Source: Pseudomonas sp. HOU2 (lineage in GTDB: Bacteria > Pseudomonadota > Gammaproteobacteria > Pseudomonadales > Pseudomonadaceae). Taken from it: a stretch of 64,000 bases of DNA. Position 1 is the first letter of the stretch, and the number at the start of each line of letters is the position of its first letter. The stretch covers positions 1,674,001-1,738,000 of the forward strand of contig NZ_CP160398.1 in assembly GCF_040729435.1 (NCBI RefSeq), read 5' to 3'. Under the pieces are notes generated by a model that was not told the origin of the DNA, made no database searches, and saw nothing but the letters and a program-made list of their open reading frames with translations. Positions 1 through 64,000 of this stretch are shown piece after piece. A program made the translations under genes and the position numbers.

Positions 1-834
1 ACCGATCGCCAGCACCAGCGCTTCGCTGTCGCGGACTGCGCGGATCTTGCTGGTTTCGCACTCGATGGCCGGGCCGGCGTCGAAGATGTCGACGTAGCCC
101 TGATAGCTGAAACCCTCGCCCTTGAGCATCGCCAGCGCCGGTTCGGTGTCCGGGTGCACCTGACCGATGACGTTACGCGCATCCGGCGACAGGAAGCAGG
201 TGTACAGCGGAAATTTCGGCATCAGTTCGGCGATGAACGCCTTGTTGCCGACGCCAGTCAGGTAGTCGGCCTGGCTGAATTCCATCTTGAAGAAGTGCCG
301 GCCCAGGCTCTCCCAGAACGGCGAACGACCGGCCTCATCGGAGACGCCGCGCATCTCGGCGATGATCTTGTTGCCGAACAGTTCCGGGAACTCGGCGATG
401 AACAGCATGCGCGCCTTGGACAGCATGCGGCCGTTCAGACCGCTGCGGTAATCGGCGTGCAGGAACAGCGAGCACAGCTCGGAGTTGCCGGTCAGGTCGT
501 TGGCGAGGAACAGCGTCGGAATCTCGCGGTAGATGTTCAGCTCCTGCGAGGCGCTGACGGTCAGGCCGACGCGGAAGTTGTACCACGGCTCGCGCATGCC
601 CACGGCACCGGCGATGGCGGAAATCCCCACCACGCGCCCGTTGTCGTCCTCGAGCACGAACAGGTAGTCCGCATCGCCACGACCGGCTTCGCCGCGAAAG
701 GTCTTCTCGGCCCAGCCGACCCGGTGAGTCAGGCGTTCTTCGTTGGCTGGCAAGGTGGTCAGGCCGGTGCCGGTGCTGCGGGCCAGGTCGATCAGCGCGG
801 ATAAATCGCTGCTGCGTACGGGACGAACAATCAT
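1..834 (-). CDS. aruG: Arginine N-succinyltransferase, beta-type subunit (partial, 3' end outside window)
   Basis: First step of the arginine succinyltransferase pathway: succinyl-CoA plus arginine gives N2-succinylarginine in the cytoplasm. The frame is open from the ATG at 834 to the window edge, so about 278 of the roughly 340 family residues are present. The start reads [11 protein letters not shown], followed by a GNAT-like core with the conserved segments [14 protein letters not shown] and [10 protein letters not shown]. It is clearly paralogous to the adjacent aruF product, which carries the same segments. It begins 51 bases after aruF in the same direction, so the two subunits are probably co-transcribed from aruC. 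The product is clear; only the C-terminus is unseen. Confidence 0.93.
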
Positions 835-885
835 GCTATCTCCTCAAACGGGCCGCCTTCGCCACCCGTGAAACTCGCTAAGGCG

Positions 886-1905
886 TTAAACCGCCACCAG
901 GCGCACGCTGGCACCTTCACCGACGCCCAGGGCTTCGGCTGCTTCCAGATCCAGGGTCACCGGTTTGCCCGGCGCGTAGTCCAGCTCCAGCAGCACCGCG
1001 CGGTAATCCTGCAACTGCGCGTTGGCCACCAGATACTGGCGCCCGGCACCTTTGACCGGCTCGCCGATCTTCACCGGCACCACACGGCTCTGGGCGATCG
1101 AACGGATCCCCGAAACACGCGCATGCAGGGTCGGGCCACCGTCGAAAATGTCGATGTAGTGATCGGTCTCGAAGCCTTCGCGCATCAGGATGTCGAAGGT
1201 GATCTGCGCACGCGGGTGCACCTGGCCCATCGCTTCCTGAGCGGAATCCGGCAGCAGCGGCACGTAGATCGGGTAATGCGGCATCAGTTCGGCGAGGAAC
1301 GTGCGGCTCTTCAGGCCACACAGACGCTCGGCCTCGGCGTAGTTGAGGTCGAAGAAGTTGCGCCCGATTGCATCCCAGAAAGGCGAGTCGCCGTTTTCGT
1401 CGCTATAGCCGACGATCTCGGTCACCACCGAATCAGCAAAACGCTCCGGGTGGCTGGCGACAAACAGCAGGCGGCCACGGGAGTTGAGCTCGGACCACGG
1501 CGAACCGACCAGCTCGCGTTGCACGTAGAAACTGGTCAGCAAGCTGTTGCCGGTCAGGTCGTGGCACTGCGAAAGCACGTGGATCTTGTTGTGGATCTTC
1601 AGTTCGCGGGAGGCGTGGACGAAAGTCTCGTTACGGAAGCTGTAGAACGGCTCCGAGTAACCGGCCGAGGCAACGATCGCCGAGCAGCCGACCAGTTTGC
1701 CGGTGGCGGTGTCTTCGAGGACGAAGAAATAGCTCTCTTCACCATTGAAGCTCACTTCGGCAGCGAACGAGGCTTCGCTTGCAGCGATCTTGTCGCTCAG
1801 ACGTTCCACGTCATCCGGCAAGGAAGTGACACCAATCGGACTGTCCGCAGCCAGACGCTGTACCTCGCCCAGATCAGCCATTTGCGCAGGGCGCATCACC
1901 AGCAT
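886..1905 (-). CDS. aruF: Arginine/ornithine succinyltransferase, alpha-type subunit
   Basis: Partner of AruG in N-succinylation of arginine (and ornithine in pseudomonads). The protein is 339 residues, the usual AstA-family length. Conserved segments include HVLSQCHDLTGNSLLTSFYV, FWDAIGRNFFDLNYAEAE, FLAELMPHYPIYVPLLP and GQVHP. The start at 1905 (MLVMRPAQMADL) is preferred over an in-frame ATG at 1953 because AAGGAGTG (bases 1912-1919, complement) lies at the right spacing before it. It lies between aruC and aruG on the same strand. A paired inverted repeat (1952-2081) separates it from aruC and may stabilise or attenuate the message. Confidence 0.95.
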   Translation of the reverse strand: MLVMRPAQMADLGEVQRLAADSPIGVTSLPDDVERLSDKIAASEASFAAEVSFNGEESYFFVLEDTATGKLVGCSAIVASAGYSEPFYSFRNETFVHASRELKIHNKIHVLSQCHDLTGNSLLTSFYVQRELVGSPWSELNSRGRLLFVASHPERFADSVVTEIVGYSDENGDSPFWDAIGRNFFDLNYAEAERLCGLKSRTFLAELMPHYPIYVPLLPDSAQEAMGQVHPRAQITFDILMREGFETDHYIDIFDGGPTLHARVSGIRSIAQSRVVPVKIGEPVKGAGRQYLVANAQLQDYRAVLLELDYAPGKPVTLDLEAAEALGVGEGASVRLVAV

Positions 1906-1951
1906 GGTGTCACTCCTTTCTCTTATAAAAATCACAGAAAAAACACCGGAC

Positions 1952-2081
1952 ATTGTGGGATCGAGCTTTTGTGGTGAGGGGATTTATCCCCGATGGGGCG
2001 CGTAGCGGCCCTCAAAAAGCTTGGGGCTGCTGCGCAGCCCATCGGGGATAAATCCCCTCACCACAAGCTCGCTCCCACAAT
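1952..2081. repeat. Inverted REP-like pair between aruC and aruF
   Basis: Two copies of a GTGGTGAGGGGATTTATCCCC-type element face each other (about 1952-1998 and 2038-2081) around a short GC-rich spacer, giving a long potential hairpin. The same family recurs at 37521-37610. It lies inside the aru operon, where it could affect relative expression of aruC and aruFG. Confidence 0.8.
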
Positions 2082-2143
2082 GAATCTCACCGGTATCAAA
2101 AATTGGGTTCGACGCCCGAGAAACTCAGGCGCCGAAGGGTCTA

Positions 2144-3463
<1,320 letters not shown>

Positions 3464-3493
3464 TTATAGCGCAAACCCCGGATTTTCCCGGGT

Positions 3494-3509
3494 TTACGGC
3501 AATGCGACA
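3494..3509 (-). promoter_or_regulatory. ArgR-type half-site upstream of aruC (distal)
   Basis: Second exact TGTCGC-N8-AA match on the minus strand, 51 bases upstream of the first. A weaker TGCGC-containing copy lies 21 bases further upstream, the spacing expected for tandem ArgR half-sites. It probably mediates arginine induction of aruCFG. Confidence 0.6.
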
Positions 3510-3526
3510 TATAGCGTCGCAAAGGC

Positions 3527-3540
3527 GCAGTTTAAACTGC
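3527..3540. promoter_or_regulatory. Perfect 14-bp palindrome in the aruC/toxin intergenic region
   Basis: GCAGTTTAAACTGC is a perfect palindrome lying between the ArgR half-sites and the toxin promoter palindrome. It has the look of a dimer operator, but no regulator can be assigned. Confidence 0.35.
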
Positions 3541-3594
3541 ACGCCGTCATTTGCGCAGACGTACCGGGGATCTTAATCAAGAGAGTTTTGTGGC

Positions 3595-3616
3595 GTGCGG
3601 TATATATGTACCGCAC
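3595..3616. promoter_or_regulatory. 22-bp palindrome in the promoter region of the LRR toxin gene
   Basis: Arms GTGCGGTA and TACCGCAC are perfect 8-bp inverted repeats around a 6-base AT spacer. The site lies 57 bases before the toxin ATG and contains a TATATA string that could be a -10 element. This is the geometry of a repressor operator; the regulator is unknown. Confidence 0.45.
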
Positions 3617-3673
3617 ATCGAATCAATGGCTGGTGTTTGCTACTGACCTTTTCCAGGCAAACGGCCTCATCCC

Positions 3674-6600
3674 ATGATTCAAGAAACCACACCCGCCCTC
3701 GCGACGCTGCCCGACCCACTGCTGCGACCCCGGCAGGACGCACACTACCAACCGCTACTCCAGGCCATCCCGACATGGCTGAGCCAGGCGGCGGCACACA
3801 AGCGCGCGGCTTTGAAACGGGCCAGTCCGCTACTGCCCCCCAGCCTCAACCAGGCATCACGCACCGAGCATGCAAAACTGCGCGCGCTGAATGCCGCGCA
3901 CTGGACCGCACACAACCGCGTCGAACGAAGCCTTGCCCGACTGCAAGACGCCAGAACCTTCGCCGAACCACTGCTGCGCGCCGAACTGGAAAAGCGCTTT
4001 GGCTTGAACCTGGATGTCAGGCAGACCTTCCTGCGCCTGTATCTGCCCGACCATGTTCCGTGGCTGCGCATCAAATCCGGCGCCGCACGCACCTGGACCG
4101 TCTCGTTGCTGGACGCCGCGCTGCACAATTTTGAGAGCAGCGAGACCGCCGCTGACGCCTTTGAGTCCGCCTCGGGCTATATCAGCCAGCCCTCCCCCGA
4201 AGGCCGGTTCAGCGTGCTGCCGAACATCCTCAAGGCGATGCCGATCCCTGACTTCACCCGCCTGTGTCGCGAACTGGATATCGGCCGCCGCTATAACACT
4301 TATCTGCGAGACAACCTGGGCGTCAGCAATCCGTTGGTTGCCGCCGTGTTGCGACCACAGGTTTGCGCCAGCGACAAAGCCGCACTGGTCGCCGCCCTGC
4401 AAATGGCCTATATGCAAAAGCTGCTGGGAGCCGATGTCCATCGGCTGATTCTCGGGCTGCTCGAGGGTTTGCAGCATTTGCGCCTCAATCGTCAGGCGTG
4501 GCATTGCCATGCGCTGACGATGATGAAAGTCAGCCTGACCGGCATCGTACTGTTCGCCCCGAATCTTGAAGCTGCACACGCAGCAGCGCGAGTTGTGGTT
4601 TACATTCCCGATGACCCGCACCACCCGGTCAAGGAGTACGCCAATTCCGCTGCCTTCGCTGAAGAGCTGGCGCAACGCTTGCGCGATCCGGACTATCAGA
4701 TCTTCTTCAGCCGCTTCATCGACCACGCAGAACGCGGGGCTTTCTTCAGTCAGTTGCAGTCGCTGCTCAGCCCCGTCACCAGGCAACCGGTACCCGTCGG
4801 CGATCCACGCCCGACCTGGCGCGAGCATCCGGCCGCGCGACCTTTTCTGCAGATCGTCGCGACCCCGATCCAGGGTGAGCTGTGGATGTATCTCTACCAA
4901 CGCAAGCTCGACAAGATGCTCAATGATGCCCGCGCCATCGCCGTCTCGACGGCCATGGTCGATCGCAAGGCGCGCTGGGCACTCTGGGATGCCTTTACGG
5001 AGATCGCACAGGCACTGCTCGATATCGCCGTGTTCGTCGCCTTGCCATTTGTGCCATTTCTCGGCGAGCTGATGCTCGCCTACACGGCCTACCAACTGCT
5101 CGACGAGACGTTCGAAAGCATCGTCGACTGGGCCGAAGGGCAATCCCGCGAAGCATTCGCGCATTTGATTGGTGTCGTGGAGTCCATGGTGCAGGTCGGC
5201 ACTTTCGCCGCTGGCGGCGCGATCGCCGTCAGCGAGTTTCGCGCGGTTTTACCTGCCGATGTCGTCCAGTTTATCGACCGCTTTATTCCGGTGAAGGCAG
5301 CCGATGGCAAGCCCCGCTACTGGAAACCCGACCTGCGCCCTTACGAGTGGCCCGGCACGCCGCCCAAAGACGCCAGAACCGATGCGCTGGGCCTGCAAGC
5401 CCACCAGGGCAAGAACCTGCTGGCCCTCGAAGACAAGTTGTATGCCGTCAGCCTTGATGCCGAAACGGGCGCCTATCGCATCGACCATCCGACGCGTCCC
5501 GAGGCTTACAAACCCGCACTCAGGCACAACACCGCAGGCGCCTGGCAAACCGAAATTGACCAGCCACTGGGTTGGGATCGCGCCACTGTGCTGAGCCGCA
5601 GCAGTGCGCAGATGCAGCGCCTTCCCGCCGCTCTGCAGGAACGGCTGCTGAATATCAGTGGCTGCGAGGAAAACACCCTGCGCCAAATACACGTCGAGCG
5701 CGAACAGTTGCCACTCTTACTGAGCGATACGCTGCTGCGCTGGCAGATCGATCAGGACATTCAATTGTTCATCGAGCAGATCGGCAGCCCGCATGCCGAG
5801 GATTACCTCAAGGCCGACCCGGCCACCCAACTGCAACTGCTTTTCGACAACAGCGACTGGCCTGCTGACCAAGGCTTGCAACTGATCGACCGTCAGGGCA
5901 GAACATTGTGGCGCAGCCCTGTCGTCGATGTGCCCTTCGTACAAATCGAGGGCTCACGACTGGACGGTGGCGACCTGCTCAAGACCTGCCTGCAACGCCT
6001 GACAGAATCGCAACGAAGGACGCTGTTGAGCGAAGCAGTGCATACGCCCGCCCCCTCGGCGGAGGCCCGCACAAACCGCTTGCGGCGCATCGTCGCCGAG
6101 CTGGCACAGCGCAAACGCCAAAACCTGTTCGAGGATCGGTATCGCCAATTGCAGCGCGGCGCCAGCCCGCTGGTACAGGTACTGATGGATGCCGAACCCG
6201 GCCTGCCGAAGGCGTTGGCGCAGTCGATACTGGAAACGGCAAGTGACGGCGAATACCTGCAATTACAGCGTGGAACACTCTCCGAAAGACTGGTCGCTCT
6301 GACGCAGGAAACGGGTCTGCAAGTGCGCGCGACTCGAGCCCTCGAAGGACTGGAGCTGCAAGCGACGATCAATAATCTGGATACCGATCGGCTGGCCCTC
6401 CATTCGCTGCCAAGCTTGCCGGGCTGGTCGCCGTCGATCCGACTGGAGCTCAGGCACTACAGCCATAGCGGGCCACTGATCGACAGCCTCGGCGCACAGG
6501 ACGCGCTCACTCGCAAAGTGCTGGTACTCACTGAACAGGGCGACTATCAGCCGTTCGACGCTACCGGTGAGTCGCTCAGCGTGCCGGGGTCTCTGTATGC

Positions 6601-8719
6601 GAGCCTGTTGCATGCTCTGCCCGACGCACAACGTTCGGCGCTGAACATTCACATCACGCAAGATCTGCTGCTCAGGCAACTGATTCGTGACCACGCGCTC
6701 GACCGTCAAGCGTTGCTGGAACTGTTCTCGCAAAACCCGATTCGCAAACCCGCCTACGATCCAACGGTGATGCGCCTGCGTGGCGGAACCAGCGGCTATC
6801 GACGCATGCCCGTCAACACGCCGACACTGCACGCCCATGTGCACTGGCTGCTGCCGCACCTGCTGCCCGAGGAGCTCAACGCATTCGTCGAGCGTCTGCA
6901 ACGCCATCCGGACGGCCCGCGAGTGGAGTTGAGCCGTCTGATCGCTGAACGCAGCCGCCTCGGCGAGGTTCTGAATTCGTGGGCCGAAGGGATTCCCCTG
7001 GTTCATCCGGAGACCGGCGCCCGCCTCAACACCGAGCAACATGCGATCCAGCGCCATCGCCGACGGCAGATGCTGGTCGACATTCTGGACTGCTGGAAAC
7101 AGCAGGTTTGCTTGCCGGAGAACACCGATCAGACCATTGATCTGCGCCTGTCACAGCCAATCCTGGGAGAGCTGCCAGCGCTGGAGGTGAACTTCAGTCA
7201 CGTGGACTACCTGACCATCGAGGGTGTCGGCAGCACTCAGGGCGTGCAGCGTTTTCTGGACAGTTTCTCCGGCCTGCGCCGTCTGGCGCTGCGCAACTTC
7301 CGGCTCGGCGACCTGCCGGAGGCAGTCAGTCGCTCACCACAACTGCGCGAGCTGATTCTCAGCGACTGTGGCATCACCCTGACCGCCGAAAGCCAGGCAA
7401 CGCTGGCGGCGCTGAACCAACTGAAAACCCTCGATCTGTTCAGGAATCCGCTCGGACTCACGCCCAATGTCGAAAAAATGCCCCGGCTGAATTACATCGA
7501 TGTGTCGGAGACCGGCATATCCGAACTGCCAACCGGCCTGCTCACGCGCCCGCAATTGCGTACCGCGCTGCTCAACGACAATCAGATCCGGTCATTGCCT
7601 CCCGCCCTCTTCGAGCTGCCCAGCAATGTTCCGGAAGGCTTCGATCTGAGCGGCAACCCGATCGCCAGCGCAGACCGGGAGCGCGTCAAACGCCACTTCA
7701 ACGACACCCGACAGGACTTCGGCGTAATGGCCGAACAAGCTGATTTGCTGCGCGTACAGACGCTGTACACGCACATGGATCGGGAACAGGCCAGTGAGTT
7801 CTTTTATCTGCTACCTGGCGACCTGGCCGAGGGGCGAGTCGAACTTGCACGACTTGAGCAGGAATACAGCGACTTGAGTAGCCACCTCGACACCTGGGCG
7901 ATCGACCATCCTGCCCTGCACCCAATCAGTGGCGAGCCCTTCACGATTGAGCAAGTGCTGAATGAGCACGCCGCACGCAACGAATTCAAATCGCTCATTG
8001 AGCAGTGCTGGCGCCGGGAAACCGAGCAAGACGAAGCGGATCAGAATCTGCAGCCACTGCATGACTTGAACCTGACGACCATCATCAGCGGCGACTTGCC
8101 AGTGCTCAATGCCGACTTCAGCCATGTCACCCATCTGTACCTCAGAAGCCTGCCGGGCCAGACGTTCGGGGTCGACAGGTTTGTCGAGACGTTCGCCAGT
8201 CTCAGAGGACTGACGATTTATCAATATCGACTGGAACACATTCCGCCGGCGGTGTTTCGCATGGCTGACCTGACCTATTTGTCGCTCTCACAGTGCGAGC
8301 TGACGCTCACGCCGCAAAACGCCCTTGAGCTTGCGCAAATGGAGCGCCTCGATCATCTGGACTTGAGTGACAACCCGTTGGGCGAAACCCCGGATGTCAG
8401 CCAGATGACCAATCTGTCAACGCTGATGCTGGACAACAGCGGCATTACCGGTCTGCCGCCGGGCATGCTGCAACTCGAACATCTGGAAATCGCCGACCTG
8501 AGCGACAACGCAATCACCCAGGTTCCCAGCGATATTCTGGAGTTGCCAGAAGAGCGTGCGGACAAATTCAGCCTGCGGGGCAATCCGCTCTCTGAGCTCA
8601 GCCTGCAACGGCTGATCGCCTACTTCCGAAAACACCGCATCGATTTTGGCGTGGAAGCCGTCATCGAACGGGCAGAAATGGAGGTGTCCACGTCCGAAGA
8701 TTCGGGGGTCGATGAGTGA
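3674..8719 (+). CDS. Giant dermonecrotic-toxin-like protein with two leucine-rich-repeat domains
   Basis: A 1681-residue protein resembling the Pseudomonas effector family with an N-terminal dermonecrotic-toxin (DUF6543-type) region, LRRs and usually a C-terminal NEL ubiquitin ligase. Residues 20 to about 1050 look like the toxin region, with a hydrophobic stretch near 447-478. A linker-plus-LRR module occurs twice: linkers at about 1098-1143 and 1404-1448 share the pattern LxxW...HPxxGxxxxxEQ...CW, and each leads into LRRs (about 1155-1335 and 1465-1649). The chain ends soon after the second LRR, so no NEL domain is present. No Sec signal or secretion gene was seen. The gene sits opposite in direction between argR and aruC and looks like an insertion into the arginine cluster. 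Confidence 0.8.
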   Translation: MIQETTPALATLPDPLLRPRQDAHYQPLLQAIPTWLSQAAAHKRAALKRASPLLPPSLNQASRTEHAKLRALNAAHWTAHNRVERSLARLQDARTFAEPLLRAELEKRFGLNLDVRQTFLRLYLPDHVPWLRIKSGAARTWTVSLLDAALHNFESSETAADAFESASGYISQPSPEGRFSVLPNILKAMPIPDFTRLCRELDIGRRYNTYLRDNLGVSNPLVAAVLRPQVCASDKAALVAALQMAYMQKLLGADVHRLILGLLEGLQHLRLNRQAWHCHALTMMKVSLTGIVLFAPNLEAAHAAARVVVYIPDDPHHPVKEYANSAAFAEELAQRLRDPDYQIFFSRFIDHAERGAFFSQLQSLLSPVTRQPVPVGDPRPTWREHPAARPFLQIVATPIQGELWMYLYQRKLDKMLNDARAIAVSTAMVDRKARWALWDAFTEIAQALLDIAVFVALPFVPFLGELMLAYTAYQLLDETFESIVDWAEGQSREAFAHLIGVVESMVQVGTFAAGGAIAVSEFRAVLPADVVQFIDRFIPVKAADGKPRYWKPDLRPYEWPGTPPKDARTDALGLQAHQGKNLLALEDKLYAVSLDAETGAYRIDHPTRPEAYKPALRHNTAGAWQTEIDQPLGWDRATVLSRSSAQMQRLPAALQERLLNISGCEENTLRQIHVEREQLPLLLSDTLLRWQIDQDIQLFIEQIGSPHAEDYLKADPATQLQLLFDNSDWPADQGLQLIDRQGRTLWRSPVVDVPFVQIEGSRLDGGDLLKTCLQRLTESQRRTLLSEAVHTPAPSAEARTNRLRRIVAELAQRKRQNLFEDRYRQLQRGASPLVQVLMDAEPGLPKALAQSILETASDGEYLQLQRGTLSERLVALTQETGLQVRATRALEGLELQATINNLDTDRLALHSLPSLPGWSPSIRLELRHYSHSGPLIDSLGAQDALTRKVLVLTEQGDYQPFDATGESLSVPGSLYASLLHALPDAQRSALNIHITQDLLLRQLIRDHALDRQALLELFSQNPIRKPAYDPTVMRLRGGTSGYRRMPVNTPTLHAHVHWLLPHLLPEELNAFVERLQRHPDGPRVELSRLIAERSRLGEVLNSWAEGIPLVHPETGARLNTEQHAIQRHRRRQMLVDILDCWKQQVCLPENTDQTIDLRLSQPILGELPALEVNFSHVDYLTIEGVGSTQGVQRFLDSFSGLRRLALRNFRLGDLPEAVSRSPQLRELILSDCGITLTAESQATLAALNQLKTLDLFRNPLGLTPNVEKMPRLNYIDVSETGISELPTGLLTRPQLRTALLNDNQIRSLPPALFELPSNVPEGFDLSGNPIASADRERVKRHFNDTRQDFGVMAEQADLLRVQTLYTHMDREQASEFFYLLPGDLAEGRVELARLEQEYSDLSSHLDTWAIDHPALHPISGEPFTIEQVLNEHAARNEFKSLIEQCWRRETEQDEADQNLQPLHDLNLTTIISGDLPVLNADFSHVTHLYLRSLPGQTFGVDRFVETFASLRGLTIYQYRLEHIPPAVFRMADLTYLSLSQCELTLTPQNALELAQMERLDHLDLSDNPLGETPDVSQMTNLSTLMLDNSGITGLPPGMLQLEHLEIADLSDNAITQVPSDILELPEERADKFSLRGNPLSELSLQRLIAYFRKHRIDFGVEAVIERAEMEVSTSEDSGVDE

Positions 8720-8747
8720 CGTTCCGCGGGGGGGCCGCCGGGGTGTG

Positions 8748-9740
8748 TCAACCGCGCTCCGGCGGCACCGACGACAGCTCGAACGGACTGCTGCTGCGCC
8801 GCTGGTTACGATCTTCACGCGGCGTGGCGCCGAAGAAGTTGCGATAGGCGCTGGAGAAATGCGGCCCCGAGGAGAAACCGCAGGACAGGCCGATCTGGAT
8901 GATCGATTTGCTGGTCTGCATCAACATCTGCCGGGCCTTGTTCAGGCGCAGTTCCAGGTAGTACTGGCTCGGCACGCGGTTGAGGTATTGCTTGAAGATC
9001 CGCTCCAGTTGCCGACGGGACACGCACACGTGCTGGGCGATTTCGTCGGTTGTCAGCGGCTCTTCGATGTTGGCTTCCATCAGCAACACCGCTTGGGTGA
9101 GCTTCGGATGGCTGGAACCGAGGCGGTTCTGCAGTGGAATGCGCTGGCGTTCGCCGCCCTCGCGGATACGCTCGACCACCAGTTCTTCGGACACCGCACC
9201 GGCCAGTTCCGCACCGTGATCGCGAGCCAGCACCGCCAGCAACAGGTCGAGCACCGACATGCCGCCACACGCGGTCAGGCGATCACGATCCCAGTCGAAC
9301 AGGTGACTGGTGGCGATGACTTTCGGGAAGCGCTCAGCGAAATCGTCCTGCCAGCGCCAGTGCACGGCCGCACGATAACCGTCGAGCAGCCCAAGCTGCG
9401 CCAACGGATAGACACCCGCCGACAGACCACCAATCACGCAACCGGCTCGCACCAGTTGCTTGAGCGCGCTGCTGAGGGCCGGGGCCAGGGTGGTCGGTGG
9501 CTCATCGGCGAGCAGGAACAGTTTCTGGAAGTTTTCCAGCTTGCCGGTCCAGGCTTCGCCGGGCAGTTGCCATGCGCCGTCGGCCGTCGCTTCGGTACTG
9601 GCTTCGGCCTGCAGGAACGACAGTTCGTACACCACGTCCGGATGCACACGCTGAGCAACCCGCAAGGCCTCCTCCGCCAGCGCCAGCGTCAGAGCTTTAG
9701 TGCTGGGCCAAATCAGGAAACCAATTCGATGGGCAGTCAT
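8748..9740 (-). CDS. argR: AraC-family arginine regulator ArgR
   Basis: Transcriptional regulator of arginine uptake and AST catabolism in pseudomonads; unrelated to the E. coli hexameric ArgR. The 330-residue protein has a GATase-like N-terminal domain and two C-terminal AraC helix-turn-helix motifs (LTTDEIAQHVCVSRRQLERIF, then SIIQIGLSCGFSSGPHFSSAYR). The start at 9740 (MTAHRIGFLIWPST) is preferred to an ATG 13 codons upstream because it matches the family start as I recall it. It follows aotP in the same direction, as in P. aeruginosa, and ArgR-type sites occur before aruC and aotJ. Confidence 0.93.
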   Translation of the reverse strand: MTAHRIGFLIWPSTKALTLALAEEALRVAQRVHPDVVYELSFLQAEASTEATADGAWQLPGEAWTGKLENFQKLFLLADEPPTTLAPALSSALKQLVRAGCVIGGLSAGVYPLAQLGLLDGYRAAVHWRWQDDFAERFPKVIATSHLFDWDRDRLTACGGMSVLDLLLAVLARDHGAELAGAVSEELVVERIREGGERQRIPLQNRLGSSHPKLTQAVLLMEANIEEPLTTDEIAQHVCVSRRQLERIFKQYLNRVPSQYYLELRLNKARQMLMQTSKSIIQIGLSCGFSSGPHFSSAYRNFFGATPREDRNQRRSSSPFELSSVPPERG

Positions 9741-9833
9741 GGGCGGGCAATCCGAAACGAAGAACGGTGATGAAGGCATGGGCCAATGCTAGCCCGTAAA
9801 TGAACGCAAATCTCGAAACCTGCGAAGCTCCCA

Positions 9834-9923
9834 CTGTAGGAGCTGTCGAGTGAAACGAGGCTGCGATCTTTTGATCTGCAAAAACAAGATCAAAAGATCG
9901 CAGCCTTCGGCAGCTCCTACAGG
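9834..9923. repeat. REP doublet (CTGTAGGAGCTG family)
   Basis: Facing copies of CTGTAGGAGCTG...GCTGCGATCTTTTGATC form a long hairpin between argR and aotP. Same family as 47773-47862, 51183-51258 and 60222-60305. Confidence 0.85.
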
Positions 9924-9986
9924 GGATCGGAGCCAGCCTTCAGGCTGCGAAGCATGCACTATTCGGGTGCATATCGGCAGCTCTGA

Positions 9987-10751
9987 TTACTTGAGGCTAC
10001 CCGACAGGAATTGCTGCAAACGCTCCGATTGCGGATTGACCAGCACTTCGCGCGGGTTGCCGCTCTCTTCCACGACACCTTTGTGCAGGAACACCAACTG
10101 GTTCGACACTTCACGGGCAAAGCCCATTTCGTGCGTAACCACCACCATGGTGCGACCTTCCTGAGCAAGGGCCTGCATGACTTTCAGCACGTCGCCGACC
10201 AGTTCCGGATCGAGCGCCGAAGTCGGTTCGTCGAACAGCATCACTTCCGGTTCCATCGCCAGCGCCCGGGCAATCGCCACACGCTGCTGCTCGCCACCGG
10301 ACATGTGCCCCGGGAAAGCGTCCTTGCGATGGGCCACGCCAACCTTGTTCAGGTAGTGCTCGGCCTTCTCGCGGGCTTCGGCCTTGGACACGCCCAGCAC
10401 GTGAACCGGCGCTTCCATGATGTTTTCCAGCGCGGTCATGTGCGACCACAGGTTGAAATGCTGGAACACCATCGACAGGCGCGAACGCATGCGCTGCAGC
10501 TGTTTCGGATCAGCGGCCTTCAGCGCGCCGTCCTTGTTCGCTACCAGTTTCAGCTCTTCGTTGTTGAGCAGGATCTTGCCCGCGTGCGGCTGCTCGAGCA
10601 GGTTGATGCAGCGCAGGAAAGTACTTTTGCCGGAGCCACTGGAGCCGATGATGCTGATAACATCGCCGGCTGCCGCTTTCAGGGACACGCCCTTGAGCAC
10701 TTCGTGACTGCCATAGCGTTTATGCAGGTCTTGGACTTCAAGTTTGTACAT
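9987..10751 (-). CDS. aotP: Arginine/ornithine ABC transporter ATP-binding protein
   Basis: ATPase of the basic amino acid importer, working on the inner face of the cytoplasmic membrane with AotQ and AotM. The 254 residues include Walker A GSSGSGKS (36-43), the signature MSGGEQQRV and Walker [13 protein letters not shown], all intact and of HisP/ArtP type. The start at 10751 ([10 protein letters not shown]) is chosen over an upstream ATG (10766) from family alignment. It follows aotO by 27 bases and precedes argR. Confidence 0.95.
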
Positions 10752-10778
10752 GCGGTCGGTTCTCACAAAAACAGTCAG

Positions 10779-11891
10779 TCAGTCGTTGAGCAAGCGCCCG
10801 TGACGCAGCGCTTCGCGCCCCGCCACCTTGGCCAGCCAGAAACCGGGTTGGGCATAGCGCAGCCGTTCAATGGCAAACAGCACCCCGGACGTACCAGCAC
10901 ATACCGTGCTGACCCGATCGGACACAGGGTCGATCACTTCGAAAATCTCATCCCCGGCTTCAACCCACTCGCCGGGTTTACGCAGAAAACTCACCACACC
11001 GGGGTGCGGCGCCAACAGTAATTCAGTGCCTTCGAACGGCATGCCTTCGCACGGTTCGCTGGCCGGCTTCGGCCACTCGCCGGTGATCAGGCCCTGCTCG
11101 GCAAGGAACGCCAGAATACCTTCAGCCCAGGCCACCGCATCCGCGCGGTCGGTATTGGCCTGACCGCCCAGCTCGACGGTAGTCGCCAGGCACGCCAGTG
11201 GAATCTGCGCGTCCGGGAACTGCCGCGACAGACGCAGCCACGGCAACGAGCACGCTTCATCGAAGGAGCTGCCACCGGAATCTTCTGCCAACAGACCGAC
11301 CTTCACATTCAGGTGCGCGGCCAGCGAACGCCACTGCGGCCAGTGCTGCGGCAACGCATACATGTGCAGCGCCGCTTCAGCGTCGCAATGCAGATCGAGC
11401 ACCACATCGGCGGTGCAGGCGTGGCTGAGCAAAACGCGCTGCATGCCTTGCAACTGGCTGCTCGCCTCGGGCAGTGCCGCCAGATGATCAGCCATGGCCT
11501 GACGGATCAGCCGAATATTGGCATGCGGATCGTCACCGAGGCTGTCAGCCAATGCCGCTGCAACCGGTGCGCTCAGCTCGACGAAATCGCGGTTGAAATT
11601 CTTGCCGCTGCCCGCCTCGAAACGCCCCTGATGATTGCCTTGCAGCAATTGGCCGAGGCCCAGCGGGTTGGCGACCGGTACCAGCTCGATCACGCCGTTG
11701 AGCAAGCCTTGGGCTTCGAGTTCGCCGAGGCGCTTTTTCAGTTCCCAGGCGGTGCGCATGCCCGGCAGTTCGTCAGCGTGCAGGCTGGCCTGGATGTAGG
11801 CCTTGCGCTCGCCGCTGCCGAAGCGGAAGACCGCAATCTTGCGCTCGCTGCCCAGATGACTCCACGGCAATACGTGGTCGATGCGTTCCAT
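10779..11891 (-). CDS. aotO: Succinylglutamate desuccinylase/aspartoacylase-family protein AotO
   Basis: M14-like zinc amidohydrolase family protein that lies within aot operons; its reaction is not established. The 370 residues show the likely zinc ligands H38-x2-E41 (HADE) and H168 (DLHCD), plus the substrate-site segment NFNRDF (98-103), so the active site looks intact. It starts one base after the stop codon of aotM, which suggests translational coupling. A role in processing N-acylated arginine derivatives is plausible but is inference. Confidence 0.85.
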   Translation of the reverse strand: MERIDHVLPWSHLGSERKIAVFRFGSGERKAYIQASLHADELPGMRTAWELKKRLGELEAQGLLNGVIELVPVANPLGLGQLLQGNHQGRFEAGSGKNFNRDFVELSAPVAAALADSLGDDPHANIRLIRQAMADHLAALPEASSQLQGMQRVLLSHACTADVVLDLHCDAEAALHMYALPQHWPQWRSLAAHLNVKVGLLAEDSGGSSFDEACSLPWLRLSRQFPDAQIPLACLATTVELGGQANTDRADAVAWAEGILAFLAEQGLITGEWPKPASEPCEGMPFEGTELLLAPHPGVVSFLRKPGEWVEAGDEIFEVIDPVSDRVSTVCAGTSGVLFAIERLRYAQPGFWLAKVAGREALRHGRLLND

Positions 11892-11892
11892 A

Positions 11893-12591
11893 TCAGTGCT
11901 TCCGCGGGGCCAGGTAGCTCAACCAGCGGCGCTCGGCCAGCTTGAACAGCTTTACCAGAATGAAGGTCAGGCACAGGTAGAACACGCCGGCGGTGATGTA
12001 CGCCTCGAACGGCAGGTAATACTGCGCGTTGACGGTACGGGCCGCGCCGGTGATGTCGATCAGGGTCACGATGGACGCCAGACTGGTGGTCTGCAGCATC
12101 ATGATCACTTCGTTGCTGTACTGCGGCAGCGCCCGGCGCAGGGCCGATGGCAGCAGGATGCGCTTGTACAGCTTGAAGCGCGACATGCCCATGGCCTTGG
12201 CGGCTTCGATCTCGCCGTTCGGCGTGGCCTTGAGGCTGCCGGCGATGATTTCGGCGGTGTAGGCGCTGGTGTTGATCGCGAAGGCCAGGCACGCACAGAA
12301 CGTCGCGCTGGACAGCCACGGCCACAGGAAGCTTTCACGCACTGCTTCGAACTGGGCCAGACCGTAGTAGATCAAAAACAGCTGCACCAACATCGGCGTG
12401 CCGCGGATCACGTAGGTGTAGAGCCACGCGGCGCCGTTGACGATCGGGTTCTTGGAGACGCGCATCAGCCCCAGCGGCAGTGCCGCGAGCAGACCGAACA
12501 ACAGCGACAGCGCGAGCAGTTTGAGGGTGGTCAGCAGGCCGCCGAGGTACAGCGGCATGGCCTCCCAAATGACGTTGTAGTCGAAGATCAT
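11893..12591 (-). CDS. aotM: Arginine/ornithine ABC transporter permease AotM
   Basis: Inner-membrane permease of the HisM type, 232 residues with about five transmembrane segments. The EAA loop (EIEAAKAMGMSRFKLYKRILLP) contacts the ATPase. Its ATG overlaps the stop codon of aotQ (ATGA, bases 12588-12591), so the two permeases are translationally coupled and should be made in equal amounts. Confidence 0.95.
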   Translation of the reverse strand: MIFDYNVIWEAMPLYLGGLLTTLKLLALSLLFGLLAALPLGLMRVSKNPIVNGAAWLYTYVIRGTPMLVQLFLIYYGLAQFEAVRESFLWPWLSSATFCACLAFAINTSAYTAEIIAGSLKATPNGEIEAAKAMGMSRFKLYKRILLPSALRRALPQYSNEVIMMLQTTSLASIVTLIDITGAARTVNAQYYLPFEAYITAGVFYLCLTFILVKLFKLAERRWLSYLAPRKH

Positions 12592-13277
12592 AGATCAGCC
12601 GCCCTTACGCCTACCGAGTAGCGCTTCTCAAGGTGACGCAGCGCCAGCAACGAGACACTGGTGATCACCAGGTACATCGCCGCCACTGCGAGGAAGAAGG
12701 TGAAAGGCTCGCGGGTGGCATCTGCCGCCTGCTTGGCCTTGAACATCATGTCTTGCAGACCGACCACCGAAATCAGCGCGGTCGCTTTGGTCAAAACCAG
12801 CCAGTTGTTGGTGAAGCCAGGAATCGCCAGGCGAATCATCTGCGGCACCATCACCCGGAAAAACACCTGAAAGCTGCTCATGCCGTACGCCATGCCCGCT
12901 TCAGCCTGGCCCTTGGGGATCGCCATGAACGCACCACGGAAGGTCTCGGACAGGTACGCACCGAAAATGAAACCGAGAGTGCCGATACCGGCGGCCAGCG
13001 GGTTCAGGTCGATGTAGTCGTCATAACCGAGCATCGGCGCGACGCGGTTGAGCAGGTCCTGGCCGCCATAGAAGATCAGCAGGATCAGCACCAGGTCGGG
13101 AATCCCGCGGATCACCGTGGAATACAGATCGCCCAGCCACGCCAGCCAGCGAATCGGCGACAGGCGCAATGCGACCCCGATCAGCCCGAGAACGATGGCC
13201 AGGGCCATGGACGACAAGGCGAGCTGAAGCGTCAGCCATGCGCCATCGAGGATGACAGCCCCGTAGCCTTTCAACAT
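12588..13277 (-). CDS. aotQ: Arginine/ornithine ABC transporter permease AotQ
   Basis: Second inner-membrane permease (HisQ type), 229 residues. The N-terminal membrane segment is followed by the EAA-type loop GQAEAGMAYGMSSFQVFFRV. It overlaps aotM by four bases. It is separated from aotJ by 91 bases holding a stem-loop, a common arrangement that lets the binding protein be made in excess over the membrane components. Confidence 0.95.
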   Translation of the reverse strand: MLKGYGAVILDGAWLTLQLALSSMALAIVLGLIGVALRLSPIRWLAWLGDLYSTVIRGIPDLVLILLIFYGGQDLLNRVAPMLGYDDYIDLNPLAAGIGTLGFIFGAYLSETFRGAFMAIPKGQAEAGMAYGMSSFQVFFRVMVPQMIRLAIPGFTNNWLVLTKATALISVVGLQDMMFKAKQAADATREPFTFFLAVAAMYLVITSVSLLALRHLEKRYSVGVRAADL

Positions 13278-13306
13278 GATTCAGGTCCTCGAAAGTTGGG
13301 ATGAAA

Positions 13307-13346
13307 AAATGGCGCAAACCGCAGAGATCCTGTTGCTTGCGCCATT
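13307..13346 (-). terminator. Intercistronic stem-loop between aotJ and aotQ
   Basis: AAATGGCGCAA and TTGCGCCATTT are perfect inverted repeats around a 19-base loop in the aotJ-aotQ gap. On the transcript this is an attenuator or 3' stabiliser rather than a strong terminator, because only a short T-rich run follows. Confidence 0.6.
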
Positions 13347-13368
13347 TCTGACTTGTCGCAGAGACGTG

Positions 13369-14142
13369 TTACTTGCCGTAGATATCGAAGGCGAAGTATT
13401 TGTCCTGGATAGCTTTGTATTTGCCGTTTTCACGGATAGCCGTGATGGCGGAGTTGATCTTGTCTTTCAGCGCGTCGCCCTTGCGCACCGCGATGCCTAC
13501 GCCGTCGCCGAAGTATTTGACGTCGGTGAACTGCGGGCCAACGAAGGCGAAGCCTTTGCCGGAATCAGTGTTCAGGAAGCCGTCCTGCAGCAGGGTGGCG
13601 TCAGCCACGGTACCGTCGAGGCGACCGGCGGCCACGTCGAGGTAGATTTCGTTCTGCGAGCCGTATGGCTTGATCTCGGCACCCAGCGGGGCCAGGACTT
13701 CGCGGGCGAAACGCTCATGGATCGAACCACGTTGCACGCCGATGTTCTTGCCCTTGAGCTCAGACAGGTTGTCGCTGACAACGGTGCCTTGCTTCATGAC
13801 CAGACGGGCCGGGGTGTTGTAGTACTTGTTGGTGAAGTCCACGGACTTCTTGCGGTCTTCAGTGATCGACATGGACGACAGGATCGCGTCGATCTTGCGC
13901 ACTTTCAGTGCCGGGATCAGACCGTCGAACTCTTGCTCGACCCACTGGCACTTGACCTTCATTTCTTCACACAGGGCGTTGCCGATGTCGTAGTCGAAAC
14001 CGACGATGCTGCCGTCCGGCGCTTTGGAAGCGAACGGAGGGTAAGCCGCTTCGATACCGATCTTCAGAGGTTTTTCATCAGCGAAGGAATTCAGCGACAG
14101 CACGGACAGTGCCAGGGCGCCAAGCAGCACAAGTTTCTTCAT
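13369..14142 (-). CDS. aotJ: Arginine/ornithine periplasmic binding protein AotJ
   Basis: Substrate-binding protein of the Aot importer (type 3 solute-binding family), 257 residues. It has a classic signal peptide with likely cleavage after NSFA (residue 21) and a mature start [23 protein letters not shown]. The conserved binding segments [15 protein letters not shown] and [19 protein letters not shown] are present. It is the first gene of the operon, preceded by GGAG, with an ArgR-type half-site about 185 bases upstream. Confidence 0.95.
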
Positions 14143-14693
14143 CTTGGGACTCCATCGGTAAAGGGCAAAAACGGCAGAGTGAGCGACAGCCCAATATGCG
14201 AATGGGTGAATCGGGAAAGCGGTGCAGCATCGGTGGGAAATTTCCCGGTGAAACCACCAGGGGTTTCAACGTCAGCCACGATGAGCGAGTGATCGGCATT
14301 CTAACGACAGGCCCGAAGCCGATATTTCTTCAATGCGACAACTAATTACAGATGCACAGAGAAACCCGCTTGAGCGCATTGACAGCCTTGCAAATTCATG
14401 CAAGAGCGAAAGACAGTGAACCGATCTATGCTGCAAATTGCGGGCCTATTATTCGCAAACCCTTCTAATCCGGCAAGCGCAGCGTTGTGTCTTATTTTTC
14501 ACCGGGGGTTTTGAGGCTCTAAAACGGGGCATTGCGTTTCCCTTTGCCCCGCGACGGGGCGGGCGGTTACACATTTGGTTACTCGGATGCGGGTGGGTAA
14601 CAGCGGGAAAGGTCTTACGCGGGAAATCGATAATTATTGGTTGGGTGGTTTGGCTCTCTGACAGGGGATTACTGCGGCGTCTGACAGATTGCT
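14143..14693. other. aotJ upstream region, no gene seen
   Basis: The part next to aotJ should hold its promoter and the ArgR-type half-site at 14325-14340. Bases 14500-14640 contain GC-rich structure, including GCCCCG-CGA-CGGGGC near 14546. Short frames here have no recognisable product or ribosome-binding site. I see no tRNA-like fold. Confidence 0.4.
14325..14340 (-). promoter_or_regulatory. ArgR-type half-site upstream of aotJ
   Basis: Exact TGTCGC-N8-AA match on the minus strand, about 185 bases before aotJ. It is the same pattern as the two sites before aruC and fits ArgR control of the aot operon. Confidence 0.5.
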
Positions 14694-14790
14694 ATCGCTG
14701 GCAAGCCAGCTCCCACACGGATTTCGATTGAGATTGAAATTCCGTTCACACCTGGGAAACCTGTGGGAGCTGGCTTGCCAGCGATGAGGC
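14694..14790. repeat. REP doublet (GGGAGCTGGCTTGCCAGC family)
   Basis: Facing copies of the element CTGTGGGAGCTGGCTTGCCA separated by a spacer. Intergenic, next to the interrupted REP that carries the IS element. Confidence 0.85.
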
Positions 14791-14883
14791 CAGTCCAGCC
14801 ACCCCACAATTGCGCAGGAACTCAAACCTGCAACACACCACAAACCTGTGGGAGATTCTATGTTGCTCAGCAACCCTAGAATC

Positions 14884-15819
14884 TCAAACTGATCGGTATT
14901 CGCCCTGATTCTTCATCAGGGCGAATGCCACTCGGCAGAGCTTGCGAGCAAGAGCTACCAATGCCTGTGTTTTCGAGAAGCCTCTGGCCAGGTAAGACTC
15001 GTAAAAAGGCTTCCACTTGGTTGAGCGACACGCCGCCATTGCGGCGTTGTAGGCTAATCGACGGATCTCCGGATCTCCTTTTTTGCTCAGGAACCTCGGG
15101 CCGTTCTTTTTCCCCGAATCGTCCACCGTCAGATCCATACCCAAAAACGCGATGAACGCGTCGCTGTTGGCAAAGTCACCGCGCATATAGGTCGTTGCCA
15201 ACCCAGTCGCAGTCAGCTCTCCCACGCCCTCGATTGCTTTGCAGCGGCCAATATTGTCATCAATACCGGCCTCTTTGCTGACTTTGCGCAGCAGGTTTTG
15301 AATGACCTTGTCGGATCGCTCGAATGCCTTTTGCTGAGCCGTACGTTCTTTCTTCAGCAAGGGTTCATCGGCCCAGCTCAACATCAGACCCGTATGGTTC
15401 TGAATCAGCGTCGCGCGTCTGTGCAGCAAGCTTTTCAGTACGGTGTAGGCTTTAGGAGGCGGGTTCCAAAGCCGCAGTTTGCTTTGTTCATTCGTCAGAT
15501 AGCGTGCGAGCACGCGTGCATCGCATGGATCATTTTTGGCTCGCTGACCGACACCGCGACGATAGTGGCTGACTCGATAAGCATCCACCACATAGACCTG
15601 ATGTCCCATCGCATGAGCCAGATCAACAGTCTCCAAATGGTAGATATTGGTGGCTTCGACAGCGATAGCGCTTTGCGCGGGCAGAGTTTTGAGCCAACGT
15701 TTGAGGGCGGCACGATCATTCTTGACCGCTTCAATGGTTTCCAGGTCGGCGCGATAGACAACGATTTCGGTCTTGGCGATATCGATACCAACAACCGTCT
15801 GCGAAGTAAGGATTGTCAT
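14884..15819 (-). CDS. IS110-family transposase (DEDD recombinase)
   Basis: A 311-residue recombinase. The N-terminal RuvC-like DEDD domain shows D13 (GIDIAK), E55 (VEATN) and D97/D100 (KNDPCDARV). A central helical region follows, and the C-terminal Transposase_20 domain has the helix-hairpin AIEGVGELTATGL and the serine-containing FLSKKGDPEIRR (S245, probable nucleophile). All key residues are present and the frame is intact, so it may be active. It is predicted to work with the RNA encoded just upstream. Confidence 0.95.
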   Translation of the reverse strand: MTILTSQTVVGIDIAKTEIVVYRADLETIEAVKNDRAALKRWLKTLPAQSAIAVEATNIYHLETVDLAHAMGHQVYVVDAYRVSHYRRGVGQRAKNDPCDARVLARYLTNEQSKLRLWNPPPKAYTVLKSLLHRRATLIQNHTGLMLSWADEPLLKKERTAQQKAFERSDKVIQNLLRKVSKEAGIDDNIGRCKAIEGVGELTATGLATTYMRGDFANSDAFIAFLGMDLTVDDSGKKNGPRFLSKKGDPEIRRLAYNAAMAACRSTKWKPFYESYLARGFSKTQALVALARKLCRVAFALMKNQGEYRSV

Positions 15820-15844
15820 GACGAATCCTCGGAGCTAGGGTTTA

Positions 15845-16005
15845 AGAGCTTGTTGGGGTCTACCGTTGCGCTGGCTTGTCTCTGTCGTCGGTTTACCGAT
15901 GAATTCCTTATTGGCGCTTTGGGTAGAAGGGGCGGGACGAGAAGTCTCCCACGGTCTGTACTGGTCAGAGTCAGAATCGAGTCTGTAGTCCCGCCCACCC
16001 CTTCA
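15845..16005 (-). ncRNA. Putative bridge RNA of the IS110 element
   Basis: The left-end RNA can form a stem GGGCGGGAC/GTCCCGCCC (15988-15996 with 15930-15938) enclosing an internal loop and a small hairpin (TCTG/CAGA). The 5' side of the loop has CAGACTCG (15978-15985), nearly equal to the left target CAGGCTCG. The 3' side has GTGGGAG (15946-15952), complementary to the right target CTCCCAC. A second stem-loop near 15850-15915 has GAAT and ACAAG segments that match the element's own ends. Transcript ends are estimates. Confidence 0.65.
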
Positions 16006-16021
16006 AGTCTAAACATACAAG

Positions 16022-16050
16022 CGAGCCTGCTCGCGATGAGGCCAGCCCGG
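16022..16050. repeat. Right part of the REP interrupted by the IS element
   Basis: CGAGCCTGCTCGCGATGAGG continues the REP whose first part ends at 14854. Deleting the IS restores a complete CTGTGGGAGCGAGC-type REP. Confidence 0.8.
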
Positions 16051-16072
16051 CCAGCACAAACCCTCCAGACAC

Positions 16073-16110
16073 AAAAAAGCCCCGCCCGGCATCACCGGAC
16101 AGGGCTTCTA
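16073..16110 (-). terminator. Rho-independent terminator of acs
   Basis: On the minus strand, a GC-rich stem (GCCCTGTCCGG with CCGGGCGGGGC) is followed by TTTTTT, 13 bases after the acs stop codon. Confidence 0.85.
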
Positions 16111-16122
16111 CAGAGCTAACGC

Positions 16123-18078
<1,956 letters not shown>

Positions 18079-18553
18079 CTTTCTTACCTCGGTGAAATAG
18101 TTGTTTTTGTATGACCCCGTTGTAGCCGGGCCGGGCCCATAGAACCATTCGACGATGGTAGTAACAAGCCCCTACAAAACATCCAGTTACCCCTGACGCA
18201 AGCCCGGCGCTGCTTGTTCCAATACCCCTCAACCCCTGTGGGAGCTGGCTTGCCAGCGATTCAGGCGACTCGGTTATTCAGGCGAAACGCATCACCGGCA
18301 AACCTGGCCCCAGGCAATTTCGACCGATTGTTACCAAAACCGCGAAAAGTGTTTATCAAAACCCCACCTGTTTACCCCCACCCCACCTCCCTAAAATCCG
18401 CATCGCCGACAAGGCAAACGCGATTAACAACGTTACAGCCCCCACGAAGGCCGTTAATCCAGTTCTCAAGCAATAACTGCAAACGATGAAGTTCCACACG
18501 CAACCCTAAAAAGGTTGCGTGACCCCACTCGACCTCAAAAAGGTAAATCTGAA
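18079..18553. other. Intergenic region between acs and the DUF2790 gene
   Basis: It should hold the divergent promoters of the two flanking genes. A single REP lies at 18234-18270. Nothing else recognisable was seen. Confidence 0.4.
18234..18270. repeat. Single REP (GGGAGCTGGCTTGCCAGC family)
   Basis: One copy of CTGTGGGAGCTGGCTTGCCA, followed by GCGATTCAGG, between two divergently transcribed genes. Confidence 0.75.
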
Positions 18554-18814
18554 ATGAAAGCTTTATTGGTTCTGGCCCTCAGCAGTCTGTGCGCAACCGC
18601 CATGGCAGACGAGGTCCCGACTGATGTCGCACAGCAACAACCGGTGATCGAGGAATACACTTACTCCACTCACCTGGACATCGCTAACGTAGTGTCCATG
18701 AGCGAAGTTCCAAACGTCTGCGAAGTTGTCCCGATGAAAATGGAATACGACGACTCCAAAGGTCAGCGTCATATCCTGCGTTACAGCGTGATGGGTAACG
18801 GCTGCACCAATTGA
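18554..18814 (+). CDS. Small exported DUF2790-type protein
   Basis: An 86-residue protein with a signal peptide (MKALLVLALSSLCATAMA, cleavage before DEV). Its core has LDIANVVSM...CEVVPMKMEYDDSKG...YSVMGNGC, the pattern of the Pseudomonas DUF2790 family. Two cysteines, one near the middle and one near the end, could form a disulfide in the periplasm. The start at 18554 gives the signal peptide directly; an upstream in-frame start would bury it. Function is unknown. A stem-loop follows at 18870. Confidence 0.85.
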   Translation: MKALLVLALSSLCATAMADEVPTDVAQQQPVIEEYTYSTHLDIANVVSMSEVPNVCEVVPMKMEYDDSKGQRHILRYSVMGNGCTN

Positions 18815-18869
18815 TGATCGAGACTGCACCGAATCGGACCACTCAGCGTCTCATTTGAGGGTCGATTCC

Positions 18870-18889
18870 AGCCCGACTTCGGTCGGGCT
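18870..18889 (+). terminator. Stem-loop after the DUF2790 gene
   Basis: AGCCCGAC-TTCG-GTCGGGCT, a perfect 8-bp stem with a stable UUCG tetraloop, 55 bases after the stop codon. No strong T-run follows, so termination would be imperfect. Confidence 0.55.
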
Positions 18890-18924
18890 CAGTTGTGTCT
18901 GGAGTCGCTCAAAAGGGTTGCAAA

Positions 18925-18940
18925 ACACAAGATATAGTGA
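18925..18940. promoter_or_regulatory. NrdR-box-like site upstream of nrdB
   Basis: ACACAAGATATAGTGA matches 14 of 16 positions of the NrdR-box pattern acaCwAtATaTwGtgt as I recall it. Such boxes mediate NrdR repression of ribonucleotide reductase genes. It lies about 440 bases from nrdB, and a second paired box was not obvious. Confidence 0.5.
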
Positions 18941-19120
18941 AAAACCCGGTTTTTTGCTCATTTCTTGAGCAACCGAAGCCTCGCAAAAAAATTAATGAAA
19001 AAAAATTCTCATAGGCCAATCCCAGCGAAAGCCCTGTAAACCCTCGCTCCAATCGAAATCACCCGGCCAATCGAACGGCCTGCGGTGTTTCGCCCTCCCC
19101 CACGCTCGCGTTTTTTTCCC

Positions 19121-19126
19121 TATAAT
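19121..19126 (+). promoter_or_regulatory. Possible -10 element of nrdB
   Basis: A perfect TATAAT in a T-rich context, about 250 bases before nrdB. No convincing -35 is seen 16-18 bases upstream. Confidence 0.35.
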
Positions 19127-19310
19127 GCCGCCCTAATCGGGTCAGCAATATTCCCTTACAGGGATCAAAGCCATTCTGAAGCCCCGCAACAGCCCAAACG
19201 CTGATCTGCGCCCGTCAGAGGCTCTCGGAAACCCGTACAAAATTCTGTTTTATTGCCTGCCTTGGCTGCCGCAAAAAACGATTCCTTAAGATCCAACGCG
19301 GTCTGTACGA

Positions 19311-19345
19311 CCGTGTGAAAAACCAACCAATCAGGTTTCACACGG
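19311..19345 (+). promoter_or_regulatory. Leader hairpin before nrdB
   Basis: CCGTGTGAAA and TTTCACACGG form a perfect 10-bp inverted repeat with a 15-base loop, ending 33 bases before the nrdB ATG. It could be an operator or a 5' UTR structure affecting translation. Confidence 0.45.
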
Positions 19346-19378
19346 GGCGACAGGCCCTCACGCAGGAGACGACACGTC

Positions 19379-20629
19379 ATGCTGAGCTGGGACGAATTCG
19401 ACAAAGAAGACAGTGAAGTAGCAACCGTGAAAGGCGCCAACGCCGGCCACGCTACTGAAGCCAACATGGACCGCCTCGACAGCGCCGGCGGTGCCGCAGC
19501 GCTGGAAGCCCGCGCCGTGACCGCCGACGACTCGGCCGCCGTGGCCCGCGCCAAGGCCGCACTGGATTCCCTCGACGTCGCCGAAGGCCTCGCCGAACTC
19601 GAAGGCGCCTCCGCCCGTGTCGCCGTTGACGAAAAGCGCATGATCAACTGCCGCGCCGACCTCAACCAACTCGTACCATTCAAGTACGACTGGGCCTGGC
19701 AGAAGTACCTGGACGGCTGCGCAAACCACTGGATGCCGCAAGAAGTCAACATGACCGCCGACATCGCCCTCTGGAAAAACCCGGAAGGCCTGACCGACGA
19801 CGAGCGCCGCATCGTGATGCGCAACCTCGGCTTCTTCTCCACCGCCGACTCCCTGGTTGCCAACAACCTGGTCCTGGCCGTGTACCGCCTGATCACCAAC
19901 CCGGAATGCCGCCAGTACATCCTGCGCCAGGCCTTCGAAGAGGCGATCCACACCCACGCCTACCAGTACTGCATCGAATCGCTGGCCATGGATGAAGGCG
20001 AGATCTTCAACATGTACCACGAGATTCCGTCGGTCGCCAAAAAGGCAGCCTGGGGCCTGAAATACACCCGTTCGATCTCCGATCCGAAGTTCGAAACCGG
20101 CACCCCGGACACCGACAAAGAACTGCTGCGCAACCTGATCGCCTACTACTGCGTTCTGGAAGGCATCTTCTTCTACTGCGGCTTCACCCAGATCCTCTCC
20201 ATGGGCCGCCGCAACAAAATGACCGGCGTCGCCGAGCAGTTCCAGTACATCCTGCGCGACGAATCCATGCACCTGAACTTCGGCATCGACGTGATCAACC
20301 AGATCAAAATCGAAAACCCACACCTGTGGGATGCCGAAATGAAGGAAGAAGCGACCCAGATGATCCTGCAGGGTACGCAGCTGGAAATCGAATACGCCCG
20401 TGACACCATGCCGCGCGGCGTACTGGGCATGAACGCGGCGATGATGGAGGACTACCTGAAGTTCATCGCCAACCGTCGTTTGTCGCAGATTGGTTTGAAA
20501 GAGGAATATCCAGGGACCACTAACCCGTTCCCTTGGATGAGCGAGATCATGGACTTGAAGAAAGAGAAGAATTTCTTTGAGACGCGGGTGATCGAATACC
20601 AAACTGGTGGTGCGTTGAGCTGGGACTAA
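19379..20629 (+). CDS. nrdB: Class Ia ribonucleotide reductase beta subunit
   Basis: Carries the diiron centre and tyrosyl radical used by NrdA to make deoxyribonucleotides. The 416 residues start [11 protein letters not shown], and an Ala-rich N-terminal extension of about 85 residues precedes the core, as in other pseudomonads. Metal ligands E188 and H191 and the radical tyrosine Y195 lie in [12 protein letters not shown]; a second ligand pair lies in [10 protein letters not shown]. The C-terminal tail ends in GGALSWD, echoing the N-terminus, and should dock on NrdA. nrdA is not adjacent on either side in this window. A strong terminator follows. Confidence 0.96.
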
Positions 20630-20683
20630 TAGTCTCGCTCGGTACGATTTGATGATTGCTGCTTGAGTCGCCAAGTCGAGAAA

Positions 20684-20716
20684 GCAAAAAGCCCCGATCT
20701 GATCGGGGCTTTTTTA
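20684..20716 (+). terminator. Rho-independent terminator of nrdB
   Basis: GCCCCGATC/GATCGGGGC stem followed by six T residues, about 55 bases after the nrdB stop. Confidence 0.93.
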
Positions 20717-20977
20717 TGGACGATTGGTAATCGTTTTTTACGCCTACGTCACAGCGCTCAATCTCCTACAGCACTTACAGCCGCGTCCCATTGAAGCCAG
20801 CTACGAGCACTACTAAGCTCTATCGCAGGTGCCTAAGAAACACCCGACGTAGAAAGCTTGGTCAGTGACACAGACGTGTAATTCGTCGGTGGTAACTGCT
20901 TTGCTCGTTGGGATTTCTTAAGTCCGCTCTACGTTGGGTCAGGTCCTCCCAAAATCTTAAACGTAGAGGTCATAGAT
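20717..20977. other. Gene-free region before the Bro-N gene
   Basis: No reading frame with a product. TAAGAAACACCC near 20838 and GGGATTTCTTA near 20909 form an imperfect inverted repeat around about 60 bases. This could be an untranslated leader or a small RNA. Confidence 0.3.
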
Positions 20978-21511
20978 ATGTCTGATCCGCTCCCGGTAAT
21001 AGTGTTCTCTCGCCACAACCTTTCTCTCCATGCCCTTCTATTAGAAAACCAGCCTTGGTTCTGCGCCCGTGATATCGGCCGTTTGATGGGTTTCCATCTG
21101 AATGATCGTGTGGTCAACAAGCTAGATAGCGATCAGCGCCGCGTCATGCGGATTGAGTACTTTCGAGAGCCAGAACAGCAACTGATGCTCAGTGAGTCCG
21201 GGGTGTACGCGCTGTTGGTCTATCACTACGTTCCGGGTAATCGGTTGTTGCGTGAGTGGTTGACCAACGAGGTCGTACCAACCTTGCGCGATGCTGCGGA
21301 TTCAGGAGATTCGAATCGGCCAATGTTGAGCTTGTTGGATTGGCCGGAGATGTCATTGAGTTTGCTGCATTGGCAAGATGAGGGCTGGATTCGGCTTCGG
21401 GATATGCCTTACCTTTTGAGGAATCAGACATATCAACGAACCGTGAAAAGCAATCGGTGGCGCGGAAAGGTCGTCCAGGCATTTCAATCGTTGAAACATT
21501 CGTTGAATTAG
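20978..21511 (+). CDS. Bro-N domain (phage-antirepressor-like) protein
   Basis: A 177-residue protein whose residues 6-105 match the BRO family N-terminal DNA-binding domain of phage antirepressors (PWFCARDIGRLMGFHLNDRVVNKLDSD, SESGVYALLVYH, REWLTNEVVPTLR). The C-terminal part (WPEMSLSLLHWQDEGWIRLRD) is different and may define specificity. It is a single gene at the edge of the accessory region, convergent with the methylase operon. Role unknown; probably of phage or mobile origin. Confidence 0.8.
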   Translation: MSDPLPVIVFSRHNLSLHALLLENQPWFCARDIGRLMGFHLNDRVVNKLDSDQRRVMRIEYFREPEQQLMLSESGVYALLVYHYVPGNRLLREWLTNEVVPTLRDAADSGDSNRPMLSLLDWPEMSLSLLHWQDEGWIRLRDMPYLLRNQTYQRTVKSNRWRGKVVQAFQSLKHSLN

Positions 21512-21569
21512 CCAAATGATGTGAATTTATCACTGAGCTCGATCGTCCAAATATTTCCCACAACGTACC

Positions 21570-21594
21570 AACCGAGGGTTTACAACTCTCGGTT
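21570..21594. terminator. Inverted repeat between convergent Bro-N and methylase genes
   Basis: AACCGAG and CTCGGTT flank an 11-base loop in the short gap between two convergent genes. No T-run follows on either strand, so terminator activity is uncertain. Confidence 0.4.
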
Positions 21595-21650
21595 AGCTAT
21601 CGACATTAATGAATTATCGTAAAAACTAAAGAAAAAAAATAGAACTCGTC

Positions 21651-23024
21651 TCAATCCAGAACCCGATCAAGATAATACTTCAGCTCATCCTGCAGACCTC
21701 TCAACTCAGCTTCTAACTTTATGTATTCCTCTGCGACTTCCGCAACACCGCGTACTTCAGCCACACCAGAAACGACATAACGAGAAACACTTAAATCAAA
21801 TTCTTTTCTTTCAATATCGGAAATACTTACACTTTCACTGCACCCTTTTACCGCCCTCTTCTCCCTACAAATATCTAGGATATTACTTAGCTCAAACGCA
21901 GGAGATGCAAACTGATCTTTGCTTAATTTCTCAGGGGCCCTTGCAAAAAAAACAGATTCACTCCGAGCTCTCTTATTAAAAAATATCATACACAAAGATA
22001 CACTCGTGCCTTTTATCAAACCCGCAGGCAAAGAAACCACCATTTCTATCAAACCATCATTTACAATATTCCTCCTAATCTCCTTCTCTGCCCCACCTCT
22101 AAACAGCACTCCAGAAGGAACAATTACAGCCGCCCGCCCTATATCACTCAAACTAAATATAACATGTAGCAAAAACGCATAGTCCGCGTTAGCCCGAGGT
22201 GGAGCGCCATAGAAATCCATTCCACTGCTCGCAAACAAATTCCAATTCCAATCCTTCACCGAAAATGGAGGATTTGCTAAAACAACATCATATTTACGAG
22301 GTTCATACTGCGCCCATGAAAGCGAGTCGCCCGTATAAACAGAAAAATTATCAACCCCATGGATATATAGATTCCAAAAAGAAATTTTTACAGAAAATAA
22401 ACTCTTATCCCTCCCAATAAATTCAGCGCAAACGTTACTATTTCTTTGATGCAAATAATCATTTGCGCGAACGAGAAACCCTCCTGTACCGCAGACAGGA
22501 TCATATATTTTTTCATTATTTTCTGGATTAACCAACTCAACAGCAAAATCCACTAAATTGCGTGGCGTGTAAAATTCCGGGCCACCCCCACCCTTGGAGT
22601 TATACAACTCTAGGAGAACTGACTCAAAAATCCCAGCCAAATACTTACCATCGACAGTTTCAAAAAACAAAATTTCATATATTTTTTTTATAGAAACAAT
22701 AACCTCTTTAGCACGCCTATTTTTTTCTACAAACGCCTCAAAAACATCGGACACACCGTTATCTTGAATAAAAAAAATGCTGTCGACTGCCCGAACCAGG
22801 CTCATAAAATCAGAAAAAAAATCTTCCTCACGCTGAGAAACTAGCGATGAAGAAGCAATATTGAATCCAAACTTCGAGCCGACCTCCACCACATCCACGT
22901 TAATGCACGCATATCTCAACACTAGAAATGCGAGTGCTATTTCTTTGCTTTCCCTTTGTTCATATGAATAAGATTCGACAACGGCTATCGCATCCGCAAA
23001 ACGCTTATATAGTGTTTCAGCCAT
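21651..23024 (-). CDS. N6-adenine DNA methyltransferase, HsdM-like
   Basis: A 457-residue type I-style modification subunit. It has an N-terminal helical region (1-140), the SAM-binding motif I DPVCGTGGF (175-183), the catalytic motif NPPF (251-254) and the typical segment EFYTPRNLVDF just before motif I. The C-terminus has a coiled-coil-like helix that could pair with the S subunit. Its ATG overlaps the stop of the upstream specificity gene (TAATG). The DNA is much richer in A and T than its surroundings, indicating horizontal transfer. No hsdR gene is in the window. Confidence 0.88.
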   Translation of the reverse strand: MAETLYKRFADAIAVVESYSYEQRESKEIALAFLVLRYACINVDVVEVGSKFGFNIASSSLVSQREEDFFSDFMSLVRAVDSIFFIQDNGVSDVFEAFVEKNRRAKEVIVSIKKIYEILFFETVDGKYLAGIFESVLLELYNSKGGGGPEFYTPRNLVDFAVELVNPENNEKIYDPVCGTGGFLVRANDYLHQRNSNVCAEFIGRDKSLFSVKISFWNLYIHGVDNFSVYTGDSLSWAQYEPRKYDVVLANPPFSVKDWNWNLFASSGMDFYGAPPRANADYAFLLHVIFSLSDIGRAAVIVPSGVLFRGGAEKEIRRNIVNDGLIEMVVSLPAGLIKGTSVSLCMIFFNKRARSESVFFARAPEKLSKDQFASPAFELSNILDICREKRAVKGCSESVSISDIERKEFDLSVSRYVVSGVAEVRGVAEVAEEYIKLEAELRGLQDELKYYLDRVLD

Positions 23025-23617
23025 TACTCCCCCCTAAAATCATTAAGCATCTGATAACAAATCGTCTCTGTTAATTCGGCACCACGAATCAGCATCTCAC
23101 TCAAAACCTCACGCTGCCTAAGCCAATTCTCATATACGGATGCAATTGATTGCTGACTTTCTTGCCCTGGGATAGTAATTACTATCGTCTTCAATGCCTT
23201 AACACTAATATGACCAACAGTGCTTCCTGTTCGCATGGAGTCAATTTGCGCCCTTCCTTTGCCACTATTCAGGAACCATAATAAGAAAAACGGGTTCAAA
23301 TTTTCATGGCACGGTGTAATTATCGCTACTTGATTCGGTGTAGTCGTAGGGACTTCATTGCGCTTCAAATATAGCATGGTATCACTTCGATTCCCGCGCA
23401 AAGGAAGTAGTAACTCACCGCCACTCAAGCGTACTGTCAACCTTTCCTCCTCAACTGCCGCCCAAGGTAAGTCTCCTCCGGGGTAAACGCCTTCCTTTAC
23501 GTCTTTAATTTGAAGTAATTTTGCAAAGCCGATCTCACCGTCCGTTTCCGACCTCCCCCTGAAGGTTTGCCCTGCGGTTATAGATGCAACGTCCCCCAGC
23601 CTAAAATCTTGAGCCAT
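23024..23617 (-). CDS. Half-length restriction-modification specificity subunit (HsdS-like)
   Basis: A 197-residue protein, about half a normal HsdS. It has one target-recognition domain (about 1-150, with FAKLLQIKDV, GELLLPLRGNRSDT and ISVKALKTIVITIP) and one C-terminal helix (IASVYENWLRQREVLSEMLIRG). Such half-subunits can dimerise to recognise palindromic sites. It overlaps both neighbours by a single base (TAATG upstream and downstream), so translation is coupled. AT-rich like the methylase gene. It should guide the methylase to its target. Confidence 0.82.
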   Translation of the reverse strand: MAQDFRLGDVASITAGQTFRGRSETDGEIGFAKLLQIKDVKEGVYPGGDLPWAAVEEERLTVRLSGGELLLPLRGNRSDTMLYLKRNEVPTTTPNQVAIITPCHENLNPFFLLWFLNSGKGRAQIDSMRTGSTVGHISVKALKTIVITIPGQESQQSIASVYENWLRQREVLSEMLIRGAELTETICYQMLNDFRGE

Positions 23618-23793
23618 TATTTTTTCTCCATCACTTTCGAACTCATTTCCAGCTTGATCTCATACTGGGTCATATGCGAACTAGCCACATCATAGTCATT
23701 GCTGTGGTTCACCGTCACCACCAATGGCGGCGCAGTAAAAAAGCACGCAAAAAAAACCAAAGCCCGTGTATTTTTCTTAATTTTTTTGCTCAT
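23617..23793 (-). CDS. 58-residue single-span membrane peptide, first gene of the S-M operon
   Basis: A short gene not long enough for most gene callers. The N-terminus is very basic (MSKKIKKNTR), followed by a hydrophobic span (ALVFFACFFTAPPLVVTV) and a polar tail ending VMEKK. AGGAGCT stands seven bases before the ATG. Its stop codon overlaps the ATG of the specificity gene (TAATG), exactly as that gene overlaps the methylase. It could be a membrane anchor, a signal-bearing small protein or a toxin-like peptide. I do not recognise the family. Confidence 0.6.
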   Translation of the reverse strand: MSKKIKKNTRALVFFACFFTAPPLVVTVNHSNDYDVASSHMTQYEIKLEMSSKVMEKK

Positions 23794-24064
23794 TTTCTAG
23801 CTCCTATTAAGGCGATGCGCACTGGGCCGCTCATGCAGTAGCACCAATTACTGCGCATCGCGAGATAAATAGTAGCCACTAGACGAGTGACCGTCAACAG
23901 TACAACACCCTACAACACAAAATTTCTTGATCGGATCGTTGCTGTCGATAGCTGTAGAGGCTGTAGAGGCTGTAGGCACATTCTGCTTTTTTTGTAGGAA
24001 TTATCGTAGACAGCAGTAATGGCCGCTCAGTATCGTCCGGGGGTTTTCAACCCTCGGCGATTTT
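23794..24064. other. Divergent promoter region between S-M operon and HNH gene
   Basis: Contains three tandem 9-base copies of GCTGTAGAG (23951-23977, the last imperfect) and a stem-loop-like CGGGGGTT/AACCCTCG just before the HNH ATG. The HNH gene has no clear Shine-Dalgarno sequence. No other gene seen. Confidence 0.35.
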
Positions 24065-24778
24065 ATGAGCGACAAGAAAAAAGACACTGACTGGAATGTT
24101 GCTGAGATTGAGGCAGCGGTTGACGCCTATCTGAAAATGTTGGAGCTTGAGCGAATCGGCCAAAAATTTAACAAAGCACATGAGAATCGTGTGCTGCGCG
24201 CATCTGCGCTGCACAACCGCACTGAAGGCTCAGTTGAGTTCCGCATGCAGAACATCTCTGCCGTTTTATTGAGAATGCATAGGGAATACATCAAAGGGTA
24301 CAAGCCAGCCAGAAACGTTGGGACTAACGTTGAGCCAGCCATCCGAGCAGTGTTGATTGCCAAAGGGGTAACGCTTGGGGATCCAACTGTTCCGACTGCA
24401 GATGAAGAAGCACTAGAGCAGAGAGCTCTGGCGCTAGAGAAACTGCCTCTTGAAGACGAACCTGAGGGGATTGTGAAGCCGAAGCGCGCTCCCGCCCAAA
24501 GCACTGCATTTATACGTGATCCAAAGGTTAGAGCCTGGGTTCGTAAAAAAGCCAAAGGGATGTGTGAAGGTTGCGGTGAACCGGCGCCGTTCACTAAAAA
24601 TGACTCGCCTTACCTTGAAGTTCATCACGTGAAGCATTTGGCGAATAAGGGCTCTGATCGAATCAGCAACGCTGTGGCGCTTTGCCCGAACTGTCATCGA
24701 CGCTGCCATCACTCGAATGACAGCAAAGAGTTCACCGAATCGCTATACGCGAGGGTTAAACGGTTGAAGCGTGAGTAA
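24065..24778 (+). CDS. HNH endonuclease
   Basis: A 237-residue protein. The N-terminal helical region (10-100, NVAEIEAAVDAYLKMLELERIGQKF) is of unknown role. The C-terminal McrA-like HNH domain has zinc cysteines C167-x2-C170 and C207-x2-C210, the catalytic pair H187/H188 in LEVHHVKHLA, N202 and H211 (CPNCHRRCHH), all intact. It lies divergent from the S-M operon with 271 bases between. It may be a stand-alone nuclease (for example against modified DNA) or the cleaving partner of the neighbouring methylase; the second is inference. Confidence 0.85.
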   Translation: MSDKKKDTDWNVAEIEAAVDAYLKMLELERIGQKFNKAHENRVLRASALHNRTEGSVEFRMQNISAVLLRMHREYIKGYKPARNVGTNVEPAIRAVLIAKGVTLGDPTVPTADEEALEQRALALEKLPLEDEPEGIVKPKRAPAQSTAFIRDPKVRAWVRKKAKGMCEGCGEPAPFTKNDSPYLEVHHVKHLANKGSDRISNAVALCPNCHRRCHHSNDSKEFTESLYARVKRLKRE

Positions 24779-24791
24779 CTGAGGCAAAATT

Positions 24792-24926
24792 CTGTGGCGA
24801 GGGAGCTTGCTCCCGCTCGACTGCGTAGCAGTCGCCAGGCTCATAATTCAATCTGTCTAACCCATCGCATTTGCCAGTTTTAGGGCTGCTTCGCAGCCCA
24901 GCGGGAGCAAGCTCCCTCGCCATAGG
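24792..24926. repeat. REP doublet (GGCGAGGGAGCTTGCTCCCGC family)
   Basis: Facing copies of CTGTGGCGAGGGAGCTTGCT around a GC-rich spacer. Same family as 45891-46025 and 49653-49790. A further single REP-like piece (CGCCAGCAGGCTGGCTCC) lies at 24985-25010. Confidence 0.85.
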
Positions 24927-25096
24927 GGTGATGTGGTGCCCGCAGTGGCGGGGTGAGGATTGAAATCTGGTTGATGTCTGGAATCGCCAGCAGGCTGGCT
25001 CCTACAGACTTTGCATCATCCTGAAAACAATCAGTGCAAGCCGCGCCGCCTCCCGCTATTAATACCCATCCCCCACTCAAGGATCCGAGCCCCACC
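24927..25096. other. Intergenic stretch before the hypothetical gene at 25097
   Basis: No gene. It contains one partial REP (24985-25010) and presumably the promoter of the downstream gene. Confidence 0.3.
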
Positions 25097-26080
25097 ATGA
25101 AATTCGATCTCGCCTACTGCCTCAGCCTCGACGACAAGTTGTCGATCTATGACGTGCGCGATCTCAATTTCGATGAGACGGTGGCGTTCGATTCGGCCAA
25201 GGAGCATTTCCAGTGTCCCAACGATGCCTGTCGTTTGGCGTTTGATGCCTCCAACGAGTTGGGCACGTTCAACGCCAAGAACGTGAATTACGTGCGTACG
25301 CCGCACTTCAAGAATCTGCCCGGTACACAGCATGTGGCGGGTTGCCCGTATGTGAGTTTGAAGGCGTCGGGGTCGGGGATTGAGGCGGCGGAGGGTGAGG
25401 TGGATGACGGGCGGGAGGAGCATTTTCCGTCGGAGTTGTTGCTGACGCGGCGTGAGTATGTGCGCAAGCCTGCTGCGCCTGCGGGTGCGGCGGATGTGTT
25501 GCGGGATGATCCGGTGCGGGTGGCGCACGTGAGCTCCAAGGAGTCGCCGGGGCGTGAGACGGCGCCGGACAAGACCAGTGTGTTTGCGCATCCGGTGGAG
25601 TGTTTTGTGTCGAACTTCGCCGACAAGGAATTGCTCAAGCGTATGCCGTTGAAGATCGGTGAGCACACGGCGCCTTATGGCTCGTTCTTCAAGAAGATCG
25701 AGTATCTGACGGACAACAAGGGGCTGATTTACTGGGGCAAGATCAAGGAGATCAAGGATTACACCCAGAGTTTTCGCATCGATTTCGAGCAGAAGGTCTG
25801 GTTCAAGCAGGCGGATGAGGCGAAGAAGAAGCCTTATTCGGTGAATGTGTACTTGAGCAAGAAGTTGATCGACAACTACCGCAAGCGCAAGGCGTTTCTG
25901 GAAGAGATCAAGCATGCGATCGACAGCGATAAGGAGTTGTTCTGTTTCTTCTATGGGGTGACGCCGGAGTTGAAGCAGGTGCCGAGCAAGAAGAACCCCG
26001 AACAGACGTTCGGGGTGTTCAGTGCCAACATCGAGAACCTGGATCACTTTATTGTGCGGGAGGCGCCGGGGTTGGCGTGA
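25097..26080 (+). CDS. Conserved hypothetical protein with possible zinc site
   Basis: A 327-residue soluble protein that I do not recognise with confidence. Near the N-terminus, C40-x4-C45 and H79-x3-C83 could bind zinc (QCPNDAC, QHVAGC), resembling the cysteine clusters of CoiA-type nuclease-associated domains. The C-terminal half is Lys-rich (KIKEIKDYTQSFRIDFEQKVWF). The ATG at 25097 is used because it opens a typical N-terminus; no strong ribosome-binding site is seen. It borders the restriction-modification region, so a DNA-related role is possible but unproven. Confidence 0.65.
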   Translation: MKFDLAYCLSLDDKLSIYDVRDLNFDETVAFDSAKEHFQCPNDACRLAFDASNELGTFNAKNVNYVRTPHFKNLPGTQHVAGCPYVSLKASGSGIEAAEGEVDDGREEHFPSELLLTRREYVRKPAAPAGAADVLRDDPVRVAHVSSKESPGRETAPDKTSVFAHPVECFVSNFADKELLKRMPLKIGEHTAPYGSFFKKIEYLTDNKGLIYWGKIKEIKDYTQSFRIDFEQKVWFKQADEAKKKPYSVNVYLSKKLIDNYRKRKAFLEEIKHAIDSDKELFCFFYGVTPELKQVPSKKNPEQTFGVFSANIENLDHFIVREAPGLA

Positions 26081-26169
26081 CGTGGCGCCGCTACGTTTGA
26101 ATACGCACTGGTAAATTTCGCGGCGACTTATCAAGGGGCTGTCACAGGAGTCGAGTGCGCCCGCAGGTT

Positions 26170-26856
26170 TCAGCTCTCCAGTGTTGCTTCGAAAGCACGA
26201 ATCTCTTGTTGCGCCTTCCTGCGCCGTTTCAGAGCGCCGTGAATATCTGTTTCATCCGCTGCGCAGTATTGACGTAACCAGTGAGCGATCATTTCTTCAT
26301 CCGGCCAGAAACACTCCTTTTGGCCTTTGCTTCTGGGCGTGTCGTTCATCTGTGCATCGAAGCCAATAGCAGCCCGTTCGCCCTGCGGTAAACACCCCCA
26401 CTCCGCTGCGCAATCTTGAAAAAACCAGGCAATTTCATCGATGTGCTTTTGCGCACTGCGATGGCTGCGCCGATAAAACCTGTACTCCAGACAGGCCTCT
26501 TCCATTCGCTGCGGCATGATGCCGGCATCGACCCAGTTCATGAGATCGTGGTTGATCGCATCGCGCATTAACCCTTCCCGCCAGCGCTCGGCAAACCAGG
26601 CAATAAAGCCTTCTGTGTCAGCCTTCTTGGCATCGGCGAAGATCATGCAATAACGAGTTTCCACATGAATGACGAACAGTACATGCTTACGCTGCACGGT
26701 TATGGCGTGCACCAGCCACTGCTCGACGAAAGGGGCACACTCATCGTCCTCAATAACCGACGACGGCGGTTTAGGGTCTATCGGCGTGAGCGTTTTGCCC
26801 TTATGCACACGGCTAAAGAACTTACTGGCGGCCTCGGTGCAGTTGAAGATCAACAT
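26170..26856 (-). CDS. DUF6933-type hypothetical protein
   Basis: A 228-residue cytoplasmic protein beginning MLIFNCTEAASKFFSRVHKG, a start typical of a family I take to be DUF6933. No catalytic motif is apparent. The region HVLFVIHVETRYCMIFADAKK may be a beta-strand core. It is followed upstream on the same strand by another hypothetical gene 32 bases away, so the two may be co-transcribed. No function can be given. Confidence 0.65.
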   Translation of the reverse strand: MLIFNCTEAASKFFSRVHKGKTLTPIDPKPPSSVIEDDECAPFVEQWLVHAITVQRKHVLFVIHVETRYCMIFADAKKADTEGFIAWFAERWREGLMRDAINHDLMNWVDAGIMPQRMEEACLEYRFYRRSHRSAQKHIDEIAWFFQDCAAEWGCLPQGERAAIGFDAQMNDTPRSKGQKECFWPDEEMIAHWLRQYCAADETDIHGALKRRRKAQQEIRAFEATLES

Positions 26857-26888
26857 CTGTTTTCTCTACTAATACGGGTCAATGACGC

Positions 26889-27254
26889 TCATTCGTCATA
26901 TTTGCTTTCTTCGGCCCACTCAATCTCATAAGGCTGGCGAACGGCATCTGAGATTCTCTCTCGCATATCTTCACTGAGTGCTGACAATTCCTCGTCGGTG
27001 AGCAAGTCGTGCGCGATCATCAACATCAAAGGCAGCACTACGTTTGAGCGATTCATCCGCCCATCGAAAACCGCCGCCATATCCTTGTCTCGACTTCGCA
27101 TCATGCGATAAAGCGTCAGGTAGCGAGCATGCGCTGACAGCGTACTGTTTTGAGTGATGATCTGGGTCTCGGCCAATACGCCTTGGCAAAATCGATCCAG
27201 CGCTAACTTGCGCAGTTCTTTGAATGTCTTCCAGTCACTTTCCAAGATCGCCAT
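26889..27254 (-). CDS. Hypothetical protein
   Basis: A 121-residue, mostly helical, acidic-tailed protein (ending EESKYDE). The start at 27254 is supported by GGAGG seven bases upstream; the ATG six codons earlier lacks one. It precedes the DUF6933-type gene on the same strand. No domain recognised. Confidence 0.6.
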   Translation of the reverse strand: MAILESDWKTFKELRKLALDRFCQGVLAETQIITQNSTLSAHARYLTLYRMMRSRDKDMAAVFDGRMNRSNVVLPLMLMIAHDLLTDEELSALSEDMRERISDAVRQPYEIEWAEESKYDE

Positions 27255-27296
27255 ATTGCCTCCACGAAGCAATTTTGAGTTGAGCCAGGGAAGGCC

Positions 27297-28112
27297 TCAT
27301 CTTATAGACATGCCCAGTAAAACAAGAATCAGCAATCCAATATAGACCCAGGCATGCACCCGATCCGGTATCCGCCCGATCCACGGCGTGGCCAACCGAA
27401 TCCCGACCAACGACCCCAGCGTCAGCACTGCAAACGCCAGCAAATCCACATACCCGACAAACCATGCGCCCAGATCCGTCTCGCTGAAACCGGCCAGCGC
27501 CATGTAGGTCAGCGTCCCGGCCACGGCCACCGGCACGCTCAGCGGGTTCGCCATGGACGTGGCCTGGGACATGCTCAACCCGCAGCGGCGCAACAGCGGC
27601 ACGGTCATAACGCTTCCTCCTACGCCGAGGAACGTGGCGATGGCGCCGATGCCTACACCGCCGGCGGATGTTTCCTTGCGATCCAATCGGCGTGGGATGA
27701 CGCCTTCGTTGCGGGTGAGGAAGCCGCGTCTGAGCAAGCAGTCGATGATGGTCACGCCGAGGTAGGCGACGAAGGCGTAGCGGATGACCTCGCCGCTGAC
27801 CCACACCGCAGCGATCGCGCCGATGATCGCGCCCAGGGCGATGAAGCCGCCGAGCGGCCACAGGTAATGGCGGATCAGGTTGCCGGCGCGGCGGTGTTTG
27901 CCGGTGGCGATCAGGGCGTTGACGATCATCACGCAGGTCGAGGTGGCGACGGCAATGTGCATGGCCGATTGGCCGATGGGGTCGTCGGCGCCATGGCTGG
28001 CGCTGAGCATGCGGTAGAGCAGCGGCACGACGACGAAGCCGCCGCCGAAACCAAAGAGCACGGCGGTGATGCCGGTCAGGCAGCCGAAGAGAGTCAGCAG
28101 TAGGTAGAACAT
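27297..28112 (-). CDS. TauE/SafE-family membrane transporter
   Basis: A 271-residue inner-membrane protein with about eight hydrophobic segments and the glycine-rich family motif GFGGGFVVVPLL (duplicated as GVGGSVMTVPLL). Members export sulfite, sulfoacetate or related organic anions; the substrate here is unknown. The start at 28112 (MFYLLLTLFGCLTG) is chosen because it places the first membrane span at the N-terminus and has GGAAG upstream. It is divergent from an AraC-type regulator that probably controls it. Confidence 0.88.
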   Translation of the reverse strand: MFYLLLTLFGCLTGITAVLFGFGGGFVVVPLLYRMLSASHGADDPIGQSAMHIAVATSTCVMIVNALIATGKHRRAGNLIRHYLWPLGGFIALGAIIGAIAAVWVSGEVIRYAFVAYLGVTIIDCLLRRGFLTRNEGVIPRRLDRKETSAGGVGIGAIATFLGVGGSVMTVPLLRRCGLSMSQATSMANPLSVPVAVAGTLTYMALAGFSETDLGAWFVGYVDLLAFAVLTLGSLVGIRLATPWIGRIPDRVHAWVYIGLLILVLLGMSIR

Positions 28113-28222
28113 GGCGCGTCTTCCGGTGGTGGAGCGGTCTACGATAGAGCGACGCGGCTTGGCCTGCTTCAGCAACTCAGCCAATAATGTTTGCGTTTAC
28201 GCCAATTATCCGGAAACGCCCG

Positions 28223-28990
28223 ATGCGTAATGTTTCGATCAACCTGCTGGATGACACGCCGCGCCCGGTGGTGGCGATCGGTACGGATTATTCCCACGGC
28301 CATCTGTTGCCGTTTCATACACACCGGCGGGCGCAATTGTTGTACGGCGCGACCGGGGTGATGCAGGTCCGCACCCATGACGGCAACTGGGTGGTGCCGC
28401 CACAACGGGCGGTGTGGATTCCGCCGGGAGTGGCGCATGAGGTGCTGATGCTTGGGGTGAGCACGCGCAGTCTGTACATCGAGCCGGGGGCGGTGGACTT
28501 GGGCCAGCGCTGCCAGGTGATCAGCGTTTCGCCGTTGATGCGGCACTTGTTGATGGAAGCGGTGGAAGTGCCGCTGACTTATGACCTCGAAGGACGCGAC
28601 GGCGTATTGGTTGACTTGCTGCTGCATGAACTGGCGCGCAGTGCGCCCCTGCCCTTGCACATTCCGCTGCCGACTGACGGAAAGCTCTTGGCTTTGTGTC
28701 AGAACTTTCTGGATCAACCCAACGCCCACCAGTCGCCACAACACTGGGCCGGGCAGTTGCACATAAGCTTGCGCACCTTCAACAGATTGTTTCGGCAGCA
28801 GACCGGGTTGAGCTTCAGCCAGTGGCGGCAACAGGCCTGCGTGGTGCTGGCGCTGGCGCGGTTGGCCGCCGGTGAGGCGGTGACGCGGATCGCCCTGGAT
28901 TTCGGTTATGAGAGCCCGGCGGCGTTCTCGACGATGTTCCGGCGCATCCTCGGACAGGCACCGTCCGTCTGGTTGGAGGCGGCGAACTAG
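28223..28990 (+). CDS. AraC-family transcriptional regulator with cupin domain
   Basis: A 255-residue protein. The N-terminal cupin sensor (HLLPFHTHRRAQLLYGATGVMQV, VPPQRAVWIPPGVAHEV) is followed by two HTH motifs (AGQLHISLRTFNRLFRQQTG, VTRIALDFGYESPAAFSTMFRR). This cupin plus AraC layout is typical of regulators of adjacent exporters such as NimR. Divergent from the TauE/SafE gene, with about 110 bases between, so it probably regulates that gene and itself. The start at 28223 fits the family; an upstream ATG at 28187 is possible. Confidence 0.85.
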   Translation: MRNVSINLLDDTPRPVVAIGTDYSHGHLLPFHTHRRAQLLYGATGVMQVRTHDGNWVVPPQRAVWIPPGVAHEVLMLGVSTRSLYIEPGAVDLGQRCQVISVSPLMRHLLMEAVEVPLTYDLEGRDGVLVDLLLHELARSAPLPLHIPLPTDGKLLALCQNFLDQPNAHQSPQHWAGQLHISLRTFNRLFRQQTGLSFSQWRQQACVVLALARLAAGEAVTRIALDFGYESPAAFSTMFRRILGQAPSVWLEAAN

Positions 28991-29029
28991 GGCAAATCAA
29001 AAAATGCGTTTGATCCCGGCCGAAAACAA

Positions 29030-29045
29030 CTGTACAAAAACACAG
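29030..29045. promoter_or_regulatory. LexA-like (SOS) box before the small HTH gene
   Basis: CTGT-N8-ACAG with an A-rich centre (CTGTACAAAAACACAG), the LexA operator pattern of gammaproteobacteria. TATATT follows at once and could be the -10, so LexA would block transcription. It lies 39 bases before the start of the HTH gene. Confidence 0.6.
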
Positions 29046-29083
29046 TATATTTTCAATCAGCACTCTTGAGCCCGGAGCACACC

Positions 29084-29392
29084 ATGGCCTCTCTTGCGAT
29101 GAACCACATCCTCGAACGCATTGCCCTTTTCCAGTTCACCCCGACGCACTGCGTCCAGGCCCGAGCGATGCTGGGCTGGAGCGTGGAACAGCTGTCGCGC
29201 GAAGCGGAGGTTGCGGTGGACGACATTCAGCGGTTTGAAGCGCAGCAGGACGTGGCGGATGCGGCGCGGCTGGCGTTGGCTTACCGGTTTGAGGCACAAG
29301 GGTTGGTGTTCTTTCCCGGGTTTGCGCCGGGTCGCAAATTGAATCCCCAGGCCATGCAGCAGAACGTTGTAGAGCGTGGGGATTTTGCTTAG
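29084..29392 (+). CDS. Small XRE-like helix-turn-helix protein
   Basis: A 102-residue protein with a helix-turn-helix around residues 19-50 (TPTHCVQARAMLGWSVEQLSREAEVAVDDIQRFE). This is the Cro/CI-type layout followed by a short C-terminal tail. It is probably a DNA-binding regulator, with targets unknown. GGAG stands before the chosen ATG at 29084; another ATG six codons upstream is possible. A LexA-like box lies in its promoter region, so it may be induced by DNA damage. Confidence 0.75.
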   Translation: MASLAMNHILERIALFQFTPTHCVQARAMLGWSVEQLSREAEVAVDDIQRFEAQQDVADAARLALAYRFEAQGLVFFPGFAPGRKLNPQAMQQNVVERGDFA

Positions 29393-29401
29393 GTGCAATG
29401 A

Positions 29402-30919
29402 TTACTTGAACGCAGGGTGCCGCAGCTCGGCAGAGGCTTGTTCATAGCTGTAGGCCATGGCGAACAGTTGCGGCTCGCTCCATGGTTCGCCGAAAAAGAA
29501 CACAGACGTGGGTATGCCGTTAGCGCCCATGCCCGATGGCAGGGTTATCGCCGGGTAACCCGCCACTGCGGCAGAAAATTGCGAGTAACCATCCGCTTCG
29601 GCAACCATGGCGTCGAGGTTGTGCTCCCGCAGTTGCTCGTCGATGGCGTCCTTGAAGTTTTTACTGATGGCCAAGATCAAAGCGCTGGCCTGTTCGTGAG
29701 TCATGTCCAGCGCATGCATCGCTTCGAGCGTGGCCTGCCCATAGCCCTCCTGGCCGGGATTGAGCTGATTGAAGTCGATCAGGTCCTGCAGCGACTGGAT
29801 CGGCAGGCCGGAACGGCTGACGAGATATTCAGGCAATTCGTATTTCATCGCACCCATCAGACCGGGTACGAAATTATCGATATCAGGTAAACGAACGGTC
29901 ACTGGCACGAGCGTCGCACCTTGTTTCTCGAGTGTGGCCATTGCCTTTTGAAACTCCACTCCAGGAGTCAGGACCACGCCGCCCGTCCCCTCGTAAGCGG
30001 CGGGATAACCGATACGCTTGCTTTGCAGGGCATCGTTTGCGAGTAACGCCGTGTAGTCGATTCCTGTCGGGGCGGCCGATGTCGCGGAGTCCGCAGCATC
30101 CATGCCTTGCAACACGTTGAACATCATTGCCGCATCGCGGACAGTACGTGTCAAAGTACCAGGAGTGTCTTGCAGACGGGTGATTGGCACCACCCCGCTT
30201 CGACTGAACAGACCCAAGGTGGGCTTGACGCCAACCACACCATTGGCCGATGCCGGGCAAGTGATCGAACCGTTGGTTTCAGTGCCCAGGGAGATCGGCG
30301 CGAAACCGGCCGCCACGGCAGCGGCCGACCCCGAACTGGAACCGCAGATTTCCTCGCTCAATGCGTGTGGATTTTTCCCTTGCCCACCACGTCCGCTCCA
30401 ACCATGGGGCAACTCCATCTCCCGCACATAAGCCCATTCGCTCATGTTGGCTTTACCCAGAATAATCGCGCCGGCATCCCGCAGCTGTTTAACCACAAAG
30501 GCATCGTTGGCTGCCGGCTGACCGACCATGGCCAAGGAGCCGGCACTGGTTTGCAGGCTGTCGGCGGTATCAAAATTGTCTTTGAGCAGTACCGGAATAC
30601 CATGCAACGGACCACGCGACTGTCCCTCGTTACGCTCGTTATCCAGCGCGGTAGCCATTTCGATGGCTTGTGAATTCAGTTCGATGATGGCGTGGATAGC
30701 AGGGCCTTGCTTGTCCAGCTCGGCAATTCGCTGTTGAAAGTGTTCAACCAGTTCAACAGCAGTGAGCTTATTGTCGGCCATCATTTTGCTGAGTTCACTG
30801 ACGCTGGCGTAATGAAGATCAGTGGCCGAATGGGCGGTGGCAGCGGCACCTGTCGCTGCCAGTGCGACCAATATGGATTTCGTCAGCGTATTCACGCGAC
30901 GTTTAAAGAAGTTTTTCAT
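29402..30919 (-). CDS. Secreted amidase-signature-family hydrolase
   Basis: A 505-residue amidase. The catalytic Lys113 (LLKDN), the cis-serine in GSSSGS (194-196) and the nucleophile Ser218 (ETNGSIT) form the Ser-cisSer-Lys triad. An N-terminal signal peptide ends near TAHSA (residue 32), so the enzyme is probably periplasmic or secreted, unlike most cytoplasmic amidases. The ATG at 30919 is preferred to 30925 because AAGGA lies eight bases before it but only two before the other. Substrate unknown; it could be an amino-acid amide or peptide amide. Confidence 0.88.
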   Translation of the reverse strand: MKNFFKRRVNTLTKSILVALAATGAAATAHSATDLHYASVSELSKMMADNKLTAVELVEHFQQRIAELDKQGPAIHAIIELNSQAIEMATALDNERNEGQSRGPLHGIPVLLKDNFDTADSLQTSAGSLAMVGQPAANDAFVVKQLRDAGAIILGKANMSEWAYVREMELPHGWSGRGGQGKNPHALSEEICGSSSGSAAAVAAGFAPISLGTETNGSITCPASANGVVGVKPTLGLFSRSGVVPITRLQDTPGTLTRTVRDAAMMFNVLQGMDAADSATSAAPTGIDYTALLANDALQSKRIGYPAAYEGTGGVVLTPGVEFQKAMATLEKQGATLVPVTVRLPDIDNFVPGLMGAMKYELPEYLVSRSGLPIQSLQDLIDFNQLNPGQEGYGQATLEAMHALDMTHEQASALILAISKNFKDAIDEQLREHNLDAMVAEADGYSQFSAAVAGYPAITLPSGMGANGIPTSVFFFGEPWSEPQLFAMAYSYEQASAELRHPAFK

Positions 30920-31031
30920 GTACATCGTCCTTGTTTAGGCTCATCACGAGTGACTCATTCACTCGCGACCAAGCCTACCGAGGACATAGGAAAGAGCTGT
31001 CAGCTAGCTGGACTACCGACAGTAGGAAAAG

Positions 31032-32108
31032 TCATCCTGACTTGTAGCCGCTACCAGCAATTGGGGCGTTTTCCGACACATCTTGCTCCATATTCAGCCA
31101 CCACGTGTGCCCCCGCTGCGGCTGCATCACGTTAAACGCCTCGCCCATTCGTGGCGTGGTGATCGAAACACTGCGTTCCCACGCCAGCGCCAGAATCCGA
31201 TCAAACGGTTCATGCCAGGCGTGCATCGCCAGGTCGAAGGTGCCGTTGTGGATCGGAAACAGCCAGCGGCCCTTGAGGTCGATGTGCGCTTGCAGGGTTT
31301 CTTCGGGTTGCATGTGCACGTGTGGCCATTCGACGTTGTAGGCACCGGTTTCCATCAGGGTCAGGTCGAACGGGCCGTATTGTTCGCCGATGCGTTTAAA
31401 GCCGTCGAAGTAGCCGCTGTCACCGCTGAAGAAGATTCGCGTATCGCCATCGATCATCACCCACGAAGCCCACAACGTGCTGTTGCCGTCGAACAGGCCA
31501 CGCCCGGAGAAGTGCTGCGACGGGGTGGCGACGAAGCGGATGCCGGCGATTTCGGTGCCCTGCCACCAGTCGTACTGGCGGACTTTGCTGGCGTCGATGC
31601 CCCACTTGATCAGGGTGTCGCCGACGCCCAGCGGGGTCAGGAAGTAGTTGGTCTTGGCCGCGAGTTTCAGCACTGCCTGGTAATCGAGGTGGTCGTAGTG
31701 GTTGTGCGACAGGATCACCGCTTCGATCGGCGGCAATTGGTCGATGCTGATCGGCGGCTGGTGAAAGCGTTTCGGGCCGGCCCATTGCACCGGCGAGGCG
31801 CGCTCGGCGAAGACCGGGTCGGTGATCCAGAATTTGTCGCGCATTTTCAGCAGCAGGGTCGAGTGACCGAGGCGGTAAACGCTGTGATTCGGTGCTGCCA
31901 GCAGGTCTTCACGGGTCAGCGCTTGCACCGGGATCGCAGCGGCCGGTCGGGTGTTGCGCGGCTTGTGGAAGATCATGTTCCACATGATCCGCAGCATCTT
32001 GCGCAAGCCTTCGCGTTGCACCGGCGCATGGTTGCGAAATAGCCCTTGATCCTGGCGAGAGGCTTCAGGCGTGGAAGTTTGATCCGCAGAGATATCTGGA
32101 TTGGCCAT
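31032..32108 (-). CDS. MBL-fold metallohydrolase (UlaG/NAPE-PLD-like)
   Basis: A 358-residue protein with the metallo-beta-lactamase-fold motif SHNHYDHLD (134-142) supplying H135, H137, D139 and H140, followed by SQHFSGR, FSGDSGY and a terminal HNGTFDLA histidine. This arrangement resembles NAPE-phospholipase-D-like and lactonase-like members. No signal peptide, though an N-terminal hydrophobic patch (MLRIMWNMIF) could associate with membrane. Divergent from a TetR gene, which probably represses it. Confidence 0.85.
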   Translation of the reverse strand: MANPDISADQTSTPEASRQDQGLFRNHAPVQREGLRKMLRIMWNMIFHKPRNTRPAAAIPVQALTREDLLAAPNHSVYRLGHSTLLLKMRDKFWITDPVFAERASPVQWAGPKRFHQPPISIDQLPPIEAVILSHNHYDHLDYQAVLKLAAKTNYFLTPLGVGDTLIKWGIDASKVRQYDWWQGTEIAGIRFVATPSQHFSGRGLFDGNSTLWASWVMIDGDTRIFFSGDSGYFDGFKRIGEQYGPFDLTLMETGAYNVEWPHVHMQPEETLQAHIDLKGRWLFPIHNGTFDLAMHAWHEPFDRILALAWERSVSITTPRMGEAFNVMQPQRGHTWWLNMEQDVSENAPIAGSGYKSG

Positions 32109-32231
32109 GACTGAGAGACTCCAGAAAAACCGCGCAATTCACGGTTTTTCACGGTGGGACGATAAATGGCCAAGGCACGCACGCATCAGCCGAACTGTCT
32201 GGTTTTTAGGTTGCGCGGATTAACGCAACAT

Positions 32232-32268
32232 TACACTGGGCGGTGTAGTTTCTAGGTTGCATGAAACT
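32232..32268. promoter_or_regulatory. Palindromes in the MBL/tetR intergenic region
   Basis: Two short dyads: TACAC-6-GTGTA (32232-32247) and AGTTTC-10-GAAACT (32247-32268). They lie between two divergent genes and are candidate TetR operators. Confidence 0.35.
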
Positions 32269-32324
32269 GGATGACAAGTAAACTGCCAAGTGTAATTCCA
32301 CTCTTTCTCTGCCGAAGCGTACTT

Positions 32325-32933
32325 ATGACAGCTCCAAAGCGCCTCACCGACCGCAAACGCGAAGCCATTATTCAGGCGGCGATTGCCGAATTCCGTGCCA
32401 ACGGGTTCGAGATCACCAGCATGGACAAGATCGCAGCCACCGCCGGGGTGTCGAAGCGCACGGTGTACAACCACTTTCCCAGCAAGGAAGAGCTGTTCGC
32501 CGAAATTCTCAACCAACTCTGGGCACGGATCACCGACGAGCAAACCGTGACCTATCGCGCGGATCAGCCGCTGCGCGAGCAACTGCTGCCCATGTTGCTG
32601 GCTAAACTGCAGATGATGGCCGATGACAACTTTCTCGGCCTGGCGCGGGTGGCGATTGCCGCCACCATCCATTCCCCGGAGCGCGCGCAGGACATGGTGG
32701 CGCGCATGGGAGAGCGCGAAGAAGGCCTGACGGTGTGGATTCGCGCCGCTCAGGCGGATGGTCGACTGAAAACCGTGGAGGCGGAATTCGCCGCGCAACA
32801 GATGCAGGGTCTGTTGAAATCGTTCGGGTTCTGGCCGCAGATTTCCATGGGCCTGCCACCACTGGATGCGGACACGCAGAAAACTGTGGCCGAGTCGGCA
32901 CTGGTGATGTTCCTGGCGCGATACCAGCTCTAG
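32325..32933 (+). CDS. TetR-family transcriptional regulator
   Basis: A 202-residue repressor. The N-terminal TetR helix-turn-helix is clear (KREAIIQAAIAEFRANGFEITSMDKIAATAGVSKRTVYNHFPSKEELF), followed by an AefR-like C-terminal ligand domain. Divergently transcribed from the MBL hydrolase gene, with 216 bases and two dyads between, so it probably regulates that gene and itself. The start at 32325 places the HTH in the usual position. Confidence 0.88.
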   Translation: MTAPKRLTDRKREAIIQAAIAEFRANGFEITSMDKIAATAGVSKRTVYNHFPSKEELFAEILNQLWARITDEQTVTYRADQPLREQLLPMLLAKLQMMADDNFLGLARVAIAATIHSPERAQDMVARMGEREEGLTVWIRAAQADGRLKTVEAEFAAQQMQGLLKSFGFWPQISMGLPPLDADTQKTVAESALVMFLARYQL

Positions 32934-33088
32934 ACCGCTCCTCTCCTGTGCCCACCACGATTAAATGGCTCGAAAGGACACTGATTATTCCCGGTGGAAT
33001 AAATGACAATGTCCGACAATTGACCGACGAACGGTCAACCTGAATAGACACTTCAAAGTATTTCAGGATGAATCTGGCGCAGGACATC

Positions 33089-34138
33089 ATGGAAAACCAA
33101 CGCGGCAAGGGCCTGTCATTCGCCAGACGCATTTATCTGCCAAGGATCATCGGTCTGGGCGTCGGCTTTTTCAGCGTCGCGGCCGCGCTGTATCCGTTGC
33201 ACATGCCGACCTGGCTCTGGGCGCTGCTGGTGTTCAACGGTTTTCTCTGGCCGCATCTGGCCTATCAGGTTTCAACCCGCTCGACCTTCCCCTACCACGC
33301 CGAACGCCGCAACCTGTTGTACGACTCGTTGTGCGGCGGTTTCTGGACCGCGTGTTTTCAGTTCAACCCGCTGACCACCGTGACCATCCTGTCGATGATG
33401 ACCATGAACAATGTCGCCGCCGGTGGACGACGTCTGTTCCTGCTGGGTGCTCTGGCCCAAATCGCCGGCGTGTTGCTGGGCTGGTTACTGTTCGGCTTCA
33501 AGTTCAGCCTGACGATGACGCAGATCCAAGTCTGGGCCTGTCTGCCGATGCTGACCTTGTACCCCTTGGCCCTGGGCATGGTCTGTTACCAACTGGCGAT
33601 CAAACTTGCACGACACAAACGTGCGCTCAGGGACCTGAGCCGCACTGACAGCCTCACCGGGTTGCTCAATCACGGCGCCTGGAAGGATCTGCTGCACACG
33701 CATTTCATGCTGTGCCGGCAACACCACACCCAGGACATTCTGGCGCTGATCGATATCGATCACTTCAAGACCATCAACGATAACTACGGGCACCTCGTTG
33801 GCGACGTCGTGCTGCGTGAGCTGAGCCAGGCACTCAACGGGCTGCTGGCCGAAGGTGAACGGGCCGGACGTTATGGCGGCGACGAGTTTTGCCTGATCCT
33901 GCCCGATCAGCCACTCAATAAAGCCGAGGCGCAAATGGAACGATTGCGTCAGGCGCTGGACCAATACCGGCACCCGGATGTTCCAGCACTGCGCGTCAGC
34001 CTGAGTATCGGTCTGGCCCGCTTTCAGCCGTCGTTCAGCGACGCGATCGCCTGGCTGGATGACGCCGACAAAGCGCTGTATACCGCCAAACACACGGGGC
34101 GCAACACCATCAGCGTGGCGCTGAGCAGTCCGGGCTAA
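33089..34138 (+). CDS. Diguanylate cyclase with MASE2 membrane sensor
   Basis: A 349-residue inner-membrane enzyme making cyclic di-GMP from two GTP. The N-terminal MASE2-like region has several membrane spans (FARRIYLPRIIGLGVGFFSV to LALGMVCYQLAIKLA) and the C-terminal GGDEF domain has an intact active-site GGDEF (263-267). The usual RxxD inhibitory site upstream is missing (A and E at those positions), so product inhibition is probably absent. The start at 33089 has AGGA upstream; an ATG at 33068 is an alternative. Confidence 0.9.
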   Translation: MENQRGKGLSFARRIYLPRIIGLGVGFFSVAAALYPLHMPTWLWALLVFNGFLWPHLAYQVSTRSTFPYHAERRNLLYDSLCGGFWTACFQFNPLTTVTILSMMTMNNVAAGGRRLFLLGALAQIAGVLLGWLLFGFKFSLTMTQIQVWACLPMLTLYPLALGMVCYQLAIKLARHKRALRDLSRTDSLTGLLNHGAWKDLLHTHFMLCRQHHTQDILALIDIDHFKTINDNYGHLVGDVVLRELSQALNGLLAEGERAGRYGGDEFCLILPDQPLNKAEAQMERLRQALDQYRHPDVPALRVSLSIGLARFQPSFSDAIAWLDDADKALYTAKHTGRNTISVALSSPG

Positions 34139-34195
34139 GAAGACGCTCCTCTTCTCAGTCTTGAAAAAACTGCAAACATGTTGATTCGCAATTTC

Positions 34196-34223
34196 TTGTA
34201 CAACTTAAATCAGTTTGTATAAG
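34196..34223 (+). promoter_or_regulatory. Putative sigma-70 promoter of the PAS-MCP gene
   Basis: TTGTAC (34196-34201), a 16-base spacer and TATAAG (34218-34223), about 125 bases upstream of the gene. TTGTACAA at the -35 is itself palindromic. Confidence 0.5.
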
Positions 34224-34347
34224 ATCTGCTCGTCAGCCTGGATGCTGGCACTTTGCAGTCAATGACCAATGCCGACCCGGCATTGCTCTGCCAGCGCGGA
34301 AACAGGGACACAAACCTCGTCTTTCCCTACTTCCAGGTACTGCCCTT

Positions 34348-35667
34348 ATGTTTTTCAAACGCCACCAGTCCGAACTCAACGACCTTCAACACACCATCAC
34401 CGAACAGAACGGCCTGCTTGAAGCGATCAATCGCTCCATGGCAGTGATCGAGTTCGATCTTGAAGGCGTGGTGTTAAAGGCCAATGACAACTTCCTCAAA
34501 ACCATGGGCTACCGCGCCGAGCAGGTGATCGGCCAGCCTCATCGCTTGTTCTGCACCCCGGAGTTTGGCCGCAGCGCGCAATACACCGAACTGTGGTCGC
34601 GCTTGAAAAACGGTCAGTTCCAGTCCGGCACCTTCGAGCGGATAAACAGCCAGAGCCAGCCGGTCTGGCTGGAAGCCAATTACAACCCGATCAAGGATGC
34701 GTCGGGACGCGTGGTTAAAGTGGTCAAGTTCGCAATGGACGTGACGACCAAGGTCCAGCAGGAAAGCGAGGCCAACGCCAAGCTGCAGGCGATCGACCGG
34801 GCAATGGCGGTGATCGAATTCGACCTCAACGGCGGCATTCTCACCGCCAACCAGAATTTTCTGACGCGCATGGGTTACACGCTCGCCGAACTCAAGGGTA
34901 AACATCACCGCTTGTTCTGCCGCGCGGAACTGGTCAACAGCAGCGCCTACGAGGATTTCTGGCGCCGGTTGAATCAGGGTGAGTTGTTCCAGGGCCAGTT
35001 CGAACGTGTCGACAAGCGCGGCCAGAGTGTGTGGCTGGAGGCCAACTACAACCCGGTGTATGACGCCGCCGGGCGTTTGTGCAAGGTGGTGAAATTTGCC
35101 ACGGACGTCACCGCCCGCGTCGAGCAGCACGAGCACGATGCGCGCAGCGCCAGCGCCGCTTATCACATCTCGGTGGAAACCCGGAAAGTCGCCGAGCAAG
35201 GCACTCAGGTGATCCAGCAGGCGGCCAGCGAGATGCGCGAAATCGCTGACGATATCGCGCAGTCATCAACGCTGATCGCGCAACTTGGCGAGCGTTCGGA
35301 GCAGATCACCGCGATCGTCAACACCATCCGCGCGATTGCCGACCAGACCAATCTGCTGGCGCTCAACGCGGCGATTGAAGCGGCACGCGCCGGGGATCAG
35401 GGGCGCGGGTTTGCGGTGGTGGCGGACGAGGTGCGGCAACTGGCGGCGCGTACCAGCGGCTCGACGGCGGAGATTTCCAACATGATCGGTTTGATCCAGA
35501 GCGAAACCCGGCAGGCGATCAAGAGCATGGAAGGCACCCGCGGGCGGGCGGCGCAAGGTGTAGAACTGGCGGACCAGGCCGGCAGCGTGATTCTGCAGAT
35601 CCGCGATGGCGCCAGTGAAGCGGTACAGGCGGTGAGCATGTTTGCCAATGAACGGGTGCCGGGCTAA
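34348..35667 (+). CDS. PAS-domain methyl-accepting chemotaxis protein (BdlA/Aer-like)
   Basis: A 439-residue cytoplasmic chemoreceptor with two PAS domains (about 25-135 and 145-260, each with the FDLxGxxLxANxNFLxxMGY pattern and WLEANYNP near the end) and a signalling domain ending in the hairpin tip [32 protein letters not shown]. Layout and length match BdlA (biofilm dispersion) and Aer-like energy sensors. No membrane span. The 3' end and a REP are duplicated in tandem after the gene. Confidence 0.88.
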
Positions 35668-35915
35668 AAGACCGCGTCGCGGCTTTCGCGGGCAAGCCCG
35701 CTCCCACAGGGAAATGCGTTCCAATGTGGGAGCATGTTTGCCAATGAACGGGTGCCGGGCTAAAAGACCGCGTCGCGGCTTTCGCGGGCAAGCCCGCTCC
35801 CACAGGGAAATGCGTTCCAATGTGGGAGCATGTTTGCCAATGAACGGGCGCCGGGCTGAGAGACCGCGTCGCGGCTTTCGCGGGCAAGCCCGCTCCCACA
35901 AGGATCGAGTCGATC
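35634..35915. repeat. 96-bp tandem repeat containing a gene 3' end plus REP
   Basis: Copies start at TTTGCCAATGAACGGG at 35641, 35737 and 35833, exactly 96 bases apart. Each copy holds the last codons of the PAS-MCP gene (ANERVPG-stop) followed by a CGCGGGCAAGCCCGCTCCC REP. The first two copies are nearly identical; the third has diverged at the stop region (GGGCTGAG). A facing REP follows at 35941. Confidence 0.92.
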
Positions 35916-36029
35916 ATCTAACCTGTGATCAACCCAGAACCTGTGGGAGCGGGCTTGCCCGCGAAGGGGCCGTCAGCCTCAGCACAAGGCTATAGTGACC
36001 CAAAGCCCCTGAAGCCTGCCGAGCCCATC
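35668..36029. other. Intergenic region filled by repeats
   Basis: Apart from the 96-bp tandem repeat and a REP at 35941-35970, no gene or promoter element is recognised before the DUF1003 gene. Confidence 0.4.
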
Positions 36030-36563
36030 ATGACCACAGAAAAACCCGAAACGCCCACCACCGCCCCTGTCGACCATCTGCGCTTCCACCGCCCCCACGC
36101 CCACCTCAACACCACTTTCGGCGACGACAAGTTCGCCCTGCGCGCCGAGGCCTTTGCGCGGTTCTTCGGCACGCCGGCGTTTCTCGGCGCGCAAACCCTG
36201 ATCGTGCTGTTATGGGTTGTACTCAACGTGACGGGCATCACCACTTTCGACGTGTACCCGTTCATCTTGTTGAACCTCGCGTTCAGCCTGCAATCGGCTT
36301 ATGCCGCGCCGCTGATCCTGCTGGCACAAACCCGCCAGGCCGCGCGGGACAAAGCGCAAGCGGACGCCGATGCGCAACACCGTGAAGCGCTGGCGACGGC
36401 CAACACCGAGCGTCAGGCGCAAGCGGCGAACACCACCGCACAATTGCTGGAGCTGCTGGAGCAGAACACCCAGCTCACCGAAATGACCAAGAGCCTGACT
36501 GAACGCATCGAAGGCCTGACCCGCGAACTGCATGCGCACATCTGCCAGAACCCGCAACGCTGA
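36030..36563 (+). CDS. DUF1003-family membrane protein
   Basis: A 177-residue protein. Two hydrophobic segments (FLGAQTLIVLLWVVLNVTG and YPFILLNLAFSLQSAYAAPLILLA) flank the family signature, with NxxFxxQSxYAAPLILLAQ visible. A C-terminal coiled coil (roughly 115-170, rich in Ala, Gln and Leu) extends into the cytoplasm. The function of DUF1003 proteins is unknown. The ATG at 36030 opens the family-type N-terminus. Confidence 0.85.
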   Translation: MTTEKPETPTTAPVDHLRFHRPHAHLNTTFGDDKFALRAEAFARFFGTPAFLGAQTLIVLLWVVLNVTGITTFDVYPFILLNLAFSLQSAYAAPLILLAQTRQAARDKAQADADAQHREALATANTERQAQAANTTAQLLELLEQNTQLTEMTKSLTERIEGLTRELHAHICQNPQR

Positions 36564-37427
36564 TCACGGCAACCGCAGCGCCCGCCCCAACTCATCGAAC
36601 AGAGTGACCACCGAGCGCAACGCCCGGCAGTCCGGGCGGGTCAGCAGCCACAGCGCGGTGTCGTAGCCGTGCAACGGTTCGCTGAGGGCCTGTAAACCTT
36701 CGGTAATGAGAAAGTCCGGCAACGCCGCCACGCCGAGTCCGCCGCGCACCAGTTCCGTCACCGAGAGCATGCTGTTGCAGCGATAACTCGGGGTCACGCC
36801 GGGCAACTGTTGACGCCGCCAGGCGACGGTCGGGTGATCCGGCAAAAACTCGTCCGGAGCGATCCAGGTCAGCGCCGCCAAATCCGATGCATCGACGTTT
36901 TGCAGATAGCGCGCACTGGCGCAGACCCGGTAGGAAATCTTCGCCAGTTGCCGTCCGACCAGATGCTCCGGCGGTGTACGCGTCAGGCGCAGGGCGATGT
37001 CGGCATCGCGGCGGCTGAGGTTGGCGAAATCGTTGGAGGTGCTCAGTTCGAGGGTCAGCGCCGGATAGTTCGGCATGAACTGCGCCAGCGCCGGCAACAG
37101 CAGACCTTGCAGCACCGAATCGGTACAGGTCAGACGCACCGTGCCGCTGACCACTTCCCCGCCCTGCTCGACACCGACCCGCGCCGCTTCCAGTGCCTGC
37201 TCGGCGCGTTCGGCCTGCTCGGCCAGGGTCTGCGCGAGGGTGGTGGGCAGGTAACCGGCGCGGCTCTTTTCGAACAATTGCTGGCCCAGCGCTGACTCCA
37301 GACGCCGTACCGCGCGAAACACCGTCGACACGTCTACCCTGAGCAGCTGCGACGCCCGGGCCAGAGAGCCGCCGCGCACCAACGCGAGGATCAGCGCCAG
37401 ATCCGGGTAGTCGAGCCGATAGTGCAT
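36564..37427 (-). CDS. LysR-family transcriptional regulator
   Basis: A 287-residue LysR protein. The N-terminal winged HTH (LALILALVRGGSLARASQLLRVDVSTVFRAVRRLE) precedes a substrate-binding domain. The start at 37427 is taken because the HTH then sits at residue 8; a longer frame upstream crosses a repeat element and is not believable. Divergent from the GATase-like gene, which is the likely target. Effector unknown. Confidence 0.88.
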   Translation of the reverse strand: MHYRLDYPDLALILALVRGGSLARASQLLRVDVSTVFRAVRRLESALGQQLFEKSRAGYLPTTLAQTLAEQAERAEQALEAARVGVEQGGEVVSGTVRLTCTDSVLQGLLLPALAQFMPNYPALTLELSTSNDFANLSRRDADIALRLTRTPPEHLVGRQLAKISYRVCASARYLQNVDASDLAALTWIAPDEFLPDHPTVAWRRQQLPGVTPSYRCNSMLSVTELVRGGLGVAALPDFLITEGLQALSEPLHGYDTALWLLTRPDCRALRSVVTLFDELGRALRLP

Positions 37428-37520
37428 CGCTGCATTGATCACTTGGGAAAACGCCAATATTGAGTGCGTGAACGCCAATCTATAGTGAGCCCCGGTGATC
37501 GACAACTGCACACCCTCACG

Positions 37521-37610
37521 GTGGTGAGGGGATTCATCCCCGATGGACTGCGCAGCAGGCCTTGTTTGAGGACCGCTTCGCGCCCCGTCGGGGATAAATC
37601 CCCTCACCAC
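37521..37610. repeat. Inverted REP-like pair (GGTGAGGGGATTCATCCCCG family)
   Basis: Facing copies of GTGGTGAGGGGAT...ATCCCCG around a GC-rich spacer, between the divergent LysR and GATase genes. Same family as 1952-2081. Confidence 0.8.
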
Positions 37611-37642
37611 AAAGGTTCACTCACTCAGATCAAGGAAATCCC

Positions 37643-38344
37643 ATGGACGCCATTTCCATCGCCCTGATCGGCGACTACGACCCGCAAGTCACCGCCCACC
37701 AGGCGATTCCCCTCGCCCTCGGGATGATCGCCGAGCAGTCCGGGCGCAATGTGCAATTTCAGTGGCTGCCCACCGAGCAGATTCTCGCCGACACCGCGCT
37801 GGATCACTTCGACGGTTTCTGGTGCGTCCCGGCCAGCCCCTACAACAGTGAGGCCGGGGCACTCAGGGCCATCCGTTTTGCCCGCGAACAACAGCGCCCA
37901 TTCCTCGGCACCTGTGGTGGTTTTCAGCATGCCGTGCTGGAGTTTTCCCGCAACGTGCTGGGCTGGGCCGATGCCGAACATGGCGAGACATCACCGGATT
38001 CGCCGCGAGCGGTACTGTCGCCGCTGACCTGTTCATTGGTGGAAGCGGTGGACAGCATTCATCTGGTCGCCGGCTCGTTGATCGCCAAGGCGTACGAAAC
38101 GTCGGAGATTCATGAAGGCTATCGCTGCCGATTTGGTGTGAATCCGCAGTTCGAACAAGAATTGCTGACTCATCAGCTACGCGCCGTGGGGCACGATTCG
38201 GCGGGCGACTTGCGCGCCATCGAGTTGACCGACCATGTGTTTTTTGTCGCCACGCTGTTTCAACCGGAACGCGCGGCGCTCAAGGGCCAGGTTCCGCCGC
38301 TGGTGCGAGCATTTGTCGATGCGTGTGCGGAGCAACGCCCATGA
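37643..38344 (+). CDS. CTP-synthase-C-terminal-like glutamine amidotransferase
   Basis: A 233-residue class I GATase-like protein. The nucleophile Cys91 is present in the elbow LGTCGGFQH, but the usual catalytic His of the F-H-P-E motif is Gln (Q207 in TLFQPE), so a classical triad is not complete. Such proteins are related to CTP synthase GATase domains without the synthase part. Its stop codon overlaps the start of the next gene (ATGA, 38341-38344), so both are translated together. Confidence 0.78.
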   Translation: MDAISIALIGDYDPQVTAHQAIPLALGMIAEQSGRNVQFQWLPTEQILADTALDHFDGFWCVPASPYNSEAGALRAIRFAREQQRPFLGTCGGFQHAVLEFSRNVLGWADAEHGETSPDSPRAVLSPLTCSLVEAVDSIHLVAGSLIAKAYETSEIHEGYRCRFGVNPQFEQELLTHQLRAVGHDSAGDLRAIELTDHVFFVATLFQPERAALKGQVPPLVRAFVDACAEQRP

Positions 38345-38655
38345 AGCCGAACGAGCCTTGCTTTGCGGTGATTTTCACCTCGACCCGCACCGAGGGTGAC
38401 AACGGTTATGCGGCGGCCTCCGAGCGCATGATGGAGCTGGTCAGCCAGCAACCGGGGTTTCTCGGCATTGATTCGATTCGCGGGGAAGACGGGGTGGGGA
38501 TCACCATTTCCTACTGGCAGAGCGAGGCGGCGATTCTGGCCTGGCGCGAGCATCCCGAACACCGGGTGATTCAGGCGCGCGGGCGGGCGCAGTGGTATTC
38601 GAAGTTTCAGACCCGGGTGTGTCGGGTGGAGCGGGAATACCGGTTTGGGCAGTGA
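38341..38655 (+). CDS. Antibiotic biosynthesis monooxygenase (ABM)-family protein
   Basis: A 104-residue ferredoxin-like-fold protein. The pattern is FAVIFTSTRTEGDNGYAAASERMMELVSQQPGFLGIDSIR and ISYWQSEAAILAWREHPEHR, as in YgiN/ABM monooxygenases and heme-degrading relatives. It is translationally coupled to the GATase-like gene by a four-base overlap. Substrate unknown. Confidence 0.85.
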   Translation: MKPNEPCFAVIFTSTRTEGDNGYAAASERMMELVSQQPGFLGIDSIRGEDGVGITISYWQSEAAILAWREHPEHRVIQARGRAQWYSKFQTRVCRVEREYRFGQ

Positions 38656-38674
38656 GCTTGATGGCGTTCCCACT

Positions 38675-38770
38675 GGCCTCATCGCTGGCAAGCCAGCTCC
38701 CACAGATACAGCGTGATCTTCAGAACAACGCAAAACCTGTGGGAGCGTGGCTTGCCCGCGAAGAGGCCAG
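38675..38770. repeat. REP doublet between convergent genes
   Basis: A GGGAGCTGGCTTGCCAGC-type copy (38680-38703) and a GGGAGCGTGGCTTGCCCGCG copy (38736-38765) face each other between convergent genes. Confidence 0.8.
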
Positions 38771-38789
38771 TAGCGTCAATACAAAAACT

Positions 38790-39116
38790 TCAGCCCTTCA
38801 CCAGACTGCGCACCGCCACAATCTCCGGCACCTCAACCTTGCTCATGTACACCCGCAACGGCTCGGTGATGTTGATCCGCTCATCGATGTTCTGATCCAG
38901 CAGCAACTGAATCAACTCGCGTTTAAGCGTCATGGTCTGCGACGTCGCTGGCGCCCAGACAAATTCGCTGGTGGGAATAATGCCGTCATCGGCCACGTCC
39001 ATGCCGAACGAATCTTCGCTGAATCGCACGATGTACTGGCCGGTCTTGCGGTTGAGGCCGACAAAACCCTTGAGGTCATCGGCGGCCTGACAGATGAGTT
39101 GGGAAGTGATGCGCAT
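38790..39116 (-). CDS. Conserved hypothetical protein
   Basis: A 108-residue small protein (MRITSQLICQAADDLKGFVG start). GAGG lies eight bases before the ATG at 39116. The central region YIVRFSEDSFGMDVADDGIIPTSEF suggests a small beta-rich fold. No membrane span. Function not recognised. Confidence 0.65.
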   Translation of the reverse strand: MRITSQLICQAADDLKGFVGLNRKTGQYIVRFSEDSFGMDVADDGIIPTSEFVWAPATSQTMTLKRELIQLLLDQNIDERINITEPLRVYMSKVEVPEIVAVRSLVKG

Positions 39117-39338
39117 GGTAAACCTCACGAAAAATCATCGATGGTTTACACGCAGGGCAACGGAATCGGCGCGCCCTCTGCCGGAGCGTCTGCCGAGGGC
39201 AAGCGTACTGCAAACCGTGCCACAAAAGTGCAGGAAAAATCGCTTTTAATACGTTTATGTCGGTCTGGCGATAGCACGCAATCGATTCAGTTGTTAAAAG
39301 GTACGTCTTTGAAAATGCCCTGCGAAAGGAACTCGAAC

Positions 39339-40463
39339 ATGCCCGCCACTTTCACCAAAAGCGCCCTCCTGCTGAGCCTGATGCTCGGTCTCGGTCAGGC
39401 CCACGCCGCCCAGACGGACATCGACGCGCTGGCCGCCGCCCACGGCATCCCGCACCCGGCGGTGATCGCGCACCGTGGCGCATCCTTCGACGCACCGGAA
39501 TCCACCGCCGCTTCCTACAAACTGGCCCGCGACCTCGGCGCCGACTACCTGGAAATGGACTTGCAGCGCAGCAAGGACGGCGTGCTGTTCGCCCTGCACG
39601 ACAACAACCTGCAACGCACCACCGACGTCGCGACCAAATTCCCGGAGCGCAAGGACAGCCCGGCCAACGCCTTCACCATGGCCGAACTGAAAACCCTCGA
39701 CGCCGGCAGCTGGTACAACAAGGCCTACCCGGAGCGCGCACGTGCGACCTACGCCGGGCTGAAAATCCTGACCCTGGACGAGATCATCGACATCGCCCAG
39801 GCCAACCCGAAACACAAGCCAGGCCTGTACATCGAAACCAAGGAACCGCAGCTGTTCCCGGGAATCGAGCATGACCTGAAAGCGAAGCTGCAGGATCGCG
39901 GCTGGCTGAGCCCGGCGGGTTCGAAACTGGCCAAAAGCGAGCTGGGCGTCGGCCAGGGCAAAGGCAAGGTGATCCTGCAGACCTTCGAGAAAAACAGCCT
40001 CGAACTGCTGCAGAAGGAAATGCCGCAAGTGCCGAAGATCCTGTTGCTGTGGGTCGGCGAAGGCAGCATCGAGCCGAAATCGAAGGTGACCTTTGCCGAA
40101 TCTGGCGAGAAGGACAAAAACGTGTTCTACGGCAAACAGGAGCCGAAGTCCGACGCCGAGTTCAAGCAATGGGTTGATTTCGCCAAGGCTCACGGCGCCA
40201 TCGGCACCGGCCCTTCGGCGAAGCTGACCAAGGGTGGCGACCAGAGCTATTCGGATCTGGTGCAACCGTGGATGAACCAGTACACCCACGATCAGGGCAT
40301 GCTGGTGCACGTGTACACCGTCGATGAGCCGGTGGACTTCGAGAAAGTCATGGCGGCCGGGGTTGATGGCATCTTCACCAACCGCGCCAGCGAACTGTTG
40401 AAGTTCTACAAGCGTCCGGCCGGTGCCAGTGTTGATCAGGTGTTGAAGAACAACGGGTTCTGA
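39339..40463 (+). CDS. glpQ: Periplasmic glycerophosphodiester phosphodiesterase
   Basis: Hydrolyses glycerophosphodiesters to glycerol-3-phosphate and an alcohol. The 374-residue protein has a signal peptide cleaved after AHA (residue 23). Catalytic and metal residues of the GDPD fold are visible: H45-R46 (AHRGAS), E72 and D74 (YLEMD), H87 (ALHDNN). AAGGA stands before the ATG at 39339; a longer open frame upstream has no start context. Likely supplies phosphate and glycerol-3-phosphate from the periplasm. Confidence 0.93.
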   Translation: MPATFTKSALLLSLMLGLGQAHAAQTDIDALAAAHGIPHPAVIAHRGASFDAPESTAASYKLARDLGADYLEMDLQRSKDGVLFALHDNNLQRTTDVATKFPERKDSPANAFTMAELKTLDAGSWYNKAYPERARATYAGLKILTLDEIIDIAQANPKHKPGLYIETKEPQLFPGIEHDLKAKLQDRGWLSPAGSKLAKSELGVGQGKGKVILQTFEKNSLELLQKEMPQVPKILLLWVGEGSIEPKSKVTFAESGEKDKNVFYGKQEPKSDAEFKQWVDFAKAHGAIGTGPSAKLTKGGDQSYSDLVQPWMNQYTHDQGMLVHVYTVDEPVDFEKVMAAGVDGIFTNRASELLKFYKRPAGASVDQVLKNNGF

Positions 40464-40480
40464 TCAGCAAAACCGAGGCG

Positions 40481-40512
40481 CCTTCATCGCGGGCAAGCCA
40501 CGCTCCCACAGG
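40481..40512. repeat. Single REP after glpQ
   Basis: CGCGGGCAAGCCACGCTCCCACAGG, a single REP-type copy 20 bases after the glpQ stop. Confidence 0.7.
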
Positions 40513-40622
40513 TTTTGTGTCAGGCATGGTTTGCCCGTTTTGTATTCGGGGGTTTTAAGGGTGAATTAAGTTGCGGTGGTTAATCTGAGCCCACTTCAAC
40601 GAACAACCCAAGGAATGACCCG

Positions 40623-40928
40623 ATGAAAACTTTGACTGCCCTGTTTACCGCTGCTGCCCTGACCCTCACCGCTGGCCTGGCCCAGGCCGATGTACGCGTC
40701 GACCAGATCCCGCAACTGGTGAAGGAAGGCAAGATCAAGTCGCTGGAGTCGATGAACGCCGAAGCGCTGAAACTGCACCCCGGCGCAACCATCACCGACA
40801 CCGACCTGGACAACCACTTCAACGGTTACGAATACGAAGTCGAGCTGAAAACCGCCGACGGCAAAGAGTTCGACGTCGACTTCGATGCCACCACCGGCAA
40901 GGTGCTGAGCAACAAGCAAGACACCTGA
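40623..40928 (+). CDS. Small periplasmic PepSY-domain protein
   Basis: A 101-residue protein with a signal peptide (MKTLTALFTAAALTLTAGLAQA) and a PepSY domain (VDQIPQLVKEGKIKSLESMNAEALKLHPGATITDTDLD, ending FDVDFDATTGKVLS). PepSY proteins are thought to modulate proteases or sense the envelope. It is a single gene with its own strong terminator. Confidence 0.88.
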   Translation: MKTLTALFTAAALTLTAGLAQADVRVDQIPQLVKEGKIKSLESMNAEALKLHPGATITDTDLDNHFNGYEYEVELKTADGKEFDVDFDATTGKVLSNKQDT

Positions 40929-40943
40929 TACACCGCCAAAGCA

Positions 40944-40976
40944 AAGCCGCACGATCAACGATCGTGCGGCTTTTTT
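40944..40976 (+). terminator. Rho-independent terminator of the PepSY gene
   Basis: GCCGCACGAT/ATCGTGCGGC stem followed by six T residues, 15 bases after the stop. Confidence 0.93.
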
Positions 40977-41082
40977 GCGTCCGTTGGCCGGCGAATCACG
41001 CGGATGCAGCCTGAAGGGATGCCAAAACCGCCATCAGACCGCTAGTATGGCGACCATCAGATAACGATTGCAGCCGAGAGCG

Positions 41083-42264
41083 ATGGGCATGGGGCAGACA
41101 GCGGCAGCAGACATCGCGACAATCGGACGGATCAGCGCGGTTCCGGCGATCCTTCAGGTGATCCGCGAACTGACCGGCCTGCGCTTTGCCGCAGTGGCAC
41201 GGGTCAACGAGGATTCGTGGACAGCCTGCGCCGTCCTTGATCAGCTGGATTTCGGCCTGCAGGTCGGTGGCGAGCTGGATCTGGTCACCACCCTGTGCCA
41301 CGAAATCCGTCAGTCGCATGTCTCAGTGGTGATCGACAAGGCCAGCGAAGACCCGCTCTACCGCGATCATCACACCCCGCGCCTGTACAAGTTCGAGAGC
41401 TATATCTCGGTGCCGGTGTTTCGCACTGACGGACGGTTTTTCGGCACGATCTGCGCGCTCGATCCAGTCCCGGCGCAACTGAAGTCCAGCAGCATCCAAA
41501 GCACCATGGAATCGTTCGCACGGATGCTCGCGTTGCAGATCGAAGCCGAGGAAAACGCGCAGCTCACCGAAACCGCGCTGTTGCAGGAACGCGAAACCGC
41601 CGAGCTGCGCGAGCAGTTCATTGCGGTACTCGGGCATGACTTGCGCAACCCGTTGTTCGCCATCAGCGCCGGTGCCGAAATGCTCCTGCGCAAACACCCG
41701 GATCCGGCCATCGAGGTGCGGCTGCGCAATATCCTTGGCAGTGCGCAACGGGCGACACGACTGGTGGACGACGTACTCGATTTTGCTCGCGGGCGCCTGG
41801 GCAATGGTATTCCGGTCGCGATCCAGCCCTGCGCCGACTTGACCGACGCGGTGCAACAGGTGGTGACGGAGATCCGCAATGTGCATCCGCAGCGCACCAT
41901 CCACACTTGCATCGGCGACTTGCAGGGCGTGCCCTGCGACCGCGGCCGGATTGCCCAGTTGCTGTCGAACCTGCTGGCCAATGCCGTGACCCATGGCGAC
42001 CCGGAGGGGGATATCGAAGTGATCGCCCAGGTCGAGCACGGTGCGTTGATGCTGGCGGTGAAGAATCAGGGGCACATTCCCGAGGTGATCCTGCCGCACC
42101 TGTTCCAGCCCTACTCCCGCCCGATCGGCAGCACGCCTCAGGCCGGGCTCGGTCTGGGGCTGTACATCGCCAGCCAGATCGCCAAGTCCCACGGCGGGCA
42201 TTTGCATGTGGCGTCCACCGCACAGAGCGGCACATTGTTCACCTTCAGCCTGCCCACAATCTGA
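41083..42264 (+). CDS. GAF-domain sensor histidine kinase
   Basis: A 393-residue cytoplasmic kinase. The N-terminal GAF domain (about 20-160, SVPVFRTDGRFFGTICALDP) is followed by the H-box (FIAVLGHDLRNPLFAIS), the N-box (LLSNLLANAVTHGD) and the G-box (GLGLGLYIASQIA). No membrane span and no receiver; no response regulator gene is adjacent. Start choice is uncertain: 41083, 41089 or a TTG at 41068 all give the same domains, and no strong ribosome-binding site decides. Confidence 0.88.
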   Translation: MGMGQTAAADIATIGRISAVPAILQVIRELTGLRFAAVARVNEDSWTACAVLDQLDFGLQVGGELDLVTTLCHEIRQSHVSVVIDKASEDPLYRDHHTPRLYKFESYISVPVFRTDGRFFGTICALDPVPAQLKSSSIQSTMESFARMLALQIEAEENAQLTETALLQERETAELREQFIAVLGHDLRNPLFAISAGAEMLLRKHPDPAIEVRLRNILGSAQRATRLVDDVLDFARGRLGNGIPVAIQPCADLTDAVQQVVTEIRNVHPQRTIHTCIGDLQGVPCDRGRIAQLLSNLLANAVTHGDPEGDIEVIAQVEHGALMLAVKNQGHIPEVILPHLFQPYSRPIGSTPQAGLGLGLYIASQIAKSHGGHLHVASTAQSGTLFTFSLPTI

Positions 42265-42280
42265 GACACACCACAAATCC

Positions 42281-42372
42281 CCTGTGGGAGCGAGCTTGCT
42301 CGCGAAGCTGTTGTGTCTGCCACACATGAGTCGACTGGCACACCGCTTTCGCGAGCAAGCTCGCTCCCACAT
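42281..42372. repeat. REP doublet (GGGAGCGAGCTTGCTCGC family)
   Basis: Facing copies of CTGTGGGAGCGAGCTTGCTC between the convergent kinase and FlxA-like genes. Confidence 0.85.
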
Positions 42373-42396
42373 TGGTTCTGCAGTGTTCCAAAGTTG

Positions 42397-42843
42397 TCAG
42401 GCCGAAGTGCTGACCAGCGAGCCCGAAGTGCTGCCGCCCGACTCCTGCAACGCCTGCAATAACGCCGCCGTGGCGGTCTGCAACGAAGCCGAAGTGCTGG
42501 AAATTTGCGACTCGGCGGAGGCCACGTCAGCCGCTTTGGCATCAGCGTCTTCCTGCTTGGCCTGAGCCGCTTGCAATGCCTGCTGTTGTTCCTGCAATTG
42601 CTTTTGCAACTCGGCGATCTGCTTGCGCAGTTCTTTCACCGAATCCGATTCATCGCTGCTGCTGGAACTGCTGTCACCCGCCGGCGCTGCGCCACCGCCG
42701 GCCGCCACTTTGCTGGTGTCGGCGCTGACGCCCGCACTGCTGGTTGCAGTGGTCGAGGTGTCATCACTGGCGTCGCTGATTTTGGTTTTGCTGATGGCGG
42801 TGCTGACGGTCTGGTTGATCGAAACTGAGGTGATGCTGACCAT
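42397..42843 (-). CDS. FlxA-like coiled-coil protein
   Basis: A 148-residue, Ser/Thr/Ala-rich protein. A central coiled coil (KELRKQIAELQKQLQEQQQAL) and a low-complexity N-terminal region give the FlxA-like layout seen in pseudomonads. No signal peptide. The name implies a flagellar link in enterics, but the role here is unknown. It lies next to an MCP gene on the same strand but 110 bases away. Confidence 0.78.
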   Translation of the reverse strand: MVSITSVSINQTVSTAISKTKISDASDDTSTTATSSAGVSADTSKVAAGGGAAPAGDSSSSSSDESDSVKELRKQIAELQKQLQEQQQALQAAQAKQEDADAKAADVASAESQISSTSASLQTATAALLQALQESGGSTSGSLVSTSA

Positions 42844-42953
42844 GGGATGGCTCCAATGCCGGTTTTAGATAACCGGCCATCGGCGGCACTCGCAGGGATT
42901 TGAGATCGACTGTGTACCGACTCGGTAACCGAACCGGTACACGTCGGCGGACG

Positions 42954-44576
42954 TCAGGCGCTCAGGCGTGCGGTGACTTCGTTGAGTTGCCCGGACAGGC
43001 CATGCAGGTTCTGGCTGGCGCTTTCGGTGCGCTGCACGCTGTTGAGGTTGGTACTGGCGATCGAGGTGATCTCGGTCAGGTTGCGCGAGATGTCTTCGGC
43101 CACCGAGGTCTGCTCTTCGGCGGCGGTGGCGATCTGGCGGTTCATGTCGCGGATCGCTTCCACCGCGTGGGTGATGCGCTCGAGCATCGCACCGGCCTGG
43201 GTCACTTGCTCGACGCTTTCATCGCTGCGCGCCTGACCGCTTTCGATCGCTTGCGCGGCGTCCACGGCACCGGTCTGCACGTTCTGAATGATCTGGTTGA
43301 TCTCGATGATCGACTCGGCCGTGCGCTGCGCAAGGTTGCGCACCTCGTCGGCGACCACCGCGAAACCGCGCCCGGCTTCACCAGCCCGCGCCGCTTCAAT
43401 CGCCGCGTTGAGCGCCAGCAGGTTGGTCTGTTCGGCGATGCCGCGGATCACTTCCAGCACTTTGCCGATGCGCCCGCTGTCGCTTTCCAGACGACGAATC
43501 ACTTCAGCGGTGTTGGCAATTTCACCACGCATCTTGGTGATGGTGTGGATGGTGCCCTGCATGACCTTTTCACCCTGCTGGGCGGACTGGTCGGCATCGT
43601 CGGCAGCGCGCGCCGCATCCGCCGCATGACGGGCGACTTCCTGGGCGGTGGCGGACATTTCGTTCATCGCCGTAGCCACCTGATCGGTGCGGTTGAACTG
43701 CTCGTTGGTGCCGCCGGCCATGGTCGTGGCGATGGCATTCAGTTCGCCGCTGGCGCTGTCCAGATCAGTGGCGCTGCGTTGCAGATGAGTGAAGGTTTCG
43801 GCGAGGAAATCACGCAGGGTATTGGCCGCGGCGGCCAGGTTGCCCAGTTCGTCCTGACGGTCGTTGGCGACCCGCTCGGCGAGGCGCCCACGGCTCAATT
43901 GAGTGACGTAATCGATCAGCTTGCGGATCGGATCGATCAGGTTGCGGTTGACCAGCCACAGGCTCAGCAAACCGATCAACAGGCCCGAGCCGAGCATCAC
44001 CACAATGCCCAGCAGCACGGTGCTGTCAGCACTGGCGCTGATCTGCGCCGACTGTTCGGTACCCTGCTTGCGCAGCTCGGCGACCAGTTCGCTCATCTGA
44101 TCGCTGGTGGCACGGTCCACGCCTTTGACGGCGTTGTCGCCAGCCGTTGGATCACCACCAGCCGCCACGTAGGCATCGCGCCCTTTCTGGTACGCGGCGC
44201 CGAGTTGACGATGTTCGTCACGCAGGCGTTCGATGCGGCTTTTCAGCGCCGGCTCAAGGCCTTTCTGCCCGGCCAGTTCACCGAGGATGTTCTGCACATC
44301 GCGCTGACGGTCTTCGAACTGGCTCCAGTATTTGCCCAGGTCCGCCGGTTGCTTGCCGCGCAGCAAGACGTTTTTCCACTCCTGCACCTGCACCTTGAAT
44401 TGCAGGTTGGCCTCGTCGATCAGTTGTGAGGTGTGCAACGGGCCGGCGATCAACTGGCTGTAGTTCTGCACGCCGTTGGACAGGTAGTGAAAGCAGGCCA
44501 GTGCGATCAACAGCATCGCCAGCAGGCTGCCGCTCAGCAGGGCGAGAATTTGCGCTCTCAGGGATTTTTGCAGCAT
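42954..44576 (-). CDS. Methyl-accepting chemotaxis protein (4-helix-bundle type)
   Basis: A 540-residue inner-membrane chemoreceptor. TM1 (about 8-31), a periplasmic helical bundle (about 35-185), TM2 ([23 protein letters not shown]), HAMP, then the methylation helices and the highly conserved hairpin tip [33 protein letters not shown]. The start at 44576 ([17 protein letters not shown]) places TM1 at the N-terminus; a longer frame is not supported. The ligand of the periplasmic domain is unknown. Confidence 0.92.
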
Positions 44577-44853
44577 CGCAAGATACTCAAGGACAGGGAT
44601 GAGGCACGCCCGGTAAGGCGTGAAATTTTGCCGGACATCCGTGTCGGCGCGCCTTGGCTCATGGCCAAGCGCGCGCAACGTAACCTAAGCGTGATCGGCG
44701 TACCAGAGCGCTTCTTGAAGAAAATCCGACCGCCGGTAAGCCGCTGATTTGACGTCATTTTGCTGTCACACAAACGTCATGTGACATTGCGATGATCCGG
44801 CTCAGGTGAATCTGAAAACTCCGCGCCAGACGCCCTCCTCGCAGCGAGCCTCC

Positions 44854-45876
44854 ATGAACCACAGCCTCGACCTCAGTCATCGCGATCCTGATTTGTTCGG
44901 TCTGCTTTACGGCTTCCGTTTTCGTCCCGGTGAACGTGGCCGCGAAGTCGATTCGGCGACCGCCCTGCGTTGTCTGCAAGACGACAGCGACAGTGATGAA
45001 TTCCTCTGGCTGCACCTGAACCTGGCGCACGCCGCGTGCGAGCGCTGGATGAAAAGTCATCTGCAATTGCCTGAAGAGTTTTTCGAGGCGCTGCACGAAG
45101 GTTCGCGTTCGACACGCATCGAGCACGTCGACTCGGCACTGCTGGCGGTGGTCAACGACGTAGTGTTCAACCTCAGCAGCATGGTCTCCTCGGACGTGTC
45201 GACGCTGTGGGTTTGCGTGCGCAGCAAACTGATCGTCAGCGCACGCCTGCAACCGCTGCACTCGGTGGACAAACTGCGCTCGTCGGTGAAGGCCGGCGAA
45301 TGCTTTCGTTCGCCGTCGGAGCTGCTGGTGCACCTGCTGCGTGATCAGGGCGAAGTGCTGACGCAGATCGTGCGCAAGACCAGCATGAGCGTCGATCAGG
45401 TCGAGGACGAATTGCTCTCCTCACGGCTGTCGACCAACCGCGCCGAACTCGGCGCCAACCGCCGGGTGCTGGTGCGCCTGCAACGGCTGTTGGCGCTGGA
45501 GCCGGGCTCCTTGCTGCGCCTGCTCAACCGGCCGCCGCCGTGGCTGCAGAAGGAGGATGTCAAGGAGCTGCGCAAATCCACCGAGGAGTTCGCACTGATC
45601 ATCAACGACCTCACTGCCTTGGGCGAGCGGATCAAACTGCTCCAGGAAGAGATCGCCGCCAACCTCAACGAACAGAGCAACCGCACACTGTTCACCCTGA
45701 CCGTGGTGACGGTGCTGGCGTTGCCGATCAACATCATTGCCGGTTTCTTCGGGATGAACGTGGGGGGTGTGCCGCTGTCGACGGATCCCGAGGGCTTCTG
45801 GATATTGGTGGCGCTGGTGGCGACGTTTACCGTGATTGCCGGGCGCTGGGCGTTTCGCAAGCGTGGGGATTACTAG
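44854..45876 (+). CDS. zntB: CorA-family divalent cation transporter (ZntB-like)
   Basis: A 340-residue protein with a large soluble N-terminal domain and two C-terminal membrane spans (TLFTLTVVTVLALPINIIAGFFGMN and GFWILVALVATFTVIAGRWAF). The pore signature GMN is followed by VGGVP rather than the CorA MNxxxMPEL context, as in ZntB zinc transporters. The start at 44854 is chosen; 44806 is also possible. A single gene, with no regulator beside it. Confidence 0.82.
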   Translation: MNHSLDLSHRDPDLFGLLYGFRFRPGERGREVDSATALRCLQDDSDSDEFLWLHLNLAHAACERWMKSHLQLPEEFFEALHEGSRSTRIEHVDSALLAVVNDVVFNLSSMVSSDVSTLWVCVRSKLIVSARLQPLHSVDKLRSSVKAGECFRSPSELLVHLLRDQGEVLTQIVRKTSMSVDQVEDELLSSRLSTNRAELGANRRVLVRLQRLLALEPGSLLRLLNRPPPWLQKEDVKELRKSTEEFALIINDLTALGERIKLLQEEIAANLNEQSNRTLFTLTVVTVLALPINIIAGFFGMNVGGVPLSTDPEGFWILVALVATFTVIAGRWAFRKRGDY

Positions 45877-45890
45877 GGCAACACCGTCCC

Positions 45891-46025
45891 CTGTGGCGAG
45901 GGAGCTTGCTCCCGCTCGGCTGCGCAGCAGTCGCAAACCAGGCGAAATGGTTTCTCTGATACAGCGCGGTGAATGGTTTCAGGGGAGCTTCGCTCCCCAG
46001 CGGGAGCAGGCTCCCTCGCCACAGG
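45891..46025. repeat. REP doublet (GGCGAGGGAGCTTGCTCCCGC family)
   Basis: Facing copies of CTGTGGCGAGGGAGCTTGCT between zntB and the phosphate transporter gene. Confidence 0.85.
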
Positions 46026-46146
46026 GGAACTCATCTTTAGACCAGCGGTGAGCTAATCCGCCAAACACTGACCTGCCGCAGTCTCTCTGTAATATTTAGC
46101 AACGATCATGACCGACACTCCTTCCCTCGCTCAGGATTGTCCGCTC

Positions 46147-47760
46147 ATGGCTACTCCCTCCCTGACCGCCCGCCAGACGTCCGCCCCCAGCGGCAGGCCA
46201 GCCCTCGACAAGAAAACCGGCCCGTTCACCTACGTGATCTTTTTCGCGGTGCTCGCGATGGGCATGCTGTTCACCGCTTACAGCCTGATGCACGACATGC
46301 ACGAGCTGGGCACCACCGTCACCACCTGGACCCCATTCCTGCTGCTCGGCGTGGCGCTGCTGATTGCGCTGGGCTTCGAGTTCGTCAACGGTTTCCACGA
46401 CACCGCCAACGCAGTCGCGACGGTGATCTACACCCACTCGCTGCCGCCGAATGTGGCGGTGGTCTGGTCGGGTTTCTTCAACTTCCTCGGGGTGTTGCTG
46501 TCCAGTGGCGCCGTGGCGTTCGGCATCATCGCCCTGCTGCCGGTGGAGCTGATTCTGCAGGTCGGTTCGTCTGCCGGTTTCGCGATGATCTTCGCCCTGC
46601 TGATCGCAGCGATCCTGTGGAACCTCGGCACCTGGTGGCTGGGCCTGCCGGCCTCCTCTTCCCACACCCTGATCGGTTCGATCATCGGCGTCGGCGTGGC
46701 CAATGCCTTGATGCACGGGCGCGACGGCACCAGCGGCGTGGACTGGGCGCAGGCGACCAAGATCGGTTACGCCCTGCTGCTGTCGCCGCTGGTGGGCTTC
46801 GGCTGCGCGGCGCTGTTGCTGCTGGCCATGCGCGCCTTCATCAAGAATCGCGCGCTGTACAAGGCGCCGGAAGGCAACAACCCGCCACCGTGGTGGATTC
46901 GCGGTTTGCTGATCGCCACCTGCACTGGTGTGTCCTTCGCCCACGGCTCCAACGACGGGCAGAAAGGCATGGGCCTGATCATGCTGATTCTGGTCGGCAC
47001 CTTGCCGATGGCTTACGCGTTGAACCGCACCATGCCCGCTGATCAGGCGTTGCAGTTCGCCGCTGTCGCCGAAGTCACCCAGCAAGCACTGGTGAAAAGT
47101 GCCCCTCAACCGGCACCCGCAGATCCGCGCCCGGTGCTTTCTGATTACGTGCGCAGCAAGCAAGCCACGCCACAACTGATCCCCGCCCTCGCCGCCCTCA
47201 CCGGGCACATTGGCGAAGAGGTCAAAGGCTATGGCTCGCTGTCGAAAGTCCCGGCCGAAGCCATGGGCAACGTGCGCAACGACATGTACCTGGCCAGCGA
47301 AAGCATTCGCCTGATGGACAAGAACAAGGTCGGCAACTTCGACGCCGACACCACTGACAAACTGCAACTGTTCAAGCAGCAGATCGACAACGCCACACGC
47401 TTTATTCCGTTGTGGGTGAAGATCGCCGTGGCCATCGCCCTGGGCCTCGGCACCATGGTTGGCTGGAAACGGATTGTGGTGACGGTCGGCGAGAAGATCG
47501 GCAAGACCCACCTGACCTATGCCCAGGGCGCCTCGGCGGAAACCGTGGCGATGCTGACCATCGGCGCGGCGGACATGTTCGGCTTGCCGGTGTCGACCAC
47601 CCACGTATTGTCATCGGGCGTGGCCGGGACCATGGTCGCCAATGGCGGTGGTTTGCAGATGAAGACCATCCGCAATCTGCTGATGGCGTGGGTGCTGACC
47701 TTGCCGGCGGCAATCCTGCTGTCGGGCAGCCTGTACTGGCTGTTCACCCAGATCTTCTGA
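46147..47760 (+). CDS. Low-affinity inorganic phosphate transporter (Pit family)
   Basis: A 537-residue inner-membrane carrier with about ten hydrophobic segments. The duplicated Pit signature is visible as GFHDTANAVAT near residue 85 and its partner GSNDGQKGMG in the second half. Two PASSSHTLIGS/PVSTTHVLSSG elements complete the pseudo-symmetry. A central cytoplasmic loop is long and hydrophilic. The start at 46147 (MATPSLTARQ) is preferred over 46108 on family grounds; no strong ribosome-binding site decides. Confidence 0.9.
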   Translation: MATPSLTARQTSAPSGRPALDKKTGPFTYVIFFAVLAMGMLFTAYSLMHDMHELGTTVTTWTPFLLLGVALLIALGFEFVNGFHDTANAVATVIYTHSLPPNVAVVWSGFFNFLGVLLSSGAVAFGIIALLPVELILQVGSSAGFAMIFALLIAAILWNLGTWWLGLPASSSHTLIGSIIGVGVANALMHGRDGTSGVDWAQATKIGYALLLSPLVGFGCAALLLLAMRAFIKNRALYKAPEGNNPPPWWIRGLLIATCTGVSFAHGSNDGQKGMGLIMLILVGTLPMAYALNRTMPADQALQFAAVAEVTQQALVKSAPQPAPADPRPVLSDYVRSKQATPQLIPALAALTGHIGEEVKGYGSLSKVPAEAMGNVRNDMYLASESIRLMDKNKVGNFDADTTDKLQLFKQQIDNATRFIPLWVKIAVAIALGLGTMVGWKRIVVTVGEKIGKTHLTYAQGASAETVAMLTIGAADMFGLPVSTTHVLSSGVAGTMVANGGGLQMKTIRNLLMAWVLTLPAAILLSGSLYWLFTQIF

Positions 47761-47772
47761 TCACCACAACCC

Positions 47773-47862
47773 CCTGTAGGAGCTGCCGAAGGCTGCGATC
47801 TCTTGATTTTGCCTTAAAAAAACAAGATCAAAAGATCGCAGCGTGCCGCAGCTCCTACAGGG
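47773..47862. repeat. REP doublet (CTGTAGGAGCTG family)
   Basis: Facing copies of CTGTAGGAGCTGCCGAAGGC around GATC-rich centres, between convergent genes. Confidence 0.85.
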
Positions 47863-47870
47863 GGAGTCGG

Positions 47871-48767
47871 TCAGAGCGTCGAACGAATCACCTCCCCCAA
47901 CCACTCCATGAACACCCGCACCCGCAATGGCAAATGCCGCTGCCGCGCATACAGGATGGCAATGCCCATCGCCGGCGCTGTGAACTGCGGCAACACAGTC
48001 ACCAGCTCCCCATTATCCAGATGCGGCTGCATGCCGGTGCGCGGCACCTGAATCAGGCCGAAGCCGCCCAGGCAGGCCGACTCATAGGCATCGGTGCTGT
48101 TAACCGTGACACTGCCGGCCATCGGCAATCGCCGCACCTGTCCATCCTGTTCATACACAAAGCCTTCCGAGCGCGAACCGAGCACGCCGACGTAGTGCAC
48201 CAGCCGATGCTGCGCCAGATCCTCCAGGGTCTGCGGTACGCCGTAGCGCTCAAGGTACGCGGGGCTGGCGCAGTTGATCATCGGAAAGTCGCCCAGATGC
48301 CGCGCCACCACCGACTGATCCGGCTGCGCGCCGATGCGCACCACGCAATCGAAACCCTCGCTGAGCAGGTCGACCCGGCGGTCGGTGCTGCTGATTTCCA
48401 GTTCCAGATTCGGGTGGCGCGCCATGAACTCTGGCAGCAGCGGCATGATCAGGCGCCGCGCGAGGATGTTCGGCATGTCGACGCGAATCCGTCCGCTCAG
48501 CGAAGCCGGATCCTGGCGGAACAGTCCCTCGATCTCGTCCATGTGCGACAGCAGATCCTTGCTGCGTTCGTACAGCACCAGGCCGTCCTGCGTCGCCTGC
48601 ACCTTGCGCGTGGTGCGTTGCAGCAGGCGCGTGCCGAGCAGGGTTTCCAGGGCCTGGACGTGTTCGGAAACCGTCGAGCGCGGCAACCCGAGACTCTCCC
48701 CGGCCAAGGTGAAACTCGACAGTTCGCTGACCCGGACGAAGGTGCGCAGCAGTTCCAGTTTGTTCAT
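47871..48767 (-). CDS. LysR-family transcriptional regulator
   Basis: A 298-residue protein with an N-terminal HTH (VSELSSFTLAGESLGLPRSTVSEHVQALE) and a substrate-binding domain. The start at 48767 (MNKLELLRTFV) fits the family; the longer frame overlaps the SDR promoter. Divergent from the SDR gene, with an inverted repeat TTTATC-N11-GATAAA (48823-48845) between that may be its operator. Probably regulates the SDR. Confidence 0.88.
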   Translation of the reverse strand: MNKLELLRTFVRVSELSSFTLAGESLGLPRSTVSEHVQALETLLGTRLLQRTTRKVQATQDGLVLYERSKDLLSHMDEIEGLFRQDPASLSGRIRVDMPNILARRLIMPLLPEFMARHPNLELEISSTDRRVDLLSEGFDCVVRIGAQPDQSVVARHLGDFPMINCASPAYLERYGVPQTLEDLAQHRLVHYVGVLGSRSEGFVYEQDGQVRRLPMAGSVTVNSTDAYESACLGGFGLIQVPRTGMQPHLDNGELVTVLPQFTAPAMGIAILYARQRHLPLRVRVFMEWLGEVIRSTL

Positions 48768-48822
48768 CAGGACACCCGTTGATTGTTCGGCTGGGTCGAT
48801 CAGTGATTCCGGTTTCAGTCTG

Positions 48823-48845
48823 TTTATCACCCCATGGCGGATAAA
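48823..48845. promoter_or_regulatory. Candidate LysR operator between LysR and SDR genes
   Basis: TTTATC and GATAAA form a dyad with an 11-base spacer, consistent with a LysR T-N11-A-type site. It lies 43 bases before the SDR start. Confidence 0.4.
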
Positions 48846-48887
48846 TAAACTTTGCCCATCACCACTCACCGCAATCGAGGATTTCAC

Positions 48888-49643
48888 ATGAGCCGCAAAA
48901 TCGCATTAATCACCGGCGCCAGCCGTGGCCTGGGCAAGAACGCCGCACTGCACCTCGCCGCGCAGGGCGTGGACATCATCGGCACCTACAACAGCCGCGC
49001 CGATGAAGCCCAGGCACTGGTCGCAGAACTGGAACAACGCGGCGCCAAAGCCGTGATGTTGCAACTGGATGTGGGCCGCAGCGACAGCTTTGCCGATTTC
49101 GCCAAACGCGTTGAACAAGCGCTGCAACAACTGGAGCGTCCGCGCTTCGACTCCCTGATCAACAACGCCGGGATCGGTGTCCACGCGCTGTTCGCCGAAA
49201 CCACCCCGGAACAGTTCGACCTGCTGATGAACATCCAGCTCAAAGGGCCGTTCTTCCTGACCCAGCAACTGTTGCCGCTGATCAATGATGGCGGGCGCAT
49301 CATCAACATCTCCAGCGGCCTGACCCGCTTCAGCCTGCCGGGTTACGCTGCCTACGCGGCGATGAAAGGCGCGATGGAAGTACTGACCCGCTACCAGGCC
49401 AAAGAGCTGGGCGCGCGGCAGATCGGCGTGAACATTCTCGCGCCGGGCGCGATCGAGACCGACTTTGGCGGCGGCGCGGTGCGCGATAACGCGGCGTTGA
49501 ACGCGATGGTCGCGAGCAACACCGCACTGGGCCGCGCCGGGCAGCCGGATGACATTGGTGGCGCGCTGTCGATGCTGCTGGCGCCGGGTGCGCAGTGGAT
49601 CAACGGACAGCGGGTTGAAGCATCCGGCGGGATGTTCCTCTAA
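48888..49643 (+). CDS. Short-chain dehydrogenase/reductase (SDR)
   Basis: A 251-residue classical SDR. The cofactor motif GASRGLG (9-15), NNAG, the active-site serine in INISSGL and YAAYAAMKG (Y and K at the expected YxxxK spacing) are all present. Basic residues after the cofactor motif suggest NADP(H). Regulated in all likelihood by the divergent LysR gene. Substrate unknown. Confidence 0.88.
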   Translation: MSRKIALITGASRGLGKNAALHLAAQGVDIIGTYNSRADEAQALVAELEQRGAKAVMLQLDVGRSDSFADFAKRVEQALQQLERPRFDSLINNAGIGVHALFAETTPEQFDLLMNIQLKGPFFLTQQLLPLINDGGRIINISSGLTRFSLPGYAAYAAMKGAMEVLTRYQAKELGARQIGVNILAPGAIETDFGGGAVRDNAALNAMVASNTALGRAGQPDDIGGALSMLLAPGAQWINGQRVEASGGMFL

Positions 49644-49652
49644 GCCCAAACA

Positions 49653-49790
49653 GTGTGGCGAGGGAGCTTGCTCCCGCTGGGGTGCGAAGCGCCCCCAAAA
49701 GCCGGCCAATGCAGGTCTGACAGAAAGACCGCGTTTATCGGGTTTACGACTGCTGCGCAGCCGAGCGGGAGCAAGCTCCCTCGCCACAGG
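49653..49790. repeat. REP doublet (GGCGAGGGAGCTTGCTCCCGC family)
   Basis: Facing copies of GTGGCGAGGGAGCTTGCTCC between the convergent SDR and PACE genes. Confidence 0.85.
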
Positions 49791-49803
49791 TTGTGTTCCA
49801 GAC

Positions 49804-50235
49804 TTAAGCAGCACGGGCCATCAATAACCGCTCGCGCACCACGTCATAGCCCCAGTGATACACATAGGTGTACGGCAGAAAAAACAGCAGTACGCCGATG
49901 TCGAGCAAGAACGCCTGCCACAGGCTGACCGACAGCCACCAGGCAATCAGCGGCACGCCCATCACGATCAACCCGCCCTCGAACAGCAGCGCATGGACCA
50001 CCCGCGTCCAGGCGTTGTGGCCGATGTTCAGGCGCTTGAGCATGCGGTCGAAGAAGCCGTTGAACACCACGTTCCACGCCAGCGCCAGCAGGGCGATCAG
50101 CACGGTCACGGCGCCCATGTCGAGCAGTGGTTTGTCCATGATCCACGCCAGCAACGGCGTGCAGATAAGGATCGCCAGACACTCGAAACCGATGGCCTGG
50201 AGGATACGTTCAGTGATGGATTTGTTGGCAGTCAT
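49804..50235 (-). CDS. PACE-family multidrug efflux transporter
   Basis: A 143-residue inner-membrane protein with four hydrophobic segments and the two tandem bacterial transmembrane-pair repeats of the family. The conserved glutamate in RILQAIGFECLAILI (E18) and the second-repeat segment RVVHALLFEGGLIV are present. PACE proteins such as AceI export biocides like chlorhexidine. Divergent from a LysR gene, an arrangement like aceI/aceR. Confidence 0.85.
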   Translation of the reverse strand: MTANKSITERILQAIGFECLAILICTPLLAWIMDKPLLDMGAVTVLIALLALAWNVVFNGFFDRMLKRLNIGHNAWTRVVHALLFEGGLIVMGVPLIAWWLSVSLWQAFLLDIGVLLFFLPYTYVYHWGYDVVRERLLMARAA

Positions 50236-50324
50236 GACCTGACTCCTTGAGTGAAGATAGTTGCCATGATCCGCCCTCGAACCGATACTTCATAACCAAT
50301 AACCATCGATCAAGGCGATAGTTC

Positions 50325-51179
50325 ATGGCTTCGCAGGAAGTGCTGCTGGCGTTTGTTCAGGCTGCCACCCAAGGTTCGTTTTCGGCGGCGGCGCGCAAAC
50401 TGGGGCGCAGTCAGTCGACTATCAGTGCGGCGGTGGCCAGCCTGGAGATCGATCTGGACCTGCTGCTGTTCGACCGCAGCAGCCGCAAACCGGCCCTGAC
50501 CCCGGCTGGCCATGTGATGCTGCAACGGGCCGAGGCGATTCTGGCGGCCACCAGTCGCATGGAAATGAGCGCGCGGCAACTAGCCCAAGGTGTCGAGCCG
50601 AAGCTGACCGTGGCGATTTCCGATACCTACCAGTCAGCGCGTTTTGAAGCAGCACTGGTGGATTTCGAGCAGCGTTATCCGGACCTGGAGCTGGAATGCC
50701 TGATCGCCGAATGCGACGACCTGATCGAGCTGGTGCAGCGTGGCCGCGCCCATCTGGCGTTTGCGGAGATGCGCGACAGCTATCCGCCGGACCTGGTGAC
50801 CTCGACGGTCGCCGAGCGCACCGACATCGCGCTGTTCGTCAAACGTGACCATGTACTGACCGGCCTCGAACAGGTCGATCAGCAGGTGCTGGAGCAGCAT
50901 CGGGAGTTGCGTCTGGCAACGATCGTCAATCCCTACGACAGCCGCGGCAAAGGCCGGATGTGGTCGGCGCCGAGTTACCTGATGTTGATGGAAATGGCGG
51001 AGATGGGTTTTGGCTGGGCGGCGCTGCCGCGCTGGCTGGTGGGGCGCTTTGGCAACGACACACTGGTGGAGTTGACCGTACGTGGCTGGCCTCGGCCGGT
51101 GTATGTCGATGCATTGTGGTCGCGGATTTATCCGCCGGGGCCGGCGGGGAGTTGGCTCCTGAGCAAGATGCTGGAATAA
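50325..51179 (+). CDS. LysR-family transcriptional regulator
   Basis: A 284-residue protein with an N-terminal HTH (VQAATQGSFSAAARKLGRSQSTISAAVASLE) and a substrate-binding domain. Divergent from the PACE efflux gene with 89 bases between, so it is the likely regulator of that gene, as AceR is of aceI. The inducer is unknown. The ATG at 50325 is well placed for the HTH. Confidence 0.87.
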   Translation: MASQEVLLAFVQAATQGSFSAAARKLGRSQSTISAAVASLEIDLDLLLFDRSSRKPALTPAGHVMLQRAEAILAATSRMEMSARQLAQGVEPKLTVAISDTYQSARFEAALVDFEQRYPDLELECLIAECDDLIELVQRGRAHLAFAEMRDSYPPDLVTSTVAERTDIALFVKRDHVLTGLEQVDQQVLEQHRELRLATIVNPYDSRGKGRMWSAPSYLMLMEMAEMGFGWAALPRWLVGRFGNDTLVELTVRGWPRPVYVDALWSRIYPPGPAGSWLLSKMLE

Positions 51180-51182
51180 AGC

Positions 51183-51258
51183 AAAAGATCGCAGCCTTCG
51201 GCAGCTCCTACACATGCGTTTCATTGCAGGAGCTGCCGCAGGCTGCGATCTTTTGATC
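51183..51258. repeat. REP doublet (CTGTAGGAGCTG-related family)
   Basis: Facing copies of GCAGGAGCTGCCG and GATCGCAGCCTTCGGCAGC between the two convergent LysR genes. Confidence 0.8.
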
Positions 51259-51259
51259 T

Positions 51260-52096
51260 TCAGGCCGCTGCAATTTCCACCGGCCGGTTCTCCTGAAAGT
51301 ACCCCTGCAACCCACGCATCGCCGGCAACTCCAGCGCCTGCGCCGCATAACACAACCCGACCCGGCGCGTCGGTGCCGGCAAGTGCAACGCCCGCGCCAC
51401 CACCCGCACATGTCCGCTGACTAGCGACTGCGGCAACATCGCCACGCCGACACCCGCCGCAACCATGTGCAACGCCTGCTGCAACGACCCCGCATGCCCG
51501 GCCAGCGCTTGCGGCGAGCGTCCGTACAACGCCATCAAGCGCTGATGCGACGGATGCTGCGGGCAGGTGATCCAGTCATCGATCGGCGCCCACCCCGCCT
51601 GCGCCGCCGCCATTGGATGGTCCAGCGGCAGCGCCATCACGTAAGGTTCTTCCCACAGCGGCAGGAACAATTCGTCCTCGCAGCACATCTCCTCCACCGC
51701 CAGCCGTCCGTCACCGTGACAGCCCTCCTCCAGCGTCAGCAGCAGATTGGGCAAGGCCTGATGGGCCATGCGTACGAAGGCTTCGATGTGGCTGGCAGCG
51801 ATATCGCCTTCGATGCCCAGCGTCAGCGCCACGCGGTTTTCGCCGCCGCGAAACATCCGGCTCAGCGCTTCGGATTCAGCAACCATGCGCCGCGCCTGCG
51901 GGTACAACAGCCGAGCCTCGGCACTGACCTCGACCCCACGGGGTTGTCGCACGAACAACGTCGCGCCGAGTTCGTCTTCAAGCTGCCTGATCGTCACCGA
52001 CAGCGTCGGCTGACTGATGAACAAACGCTGTGCCGCGGCGGTGATGTTGCGTTCTTCGAACACCGCGAGAAAGGCTTTGAGGTGGCGGATATCCAT
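51260..52096 (-). CDS. LysR-family transcriptional regulator
   Basis: A 278-residue protein with HTH residues FEERNITAAAQRLFISQPTLSVTIRQLE and a typical effector domain. Divergent from the SDR gene at 52208, with about 110 bases between, so the SDR is the probable target. Effector unknown. Confidence 0.87.
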   Translation of the reverse strand: MDIRHLKAFLAVFEERNITAAAQRLFISQPTLSVTIRQLEDELGATLFVRQPRGVEVSAEARLLYPQARRMVAESEALSRMFRGGENRVALTLGIEGDIAASHIEAFVRMAHQALPNLLLTLEEGCHGDGRLAVEEMCCEDELFLPLWEEPYVMALPLDHPMAAAQAGWAPIDDWITCPQHPSHQRLMALYGRSPQALAGHAGSLQQALHMVAAGVGVAMLPQSLVSGHVRVVARALHLPAPTRRVGLCYAAQALELPAMRGLQGYFQENRPVEIAAA

Positions 52097-52207
52097 AGTT
52101 GATTCCGATGACAGACAGAGGAATAAGGCATTTTTCAGCCGTTAACGGGCTAAATATACTGCGCCCGGCATTCAGTCATTTGATTTTCTTATTTCAGGAG
52201 TTCAACC

Positions 52208-52933
52208 ATGGGCAAGCCATTGATCATCATCACCGGGGCCAGTTCGGGCATTGGCGAAGCGACAGCCCGCCGCTTGAGCGCTGCCGGTCATCCGCTGTTG
52301 CTGCTGGCGCGCCGGATTGAACGCCTGCAGGCACTGGGGCTGCCGAACAGCCTCAGCCGTCAGGTCGACATCACTGATCGCGCCGCCCTGCTCGCGGCAG
52401 TCGCCGAAGCCGAAGCGCAATTCGGCCCGGCCGATGCGCTGATCAACAACGCCGGCGTGATGCTGCTGGGTGCGATGAGCGAGCAGGATCCGGCGCAGTG
52501 GGAGCAGATGCTCGACGTCAACGTCAAAGGCCTGCTCAATGGCGTGCATGCCGTGGTCGCCGGTATGGTCGAGCGCAAGCACGGCACGATCATCAACGTC
52601 AGCTCGGTGGCCGGGCGCAAGACGTTCCCGAATCACGTGGCTTACGTCGGCACCAAGTTTGCGGTGCATGGTCTGTCGGAAAACCTGCGCGAAGAACTGG
52701 CGCCGCACAACGTGCGCGTCACCACCATTGCCCCGGGCGCGGTGGAAACCGAGTTGCTCAGCCACACCACCGATGAAGCGATCAAGACCGGCTACCAGGC
52801 GTGGAAGCAGGAGATGGGCGGCACGGTGTTGAGCGCCGAGGACGTGGCGAAGGCGATTGCCTATGCCTATGAGCAGCCGCAGGGCGTGTGCATCCGCGAG
52901 ATCGTTCTGGCAGCGACTCGGCAGCAGGCCTGA
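52208..52933 (+). CDS. Short-chain dehydrogenase/reductase (SDR)
   Basis: A 241-residue classical SDR with GASSGIG (9-15), the core NNAGVM, the serine of NVSSVAG and YVGTK (YxxxK). AGGAG precedes the ATG. The arginine pair after the cofactor strand (ARRIER) suggests NADP(H). The family resembles YdfG-like serine/3-hydroxyacid dehydrogenases. Its 3' end is duplicated several times in the following tandem repeat. Confidence 0.88.
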   Translation: MGKPLIIITGASSGIGEATARRLSAAGHPLLLLARRIERLQALGLPNSLSRQVDITDRAALLAAVAEAEAQFGPADALINNAGVMLLGAMSEQDPAQWEQMLDVNVKGLLNGVHAVVAGMVERKHGTIINVSSVAGRKTFPNHVAYVGTKFAVHGLSENLREELAPHNVRVTTIAPGAVETELLSHTTDEAIKTGYQAWKQEMGGTVLSAEDVAKAIAYAYEQPQGVCIREIVLAATRQQA

Positions 52934-53378
52934 TGGTTTGCTGGTGGCTGGGCTGGCCTCTTCGCGGGCGAGCCCGCTCCCACAGGGTTCTGCAGTGGTC
53001 ATAGATTTTGTGTGCGGCAGCGACCCGGCAGCAGGCCTGATGGTTTGATGGTGGCTGGGCTGGCCTCTTCGCGGGCGAGCCCGCTCCCACAGGGTTCTGC
53101 AGTGGTCATAGATTTTGTGTGCGGCAGCGACTCGGCAGCAGGCCTGATGGTTTACTGGTGGCTGGACTGGCCTCTTCGCGGGCAAGCCCGCTCCCACAGG
53201 GTTTTGCGGTGGTCACAGGTTTTGTGTGCGGGCAGCGACTCGGCAGCAGGCCTGATGGTTTGCTGGTGGCTGGACTGGCCTCTTCGCGGGCAAGCCCGCT
53301 CCCACAGGGTTCTGCGGTGGTCACAGGTTTTGTGTACACCACGGACACTGTGGGAGCGGGCTTGCCCGCGAAGGGGTC
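52904..53378. repeat. 107-bp tandem repeat (four copies) containing a gene 3' end plus REP
   Basis: The marker GCAGCAGGCCTGATGGTTT occurs at 52921, 53028, 53135 and 53243 (spacings 107, 107 and 108). Each copy holds the last codons of the SDR gene (RQQA-stop) followed by a CGCGGGC(G/A)AGCCCGCTCCC REP. A facing REP closes the array at 53348. No gene lies inside. Confidence 0.93.
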
Positions 53379-53402
53379 GGCACTGCCACCGAAGATTTCA
53401 GA

Positions 53403-54632
53403 TCAATCCAATTGCGCCAGCCGCGCCTCGATAAACCGCCGCTCCGGCTCTTGCCGGGTCAGCTCCAGGGCGCGCAGGTACGCCGCCCGCGCCTGCTCCA
53501 CCCGACCCAGTTGCCGACAAAACTCCGCCCGAGCCGAATGCGCGAGGTGGTAATCCTGCAATTCGCCACGATCGAGAATCCCCTCGATCAGCGTCAACCC
53601 CGCCAACGCTCCATCGCGCTTGGCCACTGCCACTGCGCGGTTCAATTCAATCACCGGCGACGGCACTGCACGCAACAGCACGTCATACAGGCCAACGATC
53701 TGCTGCCAGTCCGTATCCGCCGCTGAAGGCGCCTCGGCATGCACCGCAGCGATCGCCGCTTGCAGACAATAAGGCCCGAAGCGCCGCGTGCTCAGCGCAC
53801 GTTCGATCAGCGCGCAACCCTCGGCGATCAACCCGGCATCCCAGCGCGAGCGGTCCTGATCATCGAGCAGAATCAACTCCCCTTGCGCCGAGGTCCGCGC
53901 CGAGCGCCGCGACTCATGCAGCAGCATCAACGCCAGCAGGCCCATGACCTCCGGCTCCGGCAGCAATTCCATGAGCAAACGCCCGAGTCTGATCGCCTCG
54001 CGGGTCAGGTCTTCACGGATCAATTCAGTGCCCATCGATGCCGAATAGCCTTCGTTGAACACCAGATAAATCACCCGCAACACACTGTCGAGGCGCTCCG
54101 GCAACTCGTTCAGGCTCGGGACCTGATAAGGGATTTTCGCATCGCGAATCTTGGCCTTGGCCCGCACGATGCGCTGGGCAATCGCCGCCGGTGCGGAAAG
54201 AAACGCCCGGGCGATTTCCTCGGTGGTCAGATCGCAGACTTCCCGCAGGGTCAGCGGCACCTGCGCATCCGCCGCCAGCGCCGGGTGACAGCAGGTGAAG
54301 ATCAGCCGCAGGCGGTCGTCTTCCACTTCTTCGCCACTCCAGTCGGCCTGCTCGAGTTCCTCAAGCTGTGCCAGCAACAGCGGCTGCGAGGCCTTGAAGC
54401 GGGCGCGGCGGCGCAACACATCGATGGCCTTGAAGCGTCCGGTGGACACCAGCCAGGTGCGCGGGTTGTCAGGCACGCCGTCGCGCTGCCAGCGCTCGAC
54501 CGCGATGAAGAACGCCTCGTGCAAGGCTTCTTCGGCGAGGTCGAAATCGCCGAGCAGGCGAATCAGCGTCGCCAGGATCCGCCGCGAGTCTTCGCGATAG
54601 ACCTGCTCGACCCGCGCCCGGACCTCAGACAT
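53403..54632 (-). CDS. ECF42-type RNA polymerase sigma factor with C-terminal extension
   Basis: A 409-residue sigma factor. Regions 2 and 4 lie in the first 180 residues (FDLAEEALHEAFFIAVERW, LTTEEIARAFLSAPAAIAQRIVRAKAKIR), followed by a long helical, TPR-like extension (to 409), as in group ECF42. Such factors have no anti-sigma gene but sit beside DGPF/YciI proteins. It overlaps the YciI-type gene by eight bases, so the two are coupled. Confidence 0.9.
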   Translation of the reverse strand: MSEVRARVEQVYREDSRRILATLIRLLGDFDLAEEALHEAFFIAVERWQRDGVPDNPRTWLVSTGRFKAIDVLRRRARFKASQPLLLAQLEELEQADWSGEEVEDDRLRLIFTCCHPALAADAQVPLTLREVCDLTTEEIARAFLSAPAAIAQRIVRAKAKIRDAKIPYQVPSLNELPERLDSVLRVIYLVFNEGYSASMGTELIREDLTREAIRLGRLLMELLPEPEVMGLLALMLLHESRRSARTSAQGELILLDDQDRSRWDAGLIAEGCALIERALSTRRFGPYCLQAAIAAVHAEAPSAADTDWQQIVGLYDVLLRAVPSPVIELNRAVAVAKRDGALAGLTLIEGILDRGELQDYHLAHSARAEFCRQLGRVEQARAAYLRALELTRQEPERRFIEARLAQLD

Positions 54633-54969
54633 TCAACTGCCGTACCGGACGCACTTCGACGCTGCCGACCCGGGCCGCCGGAATGTTACCGGCGACCTGA
54701 ATCGCTTCGTTGAGATCCTTGGCATCGATCAGGTAAAACCCGGCCAGTTGCTCCTTGGTTTCAGCGAACGGGCCATCGGTGATCGACAGCTTGCCGTTGC
54801 GCATGCGCACCGTGGTCGCGGTCTGCACCGACTCCAGCGCTTCGGCCGCGACCATCCGCCCGCTGCCCTGAATCGACTCGGCGTAGGCCCAGCACTCGGC
54901 GTCTTCCGGGCTGTCGGGCGAGGTGTGCAGCAAGCGTTCGTCGCTGTAGACCAGGCATAGATACTTCAT
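54625..54969 (-). CDS. YciI/DGPF-family protein
   Basis: A 114-residue protein with the family hallmark DGPFAETKEQ (65-74) in a ferredoxin-like fold. AGGAG precedes the ATG at 54969. Such genes accompany ECF42 sigma factors. Overlaps the sigma gene by eight bases. Its role is unknown; a binding or small-molecule modifying role is suggested for the family. Confidence 0.9.
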   Translation of the reverse strand: MKYLCLVYSDERLLHTSPDSPEDAECWAYAESIQGSGRMVAAEALESVQTATTVRMRNGKLSITDGPFAETKEQLAGFYLIDAKDLNEAIQVAGNIPAARVGSVEVRPVRQLNV

Positions 54970-55009
54970 GGTTTTCTCCTGATTCGAACGGATCAACTAT
55001 GGCTGAAGA

Positions 55010-55435
55010 TCAGGGTTGTACATCGAACAGCGTGGCGCCGCTCATCGGATCGAACGGTGCCGACCAGTGCTCGTGAGCGATTTTCCAAGTCCCGCCGACC
55101 TGCCGATAGCACGCGGTGGCGCGCATCCAGCAGCTCTGGGTTTCGCCCTTGTCGTTGGTGCCGCCGCAATGCGTGACCCAATGGGCGAAGGCGAGGTTGT
55201 CGGCGGTCTCGATGGCGATCTCGTGAAACTCGAAAACGTGCGGGCCGGAACACATCTCCATGCAGGCTTCCCAATGTGCACGGTAAGCCGCTTTGCCCTT
55301 GAATTGCAGGGCCCTGATCGCATCGAAGGAGACGATGTCGTCGGTGTACAACGTCATGACCTTGTCGACGTTCTTGGTCATCACCGCTTCGCGGTAGGTG
55401 TTGATCAGGGTCTGGATTTCAGTCTGTGCGCTCAT
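55010..55435 (-). CDS. SnoaL/NTF2-like fold protein
   Basis: A 141-residue protein with the NTF2-like pattern (INTYREAVMTKNVDKVMTLYTDDIVSFDA, WEACMEMCSGPHVFEFHEIAIE, WKIAHEHWSAPFDP). Probably a small-molecule binding or isomerase-like protein. It lies 40 bases upstream of the YciI gene and is the probable first gene of the ECF42 cassette. Confidence 0.85.
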   Translation of the reverse strand: MSAQTEIQTLINTYREAVMTKNVDKVMTLYTDDIVSFDAIRALQFKGKAAYRAHWEACMEMCSGPHVFEFHEIAIETADNLAFAHWVTHCGGTNDKGETQSCWMRATACYRQVGGTWKIAHEHWSAPFDPMSGATLFDVQP

Positions 55436-55573
55436 GGTGTTCTCCGTGTTTTTGTTGTGAAGACACCCTTAGTCGTTCGGCCATCGAGCCAATCGACAGT
55501 CGAAACAAATAATTTCCGCCGAACACAAAATCGCTAGAATCCGAGGCTCATCTTTGTAGGAAAAAGGAATCCC

Positions 55574-56059
55574 GTGTCAGCCCAACTCGTGCCGTACGAC
55601 CGCCTGAACGCCTTGCAGCGTCAGCAAGTCGAGGCGATTGAAATCCATCCCGAGCAGATCAAGTTCTCCGGCGACATTCACGGCGCGCTGCACACGCTGC
55701 TGTCCAAACCTGGTCCCGGCGTCAAAGGCTTTGCCCTGCTGGCCGACCAGGTGCCGGTGGCGTTCCTGCTGCTCAAGCGCCCGCCCGTGTTGCCGGCCTG
55801 GGCCAATGAACACAGCGCCACCCTGCACGCCCTGCAGGTCGACCACCGGGCGCAGGGCAAAGGTTACGGCAAGGCTTGCCTGCAGGCGCTGCCCGAGGTG
55901 GCGCGTGAAGCATGGCCGGAGATCAAGGGGCTGGAACTGTCGGTGGATGCCGATAACGATGCCGCCATCGCGCTGTACGCCAAACACGGTTTCGTCGACA
56001 GCGGCGAAGCGTACAAGGGCCGGGTCGGTTACGAACGGCGTATGGGACTGTTTTTCTAA
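55574..56059 (+). CDS. GNAT-family N-acetyltransferase
   Basis: A 161-residue acetyltransferase. Motif A is LQVDHRAQGKGYGKACLQAL, containing the acetyl-CoA loop Q-x-x-G-x-G. Uses GTG at 55574, supported by AGGAA upstream. Substrate unknown. Just 18 bases before the next gene, so co-transcription is likely. Confidence 0.85.
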   Translation: MSAQLVPYDRLNALQRQQVEAIEIHPEQIKFSGDIHGALHTLLSKPGPGVKGFALLADQVPVAFLLLKRPPVLPAWANEHSATLHALQVDHRAQGKGYGKACLQALPEVAREAWPEIKGLELSVDADNDAAIALYAKHGFVDSGEAYKGRVGYERRMGLFF

Positions 56060-56077
56060 ATCATCGAGGGATGCACG

Positions 56078-56683
56078 ATGATCGATTCAATCGAAGCACT
56101 GGAAGCTATTTACGGCCTGCCCCACGAGCGCGCGATGCGCAAGCAGATCGGTTTTCTCAACGAGGATTATCAGGCGATGGTGCGGGTCTCGCCGCTGGTG
56201 ATCGTCAGCTCGGTGGGCGCCGACGGCCTGGATAATTCACCCCGTGGCGATGCGCCGGGGTTCGTGCGGATCATCGACCAGAATACCCTGGCCCTGCCGG
56301 ATCGCCCGGGCAACAACCGCATCGATACCCTGCGCAATGTGCTGCACGATCCTCGGGTGTCGCTGCTGTTCATCATTCCGGGCATTGGCGAGACCTTGCG
56401 GGTCAACGGCACCGCGACCATCAGCGCCGACCCTGAGCTACTGGAAAGCTTTGCGGTGAACGGCAAACCGGCGAAAACCGTGTTGCTGGTGACGGTGGAA
56501 GCGGCGTTTTTCCATTGTTCGAAAGCGTTTGTTCGTTCGGATGCGTGGAACCCCGAGACCCACTTGCCGCGCTCGGCCCTACCCTCTGCCGGCGCGTTTC
56601 ACAAGCGCCTGAACGACGGGCAGTTCGATGCCGAGACCTACGATCGCGAAGCACCAAAACGGGTAATCGACACCCTCTACTAA
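56078..56683 (+). CDS. Pyridoxamine 5'-phosphate oxidase-family flavoprotein
   Basis: A 201-residue protein of the MSMEG_1061/PNPOx-like group. The split-barrel flavin region is seen in SSVGADGLDNSPRGDAPGFVRI and NNRIDTLRNVLHDPRVSLLFIIPGIGETLRVNGTA. It lies downstream of a GNAT gene in the same direction. Likely FMN-binding and reductase-like; substrate unknown. Confidence 0.85.
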   Translation: MIDSIEALEAIYGLPHERAMRKQIGFLNEDYQAMVRVSPLVIVSSVGADGLDNSPRGDAPGFVRIIDQNTLALPDRPGNNRIDTLRNVLHDPRVSLLFIIPGIGETLRVNGTATISADPELLESFAVNGKPAKTVLLVTVEAAFFHCSKAFVRSDAWNPETHLPRSALPSAGAFHKRLNDGQFDAETYDREAPKRVIDTLY

Positions 56684-56709
56684 ACGGGGAATTGCAAACA
56701 CCGCTAGAA

Positions 56710-56802
56710 CCTGTGGGAGCTGGCTTGCCAGCGATGGCGTCGGCACATCAAACATTGCTGTCGACTGACCCACCGCTATCGCTGGCAAGCCAGCTCCCAC
56801 AG
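56710..56802. repeat. REP doublet (GGGAGCTGGCTTGCCAGC family)
   Basis: Facing copies of CTGTGGGAGCTGGCTTGCCA between convergent genes. Confidence 0.85.
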
Positions 56803-56817
56803 GTTATGTGTGATGTC

Positions 56818-57306
56818 TTACAAAGTGAGGATCATCTCGTGCCACGCCATGCCGCCGTGATCCGACTCCGACGGTTTGATGTAGGCAAAGCCGAAACCGG
56901 CATACAGCGGAATGTGCTGTTCCTTGCACATCAGGTGAATCGTCGCTTTATCCAGCCCGCGCATGCGTTCGATGAACTCGGCCAGCAAGCGCTTGGCCAG
57001 GCCCTGGCCCTGGTAGTCCGGGTGCACCACCACCGACATGATCACCACGTTCGGCCCTTGCGGGTCGTGGCCGATCAGTTCCTTGAACGCCTCGTCCGAC
57101 ATCTGCACCTCAAACGCCGCGCCCGAGTTGATGAAGCCGGCGACCACACCGTCCACCTCGGCGACGATGAAGCCGTCCGGCCAGGTGGCGATGCGCGTGG
57201 CGATCTTCTCGCGGGTGGCGGCTTCATCGCCTTCGTAGGCCACGGTTTCGATGGCGTAGCAGCGGTCCAGGTCGGCGGCGGTGACGTTGCGGATGACGGT
57301 GTTCAT
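56818..57306 (-). CDS. GNAT-family N-acetyltransferase
   Basis: A 162-residue acetyltransferase with motif A SVVVHPDYQGQGLAKRLLAEFIERM and MCKEQHIPLYAGFGF. The start at 57306 (MNTVIRNVTAADLD) opens the family-type N-terminus; an ATG 18 codons upstream is less likely. Substrate unknown. Resembles arylalkylamine acetyltransferase-like members. Confidence 0.86.
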   Translation of the reverse strand: MNTVIRNVTAADLDRCYAIETVAYEGDEAATREKIATRIATWPDGFIVAEVDGVVAGFINSGAAFEVQMSDEAFKELIGHDPQGPNVVIMSVVVHPDYQGQGLAKRLLAEFIERMRGLDKATIHLMCKEQHIPLYAGFGFAYIKPSESDHGGMAWHEMILTL

Positions 57307-57471
57307 GGCAGCTCGGAAATCGGCAGAAGAAAGTGCCGAAAGCATAAAGGAATAAGGCATGCATATCGATCTGCGCGGGCGGCGTAAAGCTTGCGTATAA
57401 GCGCTTTTCTTCGGGTTCGGGGCGGGCTATTTCTCAGGGGTGTCTCTGATCACCCTTGGGGGAAACCGCTT

Positions 57472-57588
57472 ATGAGCAGCGTTGAAATCGGCCTGTTGAT
57501 GGTGTTGGGCATCAGTACGTTCGGCTTTATCACCTTGGGCATCGACCTGTTGCGGGCGCGACGGGTGTCCAAGGGCAAGCGCGGTTGA
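57472..57588 (+). CDS. 38-residue small membrane protein
   Basis: A very short gene with one hydrophobic span (IGLLMVLGISTFGFITLGIDLL) and a basic C-terminus (RARRVSKGKRG), giving the look of a small inner-membrane regulator peptide. GGGGGA lies nine bases before the ATG and a strong rho-independent terminator starts five bases after the stop, which supports its reality. Function unknown. Confidence 0.55.
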   Translation: MSSVEIGLLMVLGISTFGFITLGIDLLRARRVSKGKRG

Positions 57589-57592
57589 ACGG

Positions 57593-57628
57593 CATGAGGC
57601 GGATCAGTGATCCGCCTCATGTTTTGTT
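57593..57628. terminator. Bidirectional-type terminator after the small membrane gene
   Basis: CATGAGGCGGATCA and TGATCCGCCTCATG form a perfect 14-bp stem followed by GTTTTG. It lies between convergent genes. Confidence 0.82.
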
Positions 57629-57631
57629 GAC

Positions 57632-58126
57632 TCAGGCCTTGGTATCGACTGGCACGCAGATTTCCAGTTTGCCGGTGTGCAGTCGCGGATTGAAATCGGC
57701 GCTGTAGCGTTCCAGCTCCGGGGCATTCAGTTCCACGTAGTGGGAGGTCGGCAGCCAGGTCTTGTAGATGTATTGCAGGGTCTGCGGCAGTTGATCGAGC
57801 GGTCCCTTGTGCTCGAACACGGCGTATTGCCGGGGCAGCACTTCGACCCACTGGTAGACCTTCTGGTCCAGGTCATCGAGCTTGCTGATTTCCACCCCGG
57901 CGATGTAATCGAAGCCACCCTGGCCGTCGAAATTGCTGCAGACGCCGTAGGTCACTTCGTTCTTCTGTCCCTGAATCTTTCCCAGATGCGGCAAGAACTT
58001 TTCCCACAATGCGGGGATGTCCTTGGCAGTGTCCTGGGTAAATCGACCACGAAAACCTGCAATCAGCAGGAAGTGTCCATGTTCGAAGCGAGGTTCAGCC
58101 ACTTCGACGCGTTTTTGCTCATCCAT
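57632..58126 (-). CDS. GyrI-like effector-binding protein
   Basis: A 164-residue SOUL/GyrI-like fold protein (AraC effector-binding type). Visible repeats are FLLIAGFRGRFTQDTAKDIPALWEKFL and YAVFEHKGPLDQLPQTLQYIYKTWLP, the two halves of the fold. AGGAG precedes the ATG at 58126. Such proteins bind small hydrophobic molecules. Single gene. Confidence 0.85.
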   Translation of the reverse strand: MDEQKRVEVAEPRFEHGHFLLIAGFRGRFTQDTAKDIPALWEKFLPHLGKIQGQKNEVTYGVCSNFDGQGGFDYIAGVEISKLDDLDQKVYQWVEVLPRQYAVFEHKGPLDQLPQTLQYIYKTWLPTSHYVELNAPELERYSADFNPRLHTGKLEICVPVDTKA

Positions 58127-58194
58127 GACTCGACTCCTGGAACAAAAAGAGGGGTTCGGCTGCTGAGTATAGAAGCCAAACCCGATTCGCAATG

Positions 58195-58857
58195 TCACAA
58201 GGCGTGCAACTGGTCGGCGGCCCCGGAGCCAACGAACTCGTTATAACCGGATACGATCACGTAAACCGCGAAATAGCAGAAGATCGCCGCCGATGCCATG
58301 TAGGAGTAGCGCAGCAGCTTGTCACCCAGCAACTTGCCGCCGTGGCTCGCGGCAAAGCACAGGCCGGCCGACCACAGCAGCCCGGCGCAGAGGAAACCGC
58401 CGAGGAACAGCGCCGAACTCAGCGGGCCGCTGCCACCGGATCGCGCGATCAGCGTACCGCCGACTGCGGCGAACCACAGAATCGCGCTAGGTGAGGACAT
58501 GGCGAGGAAGATCCCACGAAAGAACTCTTTGCGATGGGAGTTCTGCCCCACCTCCGCCGTCGCCGCCAACTGCGCCTCGTGGTGAATCGCCGAGTAGATC
58601 ATCTTCGCCGCAAAGTAGATCAGCAGCGCCGACCCGCCGATCCACAGCACCCAGCGCACGCTTTCGTATTGCAGCAACACGGTCATTCCGGCCAGCGCCA
58701 GCACCGCGTAGATCAGGTCACCGACACAGGTGCCCAGGCCCAGCGCGAAGCCTTGAAAGTAGCCGCGCTGCATCGCCAGGGTGATCATCGCGATGTTGGC
58801 CACGCCGATGTCCAGGCACAACGAAAGGCTCAGCAAGAAGCCACTGGTGAATTCCAT
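58195..58857 (-). CDS. LysE/RhtB-family amino acid exporter
   Basis: A 220-residue inner-membrane protein with about six hydrophobic segments and the family patterns GFALGLGTCVGDLIYAVLAL and FRGIFLAMSSPSAILWFAAVGG. Exports amino acids or related metabolites; substrate unknown. Divergent from alaC, with a palindrome between them. Confidence 0.87.
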   Translation of the reverse strand: MEFTSGFLLSLSLCLDIGVANIAMITLAMQRGYFQGFALGLGTCVGDLIYAVLALAGMTVLLQYESVRWVLWIGGSALLIYFAAKMIYSAIHHEAQLAATAEVGQNSHRKEFFRGIFLAMSSPSAILWFAAVGGTLIARSGGSGPLSSALFLGGFLCAGLLWSAGLCFAASHGGKLLGDKLLRYSYMASAAIFCYFAVYVIVSGYNEFVGSGAADQLHAL

Positions 58858-58890
58858 CTACCGATTTCCTTGGGAAAAATTTGTTTGCAC

Positions 58891-58908
58891 GCAGGCTGGA
58901 CAGCCTGC
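58891..58908. promoter_or_regulatory. Palindrome between lysE and alaC
   Basis: GCAGGCTG-GA-CAGCCTGC, an 18-bp near-perfect dyad 33 bases before lysE. It could be an operator or a stem in the lysE leader. Confidence 0.4.
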
Positions 58909-58996
58909 CATCACAGCCCTTATCTTCCGCCACAGGTCACCGCAGTGACCAGCGTCGCTCGGACGGTTCCGGGCGCTTACGTTATCCGAGGCAACA

Positions 58997-60211
58997 ATGG
59001 CTGAACAAGGTTCGCCGCGCCGCTTTGCGCGCATTGATCGACTCCCCCCTTACGTTTTCAACATCACCGCCGAGCTGAAGATGGCCGCGCGGCGCCGTGG
59101 TGAAGACATCATCGACCTGAGCATGGGCAACCCCGACGGGGCCACGCCGCCGCACATTGTCGAAAAACTCGTCCAGGTCGCCCAGCGCGAAGACACCCAC
59201 GGTTACTCCACGTCCAAGGGCATTCCGCGTCTGCGCCGGGCGATTTCCAACTGGTACAAGGAACGCTACGCGGTCGACATCGACCCGGAAAGCGAAGCCA
59301 TCGTCACCATCGGTTCCAAGGAAGGCCTGGCGCATTTGATGCTGGCGACCCTGGATCAGGGCGACACGGTACTGGTGCCGAACCCGAGCTACCCGATTCA
59401 CATCTACGGCGCGGTGATTGCCGGTGCGCAGGTGCGTTCGGTGCCGCTGGTGCCCGGTGTGGACTTCTTCGATGAACTGGAGCGGGCGATTCGCGGTTCG
59501 ATCCCGAAGCCGAAGATGATGATCCTCGGCTTCCCGTCCAACCCTACCGCGCAATGCGTGGAGCTGGATTTCTTCGAAAGGGTGATCGCCCTCGCCAAGC
59601 AGTACGACGTGCTGGTGGTGCACGACCTGGCTTACGCCGACATCGTCTACGACGGCTGGAAAGCCCCGTCGATCATGCAGGTGCCAGGCGCGAAGGACAT
59701 TGCGGTGGAATTTTTCACCCTGTCCAAGAGCTACAACATGGCGGGCTGGCGCATCGGTTTCATGGTCGGCAACCCGGAACTGGTCAACGCCCTGGCGCGG
59801 ATCAAGAGCTACCACGACTACGGCACCTTCACCCCGCTGCAAGTGGCGGCGATTGCTGCGCTCGAAGGCGATCAGCAATGCGTGCGCGACATCGCCGAGC
59901 AGTATCGTCAGCGTCGCAACGTGCTGGTCAAAGGTCTGCATGAGCTGGGCTGGATGGTCGAGAATCCGAAAGCGTCGATGTACGTCTGGGCGAAGATTCC
60001 CGAGGCTTACGCGCATCTGGGTTCGCTGGAGTTCGCCAAAAAGCTGCTGGCTGAAGCGAAGGTCTGCGTCTCGCCGGGGGTGGGTTTTGGTGAGTATGGC
60101 GACGACCATGTGCGCTTCGCGCTGATCGAAAACCAGGACCGGATTCGGCAGGCCGTGCGCGGGATTCGTGGGATGTTCCGGGCGGATGGCCTGACCCCGA
60201 AAACCGCCTGA
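58997..60211 (+). CDS. alaC: Alanine aminotransferase (AlaC-type)
   Basis: A 404-residue class I aminotransferase making alanine from pyruvate and glutamate. The PLP lysine is in [17 protein letters not shown], the aspartate in [14 protein letters not shown], and the binding segment in [16 protein letters not shown]. Length and the [10 protein letters not shown] motif match the AlaC/YfbQ group. Single gene, with a terminator shared with gntP. Confidence 0.9.
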
Positions 60212-60221
60212 CACATCCCCC

Positions 60222-60305
60222 CCTGTAGGAGCTGCCGCAGGCTGCGATCTTTTGATTTTAAAGATCAAGATCAAAAGATCGCAGCCTGCGGCAGCTCCTA
60301 CAGGG
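60222..60305. repeat. REP doublet (CTGTAGGAGCTG family)
   Basis: Facing copies of CCTGTAGGAGCTGCCGCAGG around an AT-rich centre form a long hairpin between convergent alaC and gntP. Confidence 0.88.
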
Positions 60306-60317
60306 GTCATCACCCAC

Positions 60318-60345
60318 AAAAAAACCGCATCGCTGCGGTTTTTTT
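60318..60345. terminator. Bidirectional rho-independent terminator between alaC and gntP
   Basis: AAAAAAACCGCA and TGCGGTTTTTTT are perfect arms with poly-A and poly-T tails, so it ends transcription from both sides. Confidence 0.92.
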
Positions 60346-60363
60346 GTGCCTGCAAAACGCCGC

Positions 60364-61716
60364 TTAAACGAACAGCGACAACAGCAGGATAAAGCCCAAC
60401 GCAACCACGGACAGGATGGTTTCCATCGCGGTCCAGGTCTTGAAGGTTTCGGCGACGGTCATGTTGAAGTACTGCTTCACCAGCCAGAAACCGGCGTCGT
60501 TCACATGGGACAGAATCAACGAGCCCGCACCCGTAGCGAGTACCAGCAGCTCACGGTTGACGCCCGGGATCATCCCGACCACCGGCACCACGATGCCCGC
60601 GCCCGTGATGGTCGCCACGGTGGCCGAACCGGTGGCGATACGAATCACCGCCGCCACCAGCCATGCCAGCAGGATCGGCGAGATCTGCGCGCTGACCGCC
60701 ATGTGGCCGATCACGTCGCCCACGCCGCTGGTCACCAGCATCTGCTTGAAACCGCCACCGGCACCAATGATCAGGATGATCGCGGCGGTTGGCGCCAGGC
60801 TCGCGTCCAGCCACTTGAGCATCTGTTGCGAACCGATGCCCTGCTTGTGACCGAAGGTGTACAGCGACAGCAACAGCGCCAGCAGCAGTGCCGAGATCGG
60901 GTGACCGATCATGTCCATCCAGGTGCGGAAGAAATGACCGTCCGGCAGCGCCACGTCGGCGAAGGTTTTCAGCAGCATCAGGAACACCGGCAGCAGCACG
61001 GTGATCAGGGTGATGCCGAAGCTCGGCAGATTCTGCGAATCGGTTTCACGGGCCAGTTGATCGACCAGTTCCTGATTCGGATGACCGGGGATGTGCTTGG
61101 CGATGAACGTACCGAAGATCGGGCCGGCAATGATGGCCGTCGGCAGCGCAACGATCAGACCGTAGAGAATGGTCTTGCCGATGTCGGCACCGAACACGCC
61201 GATCGCCAGCAGCGGGCCCGGGTGCGGCGGCACCAGACCGTGTACCGCAGACAGACCGGCAAGCAGCGGGATACCGATCTTGATGATCGACACACCGGTG
61301 CGGCGGGCAACGATGAACACCAGCGGAATGAGCAGCACGAAGCCGATTTCGAAGAACAGCGGAATACCGACGAGGAATGCGGCGAACATCATTGCCCACT
61401 GCACTTTGTCCTTGCCGAACGCACGGATCAGGGTCTGCGCGATCTGATCGGCACCACCGGATTCGGCCATCATTTTGCCGAGCATGGTGCCCAGCGCGAG
61501 GATGATGCCGACGAAACCGAGCACGCCACCGAAGCCGTCCTGGAACGCCTTGATGATGGTGCCGATCGGCATGCCCGACGTCAGACCGAGGAACGCGGCC
61601 GCGATGGTCAGGGAGATAAAGGGGTGAATCTTGAATTTGGTGATCAGGATGATAAGTCCGATCACCGTGACCACTGCATCGAGCAGCAGGTAGGCGTCGT
61701 GGGACATGCCAAACAT
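60364..61716 (-). CDS. gntP: Gluconate permease (GntP family)
   Basis: A 450-residue inner-membrane carrier with about twelve hydrophobic segments. Family segments include GMPIGTIIKAFQDGFGGVLGFVG, VHGLVPPHPGPLLAIGVFGADIG and GSATVATITGAGIVVPV. Imports D-gluconate by proton symport. It follows gntK by 82 bases that hold a GntR operator core. Confidence 0.95.
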   Translation of the reverse strand: MFGMSHDAYLLLDAVVTVIGLIILITKFKIHPFISLTIAAAFLGLTSGMPIGTIIKAFQDGFGGVLGFVGIILALGTMLGKMMAESGGADQIAQTLIRAFGKDKVQWAMMFAAFLVGIPLFFEIGFVLLIPLVFIVARRTGVSIIKIGIPLLAGLSAVHGLVPPHPGPLLAIGVFGADIGKTILYGLIVALPTAIIAGPIFGTFIAKHIPGHPNQELVDQLARETDSQNLPSFGITLITVLLPVFLMLLKTFADVALPDGHFFRTWMDMIGHPISALLLALLLSLYTFGHKQGIGSQQMLKWLDASLAPTAAIILIIGAGGGFKQMLVTSGVGDVIGHMAVSAQISPILLAWLVAAVIRIATGSATVATITGAGIVVPVVGMIPGVNRELLVLATGAGSLILSHVNDAGFWLVKQYFNMTVAETFKTWTAMETILSVVALGFILLLSLFV

Positions 61717-61774
61717 TGGGGGTGTCTCCTGGCTTGTTGTTGTTATTAAAGCGGGTTAAACAGAATTCGTGAGG

Positions 61775-61790
61775 ACAGCGCTAGCTCTTT
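61775..61790. promoter_or_regulatory. GntR-type operator core before gntP
   Basis: AGCGCTA at 61777-61783 (TAGCGCT on the other strand) with nearby AAG; the spacing to AAG differs by two bases from the other two sites. Confidence 0.45.
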
Positions 61791-61798
61791 CAACACAC

Positions 61799-62332
61799 TC
61801 ATACCGCCTGCTTCAGACCGTGGGCCTGCCACCAGACGTGCGCCTGGGCCGCCAGTTCTTCGACGCTGTGGATCGAAGCATTGAGCGCCAGGGTCAGCGG
61901 CTCGCCAACCGGCGATTCGAGGGTGGCGAACTGGCTTTCGATCAACGTCGCCGGCATGAAGTGGCCCGGACGATGGGACACGCGGTCGGCAGCGACTTCA
62001 GGGGTCAGCTCAAGAAACACAAAGCCCAGGCCCGGCAAGGCACTGCGCAGCACTTCGCGATAACTGTGTTTAAGGGCCGAGCAGGTCAGCACCGGACGCT
62101 CGCCGAGTGCATCGACACGACGCAGCTCAACGCACAGGCTGTCGAGCCAGCCGGCACGGTCGTCGTCGTTCAGGGGGATCCCCGCGCTCATCTTTTCGAT
62201 GTTGGCGGCCGGATGAAAAGTATCGCCTTCAATGGCAGTGGCGCCGCTCAATTGGCACAGGGCCTGGCTGACGCACGTCTTGCCGCAACCGGCAACGCCC
62301 ATGATGACCAGGGCGGTGATGGGATGACTCAT
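61799..62332 (-). CDS. gntK: Gluconokinase
   Basis: A 177-residue kinase that phosphorylates gluconate to 6-phosphogluconate in the cytoplasm. The P-loop GVAGCGKT (12-19) and the gluconate-site segments DTFHPAANIEKMSAG and CSALKHSYREVLR are visible. Follows GntR-type operator and precedes gntP on the same strand. Confidence 0.95.
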   Translation of the reverse strand: MSHPITALVIMGVAGCGKTCVSQALCQLSGATAIEGDTFHPAANIEKMSAGIPLNDDDRAGWLDSLCVELRRVDALGERPVLTCSALKHSYREVLRSALPGLGFVFLELTPEVAADRVSHRPGHFMPATLIESQFATLESPVGEPLTLALNASIHSVEELAAQAHVWWQAHGLKQAV

Positions 62333-62353
62333 ATAACACCTCAGCGCGCAGAC

Positions 62354-62367
62354 AGCGCTACCTTTGC
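62354..62367. promoter_or_regulatory. GntR-type operator before gntK
   Basis: AGCGCTACCTTTGC, whose complement fits AC-N-AAG-N-TAGCGCT except for the first base. Lies 22 bases before gntK. Confidence 0.6.
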
Positions 62368-62505
62368 TAGCTATGACTCTAGTGCACAGGCAGAAGTTGC
62401 CGACGCCTTCTTGTCGTTTTTTTGGGTTGCAGCAGGTTTTCGCCCAACGCCAAAAAGCGAGGATCAGGCAGGACCTCGCTTACGCATTTGCAGCTGCATC
62501 AGGAC

Positions 62506-62519
62506 AGCGCTACCTTAGT
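62506..62519. promoter_or_regulatory. GntR-type operator before gntR
   Basis: AGCGCTACCTTAGT, whose complement ACTAAGGTAGCGCT is an exact fit to AC-N-AAG-N-TAGCGCT. Lies 30 bases before gntR, indicating autoregulation. Confidence 0.65.
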
Positions 62520-62548
62520 GCCTTGATTTTTGTTTGGCAAGCCGCCCG

Positions 62549-63580
62549 ATGACCACCCCTAAAAACGATAAAAACACTCGCACCACCGGCCGTCCCACCC
62601 TTAATGAAGTTGCCCGTCTGGCCGGCGTCAGTCCGATTACCGCCTCCCGCGCCCTGCGTGGGGTCAGCACCGTGGCCACCGAACTGGTGGAAAAAGTGCA
62701 AAAAGCCGCGCTCGAACTCAACTACGTGGTCAACCCAGCCGCCCGCGCCCTGGCCTCGGCGCAGAGCCATTCGGTGGTGGTGCTGGTGCCGTCGCTGTCC
62801 AACCTGTTGTTCATCGATACGCTGGAAGCCATTCATCGGGTGCTGACGCCCAAAGGCTTCGAAGTGCTGATCGGCAACTTCCACTACTCGCGCGATGAAG
62901 AAGAAAACCTGCTGCGCAATTACATGGCCTATCAGCCGCGCGGTTTTCTGCTGACCGGGTTTGATCGCACGGAAAGTTCGCGGCGGATGATCGAGGCCAG
63001 CAATATCCCCTGCGTGTACATGATGGAACTCGACAGCGCCGCCGGAGTGAATTGCGTGGGTTTCTCGCAGCTCAGCGCCGGCGAAACCGCCGCCGAGCAT
63101 TTGCTCTCTCGAGGGCGCAAGCGCCTGGCCTACATCGGCGCGCAACTCGATCAGCGCACCTTGTTGCGCGGTGAAGGTTTCCGCAAAGCCTTGCAGAAGG
63201 CCGGTCGTTACGACCCGGATCTGGAAGTGCTGACCCCGCGCGCCTCGTCCGTGGGCCTGGGCGGTGAACTGTTCCTGCAACTGCTGGCGGCGCATCCGGA
63301 TGTCGATGCGATATTCTTCGGCAACGACGACCTGGCGCAGGGTGCGCTGCTGGAGGCGTTGCGCAACGGGATCAAGATCCCCGAGCAGGTGGCGATCCTC
63401 GGCTTCAACGACTTGCCGATGTCCGAACACATGGTCCCGCGCCTGAGCAGCATCAACACCCCACGCGAGGCGATCGGCCGGCGCGCGGCGGAGCAGATGT
63501 TGACGTTGATGGCGGGGAATAGTGTGGCGCGGCCGGTAGAGGATATGGGTTTTGAACTGAAGATTCGCGAGAGTACCTGA
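62549..63580 (+). CDS. gntR: LacI-family gluconate repressor GntR
   Basis: A 343-residue repressor. The LacI HTH lies at about residues 16-38 (TLNEVARLAGVSPITASRALRG), followed by a sugar-binding domain. Divergent from gntK-gntP. Three operator-like sequences (61777, 62354, 62506) show its likely targets; gluconate or a derivative should release it. Confidence 0.93.
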   Translation: MTTPKNDKNTRTTGRPTLNEVARLAGVSPITASRALRGVSTVATELVEKVQKAALELNYVVNPAARALASAQSHSVVVLVPSLSNLLFIDTLEAIHRVLTPKGFEVLIGNFHYSRDEEENLLRNYMAYQPRGFLLTGFDRTESSRRMIEASNIPCVYMMELDSAAGVNCVGFSQLSAGETAAEHLLSRGRKRLAYIGAQLDQRTLLRGEGFRKALQKAGRYDPDLEVLTPRASSVGLGGELFLQLLAAHPDVDAIFFGNDDLAQGALLEALRNGIKIPEQVAILGFNDLPMSEHMVPRLSSINTPREAIGRRAAEQMLTLMAGNSVARPVEDMGFELKIREST

Positions 63581-63606
63581 CCTTTGAAATCCTGTCGGAA
63601 GCAATC

Positions 63607-63699
63607 CCTGTGGGAGCTGGCTTGCCAGCGATGGCGTCGGGTCAGTCGATACAGTGTTGACTGATACACCGCAATCGCTGGCAAGCCAGCTCCCACAGT
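63607..63699. repeat. REP doublet (GGGAGCTGGCTTGCCAGC family)
   Basis: Facing copies of CTGTGGGAGCTGGCTTGCCA between the convergent gntR and LysR genes. Confidence 0.85.
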
Positions 63700-63727
63700 T
63701 TTTTGGTACACCCACCCTGTGCATGTA

Positions 63728-64000
63728 TCAGTGGCTGAGCAGTTCGACCAGGGCCGATGCGCCCTTCTGCAACGGCTGGCTCTTGAGCCACACCGCGTGC
63801 ACCGGCAGCACCAGCCCGTTTTCTATATTGCGGAAATTCAGGCGTTTCAAGCGCCCACTGTCCAGCCACGGCTGCACCACCGACAACGGGAAATTGCCCC
63901 AGCCCAACCCCGCCTCGACCATCTCCAACGCCGTCTCCAGCGTGTCAGTGCGCCAGTGCGATTCGGCCACCAGTGGCCGGGTTTCGCTGATCGGCAAGTC
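63728..64000 (-). CDS. LysR-family regulator (partial, 5' end outside window)
   Basis: Only the last 90 or so residues are present, from the substrate-binding domain (TLETALEMVEAGLGWGNFPLSVVQPWLDSGRLKRL, ending VELLSH). The frame is open to the window edge. No HTH is visible, so the assignment rests on this C-terminal pattern. Confidence 0.75.
   Translation of the reverse strand, partial: DLPISETRPLVAESHWRTDTLETALEMVEAGLGWGNFPLSVVQPWLDSGRLKRLNFRNIENGLVLPVHAVWLKSQPLQKGASALVELLSH

What the first reader, a model, noticed from the sequence alone, without database searches (positions are those of the whole stretch)
14855..16021. IS110-type element whose putative bridge RNA guides match the REP it sits in
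The flanks join into a perfect REP when the element is removed, and both junctions carry the CT core (element orientation). The left-end RNA folds as a stem enclosing an internal loop. The 5' strand of that loop (CAGACTCG) matches the left target CAGGCTCG except at one position. The 3' strand (GTGGGAG) is complementary over seven bases to the right target CTCCCAC. A second loop has GAAT and ACAAG segments matching the element's own ends. When right and left ends join in a circle, a promoter TTGCTG-17-TATGTT is formed. IS110 bridge RNAs and REP targeting by some Pseudomonas IS are known; the specific guide-to-REP match here is read from the sequence. It suggests an RNA-guided element programmed for a dispersed repeat family.
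Basis: partly seen in the sequence, partly recalled or inferred. Interest (0 to 1): 0.85.

Follow-up and report, generated by a model that had tools for sequence, protein, structure and literature searches.

The report
RNA-guided IS110 element targeting REP repeats
This is a small bacterial jumping gene of the known IS110 family whose own RNA appears to steer it into one class of a short repeat scattered over the Pseudomonas chromosome; relatives with altered guides mostly sit in correspondingly altered repeats, so the guide-to-repeat match is well supported, although the mechanism is already known from other family members.

Summary
The element (16021 to 14855, minus strand, 1167 bp) is an IS110-type IS with a 311-aa transposase and a left-end RNA that folds like a bridge RNA. 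[quoted passage not shown] Six lie in the rarest of four counted REP classes (43 of about 811 sites; chance about 1.5e-7), the class its guide fits best. A sibling IS in the same genome has another guide and sits in the matching class (2 of 2). Over 163 left ends from 52 genomes, guide and left target match at 5.90 of 7 positions against 4.75 +/- 0.15 for shuffled guides. Against each genome's own REP pool, 86 of 109 informative copies took a best-matching class (55.0 expected). Right guide and right target changed together in two lineages; ten copies do not fit. IS621, ISPpu10 and ISPa11 are published precedents, so this is a new member of a known kind. What my ten paper searches did not show is a pool-controlled, within-genome partition of REP classes.

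The parts
14855..16021 (-). IS110-type insertion sequence, 1167 bp counted with the left CT core
   Evidence: seven copies with identical ends in the genome
14884..15819 (-). transposase/recombinase, 311 aa; D13, E55, D97, D100 and S245 in the motifs that fit the DEDD/Ser catalytic set
   Evidence: PF01548, PF02371; NF033542, 167.2 bits, cut-off 140; ISCro4 and IS621 by sequence; motif positions
15868..16004 (-). putative bridge RNA core (element 18-154); exact RNA ends not determined
   Evidence: fold; 45-member alignment; model R1 finds 10 places in the own genome: 7 copies, 2 siblings, 1 remnant
15926..16004 (-). target-binding stem-loop (first loop), outer stem GAAGGGGTGGGCGGGAC/GTCCCGCCCCTTC
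   Evidence: outer-stem pairs change on both sides (GC 19 / AT 19 at stem positions 7 and 10; TG, GC, TA at position 8) in 38 distinct segments; positions counted from the 5' end, so homology across the two stem lengths is approximate
15978..15985 (-). left target guide CAGACTCG (7 of 8 to left target CAGGCTCG)
15955..15976 (-). inner hairpin TTCTGACTCTGACCAGTACAGA between the two target guides
15946..15952 (-). right target guide GTGGGAG, complementary to CTCCCAC
15868..15918 (-). donor-binding stem-loop (second loop)
15903..15907 (-). left donor guide segment GGAAT (matches right end ...GAAT)
15875..15879 (-). right donor guide segment ACAAG (complementary to left end CTTGT)
15874..15874 (-). 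putative handshake-guide base C opposite target position 7 (G)
   Evidence: 49 of 54 groups parsed: C with commonest target G in 46, G with C in 1 (G080), T with C in 2 (G139, G004)
16022..16034 (-). left half of the target REP, GCGAGCAGGCTCG
14845..14854 (-). right half of the target REP, core plus CCCACAGG
14868..14873 (-). -35-like TTGCTG in the right end (junction promoter)
   Evidence: weak on its own
16012..16017 (-). -10-like TATGTT in the left end

Best explanation
The element is an autonomous IS110-group insertion sequence. Its left-end RNA is a bridge RNA: the first internal loop pairs with both strands of a REP (left guide CAGACTCG to the left half, right guide GTGGGAG to core plus right half), and the second pairs with the joined ends of the excised circle. 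The transposase uses it to recombine the circle into the CT core of REPs of class CAGGCTCG|CTCCCAC. Shown here: copy positions, ends, guide-target covariation, REP-class choice beyond the genome's pool. Inferred from IS621 and relatives: circle formation, RNA expression, RNA-protein binding, strand exchange.
For: Seven of seven copies at one REP position. Six of seven in the class with 43 of about 811 counted sites (P about 1.5e-7). Mean guide-target match 5.90 of 7 over 163 left ends, null 4.75 +/- 0.15, maximum of 5000 shuffles 5.30; among offsets -40 to +59 from the hairpin anchor only the guide offset stands out (own-minus-other 1.18, next 0.31). Pool-controlled: matched bases 671 against 615.7 +/- 6.7 (maximum of 20000 draws 640), best class chosen 86 of 109 (55.0 expected), 111 copies in 32 genomes. 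Right guide GTAGGAG goes with CTCCTAC in G094 (5 of 5) and G356 (1 of 1). Family and catalytic residues.
Against: Guide CAGACTCG never matches the common target perfectly, and L002 has two mismatches. 23 of 163 copies match at 4 or fewer of 7 positions: guides shifted by one base (G128, G383, G005: 10 copies), guides with an extra base (G301, Leaf48: 7), and G091 (1), G186 (1), G213 (2 of 3), G214 (2 of 4). G213's guide has no matching class among the four counted. Guide AAGGCTCG sits in CAAGCTCG in G205 (2 of 2), G290 (3 of 3) and G267 (1 of 1). Right side: 4 copies with GTGGGAG beside CTCCTAC, 1 beside CTCTCAC, and 5 in G080 with GTGAGAG beside CTCCCAC. Tree-based independent contrasts go the right way (same/opposite 4.2/1.0, 3.9/0, 2.0/0, 1.3/0 at four guide positions) but none is significant. 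No RNA evidence here.
Confidence: 0.92

Rival explanations
1. The transposase protein itself recognises the REP; the guide resemblance is incidental or inherited with the lineage.
For: Closely related proteins often share guide and REP class; tree contrasts are individually non-significant.
Against: The match is confined to the guide offset. The guide label (last five bases) needs at least 23 changes on the protein tree, with the same label in distant branches. REP choice follows the guide within each genome's pool. Two elements in one genome choose different REPs.
Confidence: 0.04
2. Copies spread from REP to REP by homologous recombination or gene conversion rather than by guided insertion.
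For: REPs are repeated and near-identical; copies are nearly identical; some left flanks are not REP-like, as after a rearrangement (L104 of G183, L039 of G186).
Against: Flanks beyond the REP differ for all seven copies; choice of the rarest REP class and covariation with guides are unexplained.
Confidence: 0.02
3. The left-end structure is mainly a regulatory 5'-UTR (as reported for ISPpu9, with antisense RNA Asr9), not a guide.
For: ISPpu9 tnp mRNA has a 244-nt structured 5'-UTR and a stable antisense RNA (PMC8450116, abstract and one section).
Against: Does not predict guide-target covariation. The two roles are compatible: the same RNA could be UTR and guide.
Confidence: 0.02

Closest known systems
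IS621 (E. coli; bridge RNA, PMC11208160 and PMC11208158: passages only)
   Same: IS110 group, left-end bridge RNA, CT core, left guide of 7 nt plus core, junction promoter, REP targets, tolerance of one guide mismatch
   Different: Target REP unrelated in sequence; right guide here is longer (7 nt with core); protein similarity remote (70.2 bits)
ISPpu9 and ISPpu10 (P. putida; PMC1525189: abstract, results, tables; PMC8450116: abstract, one section, passages; the ISPpu10 guide figure known only from its legend in PMC11208160)
   Same: IS110 elements, 7 of 7 copies each at one REP position, 2-bp repeat
   Different: I had no sequence of either to compare; five of seven ISPpu9 copies carry a downstream RNA of about 180 nt (Ssr9), for which this element's 29-nt right end has no room
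ISPa11 (P. aeruginosa; PMC11187229, passages only)
   Same: an RNA from the IS co-purifies with its transposase and carries segments matching both strands of a Pseudomonas REP
   Different: IS1111 group: RNA downstream of the transposase, long subterminal repeats, the two target-matching segments in reverse order

Membership tests
IS110 family (IS110 group) | DEDD RuvC-like domain plus C-terminal Tnp domain with conserved serine | tested here: met
IS110 family (IS110 group) | long left non-coding end, short right end, ATA/TAT short subterminal repeats, no long STIR | tested here: met
   202 nt before the ATG, 29 nt after the stop; ends CATAGAAT / CTTGTATG; definition
IS110 family (IS110 group) | circular intermediate | not testable with these tools
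   needs PCR
Bridge-RNA-guided recombinases | RNA with target-binding and donor-binding internal loops | tested here: met
   single folds and two-sided outer-stem changes; the alignment-wide fold was poor, and G080 and G216 fold differently alone
Bridge-RNA-guided recombinases | left guide covaries with left target | tested here: met
Bridge-RNA-guided recombinases | right guide covaries with right target | tested here: inconclusive
   G094 (5 of 5) and G356 (1 of 1) co-change; 142 copies show the one common pair; 10 copies do not fit
Bridge-RNA-guided recombinases | donor loop covaries with element ends | tested here: inconclusive
   both sides nearly invariant
Bridge-RNA-guided recombinases | RNA expressed, bound by the recombinase and required | not testable with these tools
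   no RNA or biochemical data
IS1111 group | RNA region downstream of transposase, 7-17 bp subterminal repeats | tested here: not met
   definition

The most novel reading that the evidence does not exclude
In Pseudomonas, sibling IS110 elements divide the REP pool of one chromosome by guide sequence, and the guides (with the handshake base in at least one lineage) have been re-programmed repeatedly to follow the host's own REP classes, so REPs act as a shared, safe landing field whose sequence drift drives natural re-programming.
Probability: 0.55. Interest if true: 0.55.

Novelty: new member of a known kind. Interest (0 to 1): 0.42.

Why it matters
It gives a natural series of guide-target pairs in one clade, on one recombinase scaffold, with up to more than a thousand empty near-match sites per genome as built-in off-target controls. 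That makes guide tolerance, handshake pairing and re-programming directly testable, and suggests how an IS can multiply while landing between genes.

Tried and rejected
Rfam: six weak matches, all below their gathering scores, none a bridge RNA; five are the REP pair at about 14692-14786. RNAalifold on the MAFFT alignment A1 is poor, because the two length classes of the first stem are misaligned; 2 of 21 pairs showed two-sided change, so the stem was re-examined by single folds. The idea that recombination at the guide locus recurs (remnant L008) was tested with a junction pattern: 1 of 398 genomes, the own one only; not supported. The first promoter script set the -10 one base early; rerun. 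ISPpu9/ISPpu10 sequences could not be compared (none named was on hand).

Rows dropped: one search lists only its best matches, so the family sample is its closer part. Not in the 163 rows: L049 (left end lost), L130 (contig end), L051 and L211 (no left flank), L212-L217 and L226-L229 (no left end of this type found), the distant subfamily L219-L224, L230 and L232-L235, and duplicates L043-L048. The 163 include the remnant L008 and two left ends of Leaf48, one with an N in its flank. One search used 111 of the 163: dropped were the remnant, genomes outside the 37 counted and left targets outside the four classes. Its chance figure used 43/811 although the pool table adds to 813.

Full report
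What is there. The minus strand from 16021 to 14855 is a 1167-bp IS between two ORFs that I read as acetyl-CoA synthetase (16123-18078) and an amino-acid transporter binding protein (13369-14142); those two names are my reading of the translations, not a search. It carries one ORF, 14884-15819, an IS110 transposase (PF01548, PF02371; NCBIfam 'IS110 family RNA-guided transposase'), related by sequence to the solved ISCro4 and IS621 transposases, with D, E, D, D and S in the expected motifs. Without it the flanks read GCGAGCAGGCTCGCTCCCACAGG, a REP.

Copies. The genome (6.05 Mb, one contig) has seven full copies differing at 0-4 positions from the window copy, all at the same point of a REP, with unrelated outer flanks. 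Six are in CAGGCTCG|CTCCCAC and one (L002) in CAAGCTCG|CTCCCAC. A second, related IS (2 copies, L009/L010) has guide AAAGCCAG and lies in CAAGCCAG|CTCCCAC both times. A 76-bp left-end remnant (L008) also starts in CAGGCTCG. Copies 96% identical in protein occur in Pseudomonas sp. TH43 and TH15.

REP pool. Exact counts in the own genome: CAGGCTCG 37 empty, CAAGCTCG 142, CAAGCCCG 115, CAAGCCAG 510, each followed by CTCCCAC; the reversed control pattern gave 0 in all 37 genomes counted. The window element thus prefers the rarest class, which its guide fits best: six of seven, P about 1.5e-7. The sibling's class is the commonest, so its 2 of 2 says little alone. In the 64-kb window no empty CAGGCTCG|CTCCCAC site exists, while 18 sites of the other three classes do, two of them (14763 and 14702) within about 150 bp of the insertion.

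Relatives. A protein search found matches in 172 of 398 genomes drawn from the genus (its list of places is capped). I fetched 115 further regions and parsed 163 left ends from 52 genomes (54 labels, the own genome counting as three). Guides and left targets (7 nt) run in parallel: AAGCCCG with AAGCCCG, AAGCTCG with AAGCTCG, AGGCTCG with AGGCTCG, AAGCCAG with AAGCCAG, AAGCCGG with AAGCCGG, AGCCGCC with AGCCGCC, TAGTTCG with AAGTTCG, CAATTCG with AAATTCG. The mean is 5.90 of 7 matched against 4.75 +/- 0.15 for guides shuffled among groups (none of 5000 above 5.30). Of 163 copies, 73 match 7 of 7, 54 match 6, 13 match 5, 7 match 4, 4 match 3, 10 match 2 and 2 match 1. Of the 23 at 4 or below, 10 (G128, G383, G005) have a guide shifted by one base and 7 (G301, Leaf48) a guide with an extra base; the other 6 are G091, G186, two of G213 and two of G214.

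Pool-controlled test. For 111 copies in 32 genomes with known counts, matched bases are 671 against 615.7 +/- 6.7 expected from drawing REPs at their genomic frequency; 86 of 109 informative copies chose a best-matching class against 55.0 expected. Allowing the one-base shift for both observed and null gives 713 against 657.2 +/- 6.7 and 85 of 109 against 53.3. The test treats copies as independent insertions. Telling cases: G125 (3 of 4 in a class that is 108 of 1074), G367 (3 of 5 in 13 of 423), G254 (2 of 2 in 45 of 1339), G183 (0 of 5 in its 352 CAGGCTCG sites). Against: G205 (2 of 2) and G290 (3 of 3), whose guide AAGGCTCG would fit CAGGCTCG better than the CAAGCTCG they occupy; G267 likewise (1 copy, pool not counted). 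In 140 copies with guides in register, mismatches pile up at the core-distal positions 1-3 (19, 23, 22) and are fewer at 4-7 (7, 6, 7, 4).

Right side and handshake. Of 163 copies, 142 pair GTGGGAG with CTCCCAC. G094 pairs GTAGGAG with CTCCTAC in 5 of 5, and G356 does so in its single copy (the pattern missed its guide). Ten copies do not fit: 4 GTGGGAG with CTCCTAC, 1 GTGGGAG with CTCTCAC, 5 GTGAGAG with CTCCCAC; one more had no parsed guide and 4 no right flank. The base after the right donor guide was parsed in 49 of 54 groups: C where the commonest target position 7 is G (46), G in G080 where it is C (5 of 5 copies), as handshake pairing would ask; in G139 and G004 it is T against C, which does not pair.

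Tree. On a protein tree of 52 rows the guide label (last five bases) needs at least 23 changes, so guides have changed often. Independent contrasts point the right way at four positions but none reaches significance, so the weight rests on the pool-controlled test.

Relation to the literature. IS621 (REP, bridge RNA, covariation over 5,511 target pairs), ISPpu10 and ISPa11 (guides drawn in a published figure, legend seen), ISPpu9/ISPpu10 REP insertion (2006) and natural redirection in ISMch6 are in print (abstracts, passages and named sections read, no paper in full). In ten full-text searches, of which I saw the listings, I met no report of REP-class partition between sibling IS110s or of a pool-controlled guide test; preprints and most subscription papers are not in that library, and I read no supplementary file.

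Noticed in passing
L008:1501-1576 (own genome 5724035-5724110): A 76-bp left-end remnant ends exactly in the right-guide GTGGGAG and continues into an inverted REP, as if a REP had recombined with the guide-coding DNA. The junction occurs in 1 of 398 genomes.
   Followed up: yes
L009, L010 (own genome): Second IS110 sibling, two copies, guide AAAGCCAG, both in CAAGCCAG REPs.
   Followed up: yes
L218, L231 (G046): About 680-bp derivatives with both ends and the RNA region but a truncated transposase, at different CAAGCTCG REPs matching their guide: possible non-autonomous guided elements.
   Followed up: no
L219-L224, L230, L232-L235: A distant IS110 subfamily (27-31% identity) with ends CTTGTATC; in several its left-end RNA seems to copy the left flank into or through the CT (for example ACCCACCCT, GTCCGCCCT).
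   Followed up: no
L071-L073 (G125): Three of the four G125 copies fetched have one in-frame stop in the transposase yet sit in guide-matching (2) or near-matching (1) REPs.
   Followed up: no
window 14702-14777: Inverted pair of CAAGCCAG REPs beside the insertion, not used by the element; gives weak microRNA hits in Rfam.
   Followed up: partly
PMC8450116 (ISPpu9): Asr9 is antisense to the transposase 5'-UTR; if ISPpu9 is built like this element, Asr9 would be antisense to its bridge RNA. My inference.
   Followed up: no
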